From Actinomycetota bacterium (GTDB lineage Bacteria; Actinomycetota; Actinomycetes; S36-B12; FW305-bin1): a stretch of DNA of 64,000 bases. A program made the position numbers and the translations under genes. The stretch covers positions 1-64,000 of the forward strand of contig SCTR01000011.1 in assembly GCA_004297305.1 (NCBI GenBank), read 5' to 3'. Below are positions 1-64,000 of this stretch, piece after piece; within the stretch, counting starts at the first letter, position 1; each line of letters starts with the position of its first letter. The notes under the pieces were generated by a model. It did no database searches and was not told where the DNA came from. It saw only the letters and a list, made by a program, of their open reading frames with translations.

Positions 1-229
1 CCACGGGCTGGATCTGCGTCGCGTCCGTGGTCGACACCGCGAGCTTCAGGGTGCCTACGGAGGCAGCCGACCCCGACGGCGTTGAACCGCCGCTGTCGCC
101 GCTGCCGCAGGCGGCCAACGTCAGCGCCACCGCCGACACACCGACACCGGCGAGAATGGCGCTGCCCCGCGGTCGGCGGGTACGTGTCGCGTTCAGGGCA
201 GAGAAAGGCCGATTGATCCTTGATGTCAT
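1..229 (-). CDS. Solute-binding lipoprotein, N-terminal part (cut by window edge)
   Basis: Only the first 76 residues are inside the window. An ATG at 229 follows an AGGGGAC ribosome site. The protein has an Arg-rich n-region, a hydrophobic stretch, and a lipobox LTLAAC followed by a Gly/Ser-rich linker. The mature part then begins with a beta-strand-like VGTLKLAVSTTDA. This is the architecture of ABC-transporter solute-binding lipoproteins, which are diacylglycerol-anchored on the outer face of the membrane. The substrate cannot be told from this fragment. The signal peptide resembles that of the binding protein at 37218-38300. Other lipoproteins with the same start cannot be excluded. Confidence 0.7.
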   Translation of the reverse strand, partial: MTSRINRPFSALNATRTRRPRGSAILAGVGVSAVALTLAACGSGDSGGSTPSGSAASVGTLKLAVSTTDATQIQPV

Positions 230-283
230 GGTGTCCCCTGTAGTGACGGTCAAGCCGCGTTGGACGCGATCGCGCCCCGGCTG

Positions 284-312
284 ATTACAGGCTATTGACC
301 ATCCGAGGTCAA
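284..312 (-). promoter_or_regulatory. Strong sigma70-type promoter with overlapping inverted repeat
   Basis: On the minus strand a -35 box TTGACC (312-307) is followed by a 17-nt spacer and a -10 box TGTAAT (289-284). The -35 is one arm of a perfect TTGACC-N6-GGTCAA inverted repeat (295-312). A further GGTCAA half-site lies at 248-253. The promoter reads into the lipoprotein gene starting at 229. The repeat is placed as a repressor operator would be, but no regulator is identified. Confidence 0.6.
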
Positions 313-414
313 GTGATCCTAGTCGAGATGAGTCCGTGTCGGGCCGGCGGCAGCCCGCCGCGACAGCCCGGAGCGGACTGCGCGCTTGGCCCTGCCCGCC
401 CGGGCGCAATCGCG

Positions 415-1869
<1,455 letters not shown>

Positions 1870-1902
1870 CGTCCAGTCCGGAGGTTCATTCGTGACCGAC
1901 GT

Positions 1903-2334
1903 TCATTGGCGACCTTCGACGACGCCCTTCATGCCGTCGAGCATCGCCTGCCACATCTGCTGCGAGTGCGCCGCGGCGGCCGCCGAGTCGTTGCCGTCCT
2001 GGCGCAACGTCACGGTCGTCCGATCGCCGGCTTCGGCGAGGTGATAGGCCACGTGGTGGTAGTGATCCGGGATGTCGGGTAGGCCGCTCAGTGGACTGTA
2101 GTGAGTGACCTCGAGCTTGGTCGGTGCGACGACGTCGAGCACGGTTCCCTTGTCCTGGTAGGGCTTGCCCTCGTACTGGCCGCTCCAGGTGATCGGGTGT
2201 CCAGGTTGCCAGTCGGTCTGGACGCGAGCGCCGAACATGTACCGGGCAATCAGGTCGGGGTCGGTCAGCGCCTCCCAGACCCGCGACGCAGGCGCGTTGA
2301 TGGTGACCTCGGCGGTCGCTACCTGACCAGGCAT
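1903..2334 (-). CDS. SRPBCC (AHSA1-like) domain protein
   Basis: A 143-residue START/Bet v1-fold protein. The N-terminal strand and helix (VTINAPASRVWEALTDPD) and the buried-cavity strand TWSGQYEGKPYQDKG are typical of the AHSA1/SRPBCC family. The ATG at 2334 sits 6 nt after GGAGG; a GTG at 2337 is a poorer alternative. It starts 21 nt downstream of the asd stop on the same strand, so it is probably the last gene of the ask-asd transcript. The family binds hydrophobic ligands or acts as an Hsp90-activator-like domain. No specific substrate can be named. Confidence 0.75.
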   Translation of the reverse strand: MPGQVATAEVTINAPASRVWEALTDPDLIARYMFGARVQTDWQPGHPITWSGQYEGKPYQDKGTVLDVVAPTKLEVTHYSPLSGLPDIPDHYHHVAYHLAEAGDRTTVTLRQDGNDSAAAAAHSQQMWQAMLDGMKGVVEGRQ

Positions 2335-2355
2335 CACGGACCTCCAGGAACTCGA

Positions 2356-3429
2356 CTAGCTACCCACCAGTTCAGCGGCAACCACTTCGGCGATCTGGGC
2401 CGTGTTGAGCGCTGCGCCCTTCCGCAGGTTGTCCCCGCACAGGAAGAGATCCAACGCGGTCGGGTCGTCCAGGCTGCGGCGGATCCGGCCGACCCAGGTC
2501 GGATCGGTACCCACGGCATCCGCTGGCGTCGGGAACACGCCGGCAGCCGGATCGTCCACCACGACAACGCCTTCCGCGGTGGCAAGCAACGCGCGCGCCT
2601 CGTCGGCGTCGACGACCGACGCGAAACGCGCGTGAACGGCCAGCGAGTGCGTCGTGATCACCGGTACCCGGACGCAGGTGGCCGACACCCGCAGCTCGGG
2701 CAGGGCCAGGATCTTGCGGGACTCGTTGCGTACCTTGAGCTCCTCGCTGCTCCAGCCGTCGTCCTTGACCGAGCCGGCCAGCGGAACCACGTTCAGCGCC
2801 AGCGGCGCTGGGAACGGCCCGAAGTCGGTGACGACGGTACGCAGGTCACCCGCCGACTCCCCGATCTGCGGATGTCCGGCCACGGCCGCGACCTGGCTGC
2901 GTAGTGCGTCGATCCCCGCCTGGCCGGCGCCGGACGCCGCCTGGTACGACGCGACGACCAGCTCCTGCAACTCGTAGCGGCGATGCAGCGCCCCCAGCGC
3001 CACGATCATCGACAGTGTCGTGCAGTTCGGATTGCTGATGATCCCGCGCGGTCGCTGCCGGGCCGCGGCGGCGTTCACCTCAGGCACCACCAGCGGGACG
3101 TCGGGGTCCATCCGGAACGCACCGGAATTGTCGACCGCGACCGCGCCACGGCTGGCCGCGATCGGCGCCCATTCGGCCGATACCTCATCGGGCACATCGA
3201 ACATCGCCACGTCGACACCGTCGAAGACCTCCGGGGCCAGCGCGACGACCCTGACCGGCCTGCCACGGACGGTGAGCACCTTGCCGGCCGAACGCGGGGA
3301 GGCGACCAGCCGGATATCACCCCACACGTCCGGGCGGGTACTCAGCAACTCCAGCATCACGCTGCCCACGGCGCCGGTGGCGCCGACGACGGCCAGGGTC
3401 GGCCGGCTGTTCATCGCGGGTCCCGTCAT
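2356..3429 (-). CDS. asd: Aspartate-semialdehyde dehydrogenase
   Basis: Converts aspartyl-4-phosphate to aspartate semialdehyde with NADPH, the second step toward lysine/DAP, threonine and methionine. The 357-residue protein has the N-terminal Rossmann motif [15 protein letters not shown], the catalytic cysteine in SNPNCTT (Cys136), and the downstream [10 protein letters not shown] segment carrying the active-site His. The ATG at 3429 overlaps the ask stop as ATGA, indicating translational coupling. A second ATG at 3414 ([11 protein letters not shown]) is an alternative start closer to typical family N-termini. It forms the usual actinobacterial ask-asd pair. Confidence 0.95.
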
Positions 3430-3944
3430 CGCCCGGTCCCGCCGTACACCACGGCTTCGCCGTCGGCATCCAGGCCGAACGCGGTGTGCAGCGCCCGGAC
3501 CGCCGGCTGGGCATCGGCCCGCCGGGTCACCACCGAGATCCGGATCTCCGACGTGGAGATCATCTCCACGTTGACCCCGGATTCGGCCAGCGCGGCGAAG
3601 AAGGCCGCCGAAACGCCTGGGTGGGAACGCATCCCGGCTCCCACCAGGGACACCTTCGCCACATCGGGATCGAACAGCAGCGTCTGGAAGCCGATCGAAT
3701 CGCGGGTCGCCTCCAAGGCGGCCAGCGCCTGCGCCGACTCCGCCTGGGGGCACGTGAACGTCACGTCGGTGACGCCGGTCGCGGCAGCCGACACGTTCTG
3801 CACGATCATGTCCAGGTTCACCGCCGCGTCGGCGAGCGCGCGGAATATCGCGGCGGCCTGTCCGGGCTTGTCCGCCACCCCCACCACCGTGATCTTCGCG
3901 TCGTTGAGGTCGGCGGCGACCCCGGAGATGATCGGCTGCTCCAC
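3426..3944 (-). CDS. lysC-beta: Internal start: probable aspartate kinase beta subunit
   Basis: Inside ask a GTG codon at 3944 (residue 261 of the alpha chain, [10 protein letters not shown]) lies 6 nt after GAGAGG. In-frame initiation here would give a 172-residue protein holding only the two ACT domains. Corynebacterium and Bacillus aspartokinases are known to be assembled from such an internally initiated beta chain, and the position is equivalent. The site is visible in the sequence; its use is inferred from the family. Confidence 0.6.
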
Positions 3945-4724
3945 GGTGTCCCTCTCGATGGCGGCCTTCGCGTAGGCGTCCCGGACGGCAGATTCGGACA
4001 TGACCCAGGTGCCCTCGTGAGCCGAGAACGACGAGCGCACATGGATGGGCAGATCGAACCGCCGCGCGTACTCCACGCAGCGCAGGTGCAGCACCTTCGC
4101 GCCGACGGCGGCCAGTTCCATCATTTCCTCGTAGGTGATGAACTCGACCTTGCGAGCGGCGGCGACGACGCGGGGATCGGCGGTGAAGACCCCGTCGACG
4201 TCGGTGTAGATCTCGCACACGTCGGCTTGCAACGCGGCGGCCAGCGCGACCGCGGTGGTGTCCGAGCCACCGCGGCCCAGGGTGGTCACGTCCTTGGTGT
4301 CCTGGCTGACGCCCTGGAAGCCCGCGACGATCGGGACCGCGCCCTCGGCCAGCGCCGTACTGATACGGCCCGGGGTGACGTCGATGATGCGGGCGCGGCC
4401 GTGCGCGGAGTCGGTGATCAGGCCGGCCTGCGAACCGGTGTACGACCGTGCCTGCACACCCAGGTCGTGGATCGCCATCGCCAGCACCGCCATCGAGATG
4501 CGCTCGCCGGCGGTGAGCAGCATGTCCAGCTCACGGGCGGGCGGTTCCGGCGATACCTCTTGCGCGAGATCGAGCAACTCGTCGGTGGTGTCACCCATCG
4601 CCGAGACGATCACGACGACGTCGTGTCCGGCTGCGCGGGTGTCCACGATGCGGCTGGCGACCCGGCGGACGGCTTCGGCGTCGGCGACCGACGAGCCGCC
4701 GTACTTCTGGACGACGAGTCCCAC
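3426..4724 (-). CDS. ask (lysC): Aspartate kinase, alpha subunit
   Basis: Phosphorylates aspartate, the committed step of the aspartate amino-acid family. The 432-residue protein begins with the KYGGSSV nucleotide-binding motif and carries GRGGSDTTA in the kinase core. Two C-terminal ACT domains (about residues 265-430) serve as feedback sites for lysine and threonine. The GTG start at 4724 is preceded by GGAG at 8-nt spacing. Length and order match the alpha chain of the class II (alpha2beta2) aspartokinases of actinobacteria and Bacillus. It overlaps asd by 4 nt. Confidence 0.95.
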
Positions 4725-4824
4725 GGTTGAGGCTCCGGACGGTCGACGGCTGGCGGACGCACCGCGCCGACGGCGCGCGAGCGGCGGTCAGTCTACGGGG
4801 CGGGCCACCGGGCGTCGCTGCGCG

Positions 4825-5424
4825 TTACAGGTCCAGCCGACGCCGGCCCTCGAAGGCCCGGCCAAGAGTGACCTCGTCGGCGTACTCCAGGTCCCCTCCC
4901 ACGGGCAGGCCGCTGGCGAGCCGGGTGACGGCCAGGTCGAGGGGCTGCACGAGGCGGGCCAGGTAGGTCGCGGTCGCCTCGCCTTCGAGGTTCGGGTCGG
5001 TGGCGAGGATCAGTTCGGTCACCGTGCCGTCAGCCAGCCGCGTCATCAGTTCGCGGACCCGCAGATCATCCGGGCCGACCCCGTCGATGGGGCTGATCGC
5101 GCCGCCCAGCACGTGATACCGACCCCGGAACTCCCGGGTCCGTTCGATCGCCACCACGTCGCGGGGCTCCTCGACGACGCAGATCACTGCGGGATCGCGC
5201 CGCGGGTCCCGGCACACCCGGCATTCGCTCTCCTCGGCCACGTTGCCGCAGGTGACGCAGAAACGAACCTTCTCCTTCACCTCCAGCAGGACGTGGGCCA
5301 GCCGGCGTACGTCGACCGGATCCGCCTGCAGCAGATGAAAAGCCAAGCGCTGAGCGCTCTTCGGACCGACCCCGGGCAACCGTCCGAGTTCGTCGATGAG
5401 GTCCTGGATCACACCCTCGTACAC
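4825..5424 (-). CDS. recR: Recombination mediator RecR
   Basis: Acts with RecO/RecF to load RecA at gapped DNA. The 199-residue protein starts at a GTG (5424), giving the standard [21 protein letters not shown]-terminus with its helix-hairpin-helix. It has a C4 zinc finger ([16 protein letters not shown]) and a Toprim domain containing the VVEEPRDV strand. The start lies 7 nt after the dnaX stop, so the two are co-transcribed. A longer in-frame reading into dnaX is not supported by family length. The ybaB/ebfC gene that often sits between dnaX and recR is absent here. Confidence 0.95.
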
Positions 5425-5431
5425 GCCACGA

Positions 5432-7453
5432 TCACCCGTTCTCGATCTCGCCGATCTTCGTGGCACCCAACTCGCGCAGGGCCAGGTCGACCCCGGTCAG
5501 GCCGGCGGACGGCTCCTCGGGATCGTCGCGCTCCGGTTCGTCCGGCACGACCGGCGGCGGCCCGGACGGGGCCGATGGCACGTCGCCGGCGGCGGCCACC
5601 GGCGTCCGGCTGCCCACGCCGGGATCCAGGACCACCGCGATGCGCACCTCGACCTGCAGCACGTCCAGGACCGCCTGACGCAGTTGCTCGTCGCGGCCAC
5701 CCTCGCGGATGTTCACCAGCGTGCCCTGCGCCGGAACGCCGACCGCCAGCGTGCCGTCGTCCCAGGACAACGGGATGGAACTCTCGAAACCCATCCACGC
5801 CACTCGACTGCGGGCTTTCAGCGCGTCGAGCACGGCCGGCCACTGTGCTCTGGCCGAGCCGATGTCGCCGGCGGGGCGGACAGCCGGGGAGACAGCACCG
5901 GCGTCGTCGGCCGGCAGGGCGCTACTGGCATCGGGAGCGGGAGCCGTCGGGCGGCTGGCGGTCGCCGACCGTACGGCGGCTGCCGGGCGTGCCGGCGGCC
6001 CAGCCGGTACTGGCGGCACTGGCGGGCCGGACGATGCTGGCGACCCAGCCGGCACCGGCGGCACTGGCGGCCTGGACGGCGATTCTGCTACGGCGGCAAC
6101 CGATCGCGTCGACTCCGCCGGACGCGCCGGCCTCGCGGGGCCGGGGCTCTGGGCTGCGGGGGCGCCAGCGACGTCACCGGGCCCGTCGTCGGTCGGCGCC
6201 GGGCCGGCCGCACTCCGGGCCATCGGCGTGTCCGGTGCGGGCGGACCACCAGGAGTGCGGGCGATCGGCGTCTCGGCCGGCAGCGGGCCGGCCCCGGTCA
6301 GCCGTCGCTCCAGCCGGTCGACCCGGGCCGCCAGGGCCGCCGGGTCCGCAGCCGCCGCGGGCAGCAATAGCCGGGCGCACAGCAGTTCCAGGGCCAACCG
6401 GGGTGCCGTGGCGCCCTTGAGCTCGGTCAGCCCGGCGCTGATGACGTCCCCGGCACGGGACAACTCGGGCAGCCCGAAGGACTCCGCCTGCGTCGTCATG
6501 CGGGCGAGCAGATCGTCCGGCCCATCCACCAGACCGCGGGTCGCAGCGTCCGGGACGGCGTTGAGCACGACCAGGTCGCGCACCCGCTCCAGCAGGTCGG
6601 TGACGAACCGGCGTGGATCGTGCCCGGCGTCGACGACGCGGTCCACGGCGGCGAACAGCGCGGCACCGTCGCCGACGGCCAGCGCCTCGACCACGGTGTC
6701 CAGCAGCGCGGCGTCCGTGGCCCCCAGTTGCTGCACCGCATCGGCGTACGTCAAGCCGTCCGGGCCGGCCCCGGCGATGAGCTGGCCGAGGATCGACATC
6801 GCGTCCCGCGCGCTGCCCGCGCCGGCGCGAGCGACGAGGGTCAACGCCGTACGTTCGTACGCAACGCCTTCGGCGTCGCAGACCGCCGCGAGGTGTTCGG
6901 TCAGCACCTTCGCCGGAATCAGCCGGAACGTGTAGTTGTGGGTCCGGGACCGGATCGTCGGCAGGACCTTGTCGACCTCGGTCGTGGCGAACATGAAACG
7001 CACATGCTCCGGCGGTTCCTCCACCAGCTTGAGCAAGGCGTTGAAGCCGGCCGAGGTCACCATGTGGGCCTCGTCGATGATGTAGATCTTGTAGCGCGAC
7101 GCGGCGGGGGCGAACATCGCCCGCTCACGCAGGTCACGGGTGTCGTCCACTCCCCCGTGCGAGGCGGCGTCGAGTTCGATGACGTCGAGGGAGCCCGGAC
7201 CGTTGGGGGCCAGGTCGACGCAGGACGGACACACCCCGCACGGGTCCGGCGTCGGGCCCTGCTCGCAGTTCAACGAGCGGGCCAGGATGCGGGCGGTCGA
7301 GGTCTTGCCGCAGCCGCGCGGGCCGGAGAACAGGTACGCGTGGTGGACCAGATCGCGCTCGAGCGCCCGCCGTAGCGGCTCGGTGACGTGCTCCTGGCCG
7401 ACGACCTCGGACAGTCGGCCCGGCCGGTACGTGCGGTACAGCGCGAGCGACAT
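5432..7453 (-). CDS. dnaX: DNA polymerase III subunit gamma/tau
   Basis: Clamp-loader ATPase subunit. The 673-residue protein has the N-terminal [14 protein letters not shown] motif, Walker [12 protein letters not shown], a four-cysteine zinc module ([16 protein letters not shown]), Walker B IIDEAHM and sensor 1 ATTEVDK. The AAA+ and collar domains run to about residue 390. A low-complexity Pro/Ala/Ser/Gly linker (about 390-520) leads to a C-terminal tau-like domain ending near [17 protein letters not shown]. The ATG at 7453 follows TAGGGTT. It lies directly downstream of the SRP RNA on the same strand, as in many actinobacteria. I saw no obvious programmed-frameshift site. Confidence 0.95.
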
Positions 7454-7510
7454 GCGGGAACCCTAGCCCCGCCGTACGACCGGGCTCACGCCGCAAGCGG
7501 AGCCCCGAAA

Positions 7511-7600
7511 AGGACCCCCCGCGCACCCGCCAGAGCCTGCGTACCCTTGCTGCCTTCCGGCCCTGGGGGAGTTCCGCGGGATGACGCCGCACGAGGGGTC
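7511..7600 (-). ncRNA. ffs: 4.5S signal recognition particle RNA (bacterial small SRP RNA)
   Basis: The minus strand carries the near-invariant apical segment CAGGGCCGGAAGGCAGCAAG with its GGAA tetraloop and symmetric internal loop. The flanks close in a long helix: ACCCCTCGTGC at the 5' side pairs with GCGCGGGGGGT at the 3' side. A TAGACT -10 box 7 nt upstream sets the 5' end near 7600. The RNA binds Ffh to form the SRP that targets membrane proteins. Its place just upstream of dnaX matches other actinobacteria. The 3' end is approximate. Confidence 0.9.
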
Positions 7601-7607
7601 GGCCGGC

Positions 7608-7613
7608 AGTCTA
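7608..7613 (-). promoter_or_regulatory. -10 box of SRP RNA promoter
   Basis: TAGACT on the minus strand ends 7 nt before the predicted RNA 5' end at 7600. No convincing -35 box is seen. Confidence 0.45.
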
Positions 7614-7651
7614 CGCACCCGCCCGACCCGGGGGCGGCCGGGCGTGACCGG

Positions 7652-7657
7652 TAACCT
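7652..7657 (+). promoter_or_regulatory. -10 box of tRNA-Ser(GGA) promoter
   Basis: TAACCT lies 7 nt before the first base of the mature tRNA at 7665, which would give almost no 5' leader. Confidence 0.35.
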
Positions 7658-7664
7658 CTCCGGC

Positions 7665-7752
7665 GGAGGATTCGCATAGTGGCCGAGTGCGCACGCTTGG
7701 AAAGCGTGTAGGGGGCAACCCCTCACGGGTTCAAATCCCGTATCCTCCGCCA
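7665..7752 (+). tRNA. serX: tRNA-Ser(GGA)
   Basis: A class II tRNA. The acceptor GGAGGAT pairs with ATCCTCC. The anticodon stem CACGC/GCGTG encloses TTGGAAA with anticodon GGA. The long variable arm TAGGGGGCAACCCCT and the T-loop GGTTCAAATCC are intact. The discriminator is G and the CCA end is encoded. It reads UCC/UCU serine codons. Confidence 0.96.
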
Positions 7753-7835
7753 ACTTTCGCCGGCAGGGTCGACACCTGGGCGGCGCCGGTGCCCGACCAG
7801 CAGCGGGACCCGATCCCACGTCGACGATCGGACGT

Positions 7836-7852
7836 CCCGCGCCGGTCGCGGG
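7836..7852 (+). terminator. Possible hairpin after tRNA-Ser(GGA)
   Basis: CCCGCG-CCGGT-CGCGGG forms a 6-bp stem with a 5-nt loop, about 84 nt after the tRNA. There is no T-run, and the element is a weak candidate. Confidence 0.25.
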
Positions 7853-7878
7853 TCCGGGCGGCCACCGCCGGTGCCGCC

Positions 7879-7891
7879 TAGACTCCGGTGT
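7879..7891 (+). promoter_or_regulatory. Leaderless -10 element for the VapB-like gene
   Basis: TAGACT at 7879-7884 is followed by 7 nt and then the GTG start at 7892. There is no Shine-Dalgarno sequence. This is the standard geometry of actinobacterial leaderless genes. Confidence 0.5.
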
Positions 7892-8224
7892 GTGATCTTC
7901 AAGGGTGTCGGCGACGGGCGCCCCTACCCCGACCACGGGTTCAGCGCGGCGGACTGGGCTGTCGTCCCGCCGCGGCCCGTCCGGCTCGACGAACTGGTCA
8001 CGACCAAGCGGACGCTCGACCTGGACGCGCTGCTGACCGAGGACTCCACGTTCTTCGGTGACCTGTTCGCGCATGTCGTGCGGTGGCAGGACACGTTGTA
8101 TTTGGAAGATGGCCTGCACCGCGCCGTGCGGGCGGCGCTGCAGCAGCGGGGCACCCTGCACTCCCGCGTACTCGATCTGGATTCGATCCGGGGCGTGACC
8201 GGACCGAGCGGAGGGCCACAATGA
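7892..8224 (+). CDS. Small VapB-like family protein, no toxin partner
   Basis: A 110-residue soluble protein opening with IFKGVGDGRPYPDHG, with a charged core (LDELVTTKRTLDLDALLTED) and the segment LYLEDGLHRAVRAALQQR. From memory, close actinobacterial relatives are labelled VapB-family antitoxins because of this C-terminal helix pattern. No PIN-domain toxin is adjacent here. The next gene overlaps by ATGA and encodes a LytR_C membrane protein, a pairing that suggests a cell-envelope role rather than a toxin-antitoxin module. The GTG at 7892 is chosen from the -10 geometry. The function is not established. Confidence 0.7.
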   Translation: MIFKGVGDGRPYPDHGFSAADWAVVPPRPVRLDELVTTKRTLDLDALLTEDSTFFGDLFAHVVRWQDTLYLEDGLHRAVRAALQQRGTLHSRVLDLDSIRGVTGPSGGPQ

Positions 8225-8892
8225 CGCTGCTCGGCTCGAGCGGTCCGCTGCCCGGCGGACCCGGTCGTCGCCGTTCCTGGGTGGGGACGGCGGTGTTCGT
8301 GGTGATCGCGATGGCGGTGCTGTTCGCGGCAGCGCTGGGCATCACGTGGTACCTGCGCGGCGACTCCACCACGCCGGAAGCCTCGCCGTCGTCGTCGGCC
8401 CCGCGGCCCTGTACGACGGTGACCCTCGTGCCCGGGACCGGTCTGCCGAAGCCGGGCCAGGTCACGGTGAACGTGTACAACGCCACCACCCGGCCCGGCC
8501 TGGCCGCTGACACCAGCACCGTCCTGAAGTCGCGCGGCTTCGTCGTCGGCAAGGTCGCCAACGATCCGCTGCAGAAGACCATCACGGCGCCCGCCGAGAT
8601 CCGGCACGGTGCCACCGGGCTCGCCGGCGCGCAGCTCGCGGCGTACTACGTCCCCGGCGCGATCCTGCTGGCCGACCCCCGCACCGACGCCACCGTCGAC
8701 GTCGTGCTGGGCACCGGCTTCACCAGCGTCGCCGGCGCCAAGGCGGTGCAACGAGCCCTCACCCAGCCCACGCCTGTCGCCTCGGGTCCGGGTTGTTCAC
8801 CTACTGCTGCGCCCTCGACGGCCGCATCGTCGGCACCGGCGTCGTCCGGCTCGACGACCGGGTCACGCTCGGCGAGCCCCGCAGCGTCCTGA
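8221..8892 (+). CDS. LytR C-terminal-domain membrane protein
   Basis: A 223-residue single-pass protein with a cytoplasmic Arg-containing N-terminus, one transmembrane helix (about residues 21-42) and an extracellular LytR_C domain (about 80-180; VTVNVYNATTRPGLAADTS). A Ser/Thr/Ala/Pro-rich tail of about 40 residues follows. Stand-alone LytR_C proteins accompany the LCP glycopolymer ligases in actinobacteria, but no LCP domain is present here. It is translationally coupled to the upstream gene by an ATGA overlap. Confidence 0.85.
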   Translation: MTLLGSSGPLPGGPGRRRSWVGTAVFVVIAMAVLFAAALGITWYLRGDSTTPEASPSSSAPRPCTTVTLVPGTGLPKPGQVTVNVYNATTRPGLAADTSTVLKSRGFVVGKVANDPLQKTITAPAEIRHGATGLAGAQLAAYYVPGAILLADPRTDATVDVVLGTGFTSVAGAKAVQRALTQPTPVASGPGCSPTAAPSTAASSAPASSGSTTGSRSASPAAS

Positions 8893-9019
8893 TTTTCGGC
8901 CCATCCAGATCCTCGGCCCGCCCTGAGCTCGGGCCGTTCATATCCGCGACGCCGCCTGAATCCTCGGCCCGCCCCTGTGGTCCTGCTGAGATCTGGGCTG
9001 GGCCGTGCAGTCTGTCCGC
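8893..9019. other. Convergent intergenic region with repeated and inverted GGCCC motifs
   Basis: The segment ATCCTCGGCCCGCCC occurs twice (8909-8923 and 8961-8975). CGGCCCATCCAGATC near 8907 is matched in inverse orientation by GATCTGGGCTGGGCCG near 8990. No gene is seen. The region probably provides transcript ends for the two convergent genes. Confidence 0.4.
8914..8936. terminator. Hairpin between convergent genes
   Basis: CGGCCCG (8914-8920) and CGGGCCG (8930-8936) form a perfect 7-bp stem with a 9-nt loop, 21 nt after the LytR_C stop. There is no T-run. Confidence 0.45.
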
Positions 9020-9427
9020 TCAGACCCGTTCGAGCCCGACGACCGGGATGACGCGCGGCGCCTTCACCTCGTAGTCGGCGAAGACCGGAAACAGTTCGGC
9101 CTGCCGCGCATACAGCCGATCGCGTTCCTCGCCTTGCAGCGGGCGGGCAACGGCGTCGTACGACTGCGTCCCCTGCTCGACGCTGACCTCGGGATGCGCG
9201 AGCAGGTTGTAGTACCAATCCGGGTTTCGCGGCCCGCCGCCCACCGACGCGAACACGACGACCCGGTCCCCGTCGGCCAGGTACATGACCGGAGTGGTGT
9301 GGCTGGTCCCCGTCTTCGCACCGCGAGTCGTCAGCAGCACCAAGGGCGAGCCCTCGAACGGGCCACCGACCTTGCCCTCATTCGCCCGGAACTCGGCGAT
9401 GATCTTCTCGTTCCACTTGTTGGGCAC
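9020..9427 (-). CDS. F420H2-dependent Ddn-family nitroreductase/quinone reductase
   Basis: A 135-residue split-barrel protein of the deazaflavin-dependent nitroreductase (Ddn/FDOR-A) family. Diagnostic segments are LVLLTTRGAKTGTSHTTPV, the cofactor-binding VFASVGGGPRNPDWYYNL and LLAHPEVSVEQGT, in the family order. Mycobacterial members reduce quinones or nitro compounds with F420H2 at the membrane. Together with the LLM enzyme at 28010-28876, it suggests that the organism makes F420. The physiological substrate is unknown. Confidence 0.88.
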   Translation of the reverse strand: MPNKWNEKIIAEFRANEGKVGGPFEGSPLVLLTTRGAKTGTSHTTPVMYLADGDRVVVFASVGGGPRNPDWYYNLLAHPEVSVEQGTQSYDAVARPLQGEERDRLYARQAELFPVFADYEVKAPRVIPVVGLERV

Positions 9428-9554
9428 GGCGGTGATCCTCCTGTGGTGGTGCGGCGGGCCGGGTCGGGGTGACTGCGGCCACCGCGCCGGTCAGGCAGGC
9501 GCGGACCGGCCGCAGCCGCCCTGTCGGGGCGCCCGTGCCGGTCCGCAACGTCGG

Positions 9555-9992
9555 TCAGGCGAGCGCGGCGTCCAACGTGACCTCGACGCCGGTCAGCGCC
9601 TTGCTGACCGGACAGCCGACCTTCGCCTTCTCCGCGGCCGCAACGAAACCGGCGTTGTCGAGGCCTTCGACCTCGCCTCGCACGGTGATCGTGATGCCGG
9701 TCAACCGCGAACCACCGGCCGGGTCCGGACCCAGGGTGACGGCCGCGGTCACGTCGAGGGCCTGCGGCGTGCCACCGGCCTGGGCCACGATGTTCGACAG
9801 GGCCATCGAGAAGCACGCCGAATGTGCGGCCGCGATGAGCTCCTCCGGGCTGGTCCAACCGTCGGCGTCGTCGGCCGTACGGCGCGGGAACGACACGTCG
9901 AACGTCCCCAGGCCGGAGCTGGACAACTCGACCTTGCCTGAGCCCTCCTGCAAGGTGCCGTTCCATCCAGTGCGGGCGGTACGCGTGGCCAT
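9555..9992 (-). CDS. osmC: OsmC/Ohr-family peroxiredoxin-like protein
   Basis: A 145-residue OsmC-fold protein. The ATG at 9992 follows GGAGG and gives the typical N-terminus MATRTARTGWNGTLQEG. The two redox cysteines lie in AAAHSACFSMALS and KVGCPVSKAL, the expected spacing for thiol-dependent organic-hydroperoxide reduction. The family works as a cytoplasmic homodimer. An upstream in-frame ATG at 10049 is rejected because it adds a non-conserved extension and lacks a ribosome site. Confidence 0.9.
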   Translation of the reverse strand: MATRTARTGWNGTLQEGSGKVELSSSGLGTFDVSFPRRTADDADGWTSPEELIAAAHSACFSMALSNIVAQAGGTPQALDVTAAVTLGPDPAGGSRLTGITITVRGEVEGLDNAGFVAAAEKAKVGCPVSKALTGVEVTLDAALA

Positions 9993-10423
9993 CGAACCTC
10001 CAAAGTCAGCAGTCAGTCGCCCGCCACGGTAGCCGGGACCGTCTGACACCGCGCCGCGACCCGGTTGCCGGCGTCAGTCCGGCGCGAGAATGAGAGCGGC
10101 CGATCCTCGTGGACGACAAACGGCGTCACCAGGGTTAACCGCGACAGCACCGCTTGCATACCGATCACAGAAACCTTCTCCGGTCTCTGGCCTGTACTGG
10201 AAGACGTCGATTCGGTATTGATTGCGTTGGCTGCGATCCTCGCCGGGCCGTGTCGTAGACGAAGCTGGCGATGCTGTCCTACCAACGCACTGTGGGCCGC
10301 GAAGCGTTTGGCGCGACCACATTCCGAGCGGCGGGTGGTGTCGGTGAACGCGGCGGCAACCGACTCGGTTCACGACGACCCGGGCGGCGACCGAAATCGG
10401 TAGATGAGCAGCGGAGGCACGAG
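9993..10423. other. Gene-free stretch between osmC and tRNA-Ser(CGA)
   Basis: About 430 bp without a supported gene. Base composition looks less G/C-rich than the flanks, with segments such as GGGTTAACC and CAGAAACC. Short open frames here have no recognisable protein features or ribosome sites. It may be a decayed gene or old insertion beside a tRNA, but no direct repeats of the tRNA 3' end were seen. Confidence 0.4.
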
Positions 10424-10456
10424 GTCTCGGGACACCGATGCACGGTGTCCCGAGAC
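10424..10456 (-). terminator. Terminator of tRNA-Ser(CGA)
   Basis: GTCTCGGGACACCG and its exact complement form a 14-bp stem with a 5-nt loop, beginning 7 nt past the tRNA CCA end. No T-run follows, as is common in actinobacteria. Confidence 0.75.
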
Positions 10457-10463
10457 ATCACAT

Positions 10464-10553
10464 TGGCGGTGGCGGTGGGATTCGAACCCACGGTGGGGTT
10501 GCCCCCACACACGCTTTCGAGGCGTGCTCCTTTGGCCGCTCGGACACGCCACC
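10464..10553 (-). tRNA. serU: tRNA-Ser(CGA)
   Basis: A class II tRNA on the minus strand. The acceptor GGTGGCG pairs with CGCCACC. The anticodon loop CTCGAAA sits between CACGC and GCGTG, giving anticodon CGA. The long variable arm and the T-loop GGTTCGAATCC are intact, and CCA is encoded. It reads UCG. Confidence 0.96.
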
Positions 10554-10560
10554 GCCGCAG

Positions 10561-10566
10561 AGGGTA
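10561..10566 (-). promoter_or_regulatory. -10 box of tRNA-Ser(CGA) promoter
   Basis: TACCCT on the minus strand ends 7 nt before the tRNA 5' end at 10553, the same geometry as at the other tRNA-Ser gene. Confidence 0.4.
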
Positions 10567-10675
10567 CAGGGGGCCGCGCGGCACGGCGGACGGCCGCACC
10601 ACCCGCGTGATCGCCACACGACCCGCCTGCCAGCGCGGCCTTCGCCGCCGCGCCGAGCGTGCAGGCGCAGTCAGG

Positions 10676-11140
10676 TCAGACCCGCCGCGGGGCGAAGAAG
10701 GACTGCAGCAGGTCACGGCACTCCTGCGCTCGTACGCCGGCCACCACCTCGGGCCGATGCGACAGCCGGCGGTCGCGGACGAGGTCCCACAGCGACCCGG
10801 CGGCGCCGTACTCCTCGTTGTAGGCACCGAAGACCAGCCGGTCGACCCGGGCCAGCACGATCGCGCCCGCGCACATCGGGCACGGCTCCAGCGTGACCGC
10901 GAGCGTGCAGCCGTCCAGTCGCCAGGTGCCCCGGGCGCGGGCCGCGGCCCGCAGCGCGACCACTTCTGCGTGCGCGGTGGGGTCGCCTGAGCGTTCGCGT
11001 TCGTTCCGCCCCGAACCGACCACCACGCCGTCGGCGTCGAGGACGACGGCTCCGACGGGGATCTCACCGGCGTCGACCGCCTCGCGCGCCAGCGTCAACG
11101 CGGCCGAGATCGCCTCGTCGTCGGCCGGGGCGATCCTCAC
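10676..11140 (-). CDS. tadA: tRNA-specific adenosine(34) deaminase
   Basis: Converts A34 to inosine in tRNA-Arg(ACG). The 154-residue cytidine-deaminase-fold protein carries the zinc and catalytic signatures HAEVVAL and EPCPMCAGA, plus the conserved FGAYNEEYGAAGS segment. The only other gene in the transcript is its usual actinobacterial partner, 45 nt upstream. Ends at RRV, typical length. Confidence 0.94.
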   Translation of the reverse strand: MRIAPADDEAISAALTLAREAVDAGEIPVGAVVLDADGVVVGSGRNERERSGDPTAHAEVVALRAAARARGTWRLDGCTLAVTLEPCPMCAGAIVLARVDRLVFGAYNEEYGAAGSLWDLVRDRRLSHRPEVVAGVRAQECRDLLQSFFAPRRV

Positions 11141-11185
11141 GAGCCGAGTGTGGCACCGGGCGCCGGGCGAGCCGGCGACGGACGG

Positions 11186-11680
11186 TCAGGCGCGGGTACC
11201 GCCGCTGGGAAGGGCGTGGGCGAGCGGTTCGGCGAACCCGAGCCGCGCCGCGATCGAGGACACCTGCTCGTCGGGGTACAGCTCCGGATCACTGCACAGC
11301 AGGCCCAGTTCCGCTGCCTCCATGCCGAGGTCGGCCAGCAGCGTGAGGTCACCGGCCGGCTCGATCTCGGCCAGCTCCTCCTCGTCATCCGGTACGTCGA
11401 TACCGAGGCGTTCGGCGACCTCGTCGGCCAGCGCCCAGTCGTACGCCGCGTTGAGGTCCGACAGCAGCAACCGCACGTGCTCGCCGTTGACCCGGATCAT
11501 CAGGAAGAACTCGTCGGCAACGGCCACCAGGCCGAGCGCACCGTCGTCGGCGGGCAACTGCCGCAACGACCGCAGGATCTCGTCCAGTCCGGACAGGGCC
11601 CGTGCCGGCAGCGGACTGACCACCCACGAACCGTCCTCGCGCCATACGGCCAGCGCGAAGTCGACTGTGTCGTCGTCCAC
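11186..11680 (-). CDS. tRNA adenosine deaminase-associated protein
   Basis: A 164-residue acidic protein located immediately upstream of tadA on the same strand, the context that names this family. Characteristic segments are FALAVWREDGSWVVSPLP and DEFFLMIRVNGEHVRLLLSD; there is an Asp/Glu run near residue 98. The GTG at 11680 follows GGAGG. The biochemical role is unknown; co-occurrence with tadA suggests a link to tRNA editing or translation. Confidence 0.85.
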   Translation of the reverse strand: MDDDTVDFALAVWREDGSWVVSPLPARALSGLDEILRSLRQLPADDGALGLVAVADEFFLMIRVNGEHVRLLLSDLNAAYDWALADEVAERLGIDVPDDEEELAEIEPAGDLTLLADLGMEAAELGLLCSDPELYPDEQVSSIAARLGFAEPLAHALPSGGTRA

Positions 11681-11875
11681 GGCGCCTCCGTCCCTCGCGC
11701 GGTCGGCCGGTGCTGTCGACCAGCGGACGACACCTGCGTCGCTGGCACAACCGGCGGCACGACAATAGGCGTGCCGCCGCCGTGATGGTCAATCCATGAC
11801 GATCATCCGGGGAGGAAGATCACCGACCTGCGCCAGCTGGCTGAACCGTGGCCTCCGGCGTGGGAAGGTGCGAAC

Positions 11876-14869
11876 GTGGCCCGGCTCCTGCACCGTCTCG
11901 GCGCGCTGTGCGCCCGGTACCGGATCTCCACCTTGCTGGTGTGGGTGGCAGCGCTCGGCATCCTGGCCATCACCGTCGGCCGGGTGGGTGCGGAGACCAC
12001 CAACGACCTGTCACTGCCCGGCACGGACAGCCAGGCCGCCGCGGATCTGCTCGCCGCCCGCTTCCCGCCGCAGCAGAACGGGACCAGCCCGGTGGTCTTC
12101 CACACCACCACCGGGACGGTCGACGACGGGGGCAGGAACCAGGCCGCCATCGAGGCTGCCTACCAGGCGATCTCCCGGCTGCCGCACGTGTACTCGGCGA
12201 CCGACCCGTTCGCGCAGCCGGCAGCTGGATTGGTGAGTCAGGACCATCACACGACGTACATCCCGGTCCTGCTGGACGAAGACGCCGGTGAACTCGACGA
12301 GGCCACCGCCGCCGCGGTGCTCGACGCCGCCACAGCACCGGCGCAGGGCCTCGGCATGCAGGTCGCCGTGGGCGGCCCGATCGGCAGCACGCTGTCGGAC
12401 ACCGACACCGAAAGCAGCGAACTCATCGGCATCCTCGCCGCGATGGTCATCCTCGCGATGACCTTCGGCAGCGTGATCGAGATGGGCCTGCCGCTGCTGT
12501 CCGCAGTGCTCGGGCTCGCCGCCGGGATCGCCATCATCGGCCTGGTCGGACACGTCGTGGACATCCCCAGCGTCGGACCGACGCTGGCCACCATGATCGG
12601 GCTCGGCGTCGGCATCGACTACGCGCTGTTCCTCGTCACCCGGCACCGCGATCAACTCACGTCCGGCATGCCGGTCAGGGAATCCATCGCCCGCGCGGTC
12701 GCCACCTCGGGCTCGGCCATCGTGTTCGCCGGTACGACGGTCGTCATCGCCCTGCTGGCACTGTCGGTCGCCGGCATCCCGCTGGTGTCGTCGTTGGGCT
12801 ATGCGACAGCGATCGCCGTGGTGACGGCGGTGATCGCGTCGATCACGGCACTGCCGGCGATCCTGTCGCTGATCGGGCACGGCGTACACCGCGGGCGCCT
12901 GCCACGGTGGCTGCGCCGGGAAGCCGCGCCCGGGGCGACGACGGTCTGGCAGCGGTGGGCCAAGGCCGTCACCGGGCATCCGTGGATCGCCGCGTTGATC
13001 GCTGTCGCGGTGATGGTGCCGCTGATCGTGCCGACGTTCTCCCTGACGCTGGGGATGGAGGACATCGGCGTCGCGCCGCCCGCCTCGCAGGAGCGGCAGG
13101 CATTCGACCTGATGTCTGCCGGTTTCGGGCCCGGCTACAACGGCCCGCTGCTCATCGCGACCGAACTGTCTCCGCCGGCCGCACCCAGCCAGGAGTACAC
13201 CGACGACGACAACCAGGCGAACGCGCTGAAGGCAGACCTCGACCAGAAGCAACAGACGCTGCCGGCGCAGGCCCAACAGTTGCAGGCCGAACAGGCGGAC
13301 CTGCTCGCGCAGCAGCAGAAGCTGGAGAGCCGCCAGGCGGCGCTGCAGGCGCAGGCCGCCCAACTGGGACGGCAGGAGGCAGCGCTGCGGGCTGAGCAGG
13401 CCCGGTTGATCGCCGAACGTGACGCGTTGCAGGCCGAGGCGGAATCGCTACGGCGACAAGCGCGCCGAATTGCCGCCCGCGAACGGGAACTGCTCGCCGA
13501 CCTGGCCGCCACGGCGGTCCGGATCCGGATCCTGCAGACCGCCCTGGATGCCGCCACCGATCCGGCGGTGGTCGCCGCGCTGACGGCCGACGTGGACCGC
13601 GAACAGGAACACGAGGAGCTGGTCCGCGACGGGTTACGGGCCAACCGGGCCGATGCCCGTCGAGTCGCCGCAGCGATTCCGCCCCTGGTCCGGCAGGCCC
13701 GGTCGCTGCAGGCTCAAGCCGCCGCGCTACAACGGCAGGCCGAGCAACTCCAGCAGCAGGGCGCCGCGCTGCAGCGGGAAGCTGCTGCGCTGCAGCGCCA
13801 AGCCGATGAGTTGAAGCAGCAGGGCGCCGAACTGCAGCAACAAGCCGACGCACTGCAGGCCGAGCAGGCGCAAGCACAGGCCGAACAGCAGCAGGCCGAG
13901 GCGTTGCAGCAGACGCTCACCACGATGCTGACCGCCGCCGGCGGTGATCCGCGTGGCACCGACCCACGTATCGTCTTACTGCAGCAACAGCTTGCGACGC
14001 CGTCGGGCGTCGCCCTCGTATCGCCGCCGCGGATCAACGACGCCGGTGACTCCGCGATCCTGCAGGTCATCCCGACCACCCGACCCGCCGATGAGGCCAC
14101 CGCGCAGCTGGTCATCGCCGAACGGACGCAAGCGATCCCGGCCGCCACGGCCGGCGGGGGCCTGGTCGCCTACGTCGGCGGATCGACTGCGAGCAACGTC
14201 GACCTCGCGGCCCTCATCGCCTCCAAGCTCGGCCTGGTGATCGCGACCGTACTCGCGCTGTCCTTCGTCCTGCTGCTGGTCGCGTTCCGGTCCCTGCTCG
14301 TGCCGGTCCAGGCCGCCGTGACGAATCTGCTCAGCGTCGGCGCCGCCTTTGGTGTGCTGACCGCCTGCTTCGAATGGGGCTGGGGCTTGTCGCTGGTCGG
14401 ACTCGACAGTCCGTACGGGACAGTTCCCATCGCCAGTTACGTCCCGTTGATGATGTTCGCGGCGCTGTTCGGGCTGTCGATGGACTACCAGGTCTTCCTG
14501 GTCAGCCAGGTGCAGTCGCATCACGCGGCCGGCGAAACCGCCCGGCAGGCGGTGCGGTCCGGTCTGGCCGGCAGCGCCCGGGTGATCGTCGCCGCGGCAC
14601 TCATCATGATCGCGGTCTTCGCGAGCTTCATCCTCAATCCCGATCCAACGATTAAACAGTTCGGGGTGGGGCTGTCCGTCGCGGTCCTCCTGGCCGCGAT
14701 CATGGTGCTGCTGCTGGCGCCGGCGTTGCTGGCAATCTTCGGCGCGGCCACCTGGTGGCTGCCGCGCCTGCTGGACCGGATCCTGCCCCACCTGAACATC
14801 GAGGGCGAGGAGGCGCCGGCGACGGACTGCGCGCACGCCACAGCCGCCGCGGGCATCCGCGCGAGCTGA
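11876..14869 (+). CDS. MMPL/RND-family exporter with a long coiled-coil insert
   Basis: A 997-residue polytopic membrane protein of the MmpL (RND) family, predicted to export lipids or other hydrophobic products using the proton gradient. Both repeats show the MMPL proton-relay Asp-Tyr pair: GLGVGIDYALFLVTRHR in TM4 and GLSMDYQVFLVSQ in TM10. After TM7 (near residue 380) the second extracytoplasmic domain contains a Gln/Ala/Leu-rich heptad region at about residues 445-685, far longer than the equivalent loop in most family members. Mycobacterial MmpL4/5 also carry a coiled coil at this place. The GTG at 11876 follows GGAAGG. No MmpS-like partner or lipid synthase lies nearby, so the cargo is unknown. 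Confidence 0.92.
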   Translation: MARLLHRLGALCARYRISTLLVWVAALGILAITVGRVGAETTNDLSLPGTDSQAAADLLAARFPPQQNGTSPVVFHTTTGTVDDGGRNQAAIEAAYQAISRLPHVYSATDPFAQPAAGLVSQDHHTTYIPVLLDEDAGELDEATAAAVLDAATAPAQGLGMQVAVGGPIGSTLSDTDTESSELIGILAAMVILAMTFGSVIEMGLPLLSAVLGLAAGIAIIGLVGHVVDIPSVGPTLATMIGLGVGIDYALFLVTRHRDQLTSGMPVRESIARAVATSGSAIVFAGTTVVIALLALSVAGIPLVSSLGYATAIAVVTAVIASITALPAILSLIGHGVHRGRLPRWLRREAAPGATTVWQRWAKAVTGHPWIAALIAVAVMVPLIVPTFSLTLGMEDIGVAPPASQERQAFDLMSAGFGPGYNGPLLIATELSPPAAPSQEYTDDDNQANALKADLDQKQQTLPAQAQQLQAEQADLLAQQQKLESRQAALQAQAAQLGRQEAALRAEQARLIAERDALQAEAESLRRQARRIAARERELLADLAATAVRIRILQTALDAATDPAVVAALTADVDREQEHEELVRDGLRANRADARRVAAAIPPLVRQARSLQAQAAALQRQAEQLQQQGAALQREAAALQRQADELKQQGAELQQQADALQAEQAQAQAEQQQAEALQQTLTTMLTAAGGDPRGTDPRIVLLQQQLATPSGVALVSPPRINDAGDSAILQVIPTTRPADEATAQLVIAERTQAIPAATAGGGLVAYVGGSTASNVDLAALIASKLGLVIATVLALSFVLLLVAFRSLLVPVQAAVTNLLSVGAAFGVLTACFEWGWGLSLVGLDSPYGTVPIASYVPLMMFAALFGLSMDYQVFLVSQVQSHHAAGETARQAVRSGLAGSARVIVAAALIMIAVFASFILNPDPTIKQFGVGLSVAVLLAAIMVLLLAPALLAIFGAATWWLPRLLDRILPHLNIEGEEAPATDCAHATAAAGIRAS

Positions 14870-14895
14870 CCTGCGGATCTGACACGCTGCCGGCC

Positions 14896-15798
14896 GTGCC
14901 GCAGATCGACGACGAACTGGTCCGTACTACCGCGCGGGTGCGCACGGCGGTCGACGGCGCGCTCGGCCACCCGGCGCGCGTCGCGATCGGGCAGGCCGTG
15001 CCCGCGACAGGCGGCGCCATACCAGCCCGGCCCGTGCCGGGTCGCGCCGTACCGACGGTGCTGGTCCGGTCCGACGACGATCGCGCCGAAGCGACGGTCT
15101 TCCTCGGCGGCACCACGACTGCGTACGTCGCCGTCGCCCTGGTCGGCGAGCTGTCGTCGGAGGCAGCCGAGTGGCCGGTCGCGGACGGGGACTGGACCGA
15201 CGTCGTCGCGCTGCTGACCGCAGTCGCCCGCGGGTCGGTGGTACGCCGCCGGCCCCGGCTGTCGATCCGGCCGGTCCTGGAGATCGACGGCGGCCGGTGG
15301 ACCTTCGCCGGTCACCGGTGGGCCGAGCAGGAGGAGGCCAACGCCGCCACGCCCGGCACAGCGGAAGGCGTCACGGCGGACGGTACGGCGGGCAACCCTG
15401 CGCCGGGCGGTACAGCGGACAGCCCTGCGGCGGCCGGTGCGGAGGGGATCGCCGCGTTGCGCGGCGCGCTCGACCCCGGCTGGGCCGTGGTGACGCCGAT
15501 CGTGCTGGTGGAGGTCGAAGGCGGCTGGCCGCACGTGTTCGCCAGCTGCCGGCAGCTCGCCGGCTGGCTGGAGCGGTCCGACGACGTCACGGCGTACGAC
15601 GCCGCCGGCCACCGGCTGACCATCACCGGACTCGGCCGTCGCCAGTTCGCGGTGTCGCTGGCCGACCCAGCAGCCGACCCGGAACTGTTGCGCAACGTCC
15701 TGCGTGAGTACCTGCACCGTTACGGACACGACGAATCGGTGCTGCGCCGGCCACTGCCCGAGGTCCTGCAGGAGATCGCCGGCCACGCTCCCCGGTGA
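14896..15798 (+). CDS. Hypothetical protein with repeat-rich linker
   Basis: A 300-residue soluble protein I do not recognise. The N-terminal half (about 1-150) alternates strands and ends in LEIDGGRWTFAGHRW. A low-complexity Gly/Thr/Ala/Pro linker with repeated GTA-like units follows (about 155-185), then a C-terminal part with two short beta-rich segments (VVTPIVLVEVEGGWPHVFAS). There is no signal peptide or transmembrane segment. The GTG at 14896, 26 nt after the exporter stop, is the likeliest start, though no ribosome site is evident. It may be co-transcribed with the MMPL gene. Confidence 0.6.
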   Translation: MPQIDDELVRTTARVRTAVDGALGHPARVAIGQAVPATGGAIPARPVPGRAVPTVLVRSDDDRAEATVFLGGTTTAYVAVALVGELSSEAAEWPVADGDWTDVVALLTAVARGSVVRRRPRLSIRPVLEIDGGRWTFAGHRWAEQEEANAATPGTAEGVTADGTAGNPAPGGTADSPAAAGAEGIAALRGALDPGWAVVTPIVLVEVEGGWPHVFASCRQLAGWLERSDDVTAYDAAGHRLTITGLGRRQFAVSLADPAADPELLRNVLREYLHRYGHDESVLRRPLPEVLQEIAGHAPR

Positions 15799-15876
15799 GC
15801 ATCACCACGGACAACGGCTGTCCCCCAGTGCCTCTCCTACTCGAAAGGCGTTAGCCCGAAGGCATCGTCGGCCCTG

Positions 15877-15935
15877 GAGCGCCTTGCTTCCGGAGCGGCC
15901 CAGTTATGAGAGCGCCTTCCCTTCTAGAGCGCCTT
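15877..15935. repeat. Three copies of GAGCGCCTT around the pntB 3' end
   Basis: GAGCGCCTT occurs at 15877-15885, 15910-15918 and 15927-15935. The last copy contains the pntB stop codon. The origin is unclear. Confidence 0.3.
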
Positions 15936-17297
15936 CAGGGCGGACACCACACCGGCCAGGGATGTCTTGGCATCGCCGAACAGCATGGTGGTGCGTGGAT
16001 CGAAGAGCAGTTCGTTGTCGATTCCGGCGAAACCTGGCCGCATCGAGCGCTTCAGGAAGACGACCTGCGCAGCGTTGTCGACCGCGAGGACGGGCATGCC
16101 GTAGATCGGCGCGGTCGGATCGGTCCGGGCAGCCGGGTTGACCACGTCGTTGGCACCGACCACCAGCGCGACATCGGCGGACGCGAACTCGGGGTTGATC
16201 TCGTCCATCTCCCGCAACCGTTCGTACGGCACGTTGGCCTCGGCCAGCAACACGTTCATGTGCCCGGGCATCCGGCCGGCCACCGGATGAATGGCGTAGT
16301 CGACCTCGACACCCTTCGCCGCCAGCAGGTCGGCGAGTTCGCGCAACGTGCCCTGTGCCTGCGCGACGGCCAGGCCGTACCCCGGGACCAGGATCACCTT
16401 GCGGGCGTAGCCGAGCATGACCGCGACGTCGGCCGCGGAACCGGAGCGCACCGGCCGATCCCCCGCCCCACCGGCGGCGGACGCCGCCGACGCGGTGAAG
16501 GCGCCAAACAGCGTGCTGCGCAACGGACGACCCATCGCCTGCGCCATCATCCGGGTCAGCAACGTGCCGGCCGCGCCGACGAGCGTCCCGGCGACCACGA
16601 GCAGCACGTTGTCCAGCACGTAGCCGCTGGTGGCCACGGACAACCCGGTGAACGCGTTGAGCAGCGAGATCACGATGGGCACGTCGGCGCCGCCCACCGG
16701 CAGCACGAACAGCACGCCGGCCAGCAGCGACAACAGCAACAGCACCACGAGCAGCCACGTCGCCGGCGCCACGACCAGCCAGGCGGCACCGGCCACCACC
16801 AGCGCGGCGATCAGCCCGGTGACGTACGGCCCGGCAGGGACGACGACCGGCCTCGTCGTCATCAGTTCCTGCAGTTTCAGGAACGTCACGACCGACCCGC
16901 TGAACGACACCGAACCGACGACAACGGTGAAGACCGTGGCCGCAAGGACAACCTTGTCCTCGCTGTGCGAGGCCAGATACTCCGCGATCGCCACCAGTGC
17001 CGCCGCGCCGCCGCCGACACCGTTGAACAGCGCGACCAGTTGGGGCATCGCCGTCATCTGCACCCGGCGAGCGGACAACCACCCGATGACGCCGCCGACA
17101 CCCGTGGCGACCAGGATCAGCGCGAGATTGCGCACCTCGACACCGGTGAAGAACGCCACGACGACCGCGACAGCCGCCCCGGCGGCGCCCAGCAGGTTGC
17201 CGTTGCGGGCGGACTTCGGCGACGACAAACCCTTGAGCGCCAGGACGAAACAGACGGCCGCCAGCAGGTTGGCGAGCTGGACCCAGGTCGGCGTCAC
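15924..17297 (-). CDS. pntB: NAD(P) transhydrogenase subunit beta
   Basis: The 457-residue beta subunit of the proton-translocating transhydrogenase. About nine membrane helices occupy residues 1-260, followed by a linker and a C-terminal NADP(H)-binding domain III with VILVPGYGLAVAQAQG and VVGANDVVNPAA. The GTG start at 17297 overlaps the pntA2 stop as GTGA. With the two alpha-type subunits upstream it couples hydride transfer from NADH to NADP+ to proton re-entry, supplying NADPH for biosynthesis and redox defence. The alternative ORF extension upstream lies inside pntA2 and is rejected. Confidence 0.95.
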   Translation of the reverse strand: MTPTWVQLANLLAAVCFVLALKGLSSPKSARNGNLLGAAGAAVAVVVAFFTGVEVRNLALILVATGVGGVIGWLSARRVQMTAMPQLVALFNGVGGGAAALVAIAEYLASHSEDKVVLAATVFTVVVGSVSFSGSVVTFLKLQELMTTRPVVVPAGPYVTGLIAALVVAGAAWLVVAPATWLLVVLLLLSLLAGVLFVLPVGGADVPIVISLLNAFTGLSVATSGYVLDNVLLVVAGTLVGAAGTLLTRMMAQAMGRPLRSTLFGAFTASAASAAGGAGDRPVRSGSAADVAVMLGYARKVILVPGYGLAVAQAQGTLRELADLLAAKGVEVDYAIHPVAGRMPGHMNVLLAEANVPYERLREMDEINPEFASADVALVVGANDVVNPAARTDPTAPIYGMPVLAVDNAAQVVFLKRSMRPGFAGIDNELLFDPRTTMLFGDAKTSLAGVVSALKAL

Positions 17298-17584
17298 CGG
17301 CCGTCCCGCTCCCGCGGCCGGAACATCTCCAACATCCGGTCGGTCACCACGAAACCGCCGACCAGGTTGATCGCTCCCAGCACCGTCGCGGCCACCCCGA
17401 GCGTCAGGGCGAGGGCGCCGTCGGCCTGCATGGTCACGAGGATCGCGCCGACCAGCACGACGCCGTGGATGGCGTTGGCACCCGACATCAGCGGGGTGTG
17501 CAGCACGGTCGACACCTTCGAGATGACCTCGAAACCGACGAACACGCTGAGCACGAACACGGTGAGCAGTGCGACGCCGTCCAC
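17294..17584 (-). CDS. pntA2 (pntAB): NAD(P) transhydrogenase subunit alpha, part 2 (membrane)
   Basis: A 96-residue protein with three predicted helices, matching the membrane segment that is fused to the C-terminus of PntA in E. coli but separate in actinobacteria. It contains the conserved helix VLHTPLMSGANAIHGVVLVG. A GTG at 17584 follows GGAAGGGG and lies 2 nt after the pntA1 stop. It overlaps pntB by 4 nt, so all three genes are coupled. Confidence 0.92.
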   Translation of the reverse strand: MDGVALLTVFVLSVFVGFEVISKVSTVLHTPLMSGANAIHGVVLVGAILVTMQADGALALTLGVAATVLGAINLVGGFVVTDRMLEMFRPRERDGR

Positions 17585-17586
17585 CT

Positions 17587-18699
17587 TCAGACCCCTTCCC
17601 GAACGTCCCCGGCCAGGACCACGGCAGCAGCCGCGATGATCTCGTCGTCGGCATCGACGGCGAGGGAGCCGTCGGCGACCAGCAGCCCGGCCAGCGCCAC
17701 GACGTTCATCGCGTACAGCCGGGAGGCATGCACCGGCAATTGGCTGGCGACGTCGCGGCCGCCCCAGACGGTGACTCCGCCGACGGTGACCGTCTGGCCG
17801 GGTACCGACCCGGCGATGTTGCCGCCACTCTCGCTGGCCAGGTCGACCGCGACCGTGCCCGGCGCCATGGTCGCCAGCATCTCGGCGCTCACGAGTTGGG
17901 GCGCCGGGCGCCCGGGGACCAGGGCGGTGGTGATGACGACGTCGGAGGCAGCGACGTACGGCGTGAGCAGTTCCTGCTGCATGGCGGCACGTTCGGCGGC
18001 CATCTCTCGCGCGTACCCGCCGGCACCCTCGATCACGTCGAGGCCCAGATCGATGAAGGTGGCCCCGACCGATCGCACCTCGTCGGCGCTGGCCGGACGG
18101 ACGTCGTACGCCGACACCACCGCACCCAGCCGCCGCGCAGTCGCGATCGCCTGCAACCCGGCGACACCCGCGCCGATCACCAGCACCCGTGCCGGCGGGA
18201 TGGTGCCCGCAGCGGTCATGAACAGCGGGAAGAAGCGCGGCAACAGGTCGGCGGCGACCAGCGCCGCCCGGTACCCGGTGACCAGGGACTGGGAAGTGAG
18301 CGCGTCCATGGGCTGCGCCCGGGCGATGCGGGGGACCCGTTCGAAGGACAGCAGCGTGGCGCCGGCAGCGGCGACCGCCTGCACCGTCTGCGGGTCGGCG
18401 GCCGGCTGCAGCAGGCTCAGGCTCACCGCACCGGGGCGCAGCGCGGCCGCGAGCGGCGCGGGCAGCGCGCGCACGGTCGCGACGACGTCGGCGGCGGCCA
18501 CGGCCGACGGCGCCTCCTGCGCCGGGAACACCGAGGCCCCGGCGGCTTCGTAGGCGGCGTCGGTGGCCAGGGCCGCCGCGCCGGCGCCGGCCTGCACGGC
18601 GACGTCGAAGCCCAGGCCGGCGAGCCGGCCGACGGTGTCAGGCACGACCGCCACGCGGCGCTCACCGGGCCGGTCCTCGGCCAGTGTGACCAGCCGCAT
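17587..18699 (-). CDS. pntA1 (pntAA): NAD(P) transhydrogenase subunit alpha, part 1 (NAD-binding)
   Basis: The 370-residue soluble NAD(H)-binding domain I of the transhydrogenase, related to alanine dehydrogenase. Diagnostic motifs are EDRPGERRVAVVPDTVGRL at the N-terminus, a LLQPAADPQ segment, the Rossmann motif VLVIGAGVAGLQAIATARRL and the mobile-loop region ending in LASESGGNIAG. The ATG at 18699 follows AGGGGG. It is the first gene of the operon; a 14-bp tandem repeat lies just upstream in the leader. Confidence 0.94.
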   Translation of the reverse strand: MRLVTLAEDRPGERRVAVVPDTVGRLAGLGFDVAVQAGAGAAALATDAAYEAAGASVFPAQEAPSAVAAADVVATVRALPAPLAAALRPGAVSLSLLQPAADPQTVQAVAAAGATLLSFERVPRIARAQPMDALTSQSLVTGYRAALVAADLLPRFFPLFMTAAGTIPPARVLVIGAGVAGLQAIATARRLGAVVSAYDVRPASADEVRSVGATFIDLGLDVIEGAGGYAREMAAERAAMQQELLTPYVAASDVVITTALVPGRPAPQLVSAEMLATMAPGTVAVDLASESGGNIAGSVPGQTVTVGGVTVWGGRDVASQLPVHASRLYAMNVVALAGLLVADGSLAVDADDEIIAAAAVVLAGDVREGV

Positions 18700-18712
18700 C
18701 GCTCACCCCCTC

Positions 18713-18765
18713 GGTCGGGCAGCCTGGGTCGGGCAGCCTGGGTCGGGCAGCCTGGGTCGGGCAGC
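18713..18765. repeat. 14-bp tandem repeat in the pnt leader
   Basis: The unit GGTCGGGCAGCCTG is repeated exactly three times and then partially (11 bp) at 18755-18765. It begins 14 nt upstream of the pntA1 start codon, within the probable 5' untranslated region or promoter. Perfect identity between copies suggests recent slippage. Confidence 0.9.
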
Positions 18766-18786
18766 GGCAACCTACCCCGGTGACCG

Positions 18787-20766
18787 TCAGGGACGGCGGT
18801 TCGTGCGCGGTCGCCGCAGGATCTGGGCGACCGACCGCATCTGCATCGCCGTGGCCGCCACCAGGCCGGTGAAGCCGGCTGCCCGCAGCACCACCGCGAC
18901 GTCGGCGTTGTCCTCCACTCCGGCAGCCACCAGCAGCGCCGCGGACGACAGCAGGCCGACCATGCCGACCACGGCGAACAGCACCCGGTCGATCCAGTCG
19001 TCCAGGACGAGCCGGTCCTCGCCGCCGAACAGGCCGACCCGGATCCCCAGCCGGCCACTGCGCGTCTGCAGCGCGATGTCCTCGACCAGTTGCGGCATGC
19101 TGCGGACGGCGGGCAGGGCCCGCATCGCCTCGTGGGTCAGCCGCTCCTTGAGCGACCCGACGCCCGCCTCGGGCAACTCCCTGATCGTCTCGGTCGCCCG
19201 CTCCACCATCCGGAACCCCGGATCGATGATCCGCAACGTGCCGTCCAGGGTGAGCATGGCCCGGCCCAGCACGGTCAGCGCCCGCGGCGCCTTCACACCG
19301 TGCCTTGCCAGCACGTGGACGACCAGCTGCAACACCGCGGGGTCGAACCCGCCGCCCTGCACTCGAGTCAGCACGCTGGACAGCTCGAACTCCATGGCCC
19401 GCATGTCCAGCGCGTCGCCGTCGGGGCCGGCCAGCCGGCGCAGGGCACGAGCCAGCATCGAGGGGTCGGCCAGCATGAAGCCCAGCGCGAGTTGCTGCAG
19501 GCCGTCCAGCGTGACCGGATCCAGTTGCCCGACAGCACCGAAGTCGATGAACCACAGCGTGCCCTCGGCGTCGACCAGGACGTTGCCGGGATGGGGGTCG
19601 GCGTGGAACACCCCGGCGGTGAGGACCTGTTCGAGGAAGGCCCGGAACAACCGGTCGGCCAGCACGGGGCGGGCGATGCCGCTGGCCCGCAAGGCCGCCG
19701 GATCCGATACCGGCCGGCCGTCGACCTCGTCCATGACCAGCATCGACCGGGTCGTCAGGTCGGCGTGGACCAGGGGCACCTCGACGCCGTGCCCGCCCGG
19801 GACCGCCCGCCGCATGGCCGCGTTGTTGGCGGCTTCGGTACGGAAGTCCAGTTCGGCGGCGATCCCGCTGACCAATTCGTCGGCGAGGTCGCGGATGCCG
19901 AGTGAGCGAGCCCCTTCGGAACGTCGCTCCAACTGGGCTGCGCCCCACCGCAATACCCGCGCGTCCCGGTCGACGATGTCCTCGATGTCGGGTCGGCGGA
20001 TCTTCACGATCACCCGGCGTCCGCCGGCCAGCGTGGCGCGGTAGGTCACCCCGATGGAGGCAGCGGCCAACGGCTCGGCGGCGAAGGTCGCGAAGGTCGC
20101 CGCGGCAGGTCGTCCGGTCTGCTGTTCGACGATCTCGGTGACGACCGCGGCGGGCAGGCCCGGTGCGGCTGTCCGCAGGTGGCCGAGTTCCTCGGTCACG
20201 GTGGCAGGCAACAGGTCTTCGCGGGTCGACGCGATCTGCCCGAACTTCACGAACATCCCGCCGCAGTCCTCGAGAGTGGCCCGCAGCGCCCGGGCACCTT
20301 CCGGGGTCGCCAGCGCGGCACGGGAGGCGTATCGACGCCCGGCGAAGCCGTGCCGGCGCGCGGCACCCACGATCTGCCGCAGCCGGGTGACCACCTGCCA
20401 GCGCCGGCGTACCGCCTTGATCGGCCGCGGCCACCGGCGCCGTCGATCGCCACCGCGGGGCCGGGCGATCACGTCGATGACGATGCTGGCCAGCATCGTC
20501 ACGAGCAGGACGTAGCCGACGAAACCCACACCCAGCCGGCCGAGGTCGCCCAGATCGTTGAAATCGGCCTCGGTGGAGTTCTCGTACTGCATGTTGATGA
20601 GCCATTGGCCGGCGAAGAAGCCGACCAGGCCGGCGAGCGTCGCCCGCCAGAAGCCCCGCCGCACACCGAGGATCCGACCCGCGATCAGACCGACCACGAC
20701 GAGGAAGGCGATGAGGACGGCGAGCCCGAGGACGCCATCGAGTGTGACAGTGATCCCGTCGTCCAC
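18787..20766 (-). CDS. ABC1/AarF/UbiB-family atypical kinase with membrane segments
   Basis: A 659-residue UbiB-like protein. N-terminal hydrophobic helices (about residues 10-30, 40-60 and 80-100) precede the kinase-like domain. That domain holds the family KxGQ motif (FVKFGQIAS), the Ala-rich loop AAASIGVTYRA, the ExD-type FRTE segment, the catalytic HADPHPGN and the metal-binding FIDFGAVGQ. Two C-terminal helices close the protein. UbiB relatives support quinone synthesis or lipid homeostasis; here menaquinone or lipid handling is a guess. The GTG at 20766 follows GGAGG at 7 nt; an upstream ATG at 20901 crosses a hairpin and is rejected. Confidence 0.88.
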   Translation of the reverse strand: MDDGITVTLDGVLGLAVLIAFLVVVGLIAGRILGVRRGFWRATLAGLVGFFAGQWLINMQYENSTEADFNDLGDLGRLGVGFVGYVLLVTMLASIVIDVIARPRGGDRRRRWPRPIKAVRRRWQVVTRLRQIVGAARRHGFAGRRYASRAALATPEGARALRATLEDCGGMFVKFGQIASTREDLLPATVTEELGHLRTAAPGLPAAVVTEIVEQQTGRPAAATFATFAAEPLAAASIGVTYRATLAGGRRVIVKIRRPDIEDIVDRDARVLRWGAAQLERRSEGARSLGIRDLADELVSGIAAELDFRTEAANNAAMRRAVPGGHGVEVPLVHADLTTRSMLVMDEVDGRPVSDPAALRASGIARPVLADRLFRAFLEQVLTAGVFHADPHPGNVLVDAEGTLWFIDFGAVGQLDPVTLDGLQQLALGFMLADPSMLARALRRLAGPDGDALDMRAMEFELSSVLTRVQGGGFDPAVLQLVVHVLARHGVKAPRALTVLGRAMLTLDGTLRIIDPGFRMVERATETIRELPEAGVGSLKERLTHEAMRALPAVRSMPQLVEDIALQTRSGRLGIRVGLFGGEDRLVLDDWIDRVLFAVVGMVGLLSSAALLVAAGVEDNADVAVVLRAAGFTGLVAATAMQMRSVAQILRRPRTNRRP

Positions 20767-20853
20767 GAACTCGCCTCCGCTGGCCTCGGCGCGAACCTCG
20801 GTTCGGTGTCCCGGGCCGCCGGCCGATCGTGGCAGAACCGCGCGCCTGACGAC

Positions 20854-20905
20854 GACCGTGGGGAAATCTCCGGCGCTGCGGCGTCGGCGGGATTTCCCCA
20901 CGGTC
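20854..20905. terminator. Perfect 15-bp inverted repeat, terminator or operator
   Basis: GACCGTGGGGAAATC (20854-20868) and GATTTCCCCACGGTC (20891-20905) are exact complements separated by 22 nt of G/C-rich sequence. It lies 29 nt past the stop of the duplicated-domain gene and 88 nt before the UbiB-like start, both on the minus strand. A terminator for the former is likely; an operator for the latter is possible. Confidence 0.65.
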
Positions 20906-20933
20906 GGTCAGCGGCAGGGCGAGCGGGGTGCTG

Positions 20934-21542
20934 CTATCCGCGCATCCCCGACATCGTCGGATGGCGCAGGTCGAAGTACGCGACGTCGTCCAGCAACGAC
21001 ATCTCCTCGGCCATCATGTCCCGCAACTGCGGCGGCATCGGCTTGGCTTCCCCTTCTCGCGCAGCGGGTTCCGAGGAGAAGCAGACCGTCTCGGTGAAGA
21101 TGCCGTCGGCGTCCACCGCAATGGTCGCGCCCAGGACGTCGGGCCGGTGGTCGTGCAGCATCTGGGCCGACTGGTCCAGAATCGCCTGGGCGCGGGCCCG
21201 GTCACGCACCCTGCCCTGGATCACCTGGACGAAGCCGGCATCCGGCGTACCTCCGCCGAGCAACAGTTGGACGTCGTCGCAGTCGTGGAACGTGGCGCCC
21301 TCGCTGAAGCAGGTCGCCATGTCCTCCCACCAGGCGGACTGGTCGGGCCGTTCGCTGTTGGTACGCGCGGACTCTCGTGAATCGAAGCGGACTGCGGCGA
21401 TCAGCGTGCCGTCGTCGGTGAAACCGTGGGTCGTGCCGAGCCACCCGGTGGCCCCGGGTGCGAGCTCGAGCATCCACCGGTCGAGGCAGGCCTGTGCGGC
21501 CGCCGTGTCACGCACCTTGCCCTGGATGATCTGCATGAACAT
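20934..21542 (-). CDS. Protein with two tandem alpha/beta-barrel (ABM-like) repeats
   Basis: A 202-residue protein made of two homologous halves. MQIIQGKVRD near the N-terminus recurs as VQVIQGRVRD at about residue 105, and both continue with an Ala-rich helix and a final VxFxS strand. The pattern fits a ferredoxin-like dimeric alpha/beta-barrel (antibiotic-biosynthesis-monooxygenase-like) fold that has been fused into one chain. No catalytic residue is recognised, so it could be a binding protein. The ATG start lies 3-4 codons before the first strand. Confidence 0.65.
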   Translation of the reverse strand: MFMQIIQGKVRDTAAAQACLDRWMLELAPGATGWLGTTHGFTDDGTLIAAVRFDSRESARTNSERPDQSAWWEDMATCFSEGATFHDCDDVQLLLGGGTPDAGFVQVIQGRVRDRARAQAILDQSAQMLHDHRPDVLGATIAVDADGIFTETVCFSSEPAAREGEAKPMPPQLRDMMAEEMSLLDDVAYFDLRHPTMSGMRG

Positions 21543-21712
21543 GGGTCAGCCTCCCGTACCTGGACGGGGCGCCGGATGACGTCCGGCGCGACCGCACCAG
21601 GCTAGGGGCGAGCGGCCGCGGGCAGAAGGCCCACGGGCGGGCTGTCGGGGGACGCCCGGCGTACGCCGACCCCCGTGCAGGCGCCGGCCGGGCGACCCGT
21701 CATCCTCGGCGG

Positions 21713-21973
21713 ATGGCTGACTGCACGCATCTGGCCGCCGCGCCCGACCACGTCGAACCGCTCACCCCCGACGGCTGCGAGGAGTGCCTGCAGCTGGGCA
21801 GTTCCTGGGTCCATCTGCGACTGTGCCTGACCTGCGGGCACGTGGGCTGCTGCGATTCGTCGGTGCACCAGCACGCCACCGCCCATTTCACCGCGACCGG
21901 CCATCCGGTGATGCGCAGCTTCCAGCCCGGCGAGTCCTGGCGCTGGTGCTTCATCGACCACCAGACCGGCTGA
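21713..21973 (+). CDS. UBP-type zinc finger protein
   Basis: An 86-residue protein formed almost wholly by a UBP (ubiquitin-carboxyl-hydrolase-like) zinc finger. The Cys/His ligands appear in order in DCTHL, GCEECLQ, LCLTCGHVGCCDSS and HQHATAHFTATGHPV. In eukaryotes the domain recognises a free C-terminal Gly-Gly tail; what bacterial versions bind is not known to me. It converges on the Na+/H+ antiporter gene, 22 nt away. There is no clear ribosome site before the ATG. Confidence 0.88.
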   Translation: MADCTHLAAAPDHVEPLTPDGCEECLQLGSSWVHLRLCLTCGHVGCCDSSVHQHATAHFTATGHPVMRSFQPGESWRWCFIDHQTG

Positions 21974-21995
21974 CCGCGCCGGGCCGGACCGACCG

Positions 21996-23582
21996 CTACT
22001 GGTCGCCCAGCAGCGTCTCCTCCAGGTCGACCTCGCGCTGCAGGGTCCGCAGCGTGTCGTCGTCGATCCGCCCGTCGTCCCGCATCGCGACCAGCGCGGC
22101 ACGTTCGGCCTGCAGGATCGCCACCCGGAGCCGCCGGTACGCCGCACTCGGGGTCTCCGGGCCCGGTCCACCCAGTCGCTCCCAGGCGCCCAGCGAACGC
22201 GACTGGGTGGCCTGTCGCAGGCGGTCCGCGACACCGTGCGGCAGAGCACCTTCGGCCTCGAGCAACTCCTCGAGTCGAAGCGCGGCCTGTTCGGCGGCCA
22301 GATGGGCCGCCTCGGCCTCGGCGAGCCGGTCCTGGGTCTCGTCCCGCCGGATATTCAACCATCGGATGAGCGGCGGCAGCGTGAAACCCTGGCCGAGCAA
22401 CGTGACGGCGATGACACAGAACGCCAGGAACGCGATGAGGTCGCGTTGCGGGAACGCCTCGCCGGTGTCGACGGTCAGCGGGATCGACGCCGCGGCAGCC
22501 AGCGTCACCACGCCGCGCATCCCCGCCCAGGACACCACGACCAACTCGCGCCAGCGGCGGTCCGGGCGGCTGGCCCGCAGCAGTCCGCCGGCGTACGCCG
22601 TACCGAAGACCCAGACGAAACGACTGACGATGACCACCGAGCAGACCACCACGGCGTACAGCAGCAGGTCCGCCGGGGTGTAGTCGCCCAGCCGGACCAG
22701 GATCGAGCGCAGCTGCAGCCCGATGAGAGCGAAGACCGTCCCCTCGAGGATGAAGTCGATGGTGCGCCACACCGACTGCGCCTGCAGCCGGGCGGCGGAC
22801 CCCAGCAGTTCCGCTGACCGGTGGCCGAGGACCAGGCCGGTCGTCACCACCGCGACCACACCCGAGGCCCCGACCTCTTCGGCGGGCAGGAACGCGATGA
22901 ACGGCGTCAGCAGCGACAGCGAGGTCTCCACCACCGGGTCGTCCAGCCGTCGTCGTACCCAGCTGACCAGCACCGCCACGACCAGGCCGATGGCCACCCC
23001 ACCGACACTGGCCCAGGTCAGCCGGCCGGCTGCCTCGAGCCAGGAGAAGCCGCCGGTGAGTGCCGCGGCCACCGCCACGCGCAGCAGCGTGATCGCGGTG
23101 GCGTCGTTGAGCAGGCTCTCCCCCTCGAGCACGGTGAGCAGGCCGTTCGGCAGCCGCAACCGGCGACCGATCGCGGTCGCCGCGACGGCATCGGCCGGCG
23201 CCACGGCGGCGCCGAGAGCGAACGCCGCAGCCAGCGGCAGACCCGGCACGATCGCGTGGACGGTGAGGCCGACGACGAGGGTGCAGAACGCGACATACCC
23301 CACGCTGAGCAGACCGATGGTGAGCCGGTTGGCACGGATGCCGACCAACGAACTGCCCAGCGCCGCGGAGTACAGCAGCGGCGGCAGCACCACGATGAGC
23401 ACGAACTCCGCGGACAGCTCGAACGACGGGATTCCGGGGACGAACGAGGCGGCAACTCCGACGACGACCAGCAGCAGCGGGGAGGACAGCCCGTACCGGC
23501 GTGCCACGCCGCCGACGGCGGTGACCACCACAAGGAGTCCCAGGACCTCCAGCAGCTCGTGCACGTCGGCAGTGTGGCCCAT
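21996..23582 (-). CDS. Na+/H+ antiporter, CPA1 family
   Basis: A 528-residue cation:proton antiporter with about 12 membrane helices. It has the CPA1 motifs APADAVAATAIGRRL (paired Asp region) and ESLLNDATAITLL (ND motif), and a cytoplasmic C-terminal helical tail from about residue 410. It exchanges cytoplasmic Na+ or K+ for protons in pH and salt homeostasis. The ATG at 23582 is used; a GTG five codons upstream (23597) is equally possible because neither has a good ribosome site. Confidence 0.9.
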   Translation of the reverse strand: MGHTADVHELLEVLGLLVVVTAVGGVARRYGLSSPLLLVVVGVAASFVPGIPSFELSAEFVLIVVLPPLLYSAALGSSLVGIRANRLTIGLLSVGYVAFCTLVVGLTVHAIVPGLPLAAAFALGAAVAPADAVAATAIGRRLRLPNGLLTVLEGESLLNDATAITLLRVAVAAALTGGFSWLEAAGRLTWASVGGVAIGLVVAVLVSWVRRRLDDPVVETSLSLLTPFIAFLPAEEVGASGVVAVVTTGLVLGHRSAELLGSAARLQAQSVWRTIDFILEGTVFALIGLQLRSILVRLGDYTPADLLLYAVVVCSVVIVSRFVWVFGTAYAGGLLRASRPDRRWRELVVVSWAGMRGVVTLAAAASIPLTVDTGEAFPQRDLIAFLAFCVIAVTLLGQGFTLPPLIRWLNIRRDETQDRLAEAEAAHLAAEQAALRLEELLEAEGALPHGVADRLRQATQSRSLGAWERLGGPGPETPSAAYRRLRVAILQAERAALVAMRDDGRIDDDTLRTLQREVDLEETLLGDQ

Positions 23583-23636
23583 GACGGCAGTGCGCACCCG
23601 CGCTCGGCAAGGACGTCGTGGCAGCCGGTCGAGGCG

Positions 23637-23837
23637 TCACCGGGCGAAGTAGTGCAACCCCAGCCATGCCCAGGCAGCCAGCACGGCCACGCGGCCGCCG
23701 CGGGTGCGCATGATGCGGGACAACACGATCGGCAGGCGTTCGACCCGGCTCGCCGGCCTGCGGGCGAGTACGGCAAGGACCAGCCCCGCCAGCGCGACGA
23801 CCAGGTATCCACCGATGGTGACGGCGCGCCAGCTCAT
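23637..23837 (-). CDS. Small two-helix membrane protein (DUF6186-like)
   Basis: A 66-residue protein with two hydrophobic helices (about 6-26 and 47-62) flanking an Arg-rich loop RRPASRVERLP, and the ending AWLGLHYFAR. It resembles, from memory, the DUF6186 family of small actinobacterial proteins. The ATG at 23837 overlaps the preceding gene's stop as ATGA. Function unknown. Confidence 0.7.
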   Translation of the reverse strand: MSWRAVTIGGYLVVALAGLVLAVLARRPASRVERLPIVLSRIMRTRGGRVAVLAAWAWLGLHYFAR

Positions 23838-24493
23838 GCCGCGCCGCCGCGGTCCGGGCCGAGATCGATGGGCGGCACCCGGGACGGTATGCGCGACAAG
23901 AGGAACCAGCCCAGCGCCAGCCAGCCGGCCAGGGCGACCACGCGCACGACGGGGTAGTGCAGCAGCTCGTCGGCCAGCACACTCAGGGTCGGGTGATCCG
24001 CTGACCCCTGCTGCAGCGTCGGCTGCTGGAACAGCGCCTGCAGCTCCCACACTGCCGCGGTGACGAAGACGGCCGACCAGGCCAGCACGGTGGCACGCGA
24101 GACCGGCGGCGGACAGACCCGCTCGACCAGCGGACGCCGCCACGCCAGCGCGATGGCGGCCGCGCCGAGCAGCGCGACCGCGACAGTCGGCGGCCAGGAA
24201 TAGCGCTCGGCACTGCCGACCACGACGGCGTAGCCGACGACGCCGAGTCCGATCCCGATCGTCAGCGCCCGGCGTCGCGAGCCGAGCAACGGCGCGCCGA
24301 TCTGCTCGACGGTGTCAGCGGCAGCGGCGTCGCGTCCGACCAGGACCGCCGCCCCACCCAGCACCACGGCGTGAACCGGGTTGTCGGCAAGGCCGTCGAA
24401 GATCGCCGCCAGGCCGAGCACCCACACCAGCGGGCTGCGGATCACCGCGGACAGCCCGGATCGGCTGGCCGCGGATCCCGGCAGTCTGCCCAT
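23834..24493 (-). CDS. Polytopic membrane protein of unknown function
   Basis: A 219-residue protein with about five or six hydrophobic helices, a conserved-looking AIFDGLADNPVH loop near the N-terminus and an ADELLHYPVVRVVALAGWL segment near the C-terminus. The ATG at 24493 lies 6 nt after GGAG; an upstream GTG-type start at 24532 is less likely. It is coupled to the DUF6186-like gene by ATGA and is divergent from the ROK kinase. I do not recognise the family. Confidence 0.7.
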   Translation of the reverse strand: MGRLPGSAASRSGLSAVIRSPLVWVLGLAAIFDGLADNPVHAVVLGGAAVLVGRDAAAADTVEQIGAPLLGSRRRALTIGIGLGVVGYAVVVGSAERYSWPPTVAVALLGAAAIALAWRRPLVERVCPPPVSRATVLAWSAVFVTAAVWELQALFQQPTLQQGSADHPTLSVLADELLHYPVVRVVALAGWLALGWFLLSRIPSRVPPIDLGPDRGGAA

Positions 24494-24600
24494 CGCCACT
24501 CCAGTTCCCGCCGCTGCGGCACACCCTGCCACGGCCCGACCCGCCGGTAGGGTCGCCCGCGGACGTCACCGCGCCCGAGGGCCGACCAGCGGGAGGGCCG

Positions 24601-25395
24601 ATGGCGACACCGATCCCGGTCCTCTCCGGTGCGACACTCGGAATCGACTGCGGTGGTAGCGGAATCAAAGCGTCGGTGCTCGACGCCGACGGCGCCATGC
24701 AGGCCAAGCCGATCCGGGTGCCGACGCCGTACCCGCTGCCCCCGGAGCGACTGCTCGACCTGCTCGTCGACATCGCCGGCACCCTGCCCGCTGCGCAGCG
24801 GGTCACCGTCGGAATGCCCGGCATGATCCGGCACGGCGTCGTCGTCACCACTCCCCACTACGTCACCCGATCGGGACCACGCAGCCGAATCGATCCACCA
24901 CTGCTGCGCCGTTGGTCCGGTTACGACGCCCGGGCCGGGGTCAGCACTGCCCTCGGATTGCCCGCGCTGGTACTCAACGACGCCGAAGTTCACGGCGCCG
25001 GCGTCATCGCCGAAACAGGTCTGGAACTGGTCCTGACGCTGGGCACCGGCCTCGGTTGCGCCACCTTCGACGACGGCCGGCTCGCCCCGCATCTGGAGTT
25101 GTCGCAGGCGACCACGCGCTGGGGGCAGCTCTACGACAGGTATGTCGGGGAACGGGAACGGCGGCGGTTGGGCAACGCGTTCTGGTCGCGCCGGGTACTG
25201 CGGATGGTGGCCGCGCTGCGTCCGATGTTCCTGTGGGACCGGCTCTATCTCGGCGGTGGCAACAGCCGCCGGATCCTGCCGGATGCCTTGGCGGACATGG
25301 GAGACGACGTCGTCGTCGTACCGAACTCCGCCGGTATCGTCGGTGCGGTTCGCGCCTGGCGGCTCGCCCCGCAGCCGTGGAACCCGGACACCTGA
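24601..25395 (+). CDS. ppgK-like: ROK-family kinase resembling polyphosphate glucokinase
   Basis: A 264-residue sugar-kinase-fold protein. Phosphate-1 motif GIDCGGSGIKASVLD, catalytic Asp segment LVLNDAEVHGAG and phosphate-2 motif LTLGTGLGCATF match the PpgK branch, as does the following APHLELSQ. PpgK phosphorylates glucose with polyphosphate or ATP. The catalytic Asp lies in LNDAEVHG, as expected. The ATG follows GGGAGGG. Polyphosphate use cannot be confirmed by eye. Confidence 0.8.
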   Translation: MATPIPVLSGATLGIDCGGSGIKASVLDADGAMQAKPIRVPTPYPLPPERLLDLLVDIAGTLPAAQRVTVGMPGMIRHGVVVTTPHYVTRSGPRSRIDPPLLRRWSGYDARAGVSTALGLPALVLNDAEVHGAGVIAETGLELVLTLGTGLGCATFDDGRLAPHLELSQATTRWGQLYDRYVGERERRRLGNAFWSRRVLRMVAALRPMFLWDRLYLGGGNSRRILPDALADMGDDVVVVPNSAGIVGAVRAWRLAPQPWNPDT

Positions 25396-25549
25396 TGGGC
25401 CGGTCGTCGGCTGACCCCGTCCGAACGGGTTACGTCATTCGGAGTGTCCGGACGACCCGGGCGGGAGCCGCAGCAGGTACGGTGCCGTCGCGCCCGATGA
25501 GATGAACGCCACCGAGGGTTGCGTCGTCGCCGGGCACTGAGGGGGAATC

Positions 25550-26650
25550 ATGGGTTTCGCACCGCTTCGCTCGACGCTGCGCATCGGTCTGGTGCTCGGG
25601 ACGGCGCTACTGCTCACCGGCACCGCGTTGTCGCTGCCGGCGCGGGCCGACGCCGCCTCGGACCTGGTGACCGCCCAGGCAACGGTTCGCAACGGCATCG
25701 ACCTGGCCGCGACGCTGGAGGCCACGACCGGCAGCACCGTCCGATCGCAATTCGGACTGGGTGGGATCACGGTCGGCTCCAGCGACCTGCAGATCTCCCC
25801 CGACGGCACCGTGCTGGCGTCGCGGGGGTCCGTGCTGTCGCTGGACGCGGCGTCCGGGTTCCGCGGGTACTACCCGGTCGCGGCACTGACAGGTCCATAC
25901 CGGAACGCCTTCGGCAAGGTCCTGCGGCACTTCGGAGTCAAGCGGAAGCAGTGGTTGGTCCTGGGCGGCGCCGCAGTCGGCTTCCCCGGTGCACGACTGC
26001 TCACCCAGGGCAGCCCCTACCGATTCGCCCGCGACCTGGTCGACAAGGCGGTCGCCGGCCGGGTCGACTCCGCGACGTCGGTCCAGCTGGAGATCCCGTA
26101 CGCCACCTTCATGACGACGATTCTGGGCGGCCTCTACACCCCTGCCCTGGTCGGGAACATCCCGGTGACCGTCGGACTCGACGGCGCCGGACGGGTCGTC
26201 AGGGTGTCCTACGAGCTGATCGTGGGCTCACCCCAGAGCATCGAGGTCATCGCCTACGCGGCGCCGAACGCCGTGCTGCCGCCGCCGTCGCTGTGGGTTC
26301 CGGTACGGCGCAGCAGCCGGATCCAGGCCGTCCTGTTTGCCGCCGACCAGGTGCGCAGCGCGGCCACCAGCGCTCGCCGCACCCTGGCCCGCGACCCCGA
26401 CATCGCCACGTTGCGTCAGATCGCAGCCAAGCTCGGGCGCGGTAAGCAGCGGCTGAAGGCGACCGTCCTCGGGACCCGGATTGTGTTCAGCAGCAGTGCG
26501 GCGAAGGTGACGTGGACCGACACCGTGACCCTCTCGGGCCGCAAGGCCGTGCTGGGCCCGCTTCGCCTGACGCTGCCTCCGAAGAAGGCGGCGCCGGCAA
26601 AGAAGTCGGCCAAGAAGGCAGTGCCGGACAAGAAGGCAGCGGCGGCGTAG
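25550..26650 (+). CDS. Secreted protein, LppX/LprG-like fold suspected, Lys-Ala tail
   Basis: A 366-residue exported protein with a signal peptide ending near LPARADA (AxA-type, no lipobox Cys). The mature part alternates strands and helices; segments VGLDGAGRVVRVSYEL and VEVIAYAAPNAVLPPPS recall LppX_LprAFG lipid-binding proteins. A basic tail of Lys-Ala-Pro repeats ends the protein (PPKKAAPAKKSAKKA). It shares order and motifs with the next gene (26810-27859), clearly a paralog. The ATG follows GAGGGGG. Lipid carriage across the envelope is only an inference. Confidence 0.75.
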   Translation: MGFAPLRSTLRIGLVLGTALLLTGTALSLPARADAASDLVTAQATVRNGIDLAATLEATTGSTVRSQFGLGGITVGSSDLQISPDGTVLASRGSVLSLDAASGFRGYYPVAALTGPYRNAFGKVLRHFGVKRKQWLVLGGAAVGFPGARLLTQGSPYRFARDLVDKAVAGRVDSATSVQLEIPYATFMTTILGGLYTPALVGNIPVTVGLDGAGRVVRVSYELIVGSPQSIEVIAYAAPNAVLPPPSLWVPVRRSSRIQAVLFAADQVRSAATSARRTLARDPDIATLRQIAAKLGRGKQRLKATVLGTRIVFSSSAAKVTWTDTVTLSGRKAVLGPLRLTLPPKKAAPAKKSAKKAVPDKKAAAA

Positions 26651-26809
26651 CGCAGCGCCGGCGAAGAAAGCAGCGCCAGCCCCGTCGTCACCCGGGCGGG
26701 TGCGTCCATTCGGGGCGGCTGGCGGGCCGTTGTCGGGGGCTTGGCTTAACGTCATACGAGCATCGTTGGCGCTCATCGGGGGCGTCGCCACTGACAGACG
26801 GGGGACTCC

Positions 26810-27859
26810 GTGACCACGACACGTGACACCACCACACGCCCGGCGCGCCGCGCCATCGCCGGCGGGCTGGGCGTCGCCCTCGCCGTCGGCACCCTGGTCG
26901 CCACCGCTGCCCCGGCCCGTGCCGACGCCGCCTCCGACCTGGCAGTGGCCAAGGGCGCCGTCCTCACCGCAGCGACGCTGGCCGAGCAGACCGAATCGGT
27001 CACCGGAGCGACCACCCTCAGCGCCGGCGGCTCGGGCGCGTCCCTCGTCGTCCAGCAGTCGTCCGACGGATCGATCCTGCGCCTGCCCGGATCGATCCTC
27101 GCCAAGGGTGGCGGCGCGACGACGATCTTCCTGCCGCTGGGCTCGGTGGCCCGCGCGAGTTCTGCGACCTTCCTGCTGACCCCGCCCGCGCCGCTGGACC
27201 GTAAGCAACGCAAGGTGCTCAAGCGCATCGGCGTGAAGCCGACGTCCCTGGTCGTCAGCAGCATCCCCTCGACGGCCTCGTTCGATCAGATTCTTACGGC
27301 CAGCAGTCCGTACCGGCTGGGACGCCAGCTCGTCGCGGTCGCCACCGCCGGCCAGGTCGTCGACGCGGTGACCACCACCCTCGTCGTGCCCGCCGGGGCA
27401 CTCTCGTCCGATCCCGTCGAGGCAGCGAAGAAGACCGGGTCGGTCACGGTGACGATCCACGCCGACGGTCAGGGTCGGCTGACCCGCGTGTCGGATTCCA
27501 CCGGCGGCGTCGAGGTCGCCGCCTACGCCGCGCCGGGTGCGGTCATTCCGCCGGCCTCAGTGCTGCTCAGCCCACGCAAGAACAAGCGAGCCTTCAACGC
27601 CATCGCCTCCCGGTCGTACGGGCAATCGTTCGCCGACGGCGTCGTCGCCGCACTCCGCCTCTCGCCCAAGGCAAGCACGCTCGCCTCGTTCGGCGGGAAG
27701 GGCTTCACGTACGGCAAGATCCAGGTGCGCTCGTTCCGGCTGCCGGGCACGTTGCTCGTGACGGCCAAGGGCGGTGGCGTGACGTGGACGAAGTCCGTCA
27801 AGCTCAAGCGCGGTCACGCCAAGGTCTCACGTTGGGCCGTGGCGCTGCCGCGCCGCTAG
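26810..27859 (+). CDS. Secreted protein, paralog of upstream neighbour
   Basis: A 349-residue exported protein with a signal peptide cleaved near APARADA and no lipobox. The start of the mature chain, DAASDLAVAKGAV, parallels DAASDLVTAQATV of the upstream protein. Both share a DGxxLRxxGS strand, a QLxxxSPYRxxRxLV segment and a VEVxAYAAPxAVxPPxS motif near residue 240. The C-terminus is basic but lacks the Lys-Ala repeats. A GTG follows GGGGGA. Same suspected LppX/LprG-like fold; function unknown. Confidence 0.72.
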   Translation: MTTTRDTTTRPARRAIAGGLGVALAVGTLVATAAPARADAASDLAVAKGAVLTAATLAEQTESVTGATTLSAGGSGASLVVQQSSDGSILRLPGSILAKGGGATTIFLPLGSVARASSATFLLTPPAPLDRKQRKVLKRIGVKPTSLVVSSIPSTASFDQILTASSPYRLGRQLVAVATAGQVVDAVTTTLVVPAGALSSDPVEAAKKTGSVTVTIHADGQGRLTRVSDSTGGVEVAAYAAPGAVIPPASVLLSPRKNKRAFNAIASRSYGQSFADGVVAALRLSPKASTLASFGGKGFTYGKIQVRSFRLPGTLLVTAKGGGVTWTKSVKLKRGHAKVSRWAVALPRR

Positions 27860-27910
27860 GTGGATCGTCCGGCCGTGCGGTTGTGTCACGCCCAGCACAC
27901 GTCGAGCTGA

Positions 27911-28023
27911 GTCACATCGTCACCTCGAACTCAGTGACAGCGAACTCGGTCACAGCGAACTCGGTCACAGCGAACTCGGTCACGGCGAACTCGGTCACAT
28001 CGAACTCGGTCACATCGACTCGA
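27911..28023. repeat. 15-bp tandem repeat between convergent genes
   Basis: Six full copies of a GTCACAGCGAACTCG-like unit run from 27919 to 28008, with partial copies on both sides. The middle copies are identical; outer copies differ at 1-3 bases (CTC, GGC and ATC in place of AGC). The array begins 52 nt after the secreted-protein stop and its last copies include the stop of the LLM gene at 28010. The period is a multiple of three and stop-free on several frames. Confidence 0.92.
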
Positions 28024-28876
28024 GTGTCGGGATGATGCGGGTGGCGAGTTGTTCGGCGAACTCCACCGGATGGCGGTCGGGCATCACCATCACCTCGGCA
28101 ACGCCGAGGTCGGCGTAGCCGGCGACCTCGGCCAGCCATGCGTCGACGTCGACGAGAGCGGGCCGGGTCATCAGCACCGTCTTCACGATGTCCTCGTAGT
28201 CGCGGCCGACGTCGTCGCAATGACGCCGCAGGACGTCGAGTTTGTGTGACACCGCAGCGACGCCGGTCCCGAACACGTTGCCCAGGTCGGCGTACTGCGC
28301 GACCAGCCGCAACGTGCGACGCTCACCGGCACCGCCGATCATGATCGGCGGATGCGGCCGGCTGAGCGGCACCGGCCGGCACAGGGTCTCGGCCAGCTGG
28401 TAGTGCCGACCGGTGAAGGGCCCGTCCTCGTCGCTCCACATCTGGCGGCAGATCTGCAGCGTCTCCTCCAGTCGCTCGAACCGCTCGGCGACCGGGACCA
28501 CGGGGACGCCGAGGCCACGTTGCTCCCGCTCGTACCAGGAGGCTCCGATTCCGAGCCGGGCGCGACCGGCCGACAACACATCCAGCGTCGTGACGATCTT
28601 CGCCAGCAAGCCGGGGTGCCGGTACGTCACGCCGGTGACCAGCACTCCCAGCGTCATCCGCTGCGTCGCAGCCGCCAGATAGCCCAAGGTCGTGTACGCC
28701 TCCAGCATCGGCTCGGATGCAGCCGCGACGGCGTCCATCTGGAAGTAGTGATCCATCACGGTGAACGACGCCACTCCGGACTGCTCGCAGACCACCGCCG
28801 TCTCGGCCAGCACGGGAGCGATCGTCGCCGCGTCCGGCGGCGTGCTGAACGACCAGTAGTGCAGCCCCAGCCTCAT
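28010..28876 (-). CDS. LLM-class F420-dependent oxidoreductase
   Basis: A 288-residue luciferase-like (beta/alpha)8 protein. Motifs include GLHYWSF at the N-terminus, VMDHYFQMD, the ALVTGVTYRHP-type strand, LGIGASWYEREQRGLGVP, and PHPPIMIGGAGERRTL. These are typical of the F420-using branch rather than the FMN branch. Substrate unknown. The ATG follows a GGGGAG region. The gene's 3' end lies in the 15-bp tandem repeat. Confidence 0.88.
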   Translation of the reverse strand: MRLGLHYWSFSTPPDAATIAPVLAETAVVCEQSGVASFTVMDHYFQMDAVAAASEPMLEAYTTLGYLAAATQRMTLGVLVTGVTYRHPGLLAKIVTTLDVLSAGRARLGIGASWYEREQRGLGVPVVPVAERFERLEETLQICRQMWSDEDGPFTGRHYQLAETLCRPVPLSRPHPPIMIGGAGERRTLRLVAQYADLGNVFGTGVAAVSHKLDVLRRHCDDVGRDYEDIVKTVLMTRPALVDVDAWLAEVAGYADLGVAEVMVMPDRHPVEFAEQLATRIIPTLESM

Positions 28877-28978
28877 CCCTGTCCACTCCCCTCGCTCAGG
28901 TCGGCCGCGCCCGCTTCGGGGCCGTCCGGTTCGACCCTTGCCGGTTCGATCGCTGCGGTGCGGTGCCGGCCGCTTCGG

Positions 28979-29008
28979 TCACTGCCGGTTCCGTCACTGC
29001 CGGTTCGT
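28979..29008. repeat. Two direct repeats TCACTGCCGGTTC in a divergent promoter region
   Basis: TCACTGCCGGTTCCG and TCACTGCCGGTTCGT stand head to tail. Looser GCCGGTTCG copies precede them from about 28935, between the divergent LLM and PAP2 genes. Confidence 0.5.
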
Positions 29009-29087
29009 GCCTTCAGGTTCGATCCTTCGGGGCATTCCCGCAGCGTGGGCCGGATGATCGTCGCGCGCAGCGGGTAGAAGGGCGACC

Positions 29088-29855
29088 GTGAGCCCTCCGG
29101 TCGCGGTCGTGCTGCGTCGCCAACTCAGCCCCCGGCTCGCGCTGGCCGCCGGGGTCGCCGTGGTGGTCGCCGTCCCGGTGACGGTGCTGGGGTACGCCGC
29201 CACCCACGGCTGGGGACCGATCGGCGACCTGGACAACGGTGTGGCCGAGGGCCTGCATCGCTGGGCGATCCAGACGCCGACCGCGGTCACGGTCCTGCAG
29301 TTCGCCAGTGACGTGCTGCACCCCTGGGCGTTGCGCGCGTACCTCGGACTGGTCGTCGTCATGCTGCTGCTGCGCGGCCAGGTACGGCTCGCCTGGTGGG
29401 CCGCCATCACCGTGCTCGGCGGCGGCGTCCTCGACATCATCCTGAAGGAGGCCGTCCAGCGGGCCCGACCGATCCTGCCGGAGGCAGTGGCCAGCGCCGG
29501 CGGCTATTCGTTCCCTTCGGGCCACGCGCTGTCGATCACGGTGGCCGTCGGCGTCCTGCTGCTCCTCGGCTTCCCGCTGCTGCAACCGGGCGGCCGGCGG
29601 GTGGCCGTCGTCGTCGGCGCGGTGCTGATCGCGCTGATCTGCTTCGCCCGAGTGGGGTTGGGAGTGCACTACGTCAGCGATGTCGTCGCCGGCGTGCTGA
29701 TCGGCGTCGGGTGGCTGGCCGCGACGTCGATCGCCTTCGAGTCGTGGCGGCGATCGGTCGGCCGTGCCCCCCACGATCCGCTCACCGAAGGGATCGACCC
29801 CGCCGGGACGCTCGCGGCTGCCCGCGGTGACGTCACCGAGGCACACACACCGTAA
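29088..29855 (+). CDS. PAP2-family lipid phosphatase
   Basis: A 255-residue integral membrane phosphatase with six helices. The three catalytic motifs are present: KEAVQRARP, PSGH (in YSFPSGHALS) and RVGLGVHYVSDVVAG with the nucleophile-activating His and Asp. The family dephosphorylates phosphatidate, undecaprenyl diphosphate or phosphatidylglycerophosphate on the outer leaflet. GTG start. Its last 23 bp overlap the convergent diacylglycerol-kinase-like gene. Confidence 0.9.
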   Translation: MSPPVAVVLRRQLSPRLALAAGVAVVVAVPVTVLGYAATHGWGPIGDLDNGVAEGLHRWAIQTPTAVTVLQFASDVLHPWALRAYLGLVVVMLLLRGQVRLAWWAAITVLGGGVLDIILKEAVQRARPILPEAVASAGGYSFPSGHALSITVAVGVLLLLGFPLLQPGGRRVAVVVGAVLIALICFARVGLGVHYVSDVVAGVLIGVGWLAATSIAFESWRRSVGRAPHDPLTEGIDPAGTLAAARGDVTEAHTP

Positions 29856-30717
29856 GTGCCTGCGGCCGTACGCGGAATCGCGCCGTACGGCGGCTGGCGA
29901 TGACGTCGCCGTCGACCTGAGCCGGCTGATCGACGTCCCAGACGACGTCGACGGCGTGGCCGGTGAACCGCCGCAACTGCCCGCGGGTGGGCGGCCGGTG
30001 GGCGAGCAGGCGCCACCCGAGCCCCAGCCACTCACGCGGCCGGGCGGCGGTCAGGACGGCGACGTCGAGCAGCCCGTCGTCGGGTCGCGCGTCCGGCAGC
30101 AAGGCGACGCCGCCGGTGAGCGAGGCGACGTTGCCCACCACCACCCCGGTAGCCCGGGTACGGGCGATCCGGCCGTCGGATTCGAGCCGGACCCCGACGG
30201 CCGGGGAGCGCAGCGCGCGCAGCCCGGCGACGACGTACGCGAGCCACCCGGCCCGCTGCTTGAGCGCGGGGGACGTGGCGGCGAACATCCGCGCGTCGAA
30301 GCCGCAGCCGCCCATCACCAGGTACGGCTCGTCGTCCAGTTCAACGACATCGATACGCCGTCGCGCGCCGGTTGCCGCGAGCGCAGCCGCCGCCGCTGGC
30401 TGCGCCGGGATTCCCAGGTTGCGGGCCAGCAGGTTTCCCGTCCCGGCCGGTACCAGGGCGAGGGCGACGTCGGTGCCCAGCAGAGCCGCGGCGACGCTGC
30501 GGACCGTGCCGTCGCCGCCCTGCACGACGACGAGATCGGCGCCGGCTGCCACGGCCGCCCTAGCCTGCGAGGTACCCGGCTGAGAGGCCGTGGTCTCCCA
30601 CCAGCCCATGACCGTCAGCCCGGCGGCCGACAACGCCGCGGCGAGCTCGGCCCGCTGCTGCGGATCGTCCGCCGGCTTGACCACCACGGCGACCCGCGGA
30701 CCGTCCGCCGCCGTCAT
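29833..30717 (-). CDS. Diacylglycerol kinase-family lipid kinase
   Basis: A 294-residue DAGK-catalytic-domain protein. The ATP site motif GGDGTVRSV and the following PAGTGNLLARNLG are intact, and the C-terminal beta domain with DGLLDVAVL is present. Expected to phosphorylate diacylglycerol or a related lipid with ATP, making phosphatidate. The ATG at 30717 follows GGAG; a longer upstream reading is not needed. It is 13 nt after a PAP2 phosphatase on the same strand, so a lipid kinase and an opposing phosphatase are co-transcribed. Confidence 0.88.
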   Translation of the reverse strand: MTAADGPRVAVVVKPADDPQQRAELAAALSAAGLTVMGWWETTASQPGTSQARAAVAAGADLVVVQGGDGTVRSVAAALLGTDVALALVPAGTGNLLARNLGIPAQPAAAAALAATGARRRIDVVELDDEPYLVMGGCGFDARMFAATSPALKQRAGWLAYVVAGLRALRSPAVGVRLESDGRIARTRATGVVVGNVASLTGGVALLPDARPDDGLLDVAVLTAARPREWLGLGWRLLAHRPPTRGQLRRFTGHAVDVVWDVDQPAQVDGDVIASRRTARFRVRPQALTVCVPR

Positions 30718-30730
30718 CGGAACTCCGTCG

Positions 30731-31621
30731 TCATCGGAACTCCTCCGCCGCGGGTTCACGACTTGCGGTCCCCGGGCCTGGCGGCCGACTGCCCGACCGG
30801 CTCGGACTTGCCGATCCCTCTCCCGCGATGGGTTCGGGGCGCAGCACGGCACCGAACGCGACCATCACCACCGCGAGCCACAGGGCGCCGCCGAGCAGCC
30901 CGCAGACGACGTCGCTCAGGAAGTGCATGCCGCGGTACAACCGGGCGGCGCCGACGATCACCGGCACGGCGAACAACACCAGCAGCCACCACCGGTGCCG
31001 ATTCGCCGCGCCGAGCCGCACCATGATCACCAGCGCCAGGCTGCCGTACAGCGCCACGGCGGCTGCGGTGTGGCCGGACGGGAAGCTCGACGTCGGCGGC
31101 GCGGCGTCCAGTTGGGCCACATCGGGTCGCGCCCGCTCCACCACCGCCGTCACGACGAGGAAGATCCACAGTTCGCCGAGGACGGCAGCAGCGATCAGCC
31201 ACGACTCCCGCCATCGCCCGAGCCACAGCCGCAGCGCGACGAAGGCGACCAGCCCGACGGCGACGACCGTCTGGGTATTGGCCAGGGCGCTGCCGGTGGC
31301 CGAGCCCCAGTCCAGGACCGCGGTGCGGTGCTCGGCCAGCCAGCGCAGGACCGTGCCGTCCCAGGATTCGTCGGGGTGGCTGAACGCCGACGTGACCACG
31401 GTGCCGAGGATCAGCAGCAGCAGTGTCGTGCTGACTGCCCCGACGGCCAGACCCACGACGACGCGGCGAGATCCCGGTGGCAGTCGGCGGTGGCGCCGGG
31501 CCGGCACCGCGTCGGGCGCCGCACCACCAGGCGCCCCGGTCGCACGGCCAACCGCCCCGGCGCTGCCACCGGTCGCCCCGGTCGTCCCCCCGGGCAATGA
31601 CCCCACCGGCGCCTCAGACAC
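30731..31621 (-). CDS. PAP2-family lipid phosphatase (second copy)
   Basis: A 296-residue protein with a Gly/Ala/Pro-rich cytoplasmic N-terminus of about 50 residues and six helices. The catalytic motifs VVERARP, FPSGHTAAAVAL and RLYRGMHFLSDVVCG are complete. It differs clearly from the PAP2 at 29088-29855. The start overlaps the DUF1206 stop by 8 nt. It probably acts on membrane lipid phosphates in concert with the downstream lipid kinase. Confidence 0.88.
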   Translation of the reverse strand: MSEAPVGSLPGGTTGATGGSAGAVGRATGAPGGAAPDAVPARRHRRLPPGSRRVVVGLAVGAVSTTLLLLILGTVVTSAFSHPDESWDGTVLRWLAEHRTAVLDWGSATGSALANTQTVVAVGLVAFVALRLWLGRWRESWLIAAAVLGELWIFLVVTAVVERARPDVAQLDAAPPTSSFPSGHTAAAVALYGSLALVIMVRLGAANRHRWWLLVLFAVPVIVGAARLYRGMHFLSDVVCGLLGGALWLAVVMVAFGAVLRPEPIAGEGSASPSRSGSRPPGPGTASREPAAEEFR

Positions 31622-32507
31622 GGCGGTACCGCGCCTCGGCCAGGCCGTAGCAGCCGAAGGCCATCAGTCCCAGCGCCGCGAGGACCAGCAGCGCGCCGCC
31701 GTACGGCTGCTCCAGCAGTGTCCGCATCGCGCCGTCCAGGCCGGTGGCGCGGCTCGCGTCGTACGTCCAGCCCGCGACGCAGACGAGCCCGCCGGCCAGC
31801 ATGAAGACCAGGCCGCGAGCGATCGTTCCGACCTGCCCGAGGCGGTGCACGGTACGACGGACAGTCGGCCGCATCGCGCCGGCCGGGAAGTAGCGCATGA
31901 AGCGGGAGCGGATTCCTTCGACGACCTGGATGACACCGGTGACGGCGACCGCGGCGCCGACGGCGATCACCAACCATCGACCGGCCTCCGACTGCATCAG
32001 CCGCGCGGACAGCGTGGCCTGGTCAGCCGCTTGCGACGACGTGGAGCCGAGCAGCACGACCACAGCGGTGACGGCGAACCCGGCGTACAACACCCCCCGG
32101 ATCAACGACTTGAGCCGGGGACCGGTGCCCGGCTCACCGTCGACGCCGGTGGCGGCCTCCGACAGCCGCCACGCGGCGTAGCACGCCAACCCCACGGCGA
32201 TCGCGCCGACGACGAACCCCCCGAAAGGCCGTTCGACGACCTCGGCCAGCGCGCCCTTCTGGTCCACCTCGACCGCCGCGCCACGCGCGACGAGTAGCGC
32301 GAGCAGTCCCAGCAGCAGGTACACGACGCCGCGGGCCACCAGCCCGGCCCGCGCTGCCCACCCGATCGCGCGTGAGTCGCCCACCGAATCCACGCCGGCG
32401 GCCACGGTGGCCGCGGCATCCCCCGCGGCGCCGGCCACGGTGGCGAGGGCTGCGCCTGCCGTCGCCGCGGCGCCGGATCGGCGCCGCAGAGCGCCAAGAA
32501 CGGACAC
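31614..32507 (-). CDS. DUF1206 membrane protein
   Basis: A 297-residue protein with six helices in three similar hairpins, each opening with an Arg-Gly-like ARxGLVARGVVYLL motif (RGVLYAGFAV and ARGLVFMLAG are the second and third copies). This repeat pattern defines DUF1206. The GTG at 32507 follows GGGAGG at 4 nt. It heads the DUF1206-PAP2-DAGK transcript. Function unknown. Confidence 0.85.
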   Translation of the reverse strand: MSVLGALRRRSGAAATAGAALATVAGAAGDAAATVAAGVDSVGDSRAIGWAARAGLVARGVVYLLLGLLALLVARGAAVEVDQKGALAEVVERPFGGFVVGAIAVGLACYAAWRLSEAATGVDGEPGTGPRLKSLIRGVLYAGFAVTAVVVLLGSTSSQAADQATLSARLMQSEAGRWLVIAVGAAVAVTGVIQVVEGIRSRFMRYFPAGAMRPTVRRTVHRLGQVGTIARGLVFMLAGGLVCVAGWTYDASRATGLDGAMRTLLEQPYGGALLVLAALGLMAFGCYGLAEARYRRV

Positions 32508-32679
32508 CGGACCTCCCTGTGCACCTGGGCCGCGCTTCGCGGCGCCGAGGCCTGATGCCGGGGCTGACGCCTCCGGAAGCGGGCCTCGCGGCTGCGGCCT
32601 ACCCGGCGGGGCCGCGCCAGAAACGGCCACCCAAGCGAGGGTCACGGCGGTGGCCGGCAGCGCCCGTCATCCGGGACCC

Positions 32680-32691
32680 CATAATCCCGCT
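32680..32691 (+). promoter_or_regulatory. Possible leaderless -10 for the PLD-like gene
   Basis: CATAAT at 32680-32685 resembles TATAAT and lies 6 nt before the GTG start at 32692. No ribosome site is seen. Confidence 0.4.
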
Positions 32692-34347
32692 GTGATCCCC
32701 GCGGCAGCTCCCGACGACCCGCTGCACCAGGACGCCCGAACGCCGCCTACAGCCGATCCCGCGGTGGCCCGGTGGTTCCTGCGCGGGCAGCAGCGTGGCA
32801 ACCCCGCTACCGACCTGCGCGACCATTCGACCGGCAACGCCGTGACCGCGCTGATCGACGGCGCGACGTACTTTCCCCGGCTCTGCCAACAGCTGAGCGA
32901 CACCACCGCGGGAGATCACATCTACTTCCTGGATTTCTGCGGTGACCTCACCGAGCGGCTCGCCGGCCCCGGCACCGAGGTCGGGACCGTACTGGCGGCC
33001 GCGGCCGAGCGCGGCGTTCACGTGTTCGGCCTGCTGTGGCGATCGCACCCCCGGTGGCTGCGGCAGACCGAGGAAACCAACGCCGAGTTCGTCCGCCATA
33101 TCCGCGACCACGGCGGGCAGGTTCTGCTGGATTCGCGAACCCGCCGGGCCGGCAGCCACCACCAGAAACTCGTCGTCATACGCCGCCCGCAACGGCCGGA
33201 CACCGATGTCGGTTTCGTCGGCGGGATCGACCTGGGATACAGCCGTCACGACGGCGGTAGTCACCTTGGTGACCCGCAGGCGATGGCGGAGTTTCCTGCG
33301 GAGTACGGCGACCGGCCGCCGTGGCACGACATCCAGGCGGAGGTCAGCGGACCGGCGGTCCACGACCTGGAACACACCTTCCGGGAACGCTGGTACGGCA
33401 GTTCGGTACTGGATCTGCCGAGCCCGGTGCGCCAGCTGTACGACCGGACGTATCACATGGGAGCCACGACCACCGAGCCACTGCCCGACGCATTGCCCGA
33501 ACCGACCCAACGGCCGGGAACCGCTGCGGTCCAGGTCCTGCGGACCTACCCGGCGCGGTTGCGCCGCTATCCGTTCGCGCCGCACGGCGAGCGCAGTATC
33601 GCCCGGGCGTACCGCAAGGCGTTTTCCCGGGCCCGCCGGCTGGTGTACCTGGAGGACCAGTATCTGTGGTCCGCCGACGTCGCCTGGGTTATCGCCTCTG
33701 CACTTCGTGACAACCCCGAACTCCACGTCGTCGTCGTCGTTCCGCGCTACCCGGACAAGGACGGCCGGGTGGGTCGTCCCCCCGCGCTGGTGGGCCGTGA
33801 CGAGGCGGTACGCCGCTGCCGCGCGGCCGGGGGCGACCGGTTCGCGATCTACGACGTCGAGAACAACTCCGGCACACCGGTTTACGTTCATGCGAAGGTC
33901 GTCGTGATCGACGACGTGTGGGCGATGATCGGGTCGGACAATCTGAACCGTCGCTCGTGGACGCACGACAGCGAGTTGTCCATCGCCATCCTCGACGAAG
34001 AACGCGACGGGCGAGAGCCGGTCGACGCACCCGGCAGCGGCGACGGAGCCCGCCGATTCGCCCGCGACCTGCGCCTGCGGCTGCTGAGCGAGCACCTCGA
34101 CGTCGGTGACGAACTGGACGAGCTGATCGATCCGGCGGACGCCGTGGCGGCGATCGCGACGTCCGCGCAGCGATTGCAGGACTGGTACGACGGCGGCTGC
34201 GTGGGCGAGCGGCCCGCCGGGCGCCTCCGCCCCCATCGCGACGTGGCGATCGCGCGGAAGGACCGGCTGTGGGCGGTGCCGCTGTATCGCCTGCTGTACG
34301 ACCCCGACGGCCGGCCGCTGCGCGACCGGATCCGGGGACGACGGTGA
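32692..34347 (+). CDS. Phospholipase D-like protein with two HKD motifs
   Basis: A 551-residue cytosolic-looking PLD-superfamily protein. The first motif is HHQKLVVIRRPQRPDTDVGF (about residue 155) and the second HAKVVVIDDVWAMIGSDN (about residue 399), each with the following Gly/Ser-Asn. Both are needed for a phosphatidyl-transfer active site, so it may hydrolyse or transfer phospholipid head groups. No signal peptide is visible. The start at GTG 32692 is set by the -10 geometry; the open frame runs further upstream through DUF1206 antisense. It overlaps the next gene by GTGA. Confidence 0.85.
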   Translation: MIPAAAPDDPLHQDARTPPTADPAVARWFLRGQQRGNPATDLRDHSTGNAVTALIDGATYFPRLCQQLSDTTAGDHIYFLDFCGDLTERLAGPGTEVGTVLAAAAERGVHVFGLLWRSHPRWLRQTEETNAEFVRHIRDHGGQVLLDSRTRRAGSHHQKLVVIRRPQRPDTDVGFVGGIDLGYSRHDGGSHLGDPQAMAEFPAEYGDRPPWHDIQAEVSGPAVHDLEHTFRERWYGSSVLDLPSPVRQLYDRTYHMGATTTEPLPDALPEPTQRPGTAAVQVLRTYPARLRRYPFAPHGERSIARAYRKAFSRARRLVYLEDQYLWSADVAWVIASALRDNPELHVVVVVPRYPDKDGRVGRPPALVGRDEAVRRCRAAGGDRFAIYDVENNSGTPVYVHAKVVVIDDVWAMIGSDNLNRRSWTHDSELSIAILDEERDGREPVDAPGSGDGARRFARDLRLRLLSEHLDVGDELDELIDPADAVAAIATSAQRLQDWYDGGCVGERPAGRLRPHRDVAIARKDRLWAVPLYRLLYDPDGRPLRDRIRGRR

Positions 34348-34763
34348 ACGACATACCGGCCGGGCAGGGGCGGGAGGCCGGGCAGGGGCGGGAGGCCGGG
34401 CAGGGGCGGGAGGTCTTCGTCCAGGAATCCGTCGTGGTTCTCGACGCAGGCGCCGACGAGGCGGGCCCGGGCGCGGCGATCACGGTGGCGTTGTGCGGCA
34501 GCTTCGACCACGACGGCCGGTGCCCGGTGGCCCCGCACCACACCGCGACCGGCCTGGGACCGGACGGCCTGGTGGTGCGGACGGTGTTCGCGACCGAACC
34601 GGATCAGCAGGACTCGGTACGGATGACGATCACCGCCGCGCTGCAGCACGGCTCCGTGCGCGGACCCGACGGCGCGGTCTCGCGCTGGAGTCTGCTGCGC
34701 AGTGCACCGGACGGTCTGCTGCGGCAGGAGATCGAGTTGGCGACCGCCCTGCTGGACGGCTGA
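34344..34763 (+). CDS. Small hypothetical protein coupled to the PLD-like gene
   Basis: A 139-residue protein whose GTG start overlaps the PLD-like stop as GTGA, so it is translationally coupled. Residues 6-23 are three AGQGRE repeats. The rest is compact with VALCGSFDHDGRCPVAPHHT, containing two Cys and three His that could bind a metal, and ends IELATALLDG. I do not recognise the family. Coupling suggests a partner or inhibitor of the lipase-like enzyme. Confidence 0.65.
   Translation: MNDIPAGQGREAGQGREAGQGREVFVQESVVVLDAGADEAGPGAAITVALCGSFDHDGRCPVAPHHTATGLGPDGLVVRTVFATEPDQQDSVRMTITAALQHGSVRGPDGAVSRWSLLRSAPDGLLRQEIELATALLDG
34359..34412. repeat. 18-bp tandem repeat inside the small gene
   Basis: GCCGGGCAGGGGCGGGAG occurs three times exactly, coding for AGQGRE x3. 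Copy number could vary between strains without changing frame. Confidence 0.9.
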
Positions 34764-34782
34764 CGGGCTGGGTCAGCGCCAG
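34752..34782. terminator. Hairpin between convergent genes
   Basis: GCTGAC (34759-34764) and GTCAGC (34772-34777) form a 6-bp stem with a 7-nt loop, extended by CTGG/CCAG outside a short mismatch. It spans the stop region of the small gene and precedes the STAS gene stop. Confidence 0.45.
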
Positions 34783-34786
34783 ACGT

Positions 34787-35098
34787 TCATCGGTCGTCGT
34801 GGGACGGCCGGTCCACCCGCAGGACGTCGAGGAGGCCGGCCAGTTCGAGAACCCGCAGCACGGCACCGCCCGCGTTGGCGAGGCGCATCGTCCCGCCGCC
34901 CGCGGTGAGCGCCTTGTTGACGTGCACCAGCGCGCCGAGGGCCGACGAGTCCATGAAGGTCACGGCAGCCAGGTCGACCACCAGGTCGGTGGTCAGGTCG
35001 GGCGATACCGCGCCGAGCAGCGTCGACTCGATCTGGGCGACCGACGCGATGTCGAGTTCGCCGGCTAGCGCGACTCGCTGGACAGAGGATGACGTCAC
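34787..35098 (-). CDS. STAS-domain anti-sigma factor antagonist
   Basis: A 103-residue single STAS domain. The GTG at 35098 follows GGAAGG at 7 nt and gives the usual N-terminus before VALAGELDIASVAQIE. The phosphorylatable Ser lies in TFMDSSALGAL. Members are released from and bound to GHKL anti-sigma kinases according to Ser phosphorylation. An open frame upstream to 35203 is rejected on length and lack of a ribosome site. No partner kinase is adjacent. Confidence 0.85.
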   Translation of the reverse strand: MTSSSVQRVALAGELDIASVAQIESTLLGAVSPDLTTDLVVDLAAVTFMDSSALGALVHVNKALTAGGGTMRLANAGGAVLRVLELAGLLDVLRVDRPSHDDR

Positions 35099-35319
35099 GA
35101 CGACACCTTCCACGTGCAGTGTCGCCGTGGCCACGCGCGGGCCCCATGTGCTCGACACCGATGGTCTTCGGCCGATCGGCCGTGATCTTGTCACGTCGGG
35201 CACCGTGAAGGCGCCGCCACCGGAGCCCGACTGCAGTCCGGATTGACTGCGATGCGTTCGACAACGGGCTCCACCCTAGCGATCGGCGACGCCGGACCGT
35301 CGCGCGGCTGCCCCGCCAG

Positions 35320-35757
35320 TCACGCGGGTGGCCCCGCCGGCGTGACCACCTCGGCGGCTCCTGCCGGCCCGCCGATCGGACCACGCAGGTCGACGACGAC
35401 CGGATCGCGCCGGGCACGGGAGTCCGCGACCAACGAGTCCGCCCACACGATGCGCGCGCCCCCGCGGACCTGAACCACCAAGCGGGCTGGTTGCCGGGCC
35501 AGGTCCCGGCACACCATCGGCCTGCCGGCCCACGACAGCGACCGCGTGGCCGACTCCAGGCAGCGCAACCCGACGACGTCGACGAACGACACCGCCGCCA
35601 TGTCGACGATCACGTCGTCGACTTCCGGTCGGGCGAAGCCGCGCAGATAGTCCGCCAGGCGGTGCGCTTCGGCCAGATCGATCTCGCCGCTCAGCACGAT
35701 GACGGCCGTCCCACCCGACACCGTCGAGGTGATGACGAGCACGCAGTCCTCAGCCAT
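35320..35757 (-). CDS. STAS-domain protein lacking the phospho-Ser
   Basis: A 145-residue protein. The ATG at 35757 follows GAGG. The N-terminal STAS domain contains VIVLSGEIDLAEAHRL. Where the family has DSSG/DSTG, this protein has SFVDVVGLRCLES, so the usual phosphorylation Ser is replaced by Val. A C-terminal extension of about 40 residues is Pro/Gly/Ala-rich. It may be a constitutively active antagonist or a scaffold. Confidence 0.75.
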   Translation of the reverse strand: MAEDCVLVITSTVSGGTAVIVLSGEIDLAEAHRLADYLRGFARPEVDDVIVDMAAVSFVDVVGLRCLESATRSLSWAGRPMVCRDLARQPARLVVQVRGGARIVWADSLVADSRARRDPVVVDLRGPIGGPAGAAEVVTPAGPPA

Positions 35758-35972
35758 CTCGGTCGCCTCGTCACCGGTCGGTGAGCCTCGCGCACCGAGG
35801 GCCCGCCGGTGCGGCTCACCAGTCACGCTAGGTTGCCGGGGCGCCCACGGCAACCGATCCGGTCGCCGAGTCGAGCCGCAGCGACGGGGCGACGCCGCGG
35901 CTTGGCGCCGCCGGGTCCGCCATGGCGGACCGAGCGCCCTAGCACGACCCAGCGCCGTACGACGGAGGCAAC

Positions 35973-37118
35973 GTGAAACGAGAGATCTACGGCGAGGAAC
36001 ACCTCGCCTTCCGTGATTCGGTGCGGCAGACGCTCGCCCGGCACGTCGAACCCAACCTCGAGAGTTTCTTCGCAGCCAAGGCACTACCCCGGGAACTCTG
36101 GCTCGCCCTCGGCGCCCAGGGACTGCTCAGCCTGGACGTGCCGGAGCAGTACGGCGGTATGGGGGCGAACGACTACCGCTTCAACGCGATACTCAACGAG
36201 GAACTGGCACGAGTGACCCCCGGCCTCGCGTCGTGTGTCAGCATCCACTTCGACGTCGTTGCCCCGTACCTGGTCGAACTCGGCACCGAGGATCAGAAAC
36301 AGCGGTGGCTGCCGGCCTTCTGCACGGGCGAACTCGTCACCGCGATCGCGATGACCGAACCCAGCGGAGGCTCGGACCTCGCCGCGCTGCGGACCTCCGC
36401 GGTACGGCGTGGCGACACCTGGGTGGTGAACGGCTCGAAGACCTTCATCACCAACGGCGCGTCGGCCGACCTCGTCATCGTCGCGGCTCGCACCAACCCC
36501 AACGAACGCTCCAAGGGCATCACCCTGTTCGCGGTCGAGGCGACCGCGAAGGGTTTCCAGCGCGGGCGCAAGCTGGACAAGGTGGGGCAGGCCGAGTCCG
36601 ACACGTCGGAGTTGTTCTTCGACGACCTGGTGCTGACCGATGCCGACGTGATCGGCGAGGTGGACCGCGGCTTCATCCACATGATGGAACGCCTGCCCCA
36701 GGAGCGGATCGGCGCAGCGGTCGCCAACCTCGCGCATGCGACCGCGATCCTCGCCGAAACGCTGGAGTACGTGCGCGAGCGCCGGGCGTTCGGCCAGCCG
36801 ATCGGGAGCTTTCAGCACAACAAGTTCGTCCTCGCCGAGTTGGCGACCAAGATCGACGTCACGCAGGCCTACGTCGACAACGCGGTGCGGGCTCACGCCG
36901 AGGGGAACCTCAGTGCGGTCGACGCCGCCAAGGCCAAGTGGTGGTCCGCGGAGATCCAGAACGAGGTCATGGATGCCTGCCTGCAGTTGTACGGCGGCTA
37001 CGGCTACATGAACGAGTACCGGGTGGCGCGCGCGTGGCGCGACGCCCGCATCACGAAGATCTGGGCCGGCTCCAACGAGATCATGAAGGAGATCATCGGG
37101 CGCGACCTCGGCCTGTGA
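35973..37118 (+). CDS. Acyl-CoA dehydrogenase
   Basis: A 381-residue flavoenzyme of the acyl-CoA dehydrogenase family. FAD/substrate motifs TAIAMTEPSGGSDLAALRT and TFITNGASADLVIV are clear; the catalytic base is Glu348 in GYGYMNEYRVAR, followed by RDARITKIWAGSNEIM. It oxidises acyl-CoA to 2-enoyl-CoA, passing electrons to ETF; chain specificity cannot be read. The GTG at 35973 follows GGAGG at 5 nt. It is not linked to other beta-oxidation genes. Confidence 0.93.
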   Translation: MKREIYGEEHLAFRDSVRQTLARHVEPNLESFFAAKALPRELWLALGAQGLLSLDVPEQYGGMGANDYRFNAILNEELARVTPGLASCVSIHFDVVAPYLVELGTEDQKQRWLPAFCTGELVTAIAMTEPSGGSDLAALRTSAVRRGDTWVVNGSKTFITNGASADLVIVAARTNPNERSKGITLFAVEATAKGFQRGRKLDKVGQAESDTSELFFDDLVLTDADVIGEVDRGFIHMMERLPQERIGAAVANLAHATAILAETLEYVRERRAFGQPIGSFQHNKFVLAELATKIDVTQAYVDNAVRAHAEGNLSAVDAAKAKWWSAEIQNEVMDACLQLYGGYGYMNEYRVARAWRDARITKIWAGSNEIMKEIIGRDLGL

Positions 37119-37157
37119 CGAACGCCGATCGACCGGCGCCTGTGTGCTCCGAACGAC

Positions 37158-37193
37158 CGAACGGCCCCGGTGCCTGCGCACCGGGGCCGTTCG
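37158..37193. terminator. Strong bidirectional terminator
   Basis: CGAACGGCCCCGGTGC and its exact complement form a 16-bp stem closed by the tetraloop CTGC. It sits between the convergent acyl-CoA dehydrogenase (+) and solute-binding protein (-) genes. Confidence 0.88.
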
Positions 37194-37217
37194 TCGTGCG
37201 GGATTGAGCGAGGCTGG

Positions 37218-38300
37218 CTACTTCTTCGCCGCTTCCCAGTAGCTCATGTCGACGTTGCTCTCGTACGACCACTTCGGGTCGGTAGTCGACAGGTAGGTGA
37301 GCCCGGCGCCCTGGTTGAACGCGATGATGCTCGCCCATGCGTCCTTGCTGATGAAACCACCGTTGGGCGCGTAGCCGAAGGTGATGTCCTTGATCTGCCC
37401 GGCCAGGACCGTCTTGTCGATGGCCTTGTAGTTCGTGTCGTTCTGCAGCACAGCGGCGACTTCTTCCGGCGTGTGCGTCTTCACGTACTCGACCGCCTGG
37501 TTGATCGCCTTGATGAAGCGGACGACCGACTCCCGCTTGCTGGCAATCGTGTTCTTCATGGCGAAGTACGACGTGCCCAGGTTCTCGAGGTTCCGGGCCG
37601 CCTCCGGCAGCGAATTCGGGTCGCGGGGGTCGACGATGTAGTGGGCCTTGCCCGCATTCACCGACGGGCTGAACTGCCCGATCGTGTTGGCAGCGCAGTC
37701 GAACTTGCCACTGGCCACACCGGTCGCACTCAGAGTCTGGTCAGCCGTGCCGGTGATGTCGTAGGTGGCGTTGTAGGCCTTCTTGTAGGCCACAGCCCAA
37801 CCATAGGCGGACCCACCAGGAACCGAGGTGACAAGCGTCTTGCATTCGGTCGGCGACTTGATCTCCGCCTTGGCGATCATGAAGCCGACAGCCTTGCCGC
37901 TGAGCGTCCAGAAGAGCTGAGTTGTGTCCTTGCCCTGGTTGGTGATCGCGAAGGCCTGCGACCCACCGGATCCGGCAATGTCAGCCTGTCCGCTGGTGAG
38001 GCTGGTGGCGACCGCCGACCCGACCATGTTGACGGTGACGTCGACGCCCTGCTGCTTGAAGTAGCCGCCGTACTGCGCGACGTAGATCAGCGCCTGGGAG
38101 ACGTCGTACGACGCGTTGGCAAAGACGAGCGGCGCGACCGCAGCGCCCGAGTTGCTACCTCCGCTGTTGTCGCTGCTCCCACACGCCGCGACGATGACCG
38201 GCACGGCCAAGAGGGCCGAAACCGTCGCCAGTCTCTTCGTCCGGCGACGACGGCCGGACCTTTCCTGCGCGTTGGCCGAGACGTTGGTGTTCATTGTCAC
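37218..38300 (-). CDS. ABC transporter solute-binding lipoprotein, NitT/TauT (SsuA-like) type
   Basis: A 360-residue lipoprotein with Arg-rich n-region and lipobox VIVAAC. The mature domain (VAPLVFANASYDVSQALIYVA, YFKQQGVDVTVNM) matches the NMT1/SsuA-like class, which captures sulfonates, nitrate or thiamine precursors. No permease or ATPase is adjacent, so this is an orphan binding protein. Start at GTG 38300 with GAGGGAG upstream; ATG 38294 is an alternative. Confidence 0.85.
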   Translation of the reverse strand: MTMNTNVSANAQERSGRRRRTKRLATVSALLAVPVIVAACGSSDNSGGSNSGAAVAPLVFANASYDVSQALIYVAQYGGYFKQQGVDVTVNMVGSAVATSLTSGQADIAGSGGSQAFAITNQGKDTTQLFWTLSGKAVGFMIAKAEIKSPTECKTLVTSVPGGSAYGWAVAYKKAYNATYDITGTADQTLSATGVASGKFDCAANTIGQFSPSVNAGKAHYIVDPRDPNSLPEAARNLENLGTSYFAMKNTIASKRESVVRFIKAINQAVEYVKTHTPEEVAAVLQNDTNYKAIDKTVLAGQIKDITFGYAPNGGFISKDAWASIIAFNQGAGLTYLSTTDPKWSYESNVDMSYWEAAKK

Positions 38301-38649
38301 TGATCAGTTCTCCCTCATGCTGACGCCGCCATGCCGGCGGACCTCGTTGGGCGCCACACGCCAGTGGCCGAGTGTGCCTCGTCCACCCCGTCTGGTATCC
38401 ACCCGTCCCTCGGTCGTCCGTTGGCCGCCCGTCTGACCGGTCCTCAAGACGAGCGGCCGGCCTCGCTGCCGAGTCCATCTAGCGGAGCACCGTGAAGGGT
38501 GGCGAGAAGATTGTCAAGACCCAGTACCATCAACACGAGTTGCCGAGACCGAGCTGTGACCATCCCGCAGGTCCGCCGTCACCGGCACCCACGTTGCGGT
38601 GGGCGACGTTCTCGTCTCGGACAGCCGACCTTCGACCAACGGGCGGCCG
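38301..38649. other. Gene-free stretch upstream of the orphan binding protein
   Basis: About 350 bp with no supported gene. A minus-strand TTGACA is at 38517-38512, but its 17-nt-spaced -10 (CACGGT) is poor. Leader or regulatory sequence for the binding-protein gene probably lies here. Confidence 0.4.
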
Positions 38650-39951
38650 CTACTCGGGCCGGCCGACCGCCGAAGCCGCCAGCAGGTCCGGCGGCGGCGC
38701 AGGATGGCGATAGACGCGCGCCGCGTTCCCGTAGCACACCTTTCTGATGGTCTCGGCCGGCAGGTGACTGAGTTCGTGGCGGACCATCTCCTGGCTGGCC
38801 GGCCAGGTCATGTCGAAATGGGGGTAGTCGGTTTCGACCATGACGCTGTCCTCGCCTATGACGTCGAGCATCCGGAATCCCGACGGGTCTTCGATCGACG
38901 TGAAGACGAAGTTCCGCTGCGCGACCTCCAGCGGGGTCGGCGCGTCGGCGTACCAGGTCTTGCCGATGGCGCCTGACTGGCGATGAGCGCGAATCAACCG
39001 CTCGAACGCCATCGGGACCCAGGAGATCCCCGCCTCGGACAGCGCGATGGTCAGGCCGGGGAAGCGGATCGGCACGCCGGAGTAGATCCAGTCGATCAGC
39101 GCCTTGATGCCGCTGATGGGGAACAGCGCGGTCGCGACCGACTCCGCTGACGAGGACGACGCCGCCGCGGTGGCGCCTGACGACCCGACGTGCAGGTTGA
39201 CGACGGTCCCGGTCTCCTCGCACGCGCGGAAGAACGGATCCCACACCCGGTCGTACACGTTCGGGAAGCCGAGTCCCTCGGGGTTCTCCGAGAAGGAGAC
39301 GGCCCGGAAGCCCCGCTCGGCGTTGCGGCGGATCTCCGTCGCGGCGATCTCGGGATCACGCAGCCAGGGCAATTGGCACGGGATGTAGCGGTCCGGCGCC
39401 GCCCCGCACCACTCGTCGATCATCCAGTCGTTGTAGGCCCGCAGACAGGCCAACCCGAGTTCGGCATCGGACATGGTCGAGAAGCGGGTGCCGGCGAAAC
39501 CCCAGACGATGGATCCGAAACACAGGCTCGCCCACACGCCCGTGGCATCCATGTCGGTGAGCCGCAAGGCGGAGTCGTACACCTGCGGACGGAACTCCGA
39601 ATAGTTGCACGCAATATTGCCCCACTCGGCCATCGGGCGGCCCGCCGAGCCGTTGGCCATCAGGATCGGCACCCGCCGACCGTCGATCACCCACCACGAG
39701 CCGCCGTCAGCGGCCTGCTCGACATACGGCGCGCGGTCGCGCAGCTGCGCCGGCAGGCGACCATCGAACAACGTCGCGGGTTCCAGGGCATGGTCGTCGA
39801 CCGAGATGATCGGACAGAAGAGTTCCTCGGGCTCAGGATCCGGCAGGAACGTCACCGGGTGGTCGCGGCCATGCTTGCGCACCATACGCAGGACGGCGTC
39901 GTCCAGGTCGAACCGGTCGGTCCCCGTCGTCGCTGTCCCTGTCGTCGTCAT
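38650..39951 (-). CDS. Amidohydrolase family (ACMSD-like) metal-dependent hydrolase
   Basis: A 433-residue TIM-barrel protein of the amidohydrolase-2 family. It has a DDHALEP metal-loop variant near residue 50, GTVVNLHVGSSG with a metal His, and the C-terminal metal Asp motif VMVETDYPHFDMTWP. The ATG at 39951 follows GGAGGGG. Relatives include decarboxylases and lactonases of aromatic breakdown. It is 64 nt downstream of the His-rich gene on the same strand. The substrate is unknown. Confidence 0.85.
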   Translation of the reverse strand: MTTTGTATTGTDRFDLDDAVLRMVRKHGRDHPVTFLPDPEPEELFCPIISVDDHALEPATLFDGRLPAQLRDRAPYVEQAADGGSWWVIDGRRVPILMANGSAGRPMAEWGNIACNYSEFRPQVYDSALRLTDMDATGVWASLCFGSIVWGFAGTRFSTMSDAELGLACLRAYNDWMIDEWCGAAPDRYIPCQLPWLRDPEIAATEIRRNAERGFRAVSFSENPEGLGFPNVYDRVWDPFFRACEETGTVVNLHVGSSGATAAASSSSAESVATALFPISGIKALIDWIYSGVPIRFPGLTIALSEAGISWVPMAFERLIRAHRQSGAIGKTWYADAPTPLEVAQRNFVFTSIEDPSGFRMLDVIGEDSVMVETDYPHFDMTWPASQEMVRHELSHLPAETIRKVCYGNAARVYRHPAPPPDLLAASAVGRPE

Positions 39952-40015
39952 GACCCCTCCGGTGGCTACTCGGGCTGCGGATCGCGGGAGGCGAGACCGC
40001 ATGACGCGGAAAGCC

Positions 40016-40597
40016 TCACGAGGAGGCGGTCACCTGGGCCTCGAACCGATCGAACTCGGCGACGACCTCGGGCACGACCGCAGCCACCGCGTCCCAGTCG
40101 ATCCGGGCAAGGCGGTCCGCCTCGACGACGACGGCGAGCATCGAGCGCAGCCGATGGTGCAGCAGCACCGGAACCTGTTCGGGAAACGGGCCGAGCGCGC
40201 ACTGGTCCCACCACACGATCGTGTGATGGCTCCCCGGATAGATGTAGTGGTAGTGCGGTTCCTCGTCGAACGCGTCGATACGCAGGTACTCCTCGGCGCT
40301 GTCGGCGTCGAACACGTGGATCGAGGGAGCCTGCAACTCCAGACCCTGCTGAAACTCCGGCCGGGTCCGCGCCAGCCATTCCGGGTCATGCCCGTAGGCC
40401 TGCTGCAACACCGCCGCGTTCAGCGCTCGGCGCTCGACGCCGAAGCGCAGTCCGCCGGCGTCGAAGAAACGGGTCGCCGCGGGATCGGGCGGGATCTTGA
40501 AGTCGAGCTCGTAGCTGGTGCCGACCCGGGGTGCAAGGGGCATGTCAGGATCCCAGTCGTAGGAACCACGCAACGTGACCGCCGGTAGGACGGTCAA
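40016..40597 (-). CDS. His-rich hypothetical protein paired with the amidohydrolase
   Basis: A 193-residue soluble protein, start probably TTG at 40597. A striking cluster EEPHYHYIYPGSHHTIVWW lies near residue 115, and further LLHHRLRS follows. The concentrated His residues could bind a metal. It precedes the amidohydrolase on the same strand by 64 nt, so the two likely work together. I do not recognise the family with confidence. Confidence 0.6.
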   Translation of the reverse strand: MTVLPAVTLRGSYDWDPDMPLAPRVGTSYELDFKIPPDPAATRFFDAGGLRFGVERRALNAAVLQQAYGHDPEWLARTRPEFQQGLELQAPSIHVFDADSAEEYLRIDAFDEEPHYHYIYPGSHHTIVWWDQCALGPFPEQVPVLLHHRLRSMLAVVVEADRLARIDWDAVAAVVPEVVAEFDRFEAQVTASS

Positions 40598-40688
40598 TTC
40601 CCGATGAGGATCCGCCTCGCCGTATCCGGTGTCAAGACTCGCCAGGCTGACTAGCTGGCCCGCCCTTGGTCAGTCACGTCTCGACGCA

Positions 40689-41726
40689 TCACTGCAGAGC
40701 TGGGAATCCCACGGCCGTCCCACGGAAGCTGACCGAGACCCGATCACCTGCTCGGCCGCTCCACCCTCCGCCGGTGCGGGCCTGAAGCTCCTGCGTGGTT
40801 CCGTGGACCTCGACCCGGACGAGGTGGGAATCACCGAAATACTCCACGCCGCGCACGCACGCGCTGCCCTGCTCGTCGTTGTCGACGAGTACCTGCTCGG
40901 GGCGGAGCATGATCTCGACCGGCCCGTTGCGCGGAGAATTCCGCAACGGAATGTCTCCGAACTGTGTCCGGGCCACGCCGTCGCACGCGACGGCGGGCAG
41001 CACCACGGTGCCACCGACGAGCGCCGCTGTCTGCAGATCGGTGGGCTGGTCGTAGACCTCGGCCGCCGACGCGACCTGAGTGAGGCGGCCGTCGACCATG
41101 ATCGCGAGGATGTCGGAGAACGACAACGCCTCGTGGTGGTCATGCGTGACGAACACCGCGGTAACCCCTTGGTCGCGCAGGATGCCGACGACCGCGCTTC
41201 GGGTCGAGGCGCGCAGATCGGTGTCGAGAGCGGAGAACGGCTCGTCGAGCAGCACCACGTCTGGCGACCTGGCCAGGGTACGGGCGAGCGCCACCCGCTG
41301 CTGCTGGCCGCCGGACAGCTCATGTGGCCAGCGCCGCAGATACGACGGATCCAGCGACACGGTCGCCAGCAGCTGTTCGGCCATACCGGCGTCACGCTCA
41401 GTTCGCCGCATGCCGAACTCGACGTTTGCCTGGACGGTGAGGTGCGGAAACAGGGAACCGTCCTGCGACACGTAGCCGATGCGGCGTCGCTGCGGAGGCA
41501 CCCACACTCCCGGTCCGGCGACCACGGTTTCGCCTATCGACACCGTCCCCGCGGTCGGTGTTTCGAACCCGGCAATCACCCGAAGCAGCGTGGACTTCCC
41601 GCAGCCGGACTTGCCGAGGACGGAGACGAGTAAGCCGGGTTCGATGGTCAGGTCGATGCCGTGGAGCACCTCGAGGTCACCGTACGCATGACGAACACCG
41701 ACGACGTGCACCGCATCGGAATTCAT
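40689..41726 (-). CDS. fbpC-like: Ferric-iron ABC transporter ATP-binding protein
   Basis: A 345-residue ABC ATPase. Walker A GKSGCGKST, signature LSGGQQQRVALARTLA and Walker B VVLLDEPFSALD are intact; a TOBE-type C-terminal domain (about 260-345) fits the CysA/FbpC/PotA group. It overlaps the permease stop as ATGA and forms an operon with the binding protein and the permease. Confidence 0.92.
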   Translation of the reverse strand: MNSDAVHVVGVRHAYGDLEVLHGIDLTIEPGLLVSVLGKSGCGKSTLLRVIAGFETPTAGTVSIGETVVAGPGVWVPPQRRRIGYVSQDGSLFPHLTVQANVEFGMRRTERDAGMAEQLLATVSLDPSYLRRWPHELSGGQQQRVALARTLARSPDVVLLDEPFSALDTDLRASTRSAVVGILRDQGVTAVFVTHDHHEALSFSDILAIMVDGRLTQVASAAEVYDQPTDLQTAALVGGTVVLPAVACDGVARTQFGDIPLRNSPRNGPVEIMLRPEQVLVDNDEQGSACVRGVEYFGDSHLVRVEVHGTTQELQARTGGGWSGRAGDRVSVSFRGTAVGFPALQ

Positions 41727-43240
41727 CGACGTCGCATCCTTCGGGACTGCTGCAGGATCAGGTACGTAAACGGCACGCTCAACAGCACCATGGCGGCGGC
41801 GAACGGAGCGGCGGCAGCGTAGTCAAGCTCGTCGCTGTAACTCCAGAACCGCGTTGCCAGAGTATTCACGCCGGCCGGCGCCAGCAGCAGGGTCGCTGTC
41901 AACTCGGTGATGACCGCGACGAAGACGAAGGCTGCGGCGCTGGCAAGGCCGGGAGACAGCAGCGGCAAGGCGATCCGACCGACCCGTCGCAGGTGGCTCG
42001 CCCCGAGGGACCGCGCAGCATCGTCGAACTCGGGACGAGCCTGGGCGATCGCCGGTCGCAGGCTGACGATGGCCCTCGGAAGGAAGAGGATGACGTAGCC
42101 GACGATCAGCAAGGCGATGGTCTGGTAGAGCGCGTCGAACCACCGCGCGCAGACGGTGACGAGCGCCAGGGCGACCACAACCCCCGGCAACGCGCTGGAG
42201 ACATACGTGCAGCGCTCGAGGATCGCCGTTAGCGCCGACCGGTGTCGCACCGCAAGCCAGGCCAGCGGCAGACCGACGAGCGTGGCGACGACCGCACCGG
42301 CGATGCCGAGCTCCAGGCTGGTCCGCAATGCCGGCAGGAGCTCGTCGGCGACGTCGGCTCCGTACGAGAGCCATCGGCTCACCGCGACGCCCGGGACGCC
42401 GATCGCCGCAATAAGGACTGCGGCAACGACTGCTGTGACGGGCCAACGCCAGGCCCGTAGCGCGACAGTTCGCTCCACGCGCGCAGCGCCGGAACCGATG
42501 CGCGAGTATCGAGCGCGCCCGCGCAACAGCGCCTCGAGCAGGAGCAGGCCCAGACAGAGGATGACCGATACCCCCGCGAGCATCGTCGCCGCAGAGCCGT
42601 TGAAGGACGACTGGTACTGCGTGAGGATCGCCACGGTGAACGTCTCGTAGCCGATCATCTGCAGGGCACCGAACTCTGCGAGCACGTGCAGGGCGACCAG
42701 CAGCGCACCGCCGAGAAGGGCCAGGCGCAGCTGTGGCAACGTCACGCGCAAGAAGACGCGAACCGGACCGAACCCGAGAGCAGCCGCCGCCTCCTCGAGG
42801 CCGGGGTCCAACCCGCGGATCGCGGCGGCCGCCGGCAGGTACACGAACGGGAAATAGGCGAGCGTCGTGATCAGCGCGGCTGCCGGCAAGCCTTCGAAGC
42901 CGGGCTGCAGCGAGGCCCACGCGTAACTCGTCACGAAAGCCGGGACGGCGAGCGGAGCCACGAGCAGGGCCGCCCACAGCCGCCTGGCCGGCACATCGGT
43001 GCGCTCGACGAGCCAGGCCGCTCCGAGGCCGACCAGTGAACAGCAGAGCGTCGTCACGGCGGTAAGGGTCACCGTGTTAACCAGGAGCGCACCGACGCGC
43101 TCCCGCAGGATCGACGACGCGATCTGCGTCCCGCCCAGGCTCAGCGTCTCGCCGACGATGAAAGCGATCGGGAGGAGGCCGACCGCTGCAACGCCTACGG
43201 CTGCAAGATAAAGCCAGCGTCCCCCGCCGCGACGGCGCAC
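41723..43240 (-). CDS. fbpB-like: Ferric-iron ABC transporter permease (fused pair)
   Basis: A 505-residue protein with about 12 helices made of two fused binding-protein-dependent permease domains. Each carries an EAA loop: EEAAAALGFGPVRVFLRVTLP and DDAARSLGASHLRRVGRIALP. This arrangement is typical of FbpB/SfuB iron permeases. GTG start at 43240; the exact start is uncertain. Translational coupling with the ATPase is by ATGA. Confidence 0.9.
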   Translation of the reverse strand: MRRRGGGRWLYLAAVGVAAVGLLPIAFIVGETLSLGGTQIASSILRERVGALLVNTVTLTAVTTLCCSLVGLGAAWLVERTDVPARRLWAALLVAPLAVPAFVTSYAWASLQPGFEGLPAAALITTLAYFPFVYLPAAAAIRGLDPGLEEAAAALGFGPVRVFLRVTLPQLRLALLGGALLVALHVLAEFGALQMIGYETFTVAILTQYQSSFNGSAATMLAGVSVILCLGLLLLEALLRGRARYSRIGSGAARVERTVALRAWRWPVTAVVAAVLIAAIGVPGVAVSRWLSYGADVADELLPALRTSLELGIAGAVVATLVGLPLAWLAVRHRSALTAILERCTYVSSALPGVVVALALVTVCARWFDALYQTIALLIVGYVILFLPRAIVSLRPAIAQARPEFDDAARSLGASHLRRVGRIALPLLSPGLASAAAFVFVAVITELTATLLLAPAGVNTLATRFWSYSDELDYAAAAPFAAAMVLLSVPFTYLILQQSRRMRRR

Positions 43241-43290
43241 AGCACGCCGGGCCGGGACACCACGAGGCGCCGGTGCGGCATCGACGGAGG

Positions 43291-44304
43291 TCAGATAAGG
43301 CCCTTATCGGTCATGAGCTTGATCACCGTGGGTCCGTTGAGCGTCGCCGGGTCGATCACCGGGGCGTCGAGCCCGGACAACGGCGGCAGGACGGGGTTCG
43401 ACGCCAGGCCATTGCCGACGACGTACTCCATCGCGTCGCTCTTCGCGAGAACTTCCTGGCCTCGCTTCCCGGTGACGTACGCGAGGAACTGCTGAGCCTT
43501 GTCGACTCGCGGGCTGCCGGCGATAACACCGCCGCCGGACACCGAAACGAAAGCGCCCGGATCCTTGCCACCGAAATAGTGGGGCTGGGTGTTGCGGCTG
43601 TTCTCCTGAGTCTTGGCCTGATCCCGGTACCAGTAGTAGCTGTAGATGACACCGCCATCGACTTCGCCCGCATTCACGCCCTGCATGGTCGTGATGTTGT
43701 TGGTGTACACCTTGGCGTTCGCTTTCATACCGTCCAGCCAGGCACTGGTCGCCGCCTGTCCCGACAGCTGAAGCATCGCACTGACGATCGCCTGGAAGTC
43801 AGCGCCGCCCGGAGCCGCGCCCCACCGACCACGCCACTCAGGTTTGGCCAGATCCATGAGTGACTTGGGAAGCTGGTCCGCGGACAGTTTGTCCTTGTTG
43901 TAGACGAATACCGTCGAGCGGGCCGCCACCGGAACCCACCGCTGCGACTTGGGCGTGAATTCGGCGGGCACCTGAGCGAGCGTCGCCGCGGGAATTTCGG
44001 CGAACAGGCCTGCCTGCTCGACGATGCCCATCGCTGGCGAGTTCTCCGTCAGGAAGACGTCCGCGCGGGAGTTCTTGCCTTCGGCGACAATTTGATTCGC
44101 GATCTCGAAATCCCGGCCGCTGCGCACGATGACCGGGATCCCGGTCTCCTGCGTGAATGCGTCGACCCAGGACTTCGTCAGTCCTTCGTGTTGGGCACTA
44201 TAGACGACCACGGTGTCCGAACCCACTTGCTCGCCGCTGCCGCATGCCGTCAGAGCAAGGCCCGCGGCGAGCGTCATCGCCGCGGCCAGAGCGCGCCGAA
44301 GCAT
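43291..44304 (-). CDS. fbpA-like: Ferric-iron-binding lipoprotein, FbpA/FutA type
   Basis: A 337-residue extracellular binding lipoprotein with lipobox ALTAC. The N-terminal lobe VVVYSAQHEGLTKSWVDAF and the paired iron-ligand Tyr in YSYYWYRD match FbpA/FutA ferric-binding proteins. The ATG at 44304 follows AGGAG. It is the first gene of a three-gene importer operon and is divergent from the fused synthetase; an iron box lies 81 nt upstream. Confidence 0.9.
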   Translation of the reverse strand: MLRRALAAAMTLAAGLALTACGSGEQVGSDTVVVYSAQHEGLTKSWVDAFTQETGIPVIVRSGRDFEIANQIVAEGKNSRADVFLTENSPAMGIVEQAGLFAEIPAATLAQVPAEFTPKSQRWVPVAARSTVFVYNKDKLSADQLPKSLMDLAKPEWRGRWGAAPGGADFQAIVSAMLQLSGQAATSAWLDGMKANAKVYTNNITTMQGVNAGEVDGGVIYSYYWYRDQAKTQENSRNTQPHYFGGKDPGAFVSVSGGGVIAGSPRVDKAQQFLAYVTGKRGQEVLAKSDAMEYVVGNGLASNPVLPPLSGLDAPVIDPATLNGPTVIKLMTDKGLI

Positions 44305-44378
44305 GTGGTCTCCTCTCGTTGCAGCGCCCCGCGGCCGGCAGCTCTCGCTCGTCCGAGACAGCGTCGAGCATCACGCGG

Positions 44379-44407
44379 TTGGCGTTAGGTTAGCCTACCC
44401 GCACGAT
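44379..44407 (+). promoter_or_regulatory. Iron-box-controlled promoter between divergent operons
   Basis: TTAGGTTAGCCTACCCGCA at 44385-44403 agrees at about 15 of 19 positions with the IdeR/DtxR consensus, perfectly in the first half and degenerate in the second. On the plus strand it sits between TTGGCG (44379-44384) and CACGAT (44402-44407), a -35/-10 pair with 17-nt spacing, 30 nt before the fused synthetase start. Binding there by an iron-loaded repressor would block the gene, and perhaps also the divergent importer operon. Confidence 0.7.
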
Positions 44408-44436
44408 TCTCAGGAAGCTGCGCAGGGAGGCAGTGT

Positions 44437-47100
44437 GTGGTGACGCCAGCATCACTGGTGGCGTTCGACAGGCCGGTTCTTCCTGCTGCGGAGCCCGACT
44501 TTGTCGCCGGCCTGCGCAGCTTTGGTGACCGCACAGCACTCGTCGCAGGCGACGTCCAGCTGACGTACCGCGAACTCGACGCAGCAGTCGACGACGCCGC
44601 GGCGCGTCTGGACGGCCCACGCCGACTCGTCGCCATCCTCGCCAGGCGGCGGATCGACGATGTCGTGCACTACCTCGGAGCGCTGCGCGCGGGATTGCCC
44701 GTCCTGCTCGTTCCCCGGTGTCGTCCCGACGCCGCACTCGCGCGCTACGCGCCCGACGTCATCGTCAGGGACGGGCAGATCGTCGCGGACACGCGGCCGG
44801 TGCTGGACCGCGATCTGCACAGCGACCTGGCCGTCCTGCTCAGCACCTCGGGGACGACGGGGAGTCCCCGGGTCGTCCGGCTCTCGCTGGCGAACCTGGA
44901 GTCGAACGCCGCCGCCGTCGTGGCGACCCTCGGACTCACCGACGCCGATCGGGCGGTGACGACGCTCGAGTTCACGTACTCGTACGGCCTGTCCGTCCTG
45001 CACTCGCACCTCGCGGCGGGGGCGGGCCTCGTGCTCACCGAGCTGTCCGTCACCGACAGCGCCTTCGAGGACGTGGTCCGCCACAGCGGCGCCACCACGA
45101 TGGCCGCGGTGCCGTACACCTTCGACCTGCTCGACCGGCACGGCACGCAGGTACTCGCGGCGCCGTCACTGCGCCAGGTGACCTGTGCGGGCGGACGCCT
45201 GCCAGCGCCCACCGCGCGACGGTACGCCGAGCTCGGGCGCCGGCACGGCTTCGATCTGGTCCTGATGTACGGCGCCACCGAAGCGACCGCGCGGATGGCG
45301 GTGCTCCCGCCGCACCTCACGGCGTCGAACCCCGGCACGGTCGGTCGCGCCATCCCCGGGGGCGCGTTTCGACTCGACGACGTCGGCGACGACGGTGTGG
45401 GAGACCTCGTCTACTCCGGGCCGAACCTGATGCTCGGCTACGCCGAGCATCCGGCGGATCTGGCCCGCGGTCGCGACCTGACCGAATGGCGGACCGGGGA
45501 TCGAGCCCGGCTCACCGTCGAGGGCCTCCTCGAGATCGTGGGCCGACGCGCGCAGATCACCAAGGTCCACGGGCTGCGAGTCGACCTGGCCGACGTCGAT
45601 CGCGCCCTGGAGGAGGCCGGCCTCGAAGGTGTATCGGTTGCGCTCGACGACGCCCTCGGGGTCGCGGTGGTCGGCGTCGCGGCTCCGGTGGCGACCGCCG
45701 TCGCCTCGGCGAGCACCGGACTCCCGCCCGCGTCCCTTCGGGTCGCCGTGCTCCCCGCTCTCCCGCGTCTGGACAACGGCAAGCTCGACCGCACGGCCAC
45801 GACCCGAGCCGTGCTCGCGGCGGACGTCGCCAGGCCTGCCCCGGAGACGCCCAGTGAGGAGCAGCTGCGCCGCAGGTACGAGGCGCTGATCGGTGTGCCG
45901 GTCCGGGCGGACCAGTCGTTCGCCGACGTGGGCGGCGACTCACTGGCCTACGTCGCGGTATCGGTCGCCGTCGAGGAAACCCTGGGCCACCTGCCGCGGG
46001 ATTGGCACCGTACGTCGGTCACCGACCTGGCCGCCGCGCTGCCGCCCGGCAAGCCGTCCGCGGCACCGACGCGATTGACACGGCAGGTGGAGACGAGCGT
46101 GGTGGTGCGCGCGCTCGCCATCCTCGTCGTGGTCGCCTCGCACGTCGGGATGGTCGATATTCGCGGCGGCGCCCATCTGCTGCTCGCGCTGGTGGGGTTC
46201 AACCTTGCACGCTTCCACCTCAGCGTCGCCGATCCGGCGTTGCGGCTGCGCCGGATGCTGCGCAGTACCGGCGAGATCCTCGTCCCGTCGTTCGTGCTGC
46301 TGGCAGCGCTCGCGCTGAGCCCCTTCTACGAGTGGTACGTGCTCGGGGCGACGTCCTGGGTGATCCCGACGACCGAGGCCCCGGAGTGGCGCTTCTGGTT
46401 CGTCGAGGCATTGGTGTGGGTCCTGCCACTGGTCGCCGTCGTGCTGCGGATCCCCTGGGTGGAGTCGCTACGCCGCGGCTCGCCGTGGCTGCTGCCGGCG
46501 GCCGCGACCTGCGCGGTCTGGGTGGCGTCCCAGCACCTGCTCCCCGACGCCCGTCCGGCGTCGCTGTTCTCCCCCCTCGCCGCGGCGTGGGTCGTGCTCC
46601 TGGGCTGGACCGCGGCGGAGGCGCACACCCGTCGCCTGAAGCTGGCGACGTCGCTGCTGGTCGTGGTCACCGTCGTGCCGTCGTTCGACGCGAGCCGCCA
46701 GTGGGTGATCCCGTTGGGACTGCTGGCGATCCTCTGGTTGCCCTCACTGCGGCTGCCGTCGGCACTCGTGCCGCCGATCCTGCGGGTCGCCCAGGCTTCG
46801 CTCTACATCTATCTCGTCCACTGGCTCGTGCTGGGCGTCCTCGACTACGGCTGGACGGCGCTGATCGTCTCCCTCGCCGCGGGCATCGTGACGTTCCACG
46901 CGGTACGCCGGCTACAGCCGGGGGTGCTCGGAATGATCACTGGCGCAGTCAAGGCCGGTCGCCGTTACCTGTCCCGGCGGGCCGCTCCCCTTTCTGCGGT
47001 TACGCCGAAGCTGCCTGCGGTTCCAGCCCGGCGTGCACGTCCAGAAGCTGATCGAGGCCAGCGAACTCCAGTGCCCGGCGCGGGATCCGCCGCACGTTGA
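44437..47100 (+). CDS. Fused adenylation-carrier-acyltransferase membrane protein
   Basis: An 887-residue single polypeptide. Residues 1-460 are an AMP-forming adenylation domain with LSTSGTTGSPRVVRLS, YGATEATARM, TGDRARL and NGKLDR (A3, A5, A7 and A10). Residues 470-535 are a carrier domain; DVGGDSLAY places the phosphopantetheine Ser near 500. From about 550 to 840 there are some ten helices with acyltransferase-3-like features (RALAILVVVASHVG, SLYIYLVHWLVL). The final 45 residues are basic, low complexity and antisense to a STAS gene. It could activate an acid, load it on the carrier and pass it to an acceptor across the membrane, as DltA/C/B do. The A4 motif lacks the Asp of amino-acid-activating domains. 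GTG 44437 follows GGGAGG. Confidence 0.85.
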   Translation: MVTPASLVAFDRPVLPAAEPDFVAGLRSFGDRTALVAGDVQLTYRELDAAVDDAAARLDGPRRLVAILARRRIDDVVHYLGALRAGLPVLLVPRCRPDAALARYAPDVIVRDGQIVADTRPVLDRDLHSDLAVLLSTSGTTGSPRVVRLSLANLESNAAAVVATLGLTDADRAVTTLEFTYSYGLSVLHSHLAAGAGLVLTELSVTDSAFEDVVRHSGATTMAAVPYTFDLLDRHGTQVLAAPSLRQVTCAGGRLPAPTARRYAELGRRHGFDLVLMYGATEATARMAVLPPHLTASNPGTVGRAIPGGAFRLDDVGDDGVGDLVYSGPNLMLGYAEHPADLARGRDLTEWRTGDRARLTVEGLLEIVGRRAQITKVHGLRVDLADVDRALEEAGLEGVSVALDDALGVAVVGVAAPVATAVASASTGLPPASLRVAVLPALPRLDNGKLDRTATTRAVLAADVARPAPETPSEEQLRRRYEALIGVPVRADQSFADVGGDSLAYVAVSVAVEETLGHLPRDWHRTSVTDLAAALPPGKPSAAPTRLTRQVETSVVVRALAILVVVASHVGMVDIRGGAHLLLALVGFNLARFHLSVADPALRLRRMLRSTGEILVPSFVLLAALALSPFYEWYVLGATSWVIPTTEAPEWRFWFVEALVWVLPLVAVVLRIPWVESLRRGSPWLLPAAATCAVWVASQHLLPDARPASLFSPLAAAWVVLLGWTAAEAHTRRLKLATSLLVVVTVVPSFDASRQWVIPLGLLAILWLPSLRLPSALVPPILRVAQASLYIYLVHWLVLGVLDYGWTALIVSLAAGIVTFHAVRRLQPGVLGMITGAVKAGRRYLSRRAAPLSAVTPKLPAVPARRARPEADRGQRTPVPGAGSAAR

Positions 47101-47320
47101 TGAGGCGCAAGCGGGCGCCGGCGCTCAGCGCCGCCCCCTGCGCCTGCGCCAGGACACTCATCGCCGAAGAATCGAGGAACGTGACCCCTCCGAGATCGAT
47201 GACGAGCTCGGAAACCGGGGCCTGAAGCTGCGACCAGATCGCCGCCTGCATCTCCTCCGTGCAGCACAGGTCCAGCTCGCCGAAGAATTGGACACGACGG
47301 GATGACGGGCTTGGGGCCAT
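47000..47320 (-). CDS. STAS-domain anti-sigma factor antagonist
   Basis: A 106-residue STAS protein with RRVQFFGELDLCCTEEMQ and the phosphorylation motif FLDSSAMSVLAQ. The N-terminus precedes FFGELDL as usual and the C-terminal helix is complete. Its last 101 bp overlap the 3' end of the convergent fused synthetase gene. No adjacent kinase. Confidence 0.8.
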   Translation of the reverse strand: MAPSPSSRRVQFFGELDLCCTEEMQAAIWSQLQAPVSELVIDLGGVTFLDSSAMSVLAQAQGAALSAGARLRLINVRRIPRRALEFAGLDQLLDVHAGLEPQAASA

Positions 47321-47686
47321 GCCGGCCCTCGATTCTTCAGGTCGCGAACGGGCCTCGATCAGGGCCTACCGCCCGCGCCGTCGAATGAGGACGCATCGGG
47401 CTCGCGTGATCGACGGTACCGCACCTCCGGGGCGATGTCGGCACTTGAGGACAACCGGCGTCCGGATGGCGGAGCCCTGCCTGTCGGGGCCACGCCCCGC
47501 CGCCGCGGGTATCTGCGGGTGAACTCGCCAGGGAGAGCTCCGCCACACCGGGAAACCCTTGACGCACGGTAGCGGTCATGGCCGCGACACTGGCAGCTGC
47601 AGTTTGCTGCAGATTCACAATCGGACCGCACCTGGTCGGCCGTGCCGAGGCAGCAGAACGCCTCTGGCAGAACAGTTCTGGCGGGG
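47321..47686. other. Gene-free stretch before tRNA-Thr
   Basis: About 365 bp between the STAS start and the tRNA 3' end with no supported gene. It contains the palindrome CAGAACAGTTCTG at 47668-47680, 7 nt past the tRNA, whose function is unknown, and the promoter region of the STAS gene. Confidence 0.4.
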
Positions 47687-47760
47687 AGCCGCCTGTCGGA
47701 ATCGAACCGACGACCTACGCATTACGAGTGCGTCGCTCTGGCCGACTGAGCTAAGGCGGC
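47687..47760 (-). tRNA. thrU: tRNA-Thr(CGT)
   Basis: The acceptor GCCGCCT pairs with AGGCGGC, the D-arm is TTAGCTCAGTCGGC, and the anticodon loop CTCGTAA lies between CGCA and TGCG with anticodon CGT. The T-loop GGTTCGATTCC is intact. CCA is not encoded. A TAGCAT box at 47797-47802 could be its -10, giving a ~30-nt leader. Confidence 0.95.
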
Positions 47761-47931
47761 GTGCCGGGCAGCCCCGAGGGCCCGACCAGCCCGCCGATGC
47801 TACCCCAGCAGCGCCGGCCGCCCGGACCGCGTTCGGCGTCGTCCGGCGGCCGGCCTATCGCCGTACTGGTCAGCAGCGCTGCGCCAGCAGCGACTGCACG
47901 CGGGCCAGCGCCACGTCAGCAGCACGGCACC

Positions 47932-49542
47932 TCAGGTGCACTGGACCACGGGGCCGGTTGTCGTGCCGGTCAGCAGGTAGGTGTCGACCGCGTCGTCCAC
48001 GCAGCGATTCCGGTCCTCCGACAGGTACGCCGTATGGCCGTCGCCGGTGGTCCATTGCACCAACGTCGAGCCGGGCAACTGGGCGGCCATTCGCTCACCC
48101 CAGGCGTACGGCGTCGCCGGATCGTGCCGGGTGGTCACCAGCAGCAGCGGAGGGACCGCGGCACCGCTGAGCGGGACCGGCGTACGGCCGGTCGATGCCG
48201 GCCAACCACTGCACGCCAGCATGCCCCAGGCCAGCGCCCGGCCGAAGGTGGGAGCGTCGGCAGACCACTGGGTTGCCAACGCCTGCAACTGTTCCGGCGT
48301 CGTGGCGAACGGCCGGTCCAGGCAGGTGACCGGGTAGAACACCTCGTTGGCGTTGTCGACGTACGTGCCGTCCGCCCGGCGCTGGATACGCGAGTCGAGC
48401 ATGTCGAGCAACTCGCCGCCGTCGCCGGCGAAGGCTGTGGCGAGACCGGATCGCAGTTGCGCCCAGTCCGAGGGGGGCGCGTAGAGGTACGACAGGATCG
48501 CGCTGAGCCCCAACGCTTCGGTGAGGGGCCGCCCTTGCTGGGCGGGCAGCGGAGCCGCGTCCAGGCCGGTGACGAACTGCTGGATCCGCGCGACACCGGC
48601 GTCGACGCCGTCGGGTAGCGGGCAACCGCGACGGCCGTCGCAGTCGGCGACGAACCGGCGCAAGGCGTCTTCGAACCCGACGGCCTGGTCGTGACTGAGC
48701 TGCTGCAGGCTGAGGTCCGCCGGCAGGACACCGTCCAGCACCATGCGGCCGACCCGGCCCGGGAACAGTTCGGCGTAGGTCGTGCCCAGGTAGGTGCCGT
48801 ACGACTTGCCCAGGTAGGTCAACCGCTCGTCGCCGAGCGCTCGGCGCAGGATGTCCAGGTCGCGGGCGGCCGAGACGGTGTCCAGGTGGGAGTAGCTGCC
48901 GGCGGCCCGGCTGGCGCAGCCTCGACCCACGCCGGCTGCGATCCGCTGCCAGTCGCTGACCTCGGCGGCGTCGTCCGGTGTCGGGTCCGACGCCATGAAC
49001 TCGTCGGTCTGGGCATCGGTCAGGCAGTCGACCGGGTCGGACTTGCCCACCCCGCGGGGGTCGAAGCCGACCACGTCGTACCGCCGGATGACCTTCGCCG
49101 TGAGCACGGCGCCGGGGAAGGCGGCGGACCGGGCGTACTCGACCCCGCTGCCGCCAGGACCCCCCGGGTTCAGCACGATCGAGCCGAGCCGGCCGGGTTC
49201 GGTCGTCGGCAACCGCACGACCGACAGGTGCATCGTCGCCCCAGCCGGCTGGTCGTAGTCGACCGGCACGGTGAGGGTGGCGCACTGGAACCGGCCGCCA
49301 CAACCGGCCCAGGCCAGCTGCTGGGAGTAGTACGTCGCCAGCCGCGGATCGTCCTGCCCGGCGGGCGGTGTGCTGCTGGTCGCGCTCGGCGAGGCGGACG
49401 AGGTCGGCGCTGCGGACGACGTCGACGGCGAGGCCGTCGCGGTCGGAGCGGCGCCCGGCTCGCCGGAACAGCCGGCGAGCAGCAGGGTCGCAGCGGACCC
49501 GGCGACGAGCGCGACCGAGCGTCGAGGCAGTCCGCGACCCAC
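47932..49542 (-). CDS. Secreted TAP-like alpha/beta hydrolase lipoprotein
   Basis: A 536-residue lipoprotein related to Streptomyces tripeptidyl aminopeptidases (SlpD/SlpE). GTG at 49542 follows GGGAGG and opens MGRGLPRRSVALVAGSAATL with lipobox LLAGC; a Thr/Ser/Pro-rich linker precedes the catalytic domain. The nucleophile Ser lies in GKSYGTYLG (about residue 240), and the TAP C-terminal domain holds HDPATPYAWGERMAAQLPG with a final GDGHTAYL His. An ATG at 49587 is the alternative start. It lies near tRNA-Thr and upstream of holB, as in Streptomyces as I recall. Confidence 0.88.
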   Translation of the reverse strand: MGRGLPRRSVALVAGSAATLLLAGCSGEPGAAPTATASPSTSSAAPTSSASPSATSSTPPAGQDDPRLATYYSQQLAWAGCGGRFQCATLTVPVDYDQPAGATMHLSVVRLPTTEPGRLGSIVLNPGGPGGSGVEYARSAAFPGAVLTAKVIRRYDVVGFDPRGVGKSDPVDCLTDAQTDEFMASDPTPDDAAEVSDWQRIAAGVGRGCASRAAGSYSHLDTVSAARDLDILRRALGDERLTYLGKSYGTYLGTTYAELFPGRVGRMVLDGVLPADLSLQQLSHDQAVGFEDALRRFVADCDGRRGCPLPDGVDAGVARIQQFVTGLDAAPLPAQQGRPLTEALGLSAILSYLYAPPSDWAQLRSGLATAFAGDGGELLDMLDSRIQRRADGTYVDNANEVFYPVTCLDRPFATTPEQLQALATQWSADAPTFGRALAWGMLACSGWPASTGRTPVPLSGAAVPPLLLVTTRHDPATPYAWGERMAAQLPGSTLVQWTTGDGHTAYLSEDRNRCVDDAVDTYLLTGTTTGPVVQCT

Positions 49543-49884
49543 CCGGCGGACCTCCCTCGTGGTCGTGACGTGCGCCGACACTGTCATGGCGTCGGCGGTA
49601 CGACGGTCGACCGGCGTACCGCGTTCCTGAACGGCCACCGAACGACTACTGACTCGACCGACTCTTGCCTCGAACGACTCTTGCCCGGCGACCGGCCTGC
49701 CGTTCGGCCGTACGACGGACGCCCACGGAGGAGCCCTGCACCGTAGCCCGGCCAACCGCGGGATCGGACCGCCGCGTACGCACTCCGGACCTCGCCACGA
49801 CCGGGGGCAGTCAGTGCCCTGGGAACGCTGTGCCGGCCGCCGGATCCCGCGACCGGGGACGCGAAGAAAGGGAGAGGATGGGGC
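49543..49884. other. Divergent intergenic region
   Basis: About 340 bp between the hydrolase start and the next gene. It contains CGACCGACTCTTGCC followed by the related CGAACGACTCTTGCC, a short imperfect direct repeat near 49660-49690. No gene is supported. Confidence 0.4.
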
Positions 49885-50706
49885 GTGGCCACCGGCGACG
49901 ACTTCGCGGCGCGGCTGCGGGCGGGGTTCGCCCGCGGCTTCGACGTGGTCGCCGAGCGCCGCAGCGGTTCCCGCGAGCTGCGCGCGCTGCGGCGTGATCA
50001 TCACCGAGCCGTCGCAGCCCACGATCGAGCGGTCGACCGGTACCGGCGCCGCGTCCGGCGGCTGCAGTCGACGTCGACGGCCGGCTTCGTCAGTGCCGGA
50101 ACGGGTATCGCTGCCTTCCTCGCCGGCATCCTGGTCGGGCCCGACGTCGTCGAACCGTGGGCCTGGCTCGGGCTGGCCGCGGGTGGGGTCGGGACCTGGG
50201 CCGGCCTCGACGCGAGGCGCCGGGTGCGTGAGGCGGTTCCGCCGCCGCCGCCGGCTGTGCTGTTGCCACCCCCACCGGCGCTGGCCCCGACGGTCCCCGG
50301 CGCAGCCGCCGTCGCCCGGCTGGCCGCGCTTCGGCTGCGGCTCGCCCAGGTCCTGCCCGCGGTCAGCCGGCTGCACCCGGACGCCGGCGCCGAGTTGCTG
50401 CGCGCGGACTGCGAAGCGGCGCCGGTGTTGAACGCGCTCGTCGACAGACTCGATGCGGCACACCGGATCGCCGCCGATCTGCCCGGTACGGCGGCAGCCG
50501 CAGCGGCGACGGCCGCAGCCGACGACTTGCTCGACCGGCTCGCCGCCGGCGTCGATACCTACGAGCGGCTGCTCACCGCCGCCGCCACGATGCTCGCCGC
50601 GCCGGACCTGGGCCGCAGCACCGACGAGGTGCTCGGCCCCGCGGTCGATGCGCTCGCGGCGTACACCGCTGGGCTGCGCCGCAGCGCCGACACCTTCCGG
50701 CCCTGA
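49885..50706 (+). CDS. Two-TM hypothetical protein with Pro-rich hinge
   Basis: A 273-residue protein. The N-terminal 60 residues are highly basic and helical (RELRALRRDHHRAVAAHDRAVDRYRRRVRRL is Arg-rich), followed by two helices (about 68-88 and 92-108), a Pro-rich stretch of about 20 residues, and a C-terminal Ala-rich helical domain. GTG 49885 follows GGAGAGG. It is convergent with holB. I do not recognise the family. Confidence 0.65.
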   Translation: MATGDDFAARLRAGFARGFDVVAERRSGSRELRALRRDHHRAVAAHDRAVDRYRRRVRRLQSTSTAGFVSAGTGIAAFLAGILVGPDVVEPWAWLGLAAGGVGTWAGLDARRRVREAVPPPPPAVLLPPPPALAPTVPGAAAVARLAALRLRLAQVLPAVSRLHPDAGAELLRADCEAAPVLNALVDRLDAAHRIAADLPGTAAAAAATAAADDLLDRLAAGVDTYERLLTAAATMLAAPDLGRSTDEVLGPAVDALAAYTAGLRRSADTFRP

Positions 50707-50733
50707 CGGGGGCCGGCACGCCGACCCGTCAGG
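50702..50733. terminator. Bidirectional terminator across both stop codons
   Basis: CCTGACGGG (50702-50710) and CCCGTCAGG (50725-50733) form a perfect 9-bp stem with a 14-nt loop that itself pairs (GGC/GCC). The stop of the plus-strand gene and the stop of holB both lie in the stem. Confidence 0.75.
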
Positions 50734-51907
50734 CGGCCGGGGCGAACAGCCCGACGCACATCGCCTCGAGAGCCAGCAGCGGCGCCACGTTCTTCTCCAG
50801 CGCCAGCCGGGCCTGCGCCACCGCCTCCATCCGGCGGACCGTCTCGGTCGCGGTGCCGTCCCCCGCGGACGAACTCAGCTGCGCGCGCAGTTCCTCGTTG
50901 ACCAGCGCCACGGAGCCGCCGGTCTGCAGCACCAGCACGTCGCGGTAGAACGCCAGCAGATCCAGCAACGCCCGATCGACCTGATCGCGCACGGTCCGGG
51001 TACGCCGGGAACGTTGGCGTTCCGTCAGTTCCTTCGTCGCCGCCCGCGCCAGCCGGGCGACGCGCGCCGCGGTGACGCCCTCGGCGCCCTCGCCGTACGA
51101 CCGCAGCAGCGCACTGTGCTCGGCGGCGTCCAGCGCGTCGGTGATGGAGCTGGCGTCGTCGGTGGCGGCCGCCAGCAGATCAGCCGCCGCGGCGAAGCAC
51201 GACGGGACGTCGCGCAGCCGGGCGGGCACCCGCAGCACCTCGATCCGGCGCGCCCGGACCCGCTCGTCCAGCGCGAGGGCCCGGGCCCGGCCGATGTGCC
51301 CCTGCGACGCCCGGGCCGCGAACGAGGCGGTCTGCGGATCGACTCCGTCCCCGGTGACCAGTGCCGCCGCGACCTCGGCCGCCGACGGTGTGCGCAACAG
51401 CACCTGCCGGGTACGGGAACGGATGGTCGGCAGGACATCCTCGGCGCTCGGCGCGCACAGCAGCCAGACCGTCCGCGGGGTGGGCTCCTCGATCGCCTTG
51501 AGCAGGGCGCTGACGGCTTCGGGGGTCATCCGGTCGGCGTCCTCGACGACCATCACGTGCCAGGGGCCGTCGGCCGGCATCCGGGCAGCGCCCAGCACCA
51601 GCTCGCGGGCGGCCTCCACGCCGTACGACAACCGATCCGGGCGCACCACCTCGACGTCGACGTGGGCGCCCAGTGGCACCTTGTGGCACTGCTCGCAGAC
51701 CCCGCAGCCGTCGGCCGGGCAGACCAGGGCGGCCGCGAAGGCGGTCGCCGCGACGGAGCGGCCCGAGCCGGGCGGACCGGTGACCAGCCAGGCATGCGTC
51801 ATCGCCGGGGCCGGCCGGCCCCGCTCGGCCAGCCGGGCGTCGGCCACCGCACGCCGCAACTGCTCGACGACCCCGGGCTGACCGACCAGGGCATCCCAGA
51901 CACTCAC
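50729..51907 (-). CDS. holB: DNA polymerase III subunit delta'
   Basis: A 392-residue clamp-loader subunit. The AAA+ domain has TGPPGSGRSVAATAFA, a zinc module with C-x8-C-x2-C spacing (CPADGCGVCEQC), VVEDADRMTPEAVSALLKAIEEP and the sensor RSRTRQVLL. Walker A has Arg in place of Lys, usual for delta'. It starts with GTG 51907 overlapping tmk by GTGA, and is last in the topA-tmk-holB transcript. Confidence 0.93.
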   Translation of the reverse strand: MSVWDALVGQPGVVEQLRRAVADARLAERGRPAPAMTHAWLVTGPPGSGRSVAATAFAAALVCPADGCGVCEQCHKVPLGAHVDVEVVRPDRLSYGVEAARELVLGAARMPADGPWHVMVVEDADRMTPEAVSALLKAIEEPTPRTVWLLCAPSAEDVLPTIRSRTRQVLLRTPSAAEVAAALVTGDGVDPQTASFAARASQGHIGRARALALDERVRARRIEVLRVPARLRDVPSCFAAAADLLAAATDDASSITDALDAAEHSALLRSYGEGAEGVTAARVARLARAATKELTERQRSRRTRTVRDQVDRALLDLLAFYRDVLVLQTGGSVALVNEELRAQLSSSAGDGTATETVRRMEAVAQARLALEKNVAPLLALEAMCVGLFAPAA

Positions 51908-52635
51908 TGCGGCAACCGTTTCGCGGCGAGGCTGGCCTCGACCCGGCTGGCGATCGCGGCGGCCACCTGGTCCGCCGGGGCACGCGCATCGAGGACGAGG
52001 TAACGGCCGGGATCCGCCGCGGCCAGGTCGCGGAACGCCTGGGCCACCCGGTCGTGGAATGCCATCTCTTCGGCCTCCAGCCGGTCCGGGCCCGCCGCCG
52101 ACCGTGCCCGGCGCAGGCCGGCCGCCGGATCGATGTCGAGCAGCACCGTGAGGTCGGGATGCAACTCCTCGGTGGCCCATCGGCTCAACTGCGCCACCGC
52201 CGCCACCCCCAAGCCGCGCCCTCTCCCTTGGTAGGCCACGGAGGAGTCGACGTACCGGTCGCACAGCACTATCGCGTCGCGCTGCAGGGCGGGGCGAACC
52301 ACGCGGGCGACGTGGTCGGCGCGCGCCGCAGCGAACAGCAGCGCCTCGGCCCGCGAATCCAGGCCGCCCGTCGCCGGGTCCAGCAGCAGCCCGCGGATCG
52401 CCTCGGCAGCCGGCGTCCCACCCGGCTCGCGGGTACAGACGACCTCGCCGCCGGCACGGCGCAATGACGTGGCCAGCCGGGCGAGCTGAGTGGACTTGCC
52501 GGCTCCTTCGCCCCCTTCGAAGACGACGAAGAGCCCGGGCCCGGACCGGCGATCGTCAGCGACGGCCGGCTCGCGGCCGGCCGCGGCGGCTGTCGGCTCG
52601 GACACGGTCGGAGGGTACGCCGCCGCGCCGACCAC
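51904..52635 (-). CDS. tmk: Thymidylate kinase
   Basis: A 243-residue P-loop kinase converting dTMP to dTDP. P-loop FEGGEGAGKST, DRY motif LCDRYVDSSVAYQGRGRG and the TMP-site REPGGTPAAEAIR are intact. An N-terminal extension of about 30 low-complexity residues makes the start uncertain between GTG 52635 and GTG 52605; neither has a good ribosome site. The start lies 11 nt after topA. Confidence 0.93.
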   Translation of the reverse strand: MVGAAAYPPTVSEPTAAAAGREPAVADDRRSGPGLFVVFEGGEGAGKSTQLARLATSLRRAGGEVVCTREPGGTPAAEAIRGLLLDPATGGLDSRAEALLFAAARADHVARVVRPALQRDAIVLCDRYVDSSVAYQGRGRGLGVAAVAQLSRWATEELHPDLTVLLDIDPAAGLRRARSAAGPDRLEAEEMAFHDRVAQAFRDLAAADPGRYLVLDARAPADQVAAAIASRVEASLAAKRLPQ

Positions 52636-52646
52636 CCGGGGCGGCG

Positions 52647-55349
52647 TCAGCCGTCCAGCGCGGAGTCCGCAGCGGCCGCCGTCGCCGCGGCCTTGGCCAC
52701 CTTCTTCGGCGTGGCCTTGGCCGCCTTCTTCGCCGGTGCGCGGCGGGCACGCTTGGCCGGGGCCGGACCCTTCGCCCGCTTCTCCGCCAACAGGTCTGCG
52801 GCTCGCTCCAGCGAGATCGTGGCCGGATCGTCGGCGCGGCGCAGCGAGGCGTTGACCTCGCCGTCGGTCACGTAGGGACCGAAACGCCCCTCCTTGAGCA
52901 CGATCTGCTGCCCGGAGGCCGGGTCGACCCCGATCTCGCGCAGCGGTGGTGCCGCGGCGGCCTGGCCGCGCCGGGTCTTCGGCTGGGCATACAGCGCGAG
53001 GGCCTCGTCGAGGCCGACGGTGAACAGCTGGTCCTCGCTGGTCAGCGAGCGGGAATCCTTGCCCTTGCTCAGGTAGGGGCCGTATCGCCCGTTCTGCGCG
53101 GTGATCTCGACGCCGTCGGACGGGTCGATCCCGACGACGCGGGGCAATGACAACAACCGCAGCGCGTCCTCGATCGTCACGGTGTCCAGCGACATGTCCT
53201 TGAACAGCGACGCCGTCCGCGGCTTGGCGCTCTTCGGCGAACCGTCCGGCAGGACCTCGGTCACGTACGGCCCGAATCGGCCCGCCTTGGCCACGACCTC
53301 GTGACCGGTGGCGGGATCCACCCCCAGCGGGCGATCGCCGGACGGCATCGACAGCAGTTCGTCGACCCGCGCCGCGGTCAGTTCGTCCGGGGCGATATCC
53401 GTTGGCACGGAAGCCTTCTCCTCGCCCCGCTCGAGGAACGGCCCGTAGCGCCCCACCCGCAGGACCGCGTCGGACCCGGCGATCGGGAACGACGCGATGG
53501 CCCGCGCGTCGATGTCGCCGAGATCGCCGACGAGTTCGCGCAGTCCGGGGAACTGCCGGCCCGCGGACTGTCCACCACGCCAGAAGGACTCCAGCTGGGA
53601 CAACCGGTCGACCTCACCGCCGGCGATGAGGTCGAGGGTCTCCTCCATCCGGGCCGTGAACGAGTAGTCGACCAGATCGGTGAAGTGCTCTTCCAGCAGC
53701 CGCACCACGGCGAACGCCAGGAAGGACGGCACGAGCGCCGACCCCTTCTTCCAGACGTACCCCCGGTCGACGATCGTCGACATGATCGACGCGTACGTCG
53801 AGGGCCGGCCGATGCCGCGCTCCTCCAGCGCCCGCACCAGCGAGGCTTCGGTGTAGCGGGCCGGCGGGTTGGTGCGGTGGCCGTCCGGTTCCAGGGCGCG
53901 CACCGTCAACGTCTGGCCCGCGGTCAGCACCGGCAGCCGGCGCTCGTCGTCGGCAGCGCCGCTGTCGCGGTCCTCGTCGGTGCCTTCCTCGTACGCCGCC
54001 AGGAACCCGGCGAACACGATCACGGTGCCAGACGCGGCGAACTCCGCATCCACCCCGGCAGCGGTCTGCGCGCCGAGCCGGACCGTGGTGGTCGACACCC
54101 GGGCATCGGCCATCTGCGAAGCCACGGTCCGCTTCCAGATCAGGTCGTACAGCGCGAAGTCGTCGCCGCGCAGTTCACCGGCGACCTGGGCGGGGGTACG
54201 GAAGGTGTCGCCCGACGGCCGGATCGCCTCGTGCGCCTCCTGCGCGTTCTTCACCTTCCGCTCGTAGCGGCGCGGGGCGCTGGCCACGTGGTCGGCGCCG
54301 TACAGCTGAGCGGCCTGGGCCCGCGCCGCGCTCAACGCGGTCTCGGACAACGTCGTCGAGTCGGTTCGCATATATGTGATGTAGCCGCGCTCGTAGAGGC
54401 CCTGCGCGACCCGCATCGTCCGCTGCGCACCCCACCGCAGCTTGCGCGAGGCTTCCTGCTGCAACGTGGAGGTCATGAACGGCGCCGAAGGGCGCCGGGT
54501 CCCCGGCTTCTCGTCGACCGACCGGACCGTGAACTGGCTGCCCTGCAAGGCATCGGCCAGCGACCGCACGGTCGGCTCGTCGAGGACGGCGACCCCGCTG
54601 GTCGTCACCGCGCCCTGGTCGTCGAAATCCCGGCCCGCCGCCACCCGGGTCCCGTCCAGCGACGTCAGCCGGGCCGAGAACGAACCGGGGTCGAACAGTC
54701 CGTCGAGGTCCCAGTACTCCGCGGACCGGAAGGCGATCCGCTCCCGCTCGCGGTCGACGACCAGCCGCACCGCGACCGACTGCACGCGGCCGGCCGAGCG
54801 CGCGTCGCGGCCGATCTTCTTCCAGAGGACCTCCGACACCTCGTACCCGTAGAGACGGTCGACGATTCGCCGGGTCTCCTGGGCGTCCACCAGTTTCATG
54901 TCCAGCTCGCGGGTGTCGGCCGCCGCGGCGCGGATCGCGTCCTGGGTGATCTCGTGGAACACCATGCGGCGCACCGGGACTCGCGGCTTGAGGACCTCCA
55001 GCAGGTGCCAGGCGATCGCCTCGCCCTCGCGGTCCTCGTCCGTCGCTAGCAGCAGTTCGTCGGCGGCGGCGAGCTTCTTCTTCAACTCGGCGATCTTCGA
55101 CTTCTTGTCCGCGTCCACCAGATAGAAGGTCTGGAAGCGGTCGTCGACGTTCACCGCGAGCTTGGCCCACGGCTGCTTGCGGACGTCGTCGGGCAGTTGC
55201 GACGCCCGTGTGGCGAGGTCGCGGACGTGCCCGACCGAGGCCTCCACGTCGTACTCCGGGCCCAGGTAGCCCTGGATCGTCTTCGCCTTCGCCGGCGACT
55301 CGACGATCACCAGGCGGCGGCCGCCGCCTGCTTTGGCCTTCGGGGGCAC
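52647..55349 (-). CDS. topA: DNA topoisomerase I
   Basis: A 900-residue type IA topoisomerase. The Toprim domain begins IVESPAKAKTIQGYLG, with the DxDxE region ATDEDREGEAIAW; the catalytic Tyr lies in GYITYMRTDSTTLSETA. Four C-terminal repeats with GRYGPF-like motifs (GRFGPYVTE and others) are the actinobacterial type that replaces zinc fingers, followed by a Lys/Ala-rich basic tail typical of actinobacterial TopA. GTG 55349 follows GAGAGG at 6 nt; the frame's upstream extension is rejected. Confidence 0.95.
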   Translation of the reverse strand: MPPKAKAGGGRRLVIVESPAKAKTIQGYLGPEYDVEASVGHVRDLATRASQLPDDVRKQPWAKLAVNVDDRFQTFYLVDADKKSKIAELKKKLAAADELLLATDEDREGEAIAWHLLEVLKPRVPVRRMVFHEITQDAIRAAAADTRELDMKLVDAQETRRIVDRLYGYEVSEVLWKKIGRDARSAGRVQSVAVRLVVDRERERIAFRSAEYWDLDGLFDPGSFSARLTSLDGTRVAAGRDFDDQGAVTTSGVAVLDEPTVRSLADALQGSQFTVRSVDEKPGTRRPSAPFMTSTLQQEASRKLRWGAQRTMRVAQGLYERGYITYMRTDSTTLSETALSAARAQAAQLYGADHVASAPRRYERKVKNAQEAHEAIRPSGDTFRTPAQVAGELRGDDFALYDLIWKRTVASQMADARVSTTTVRLGAQTAAGVDAEFAASGTVIVFAGFLAAYEEGTDEDRDSGAADDERRLPVLTAGQTLTVRALEPDGHRTNPPARYTEASLVRALEERGIGRPSTYASIMSTIVDRGYVWKKGSALVPSFLAFAVVRLLEEHFTDLVDYSFTARMEETLDLIAGGEVDRLSQLESFWRGGQSAGRQFPGLRELVGDLGDIDARAIASFPIAGSDAVLRVGRYGPFLERGEEKASVPTDIAPDELTAARVDELLSMPSGDRPLGVDPATGHEVVAKAGRFGPYVTEVLPDGSPKSAKPRTASLFKDMSLDTVTIEDALRLLSLPRVVGIDPSDGVEITAQNGRYGPYLSKGKDSRSLTSEDQLFTVGLDEALALYAQPKTRRGQAAAAPPLREIGVDPASGQQIVLKEGRFGPYVTDGEVNASLRRADDPATISLERAADLLAEKRAKGPAPAKRARRAPAKKAAKATPKKVAKAAATAAAADSALDG

Positions 55350-55459
55350 AGGTGTCCTCTCAACAGGGTCGAACGAGACTCCGGTCGCCGGATCACCGGC
55401 TGGTTGCCCACCCCGCCGGGCGGACAGCGCGGAGTCTGACGGTAACCCGGGGACCCGTG

Positions 55460-57055
55460 TCAACCCGGGATCGGGGGAGCCGCCGGCACGAGCAATCCCG
55501 CGTCGATGAGCTCGCGCGCGCTGATCAGGCACGCCGCGAGGAGCTCGTCGGGATCGGCAGCGGCCGGTTCGCCGGCCGTCGCGGCCACCCTCGCGTCGAT
55601 CGCATCGGCCAGCGGCACGCCGTGGGTCGTGATGTGGTCGATGACGTCGAGGACCTCCACCGCGACACCGATCGGTGCCTGCCAGCCGTCCCACCGATCC
55701 ACGGCGGCCGGCAACTCGACCGTCGCCGAGGCCTGCTGGTCGAGTACGGCGTACTCCCGGCGGATCCGGACCGGGCCCGACCATCGCAGCGGCGACGCGA
55801 GCAGGCTCGCGGCATCGGCAGCGCCCAGCCTGTCGTGCCAGGCCAGCCGATCCAGGACCTCGTCACCGCGCGGCTGCCGGGGCGCAGTACGCACGTCCTG
55901 GACCTCGACCCACGGGTCGGCCCGCCCGGACGCGCGCAGCACCACCCAGCCGAACCCGACGCCTTCGGCACCAGCGGCGGTCAGCGCCGCGAGCCATTCG
56001 TCGTACTGATGCTCGTGCGCGGCGCCGGCCTGCCGGCCGGCGTCGCCCAGCCACAGCTCGACGTACGAGGGCAGGTCCTGGACCTCCCGCTGCGCCACCC
56101 ACGCGTCACAACCGATGCCGTCGACCCACTGCGCCACCCGGTCACGCCAGTCCTGACCGCGCACGTGCAGCCAGTTCGCCAGCACGACCGCGTGACCGCC
56201 GTCGTGAAGGTGGTCCGGCAGGGCCCGCAGCAAGGTGGGCGCGAGGGAATCGAGCGGTAGCCCGGAGTCGCGATAGCGGTACACCTGTCCCGGCGAGATG
56301 ACGAACGGCGGATTGGAGACGACGAGGTCGTAACGCTCACCGGCCACCGGGGCCAGCAGTGAGCCGTGCCGCAACTGCAGGGGTACGCCGGACAGCCCGG
56401 CGGTCAGTGCCGCCAGCCGCAGCGCTCGCGGGTTGGTATCGGTGCCCACGACGCGGCGGCAGTGCCGCGACAGGTGCAGCGCCTGCACGCCGCAACCGGT
56501 GCCGACGTCCAGCGCCGAACCGGCCGGCCGGCGCGGGGTCAGCCCGGCCAACGACAGTGACGCGCCCCCGACGCCCAGCACATGGTCGGCAGCCGCCGGA
56601 TCGCCGCGGTCGGACACGACCCACCAGTCGGCGCCGTCCTCGGCGTACGGGGTCACGTCCACCGGCGCGCGGACGATCTCGCCGTCGATCGCGACCAGCC
56701 CGAGACCCACGGCGGCCGCCAGGTCACCGAGGACCGCGCGCGCGACCGGCACCGGCACCGGGTCTCCCAGCAGGAACAGCCGGGCGAGGACCGCCGCCGG
56801 CTCCCCGCTGACGTCCGGAGCGGAGAGCGCTCGCCGGGCCGGACCGACGCGTCCGGCCGCCAGGGCGGTATCCGCGTCCGCCCCGATGAGCTGCCGGATC
56901 CCGTCGACGGTGTACGACGCCCGCCGCAGCGCAGCGCCGTACCCGGCAACCGCTGCCGCGGCATCGCCGGACACGGCGCTGGCGCCGTCGCTGGACACGG
57001 CGTTGGCAGCCTCACCGGCGACACCGTCGGCTGAGTCGCCGGAGACGCCGCTCAT
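55460..57055 (-). CDS. Class I SAM methyltransferase (HemK/RlmG-like, DUF7059-type N-domain)
   Basis: A 531-residue protein. The methyltransferase core is at about residues 170-370: SAM motif I SALDVGTGCGVQALHLS and catalytic motif VVSNPPFVISPG, which indicates N-methylation of an amide or base. A pre-domain of about 130 residues and a C-terminal domain flank it. The first 40 residues are low-complexity repeats (SGDSADGVAGEAANAVS), so the true start may be later. Gene order topA-methyltransferase-hppA matches Streptomyces as I recall. The substrate is unknown. Confidence 0.8.
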   Translation of the reverse strand: MSGVSGDSADGVAGEAANAVSSDGASAVSGDAAAAVAGYGAALRRASYTVDGIRQLIGADADTALAAGRVGPARRALSAPDVSGEPAAVLARLFLLGDPVPVPVARAVLGDLAAAVGLGLVAIDGEIVRAPVDVTPYAEDGADWWVVSDRGDPAAADHVLGVGGASLSLAGLTPRRPAGSALDVGTGCGVQALHLSRHCRRVVGTDTNPRALRLAALTAGLSGVPLQLRHGSLLAPVAGERYDLVVSNPPFVISPGQVYRYRDSGLPLDSLAPTLLRALPDHLHDGGHAVVLANWLHVRGQDWRDRVAQWVDGIGCDAWVAQREVQDLPSYVELWLGDAGRQAGAAHEHQYDEWLAALTAAGAEGVGFGWVVLRASGRADPWVEVQDVRTAPRQPRGDEVLDRLAWHDRLGAADAASLLASPLRWSGPVRIRREYAVLDQQASATVELPAAVDRWDGWQAPIGVAVEVLDVIDHITTHGVPLADAIDARVAATAGEPAAADPDELLAACLISARELIDAGLLVPAAPPIPG

Positions 57056-57101
57056 GGCGTGGCCCGGGCGGTCGGGATGCGGTTCAGGGATCGCGTGCGG
57101 T

Positions 57102-59432
57102 TCAGCCGGTCGGGACCGGGTCGCCCACCGCGATCGGCCGCCGCTTGCTGATCACGACCGAGCCGACCACGATCGCCACCGCGACGACGGCGATGAGCCA
57201 CGACAGCCAGGTCCGGTCCTCCAGCTTGACCATGACCACCGCCGGCGCGACCAGCAGGGCGACGAGGTTCATCACCTTGATCAGCGGGTTGATCGACGGA
57301 CCGGCGGTGTCCTTGAACGGGTCGCCGACGGTGTCGCCGATGACGGTCGCCGCATGCGGCTCGGAGCCCTTGCCGCCGAAGTTGCCGTCCTCGACGAACT
57401 TCTTCGCGTTGTCCCAGGCGCCGCCGGAGTTCGACAGGAACACCGCCATCAGCGTGCCGGTGGCGATCGTGCCGGCCAGGTAGGCCCCGAGCGGGCCGAT
57501 GCCCAGCCCGAAACCGACCGCGATCGGTGTCAGGACGGCCAGCAGGCCCGGAGTTGCCAACTCGCGCAACGAGTCGCGCGTCACGATGTCGACGACGCGG
57601 CCGTACTCGGGCTTCTCGGTGCCGGCCATGATCCCCGGGTGGTCGCGGAACTGCCGGCGTACCTCGAAGATCACCGCGCCGGCCGCGCGAGAGACCGCGT
57701 TGATGGCCAGGCCGGAGAACAGGAACACCACGGCCGCCCCGATGAGCAGGCCCACCAGGTTCGCCGGGCTGGCCACGTCCAGGACACCGGCGTACTGCAA
57801 CTTGTCCGCAGGGTTGAGTGCCTGGGTGACCGCCGTACCGACATCGGAGGTCGCGGTGACCACGGCATCGCGGAACGAGCCGAACAGCGCGGTCGCCGCG
57901 AGCACCGCCGTGGCGATCGCGATGCCCTTGGTGATGGCCTTCGTCGAGTTGCCGACCGCGTCGAGCCGGGTGAGCACCGCGGCACCCTCGCCGTGGACCT
58001 CACCGGACATCTCCGCGATGCCCTGGGCGTTGTCCGAGACCGGACCGAAGGTGTCCATCGACACGATGACGCCGACGGTGGTCAGCAGTCCGGTACCGGC
58101 CAGTGCCACCGCGAACAGCGACAGCAGCACCGAACCGGTTCCCAACAGGAACGCGCCGTACACCGCGGCCCCGATGAGCAAGGCGGAGTAGACCGCGGAC
58201 TCCAGGCCGAGGGAGATGCCGGCGAGAATGACCGTGGCCGGCCCGGTCAGTGAGGTCTTGGCGACGTCGTCCACCGGTCGCCGGTTGGTCTCGGTGAAGT
58301 ACGCGGTCAGCACCTGGATCGCCGCTGCCAGCACGATGCCGATGAGGACGGCGCCGATGGCCAGCCAGCGCGGGTTGAACGTCTGGAACCCGACCAGGCC
58401 GATGTTCTCGCCCACGATCCCCTTGAGCTCGACCATCGTCGAGGGGAGGAACACGAACGACGCGATGATAACCAGCACAGCGGAGATGACCGCCGAGAGG
58501 AAGAAGCCGCGGTTGATCGCCGACATCCCGGAACGGTCGGTCGCCCGGGGGGCGACGGCGAAGATGCCGATGACGGCGGTGATGACGCCGATCGCCGGGA
58601 CCACCAGCGGGAACACCAGCCCGATGTCGCCGAAGGCGGCCTTGCCGAGGATCAGCGCAGCGACCAGGGTCACCGCGTAGGACTCGAACAGGTCCGCTGC
58701 CATGCCGGCGCAGTCCCCGACGTTGTCCCCGACGTTGTCGGCGATGGTGGCCGCGTTGCGCGGGTCGTCCTCCGGGATGCCCTGCTCGACCTTGCCGACC
58801 AGGTCGGCGCCCACGTCGGCCGCCTTCGTGAAGATGCCGCCGCCGACCCGCATGAACATGGCCAGCAAGGCCGCGCCGAAACCGAAGCCCTCCAACACTT
58901 TCGGCGCGTCGCCGCGGTACACCAGGACGACCAGCGCGGCACCGAAGAGGCCGAGACCCACGGTGAACATCCCGGCGACGCCGCCGGTCCGGAACGCCAG
59001 CCGCATCGCGCGCTGCTCGCCGGACTCGTTGGCCGCTGCCGCCACGCGGACGTTGCCGCGCACGGCCAGCCACATGCCGGTGTACCCGGTGACCGCGGAG
59101 AAGACCGCACCCACGACGAAGAACAGGCTGCGCCCGATCCGCTCGGAGGTGCTGTCAGCCGGCAGCAGGAACAGCACGAAGAAGACGATCGCGGCGAAGA
59201 TCGCCAGCGTGCGGAACTGCCGGCTCAGGTACGCCGACGCCCCCTCCTGCACGGCCGCGGCGATCTGGCGCATCTTCGGGGTGCCCTCGCTGGCCCGCAG
59301 CACCTCGCGGGAGAACAACGCGGCGACCACCAGAGCTGCCAGGGCGATCAGGGCCACGATCACGACGACGGCGGTGTTGCCCGCCGACAAGGTGACCTCT
59401 CCAACCGTGGCGGCCAGGGTCTGCACGGACAT
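57102..59432 (-). CDS. hppA: Membrane-bound H+-translocating pyrophosphatase
   Basis: A 776-residue integral membrane protein of about 16 helices that pumps protons on hydrolysis of pyrophosphate. Substrate and Mg-binding motifs GIFTKAADVGADLVGKVE and NVGDNVGDCAGMAADL are complete, as is the C-terminal GDTVGDPFKDTAGPSINPL. The subclass position is Lys (VGNSTKAITKG), which marks the K+-independent class. The ATG at 59432 follows AAGGAG. Co-transcription with the methyltransferase is likely (46-nt gap). Confidence 0.95.
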   Translation of the reverse strand: MSVQTLAATVGEVTLSAGNTAVVVIVALIALAALVVAALFSREVLRASEGTPKMRQIAAAVQEGASAYLSRQFRTLAIFAAIVFFVLFLLPADSTSERIGRSLFFVVGAVFSAVTGYTGMWLAVRGNVRVAAAANESGEQRAMRLAFRTGGVAGMFTVGLGLFGAALVVLVYRGDAPKVLEGFGFGAALLAMFMRVGGGIFTKAADVGADLVGKVEQGIPEDDPRNAATIADNVGDNVGDCAGMAADLFESYAVTLVAALILGKAAFGDIGLVFPLVVPAIGVITAVIGIFAVAPRATDRSGMSAINRGFFLSAVISAVLVIIASFVFLPSTMVELKGIVGENIGLVGFQTFNPRWLAIGAVLIGIVLAAAIQVLTAYFTETNRRPVDDVAKTSLTGPATVILAGISLGLESAVYSALLIGAAVYGAFLLGTGSVLLSLFAVALAGTGLLTTVGVIVSMDTFGPVSDNAQGIAEMSGEVHGEGAAVLTRLDAVGNSTKAITKGIAIATAVLAATALFGSFRDAVVTATSDVGTAVTQALNPADKLQYAGVLDVASPANLVGLLIGAAVVFLFSGLAINAVSRAAGAVIFEVRRQFRDHPGIMAGTEKPEYGRVVDIVTRDSLRELATPGLLAVLTPIAVGFGLGIGPLGAYLAGTIATGTLMAVFLSNSGGAWDNAKKFVEDGNFGGKGSEPHAATVIGDTVGDPFKDTAGPSINPLIKVMNLVALLVAPAVVMVKLEDRTWLSWLIAVVAVAIVVGSVVISKRRPIAVGDPVPTG

Positions 59433-59483
59433 CCGGCTCCTTCGACGACGTGTGTGGCGTGGGTCACCCCGTGGTGCGCGCGG

Positions 59484-59489
59484 AGTCTA
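59484..59489 (-). promoter_or_regulatory. Possible -10 box of hppA
   Basis: TAGACT on the minus strand, identical to the SRP RNA -10, would start transcription near 59476 and give a ~44-nt leader. Confidence 0.35.
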
Positions 59490-59563
59490 CGCACGACGAC
59501 ATCGCCGTCCAGTGGCGCAGGTCACATCACCGCCGGCTCACCTCACGCCGAGCGCGGCCGGAG

Positions 59564-59977
59564 TTACGACGACGCAGGCAACAACCCGTTGGAGTTCGAG
59601 GGCAGATCCAGCCGCGGCCAGGCCAGCCGCAGCACCGAGCCCTGCGGGCCGGACAACACCTCGGTACGGGCGGCCAACGCCTCGGCCAGTGCCAGCGCGC
59701 GCCGCGTCGTGTCGTCCTCGACGTCCGCCGGGGCGCCGTCATGGACCTCCACGACGAACACGTCGGCGTCGTCGTGCAGCACCAGCCGCAGGTCGCCGTC
59801 GTACCCGGCGAGCCGCTGCCGGACCAACGCCCGAGCCACCGCCTCACCGACGGCCTGGCGAACCTCCGCGACGGTGTCCTCGTCCAGCCCCCCGGCGCGG
59901 GCAACCGACGTACTGACGACTCTCGCGGTCCGCGCGAGATCCGCGGCGGCCGTCAGGGTCAGCGTCGCGACCGTCAC
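59564..59977 (-). CDS. GHKL anti-sigma factor (SCO3548-like), partner of BldG-like protein
   Basis: A 137-residue protein of the RsbW/SpoIIAB class. The helix QAVGEAVARALVRQR corresponds to the N-box, but the Asn expected for Mg-ATP binding is not seen; the G1-like VEVHDGAPA follows. The GTG start at 59977 overlaps the antagonist's stop as GTGA, the usual order for antagonist-kinase pairs. Streptomyces has the same pair (BldG-SCO3548) beside a helicase and hppA, as I recall. It probably controls a stress or developmental sigma factor. Confidence 0.75.
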   Translation of the reverse strand: MTVATLTLTAAADLARTARVVSTSVARAGGLDEDTVAEVRQAVGEAVARALVRQRLAGYDGDLRLVLHDDADVFVVEVHDGAPADVEDDTTRRALALAEALAARTEVLSGPQGSVLRLAWPRLDLPSNSNGLLPASS

Positions 59978-60321
59978 GCCGGACCGCCCACCGCGCCGAC
60001 CGCCTCAGCGACCGACGCGTGCAGCGGGATCACCGCGTCCAGGCCCGTCAGCCGGAACACCTTGTCCACCGACGGATTCGCGACGACCAGCCCGAAGCTG
60101 CCGCCGTGCTCACGTGCTCTGGCCGACGCCTTCACCAGGACACCCAGACCGGTCGAATCCAGGAAACCGACATCGACGAGATCGACCACGACGGCGGCCG
60201 GTCCGGCCGGTAGGGCCGCCAGCACGGCGTCGAGCTCCGGGGCCGTCGCGATGTCGACCTCACCGGCCACTCCCACGATCGTGACGCCGTCTTCGACACG
60301 AGTCGACAGGTCGAGCTCCAC
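59974..60321 (-). CDS. bldG-like: BldG-like anti-sigma factor antagonist (STAS)
   Basis: A 115-residue STAS protein matching BldG in layout: DLSTRVEDGVTIVGVAGEVD, phosphorylation motif GFLDSTGLGVLVK and C-terminal VFRLTGLDAVIPLHASV. The GTG at 60321 lies 5 nt after GGGAGG. It is coupled by GTGA to the GHKL gene and divergent from a helicase gene 76 bp away. Confidence 0.88.
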   Translation of the reverse strand: MELDLSTRVEDGVTIVGVAGEVDIATAPELDAVLAALPAGPAAVVVDLVDVGFLDSTGLGVLVKASARAREHGGSFGLVVANPSVDKVFRLTGLDAVIPLHASVAEAVGAVGGPA

Positions 60322-60397
60322 CGGTACCTCCCAAGCTGGCGTGATGTCCTCGTCGGCGCGGGCCCTCACTGTCGCACAGCCGAGGGAGGATCGACCG

Positions 60398-62734
60398 GTG
60401 ACGGTCGTCAGCCCCCCGGATCTGCTCGCCGGCCTGCTCGCCGCGGCCGGTCGCCGCGACCGGCTCCGGCATGTCGAGCACGTCCCGGCTGCCGCAGGCC
60501 GCACCGCCCGCTGGCCGCAGTGGGCCGACCCGGACCTGGTCGCGGCCTGGCAGGCCAGGGGCATCGAGGCGCCCTGGGCGCACCAGGCGAGCGCTGCCGG
60601 CCTCGCCCACGACGGCCGCTCGGTGGTGATCGCGACCGGCACGGCCTCCGGCAAGTCGCTGGCCTACCAGCTGCCGGTGCTGACCGCGGTGCTCGCCGGC
60701 GCGCGGGCCCCCGACGGCCGCGGTGCCACCGCCTTGTACCTGGCGCCCACGAAGGCGCTGGCGCACGACCAGCTGCGGTCGATCGCCGACCTCGGGTTGC
60801 CGGGCCTGCGGGTCGCGGCGTACGACGGTGACACCGCCACCGAGGACCGCAGCTGGATCCGGGCACACGCCGGGGTCGTGCTGACCAATCCCGACCTGGT
60901 GCACCACGCGCTGCTGCCCGGCCACCCGGCGTGGGCCGGCTTCCTGCGTGCGCTGCGCTACGTGGTGGTGGACGAGTGCCACGTCTACCGCGGGGTCTTC
61001 GGCTCGCACGTCGCGGCGGTGCTGCGACGGCTGCGCCGGGTGGCGGCGCACTACGGCGCGGATCCGGTCGTCATCTGCGCGTCGGCGACCGTCGCCGACG
61101 CGGCTGCCACCGCCACCCGGCTGACCGGCCTGCCCATGACGGCCGTGGACACCGACACAGCACCGCGGGGGCCGGTGCAGTTCGCCCTGTGGGAGCCGCC
61201 GATGACCCCGTTCGTCGGGGAGCACGGTGCGCCGGTACGCCGCAGCGCCACCGCCGAGACGGCCGAGCTGCTGGCCGATCTGGTCTCCGGGGGTGTCCGG
61301 ACGCTGGCCTTCGTCCGGTCGCGGCGCGGCGCCGAAACGGTCGCCGTGGCGACCCGGGACAAGCTGGGCGCGGTGGACGCCGCGTTGGCGGACCGGGTGG
61401 CGGCGTACCGGGCCGGGTTCCTACCGGAGGAACGCCGGGCTCTGGAACACCGACTCCGCAGCGGGCAGCTGCTCGGACTGGCCACCACCAGCGCACTGGA
61501 GTTGGGCGTCGACGTGCACGGCCTCGACGCCGTCCTGCTGGCCGGTTGGCCCGGGACCCGGGCGTCGCTGTGGCAGCGGGCCGGGCGGGCGGGGCGCGAC
61601 GGCTCCGCCGCGCTGGTGATCTTCGTGGCGGGCGACGACCCGCTGGACAGCTACCTCGTGGGCAACCCGGCGGCGATCTTCGGCGCCCCGGTGGAAGCCA
61701 CCGTGCTGGACCCGGACAACCCCTACGTCCTGGGCCCACACCTGGCTGCGGCGGCGGCCGAGCAGCCACTGACCGGCGACGACCTGCCCCGGTGGTTCGG
61801 CCCGGCCGCCGCGGGAGTCGCCGACGACCTGGTCGAGCGGGGCGTGCTGCGACGGCGGCCTGCCGGCCTGTTCTGGACGCACCGAGAGCGCGCGAGCGCG
61901 CTGGCCGACCTCCGCGGCACCGGCGGCGCCGCGATCCAGGTGGTCGAGGCGGCGACCGGCGGGCTGCTCGGCACCGTGGATCAGGCCGCGGCGCACACCA
62001 CCGTGCACGCCGGGGCGGTCTACGTTCACCAGGGCCGGACGTATCTGGTCGAGCAGCTGGACCTCGACGCGGGTGTCGCGCTGGTGGCCCCGGCCGTGGT
62101 GGACCACAGCACTCACGCGCGGCAGGTCAGCGACATCCGCATCCTTCGATGCGAGGAGGAACGCAGCTGGGGGGACGCGGTGGTCTGCTTCGGCGAGGTG
62201 CAGGTGACGTCCGCGGTCGTGTCGTACCTGCGACGCCGCCTGCTGACCGGCGAGGTGCTCGGCGAGGAAGCACTGCAGTTGCCGCCCCGCCACCTGCACA
62301 CCCGGGCCGTCTGGTGGACCGTCACCGCAGCCCAACTCGATGCGGCCGGCCTGACCGAGGCGGACGTCGCCGGCGCTGCGCATGCCGCCGAACACGCCAG
62401 CATCGGACTGCTGCCGCTGGTCGCCACCTGCGACCGATGGGACATCGGGGGCGTCTCCACGGCCCTGCACCCGGACACCGGGGCGTGCACGGTCTTCGTG
62501 TACGACGGTCACCCGGGCGGCGCCGGGTTCGCCGAGCGCGGTTTCCTGGCCGCCCGGGCGTGGCTGACCGCCACCCGCGACGCGGTCGCCGGGTGCGCCT
62601 GCCCCGCCGGCTGCCCGTCGTGCGTGCAGTCGCCCAAGTGCGGCAACGGCAACGAGCCGCTGGACAAGAGCGGGGCTTCCCGACTGCTGGCGGAGCTGGT
62701 GCGGCATGCTGACGCCGATGCGCCGAACGGGTGA
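60398..62734 (+). CDS. DEAD/DEAH-box helicase with DUF1998 (MrfA/YprA-type)
   Basis: A 778-residue superfamily-2 helicase. Motif I ATGTASGKSLAYQLP, motif II VVDECHVYRGVFGSH, motif III CASATV and motif VI WQRAGRAGRDG are complete. The C-terminal DUF1998/MZB domain ends with four zinc Cys in CACPAGCPSCVQSPKCG. MrfA-type enzymes act in DNA repair of crosslinks such as mitomycin C damage. GTG 60398 follows GGGAGGA at 7 nt; the open frame runs much further upstream over bldG antisense. Confidence 0.92.
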   Translation: MTVVSPPDLLAGLLAAAGRRDRLRHVEHVPAAAGRTARWPQWADPDLVAAWQARGIEAPWAHQASAAGLAHDGRSVVIATGTASGKSLAYQLPVLTAVLAGARAPDGRGATALYLAPTKALAHDQLRSIADLGLPGLRVAAYDGDTATEDRSWIRAHAGVVLTNPDLVHHALLPGHPAWAGFLRALRYVVVDECHVYRGVFGSHVAAVLRRLRRVAAHYGADPVVICASATVADAAATATRLTGLPMTAVDTDTAPRGPVQFALWEPPMTPFVGEHGAPVRRSATAETAELLADLVSGGVRTLAFVRSRRGAETVAVATRDKLGAVDAALADRVAAYRAGFLPEERRALEHRLRSGQLLGLATTSALELGVDVHGLDAVLLAGWPGTRASLWQRAGRAGRDGSAALVIFVAGDDPLDSYLVGNPAAIFGAPVEATVLDPDNPYVLGPHLAAAAAEQPLTGDDLPRWFGPAAAGVADDLVERGVLRRRPAGLFWTHRERASALADLRGTGGAAIQVVEAATGGLLGTVDQAAAHTTVHAGAVYVHQGRTYLVEQLDLDAGVALVAPAVVDHSTHARQVSDIRILRCEEERSWGDAVVCFGEVQVTSAVVSYLRRRLLTGEVLGEEALQLPPRHLHTRAVWWTVTAAQLDAAGLTEADVAGAAHAAEHASIGLLPLVATCDRWDIGGVSTALHPDTGACTVFVYDGHPGGAGFAERGFLAARAWLTATRDAVAGCACPAGCPSCVQSPKCGNGNEPLDKSGASRLLAELVRHADADAPNG

Positions 62735-62773
62735 GCGCTCAGGGCGGCCGGGAGGCGGCCGCGGGGAGAACGG

Positions 62774-63433
62774 TTGCTGCTGGTGGACCTCGACGGGACG
62801 CTCTGGACCTGGCTGCAGGGCGTAGGGCCCTGGGCGCCGCTGGCGCTACTCGGAGCGACCATCACGGCCGGTCTGATCGTCCAGGCGTTCCGGGTGCGGC
62901 TGTCCTGGGTGACCAGAGCCGTGCTGTGGGGCGTTGGCGCGCTCTCGGTGATCGTGGCCGCCGTCCTCGTGCTGCGGCCGGACAACGACGTACCGGGGGT
63001 CAGTGATGTCTCGTCCGCAGCGGTCGCGTTGCAGGTCGGGTCGTCGTTCACGCTGGACCCGCGCAACGCTGCCGCGCAGGTCGCCGGCCGCGCCCTGCTC
63101 TTCCTCCCCCTGGCCTGCCTGCTCGTCGTGCTCTGGCGGGGACACCCGGTGCGCGCCGTCCTCGTCCTCGCCGCGCTCGGTACCGCGCTGGAGGCGCTGC
63201 GGGCCCTGGCGTCCGGCTCCCGCGCGCTCGACCTGGACAACGTGCTGGCCGGCTACCTCGGGGCGGTGCTGGGCGCGGCGCTCGGGATGCTGATCCTGCG
63301 CTGGTCGCATCGGCTGGCTGCGGCCGGCCCCGCCGCCCGTCCCGTCAACCCGGGCGAGGCGGCGGCCCGGCGCGAACGGCTGCTCGAGCGACGCCGGCAA
63401 GCCGCGGTGAAGCGTCAGACCCGCCGTCGCTGA
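62774..63433 (+). CDS. VanZ-like membrane protein
   Basis: A 219-residue protein with five helices. The motif DPRNAAAQVAGRALLFLPLAC and the later LDLDNVLAGYLGAVLGAALGM are VanZ-like. It ends in a basic cytoplasmic tail (RRERLLERRRQAAVKRQTRRR). The TTG start at 62774 follows GGGGAGA; GTG 62783 is an alternative. The tail overlaps the convergent Tad-like gene by 89 bp. Function unknown; teicoplanin-resistance relatives are only a guide. Confidence 0.75.
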   Translation: MLLVDLDGTLWTWLQGVGPWAPLALLGATITAGLIVQAFRVRLSWVTRAVLWGVGALSVIVAAVLVLRPDNDVPGVSDVSSAAVALQVGSSFTLDPRNAAAQVAGRALLFLPLACLLVVLWRGHPVRAVLVLAALGTALEALRALASGSRALDLDNVLAGYLGAVLGAALGMLILRWSHRLAAAGPAARPVNPGEAAARRERLLERRRQAAVKRQTRRR

Positions 63434-63950
63434 GCGCTCGCGCCCCGCGAACGACTCGGCCGACGAGATCCGGCAACGGCACCGAGACGGCGACACCGGC
63501 GGTGACCCCGGGGCGATCCAGCACGCACGATTCGAGCCGTGCCCCGTTCTCGGCGGCGACGACGGCCGCCCTCGCGCACGGGTCGGCGGCCGCTGGCCCG
63601 GCGATGCCGGCGAGAAGTCCCGCCGCCGCTGCCACCGCGGCGAGGTCGGCCGAATTGTCGGCGCGCTGCCGCGCCAGGACGAACTGCGCGGCGCTCAGCG
63701 CGACAGTTCCGCCGACGGCCAGCAGGGCGACCAGGCAGAGTGCCCACACCGTCGCCGCACCACGGTCGCTGCGCCACGGTGACCGGCGTCGGCGGCGGCG
63801 CCCGGGCCGTGACGAGTTCCCGGCGCGTGCCCGTCGCGGCCGAGTCCCGCCACGAGCAGTCCCGGCGGAAGTCGGGCCCACACGGTCGACGCCGGCAGTG
63901 TCGCGCCTGGTCATGCCGTCACGCCTGGTCATGCCGTCACGTCCGGTCAT
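63345..63950 (-). CDS. TadE/G-like pilus assembly protein (Rv3654c type)
   Basis: A 201-residue protein with a basic N-terminal extension, one helix (RGAATVWALCLVALLAVGG, about 67-88) and the Tad motif FVLARQRADNSADLAAVAAA. Residues further along keep the two Cys of the Rv3654c family (DPCARAAVV and ESCVLDRPG). It belongs to a Flp/Tad pilus cluster that continues beyond the window. Three in-frame ATGs at 63950, 63932 and 63914 lie in an 18-bp repeat, so the start is uncertain. Overlaps the VanZ-like tail by 89 bp. Confidence 0.8.
   Translation of the reverse strand: MTGRDGMTRRDGMTRRDTAGVDRVGPTSAGTARGGTRPRRARAGNSSRPGRRRRRRSPWRSDRGAATVWALCLVALLAVGGTVALSAAQFVLARQRADNSADLAAVAAAAGLLAGIAGPAAADPCARAAVVAAENGARLESCVLDRPGVTAGVAVSVPLPDLVGRVVRGARALSDGGSDASPRLAGVARAAVRAGPPPRPG
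63897..63950. repeat. 18-bp repeat at the start of the Tad-like gene
   Basis: ATGACCGGACGTGACGGC, ATGACCAGGCGTGACGGC and ATGACCAGGCGCGACACT stand in tandem on the minus strand. Each begins with an in-frame ATG. Confidence 0.85.
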
Positions 63951-64000
63951 GCGACGCCGGCCTCTTCGAGGTCGGCGACCGCCCGGCTGGAGACCGTGAC
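63947..64000 (-). CDS. TadE-like pilus protein, C-terminal fragment (cut by window edge)
   Basis: The last 17 residues (VTVSSRAVADLEEAGVA) of a gene entering from the right; its stop overlaps the next start as ATGA. Position directly before the Rv3654c-like gene suggests the TadE-like pilus protein of the Rv3655c type. Too short for certainty. Confidence 0.6.
   Translation of the reverse strand, partial: VTVSSRAVADLEEAGVA

Follow-up and report, generated by a model that had tools for sequence, protein, structure and literature searches.

The D-alanylation of teichoic acids by DltA-DltC-DltB(-DltD) brings together cytosolic adenylation, a carrier, a membrane acyltransferase and an extracytoplasmic acceptor. 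In Vibrio, AlmE-AlmF-AlmG glycylates lipid A using an A domain, a carrier and a membrane-associated acyltransferase directed at an envelope target. The epsilon-poly-L-lysine synthetase Pls carries an A domain, a carrier and a multi-pass membrane region in one polypeptide. Ferric iron importers of the SfuABC, FbpABC and HitABC type form another described group, and we know of none that is paired with an acyl-transfer enzyme. The bacterial acyltransferase-3 (AT3) proteins have been described as AT3-only proteins, AT3-SGNH fusions or alanine-racemase fusions that use acyl-CoA (PMC9833829, PMC9558356). Here we analyze a locus in which an adenylation domain, a carrier domain and an AT3 domain are joined in one chain beside a ferric importer.

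The window, the whole 64,000-nucleotide stretch of DNA that was analyzed, contains at 44437-47100 on the + strand a gene for an 887-aa protein with a GTG start and the sequence AGGGAGG just 5′ of it. The product is predicted to be a membrane protein that activates and transfers an acyl group, and we refer to it as the A-T-AT3 enzyme. It comprises, all on the + strand, an adenylation (ANL) domain (44479-45816, residues ~15-460), a carrier domain of the peptidyl/acyl type (PP-binding; 45850-46056, residues ~472-540) and an acyltransferase-3/TmAT membrane domain (46075-46974, residues ~547-846). The open reading frame is real and its architecture is not due to chance, because more than 50 full-length homologues are found at 33-46% identity.

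The first two domains are well defined in the window protein. In Pfam the A domain matches AMP-binding (PF00501) with an E value of 1.6e-40 and 139.6 bits against a cut-off of 29.9, and structure comparison yields an ANL fold with Z of about 35 against many ANL structures, the A domain of Pls among them. Its catalytic motifs are kept, including the P-loop STSGxTGxPK (S136-S150), E282 of the TE motif, D355 of the GD motif and G448-K449 of A10; the window protein has Arg145 in place of the P-loop Lys. The carrier region scores 24.6 bits for PP-binding (PF00550; cut-off 20.8) when scanned alone and 20.7 bits, just under the cut-off, when the whole window protein is scanned. The attachment Ser of the carrier, S502 (45940-45942) in the motif GGDSL, is the same in all 32 actinobacterial and all 12 cross-phylum rows. 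This conservation of catalytic residues argues strongly that the 887-aa protein would carry out activation, loading and trans-membrane transfer.

The membrane domain required further evidence. Since the window member scores only 17-18 bits for Acyl_transf_3 (PF01757, CL0316), below the Pfam cut-off of 31, the AT3 identity was tested using homologues, motifs and fold. Across 32 full-length homologues, Pfam detects AMP-binding in 32/32, PP-binding in 28/32 and Acyl_transf_3 in 28-30/32 (best E 1e-15). The signature motifs of AT3 proteins, namely R-X10-H, SxxxY and a Gly in TMH6, were taken from PMC9833829, PMC7448272 and PMC12423673. We found R-X10-H in TMH1 as R558 (46108-46110) and H569 (46141-46143), invariant in all 32 actinobacterial and all 12 cross-phylum rows, while SxxxY in TMH9 (S788/Y792) and the TMH6 Gly (G723) are invariant in 32/32 actinobacterial rows. 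An AlphaFold2 model of the C-terminal domain (pLDDT 91.2, pTM 0.88) aligns in VIA-align with the human transmembrane acyltransferase HGSNAT at Z 14.4 over 252/301 residues and with GWT1 at Z 9.9, the next structure being at Z 6.4. Foldseek, queried with the membrane domain by itself, returned no significant match, and HGSNAT and GWT1 appeared only by VIA-align. The agreement of motif and fold, despite the sub-cut-off Pfam score, supports a predicted 10-TMH TmAT fold for this domain. The TmAT superfamily, which includes HGSNAT together with OafA/OafB, OatA and SucT, shares with the A-T-AT3 enzyme the fold, R-X10-H, SxxxY and the TMH6 Gly; however, the described bacterial AT3 proteins are without the fused A and carrier domains that are both present here.

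The original prediction for this locus, an adenylation-carrier-AT3 logic within a single polypeptide, is thus borne out by domains, motifs and fold. It had proposed a transferase family other than that of DltB, and the domain is indeed TmAT and not MBOAT; it had named as points to be checked whether the membrane region matches acyltransferase-3, which by fold it does (HGSNAT, Z 14.4), and whether the carrier lacks the Ser and fold, and here S502 is present and invariant and PP-binding exceeds its cut-off when scanned alone. The A-T-AT3 enzyme therefore follows a Dlt/Alm-like logic without being a Dlt system. Dlt consists of at least three separate proteins, whereas the A-T-AT3 enzyme is a single chain; DltB is an MBOAT protein, whereas the membrane domain here is AT3/TmAT by motif and fold; DltA recognizes D-Ala with an Asp (D197) that is replaced here by Ser or Cys; and Dlt is without the iron link described below. 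Pls differs in its membrane part, its tandem C-terminal domains, its activation of Lys and its peptide product. The Alm system, of which AlmE is mentioned in PMC11253843, consists of separate proteins with an amino-acid donor, another transferase family and no iron link.

Known AT3 enzymes take their acyl group from acyl-CoA rather than from ACP (PMC9558356), so a hand-over from the fused carrier to the AT3 domain would be new. We infer that such a direct hand-over takes place. It appears very unlikely that the A and carrier domains do no more than produce acyl-CoA or control its supply, with the AT3 domain using CoA thioesters and the carrier left as a relic or docking element. Such a scheme would agree with the use of acyl-CoA by known AT3 proteins (PMC9558356), with the presence of R-X10-H and with an RxxR in TMH3 of the window protein (R603/R606/R609) that resembles the residues contacting the CoA 3′-phosphate in OafB, but the register of this RxxR is not conserved and it is missing from most alphaproteobacterial members, the carrier Ser is invariant, and relatives encode an additional phosphopantetheinyl transferase next to the enzyme gene. 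A loss of the CoA-contacting RxxR across the whole A-T-AT3 family was also considered and was dropped, since the window protein and many relatives retain it.

The phosphopantetheinyl transferase genes are of the AcpS type and lie directly downstream of the enzyme in 5 relatives from the same order, all 5 of which have at least one further AcpS-type copy elsewhere. This second gene adjoining the enzyme argues that the carrier is really loaded, and we regard the enzyme-paired genes as candidates for dedicated carrier-activating enzymes. Short genes of this kind are found at L077:5559-6089, L079:9288-9659 and L081:6896-7318. The source genome of the window has one AcpS-type copy, elsewhere in the genome.

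What acid might be activated can be approached through the adenylation pocket. In NRPS A domains Asp235 (GrsA numbering) holds the alpha-amino group. The A-T-AT3 enzyme of the window has Ser182 at this A4 position, 31/32 relatives have Cys and the cross-phylum members have Ser or Cys, so that the missing A4 Asp noted originally holds for the family, and the A domain departs at this position from NRPS A domains for alpha-amino acids. An LgrA-based alignment had instead placed Gly184 at position 235; this assignment was set aside since an ungapped alignment with VinN places residue 182 there. With the family consensus as query, VinN is the A domain's nearest relative of solved structure, and its R331 lies in the pocket loop for the carboxylate-bearing substrate (PMC11253843). 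R286 of the window protein aligns with R331 and is conserved without exception in the 32 actinobacterial and 12 cross-phylum rows. An Arg at position 331 is common to the A-T-AT3 enzyme and to VinN and other stand-alone acid:ACP ligases, although VinN has Asp230, activates 3-methylaspartate for a polyketide and works without a membrane transferase.

An aryl acid had been suggested as one possible donor. The Asn235 of DhbE-like aryl-acid A domains is replaced by Ser or Cys, 2,3-DHB dehydrogenase (TIGR04316) was found over its cut-off in 0/25 enzyme-carrying genomes, and salicylate synthase (TIGR03494) was found in 1/25. We therefore reject an aryl-acid donor for most enzyme-carrying genomes because the DHB and salicylate genes are absent, and the invariant pocket Arg disfavors it as well. 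A long fatty acid is not favored either, given the predicted polar pocket. The donor is probably a small, polar, carboxylate-bearing acid without an alpha-amino group, and our best guess would be a housekeeping di- or hydroxy-carboxylate. Acid specificity is the weakest step in our explanation, being read from one pocket Arg and an alignment.

Full-length homologues are found in Arthrobacter, Kocuria, Actinomadura, Streptomyces, Micromonospora, Janibacter, Kribbella and others, in 8 sampled genomes from other classes of the Actinomycetota phylum, and in the Alphaproteobacteria Rhizobium, Sinorhizobium, Leisingera and Rhodobacter. Within the class, the AT3 domain of the A-T-AT3 enzyme was detected in 65/395 genomes (~16%), and all 65 matches sit in open frames of at least 837 aa. 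The adenylation, carrier and AT3 residues are kept across both phyla. We found no description of the architecture or of its cassette in the open-access literature, and within that literature the original statement that no system of this form had been described still stands. The A-T-AT3 architecture is an undescribed family, the members of which are annotated only as 'AMP-binding protein'.

The enzyme shares a divergent promoter with an importer of the SfuABC/FbpABC type. All on the - strand, the importer genes encode a ferric-iron-binding lipoprotein of the SfuA/YfuA/HitA/FbpA type (43291-44304; SBP_bac_6 in Pfam), a fused-repeat permease (41723-43240; BPD_transp_1) and an ATPase (40689-41726; ABC_tran and TOBE_2, with a ferric ABC ATPase among the NCBIfam matches), the last two being conserved neighbors. 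In phmmer the binding protein matches solved SfuA, YfuA and a ferric-iron ABC binding protein with E values of 1e-118 to 1e-121, and the importer is of the same type as SfuABC, FbpABC and HitABC. Following the ATPase gene on the same strand, the window also contains an amidohydrolase gene and a DUF7700 gene (38650-40597), which are absent from the other loci.

The association of enzyme and importer extends well beyond the window. In a species scan, the importer adjoins the enzyme in 36/50 loci. The arrangement varies among them, with divergent, enzyme-first, importer-first and split loci making up at least four gene orders. Using a 395-genome class sample, we found the binding protein in 65/65 genomes that have the enzyme and in 52/330 of those that do not (p 2e-42, a value that ignores phylogeny); the binding-protein criterion is family-level similarity, and some matches need not be ferric importers. 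Counted by genus, the binding protein is present in 25/25 with the enzyme vs 29/113 without it (p 8e-13, likewise ignoring phylogeny). That the two have come together repeatedly, in varying gene orders, supports the link independently of these phylogeny-blind p-values. Within the class sample, the binding protein lies within 10 kb of the enzyme in 49/65 genomes, and the enzyme gene is apart from the importer in the other 16. Among the Alphaproteobacteria, Pararhizobium sp. A13 has a homologue divergent from an Fe3+ ABC importer; in most other alphaproteobacterial loci inspected the importer is not adjacent. Clustering of the flanking genes revealed as recurring widely only the three ABC genes, plus the AcpS-type gene in the 5 same-order genomes.

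It could be supposed that the enzyme shares no more than its regulation with the importer and belongs, outside iron capture, to an iron-sparing or envelope-remodelling response acting on wall charge or lipid. We find this quite improbable: envelope remodelling is common among AT3 proteins (PMC9558356) and the gene lies away from the importer in 16/65 class genomes, yet dependence on the importer gene runs one way (65/65 vs 52/330) and the association was re-formed repeatedly, with different gene orders and across phyla. The neighbors of unlinked copies are mutually unrelated and include a P-type ATPase, SodC, a peptidase and GDPD. A heavy-metal P-type ATPase adjoins the unlinked copy in Smaragdicoccus (L029:7521-9935) and a Cu/Zn superoxide dismutase that in Actinophytocola (L044:12530-13480), hinting at wider links to metal stress.

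Regulation of the locus by iron is predicted from its promoter. A predicted DtxR/IdeR-type iron box, TTAGGTTAGCCTACCCGCA (44385-44403, unstranded), matches 16/19 positions of the consensus and lies in the divergent promoter. No other DtxR/IdeR site in the 64 kb scores as high; the best one that does not overlap it reaches 12/19. When whole loci of 12-23 kb were scanned, the enzyme promoter held the locus-best box in 37/47 other loci, and in 7/47 more the best box lies 5′ of the binding protein, these being loci where the enzyme gene stands late in the importer operon. In all, 44/47 loci have their best box at the promoter of the cassette. The three exceptions are a tie, a contig starting inside the gene, and a Roseateles locus that has the A domain only and serves as a negative control. 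The enzyme and importer thus appear to be under DtxR/IdeR iron control, as judged from these predicted sites. The original prediction had called the gene iron-linked, and with the importer next door, the predicted box and the co-occurrence (65/65 vs 52/330) this link goes well beyond proximity.

We consider it rather likely that the A-T-AT3 enzyme is an iron-starvation-induced acylation pathway in a single polypeptide that serves the SfuABC/FbpABC-type ferric importer. Upon iron starvation, DtxR/IdeR would leave its box, allowing both the enzyme and the importer to be made. The cytosolic A domain would adenylate a small polar carboxylic acid, which would be passed to the phosphopantetheine arm of the fused carrier domain, and the arm would present the acyl thioester to the AT3/TmAT domain. 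Via R558/H569, the AT3 domain would then acylate an acceptor at the outer surface of the cytoplasmic membrane; this acceptor could be a wall or periplasmic glycan, a lipid or a small exported molecule. The acylated acceptor would bind Fe3+ or keep it soluble beside the binding protein, from which it would enter the importer. The product would accordingly be a ferric ligand, and for the acid and the acceptor we can offer guesses. Mycobacterial SucT places succinyl groups onto wall arabinan (PMC10503756), a precedent for dicarboxylates going onto actinobacterial envelope polymers.

A more specific proposal is put forward tentatively, at somewhat less than an even chance: that this is a novel type of iron-acquisition system which is dedicated to an SfuABC-type importer and serves it through a ferric trap at the surface or in the periplasm, or else through a one-enzyme siderophore, and that the enzyme is also the first AT3 fed by a fused carrier instead of by acyl-CoA. 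The siderophore form taken by itself, with a small primary metabolite as acceptor and as product a diffusible weak ferric chelator whose iron is passed to the binding protein, is in our judgment unlikely. It would agree with the strict control predicted from the iron box and with the reliance on the ferric importer, and also with a cassette that has no other conserved biosynthetic gene, from which it follows that the acid and the acceptor must be common metabolites. However, SfuA/FbpA-type proteins bind Fe3+ and not siderophores, and a TonB receptor or siderophore reductase is absent beside the iron-linked alphaproteobacterial copy. Additionally, the described AT3/TmAT enzymes acylate mostly carbohydrates and envelope molecules (PMC9558356).

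For siderophore-free Sfu/Fbp importers it has been an open question what offers insoluble Fe3+ to the binding protein. An acylating enzyme encoded together with the importer offers a direct and testable answer, in a cassette that is widespread in Actinomycetota and found in some rhizobia. In addition, the protein joins a carrier domain to a superfamily, AT3/TmAT, in which the known members take acyl-CoA as donor, and it offers a compact one-protein model for the movement of acyl groups across a membrane. Because its members are annotated only as 'AMP-binding protein', an apparently iron-regulated pathway has been hidden in many genomes. Together, these features suggest an undescribed one-enzyme means of aiding bacterial iron capture.

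Several further members of the family differ in their genomic setting. The enzyme is plasmid-borne in Rhodococcus, Mycolicibacterium, Pseudarthrobacter and Pararhizobium (L134, L135, L137, L136, L142), often together with the ferric importer, and plasmid-borne copies occur with genes annotated 'iron ABC transporter'. Carriage on plasmids suggests that the enzyme-importer cassette may be mobile. In Roseateles aquatilis (L066:9168-14406), an exopolysaccharide cluster that also encodes DegT and a flippase includes an A-domain-only cousin (42% identity), flanked by an SDR gene on one side and by LuxE and LuxC-like genes on the other; we considered this neighborhood as a clue to the acid, which it does not reveal. 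In Rhizobium bangladeshense (L145:5983-13636) and R. etli CIAT 652 (L138:6956-14713), a large AAA/adenylate-cyclase-like gene comes after the family member and more genes follow, those in R. bangladeshense being annotated YcaO and TfuA.
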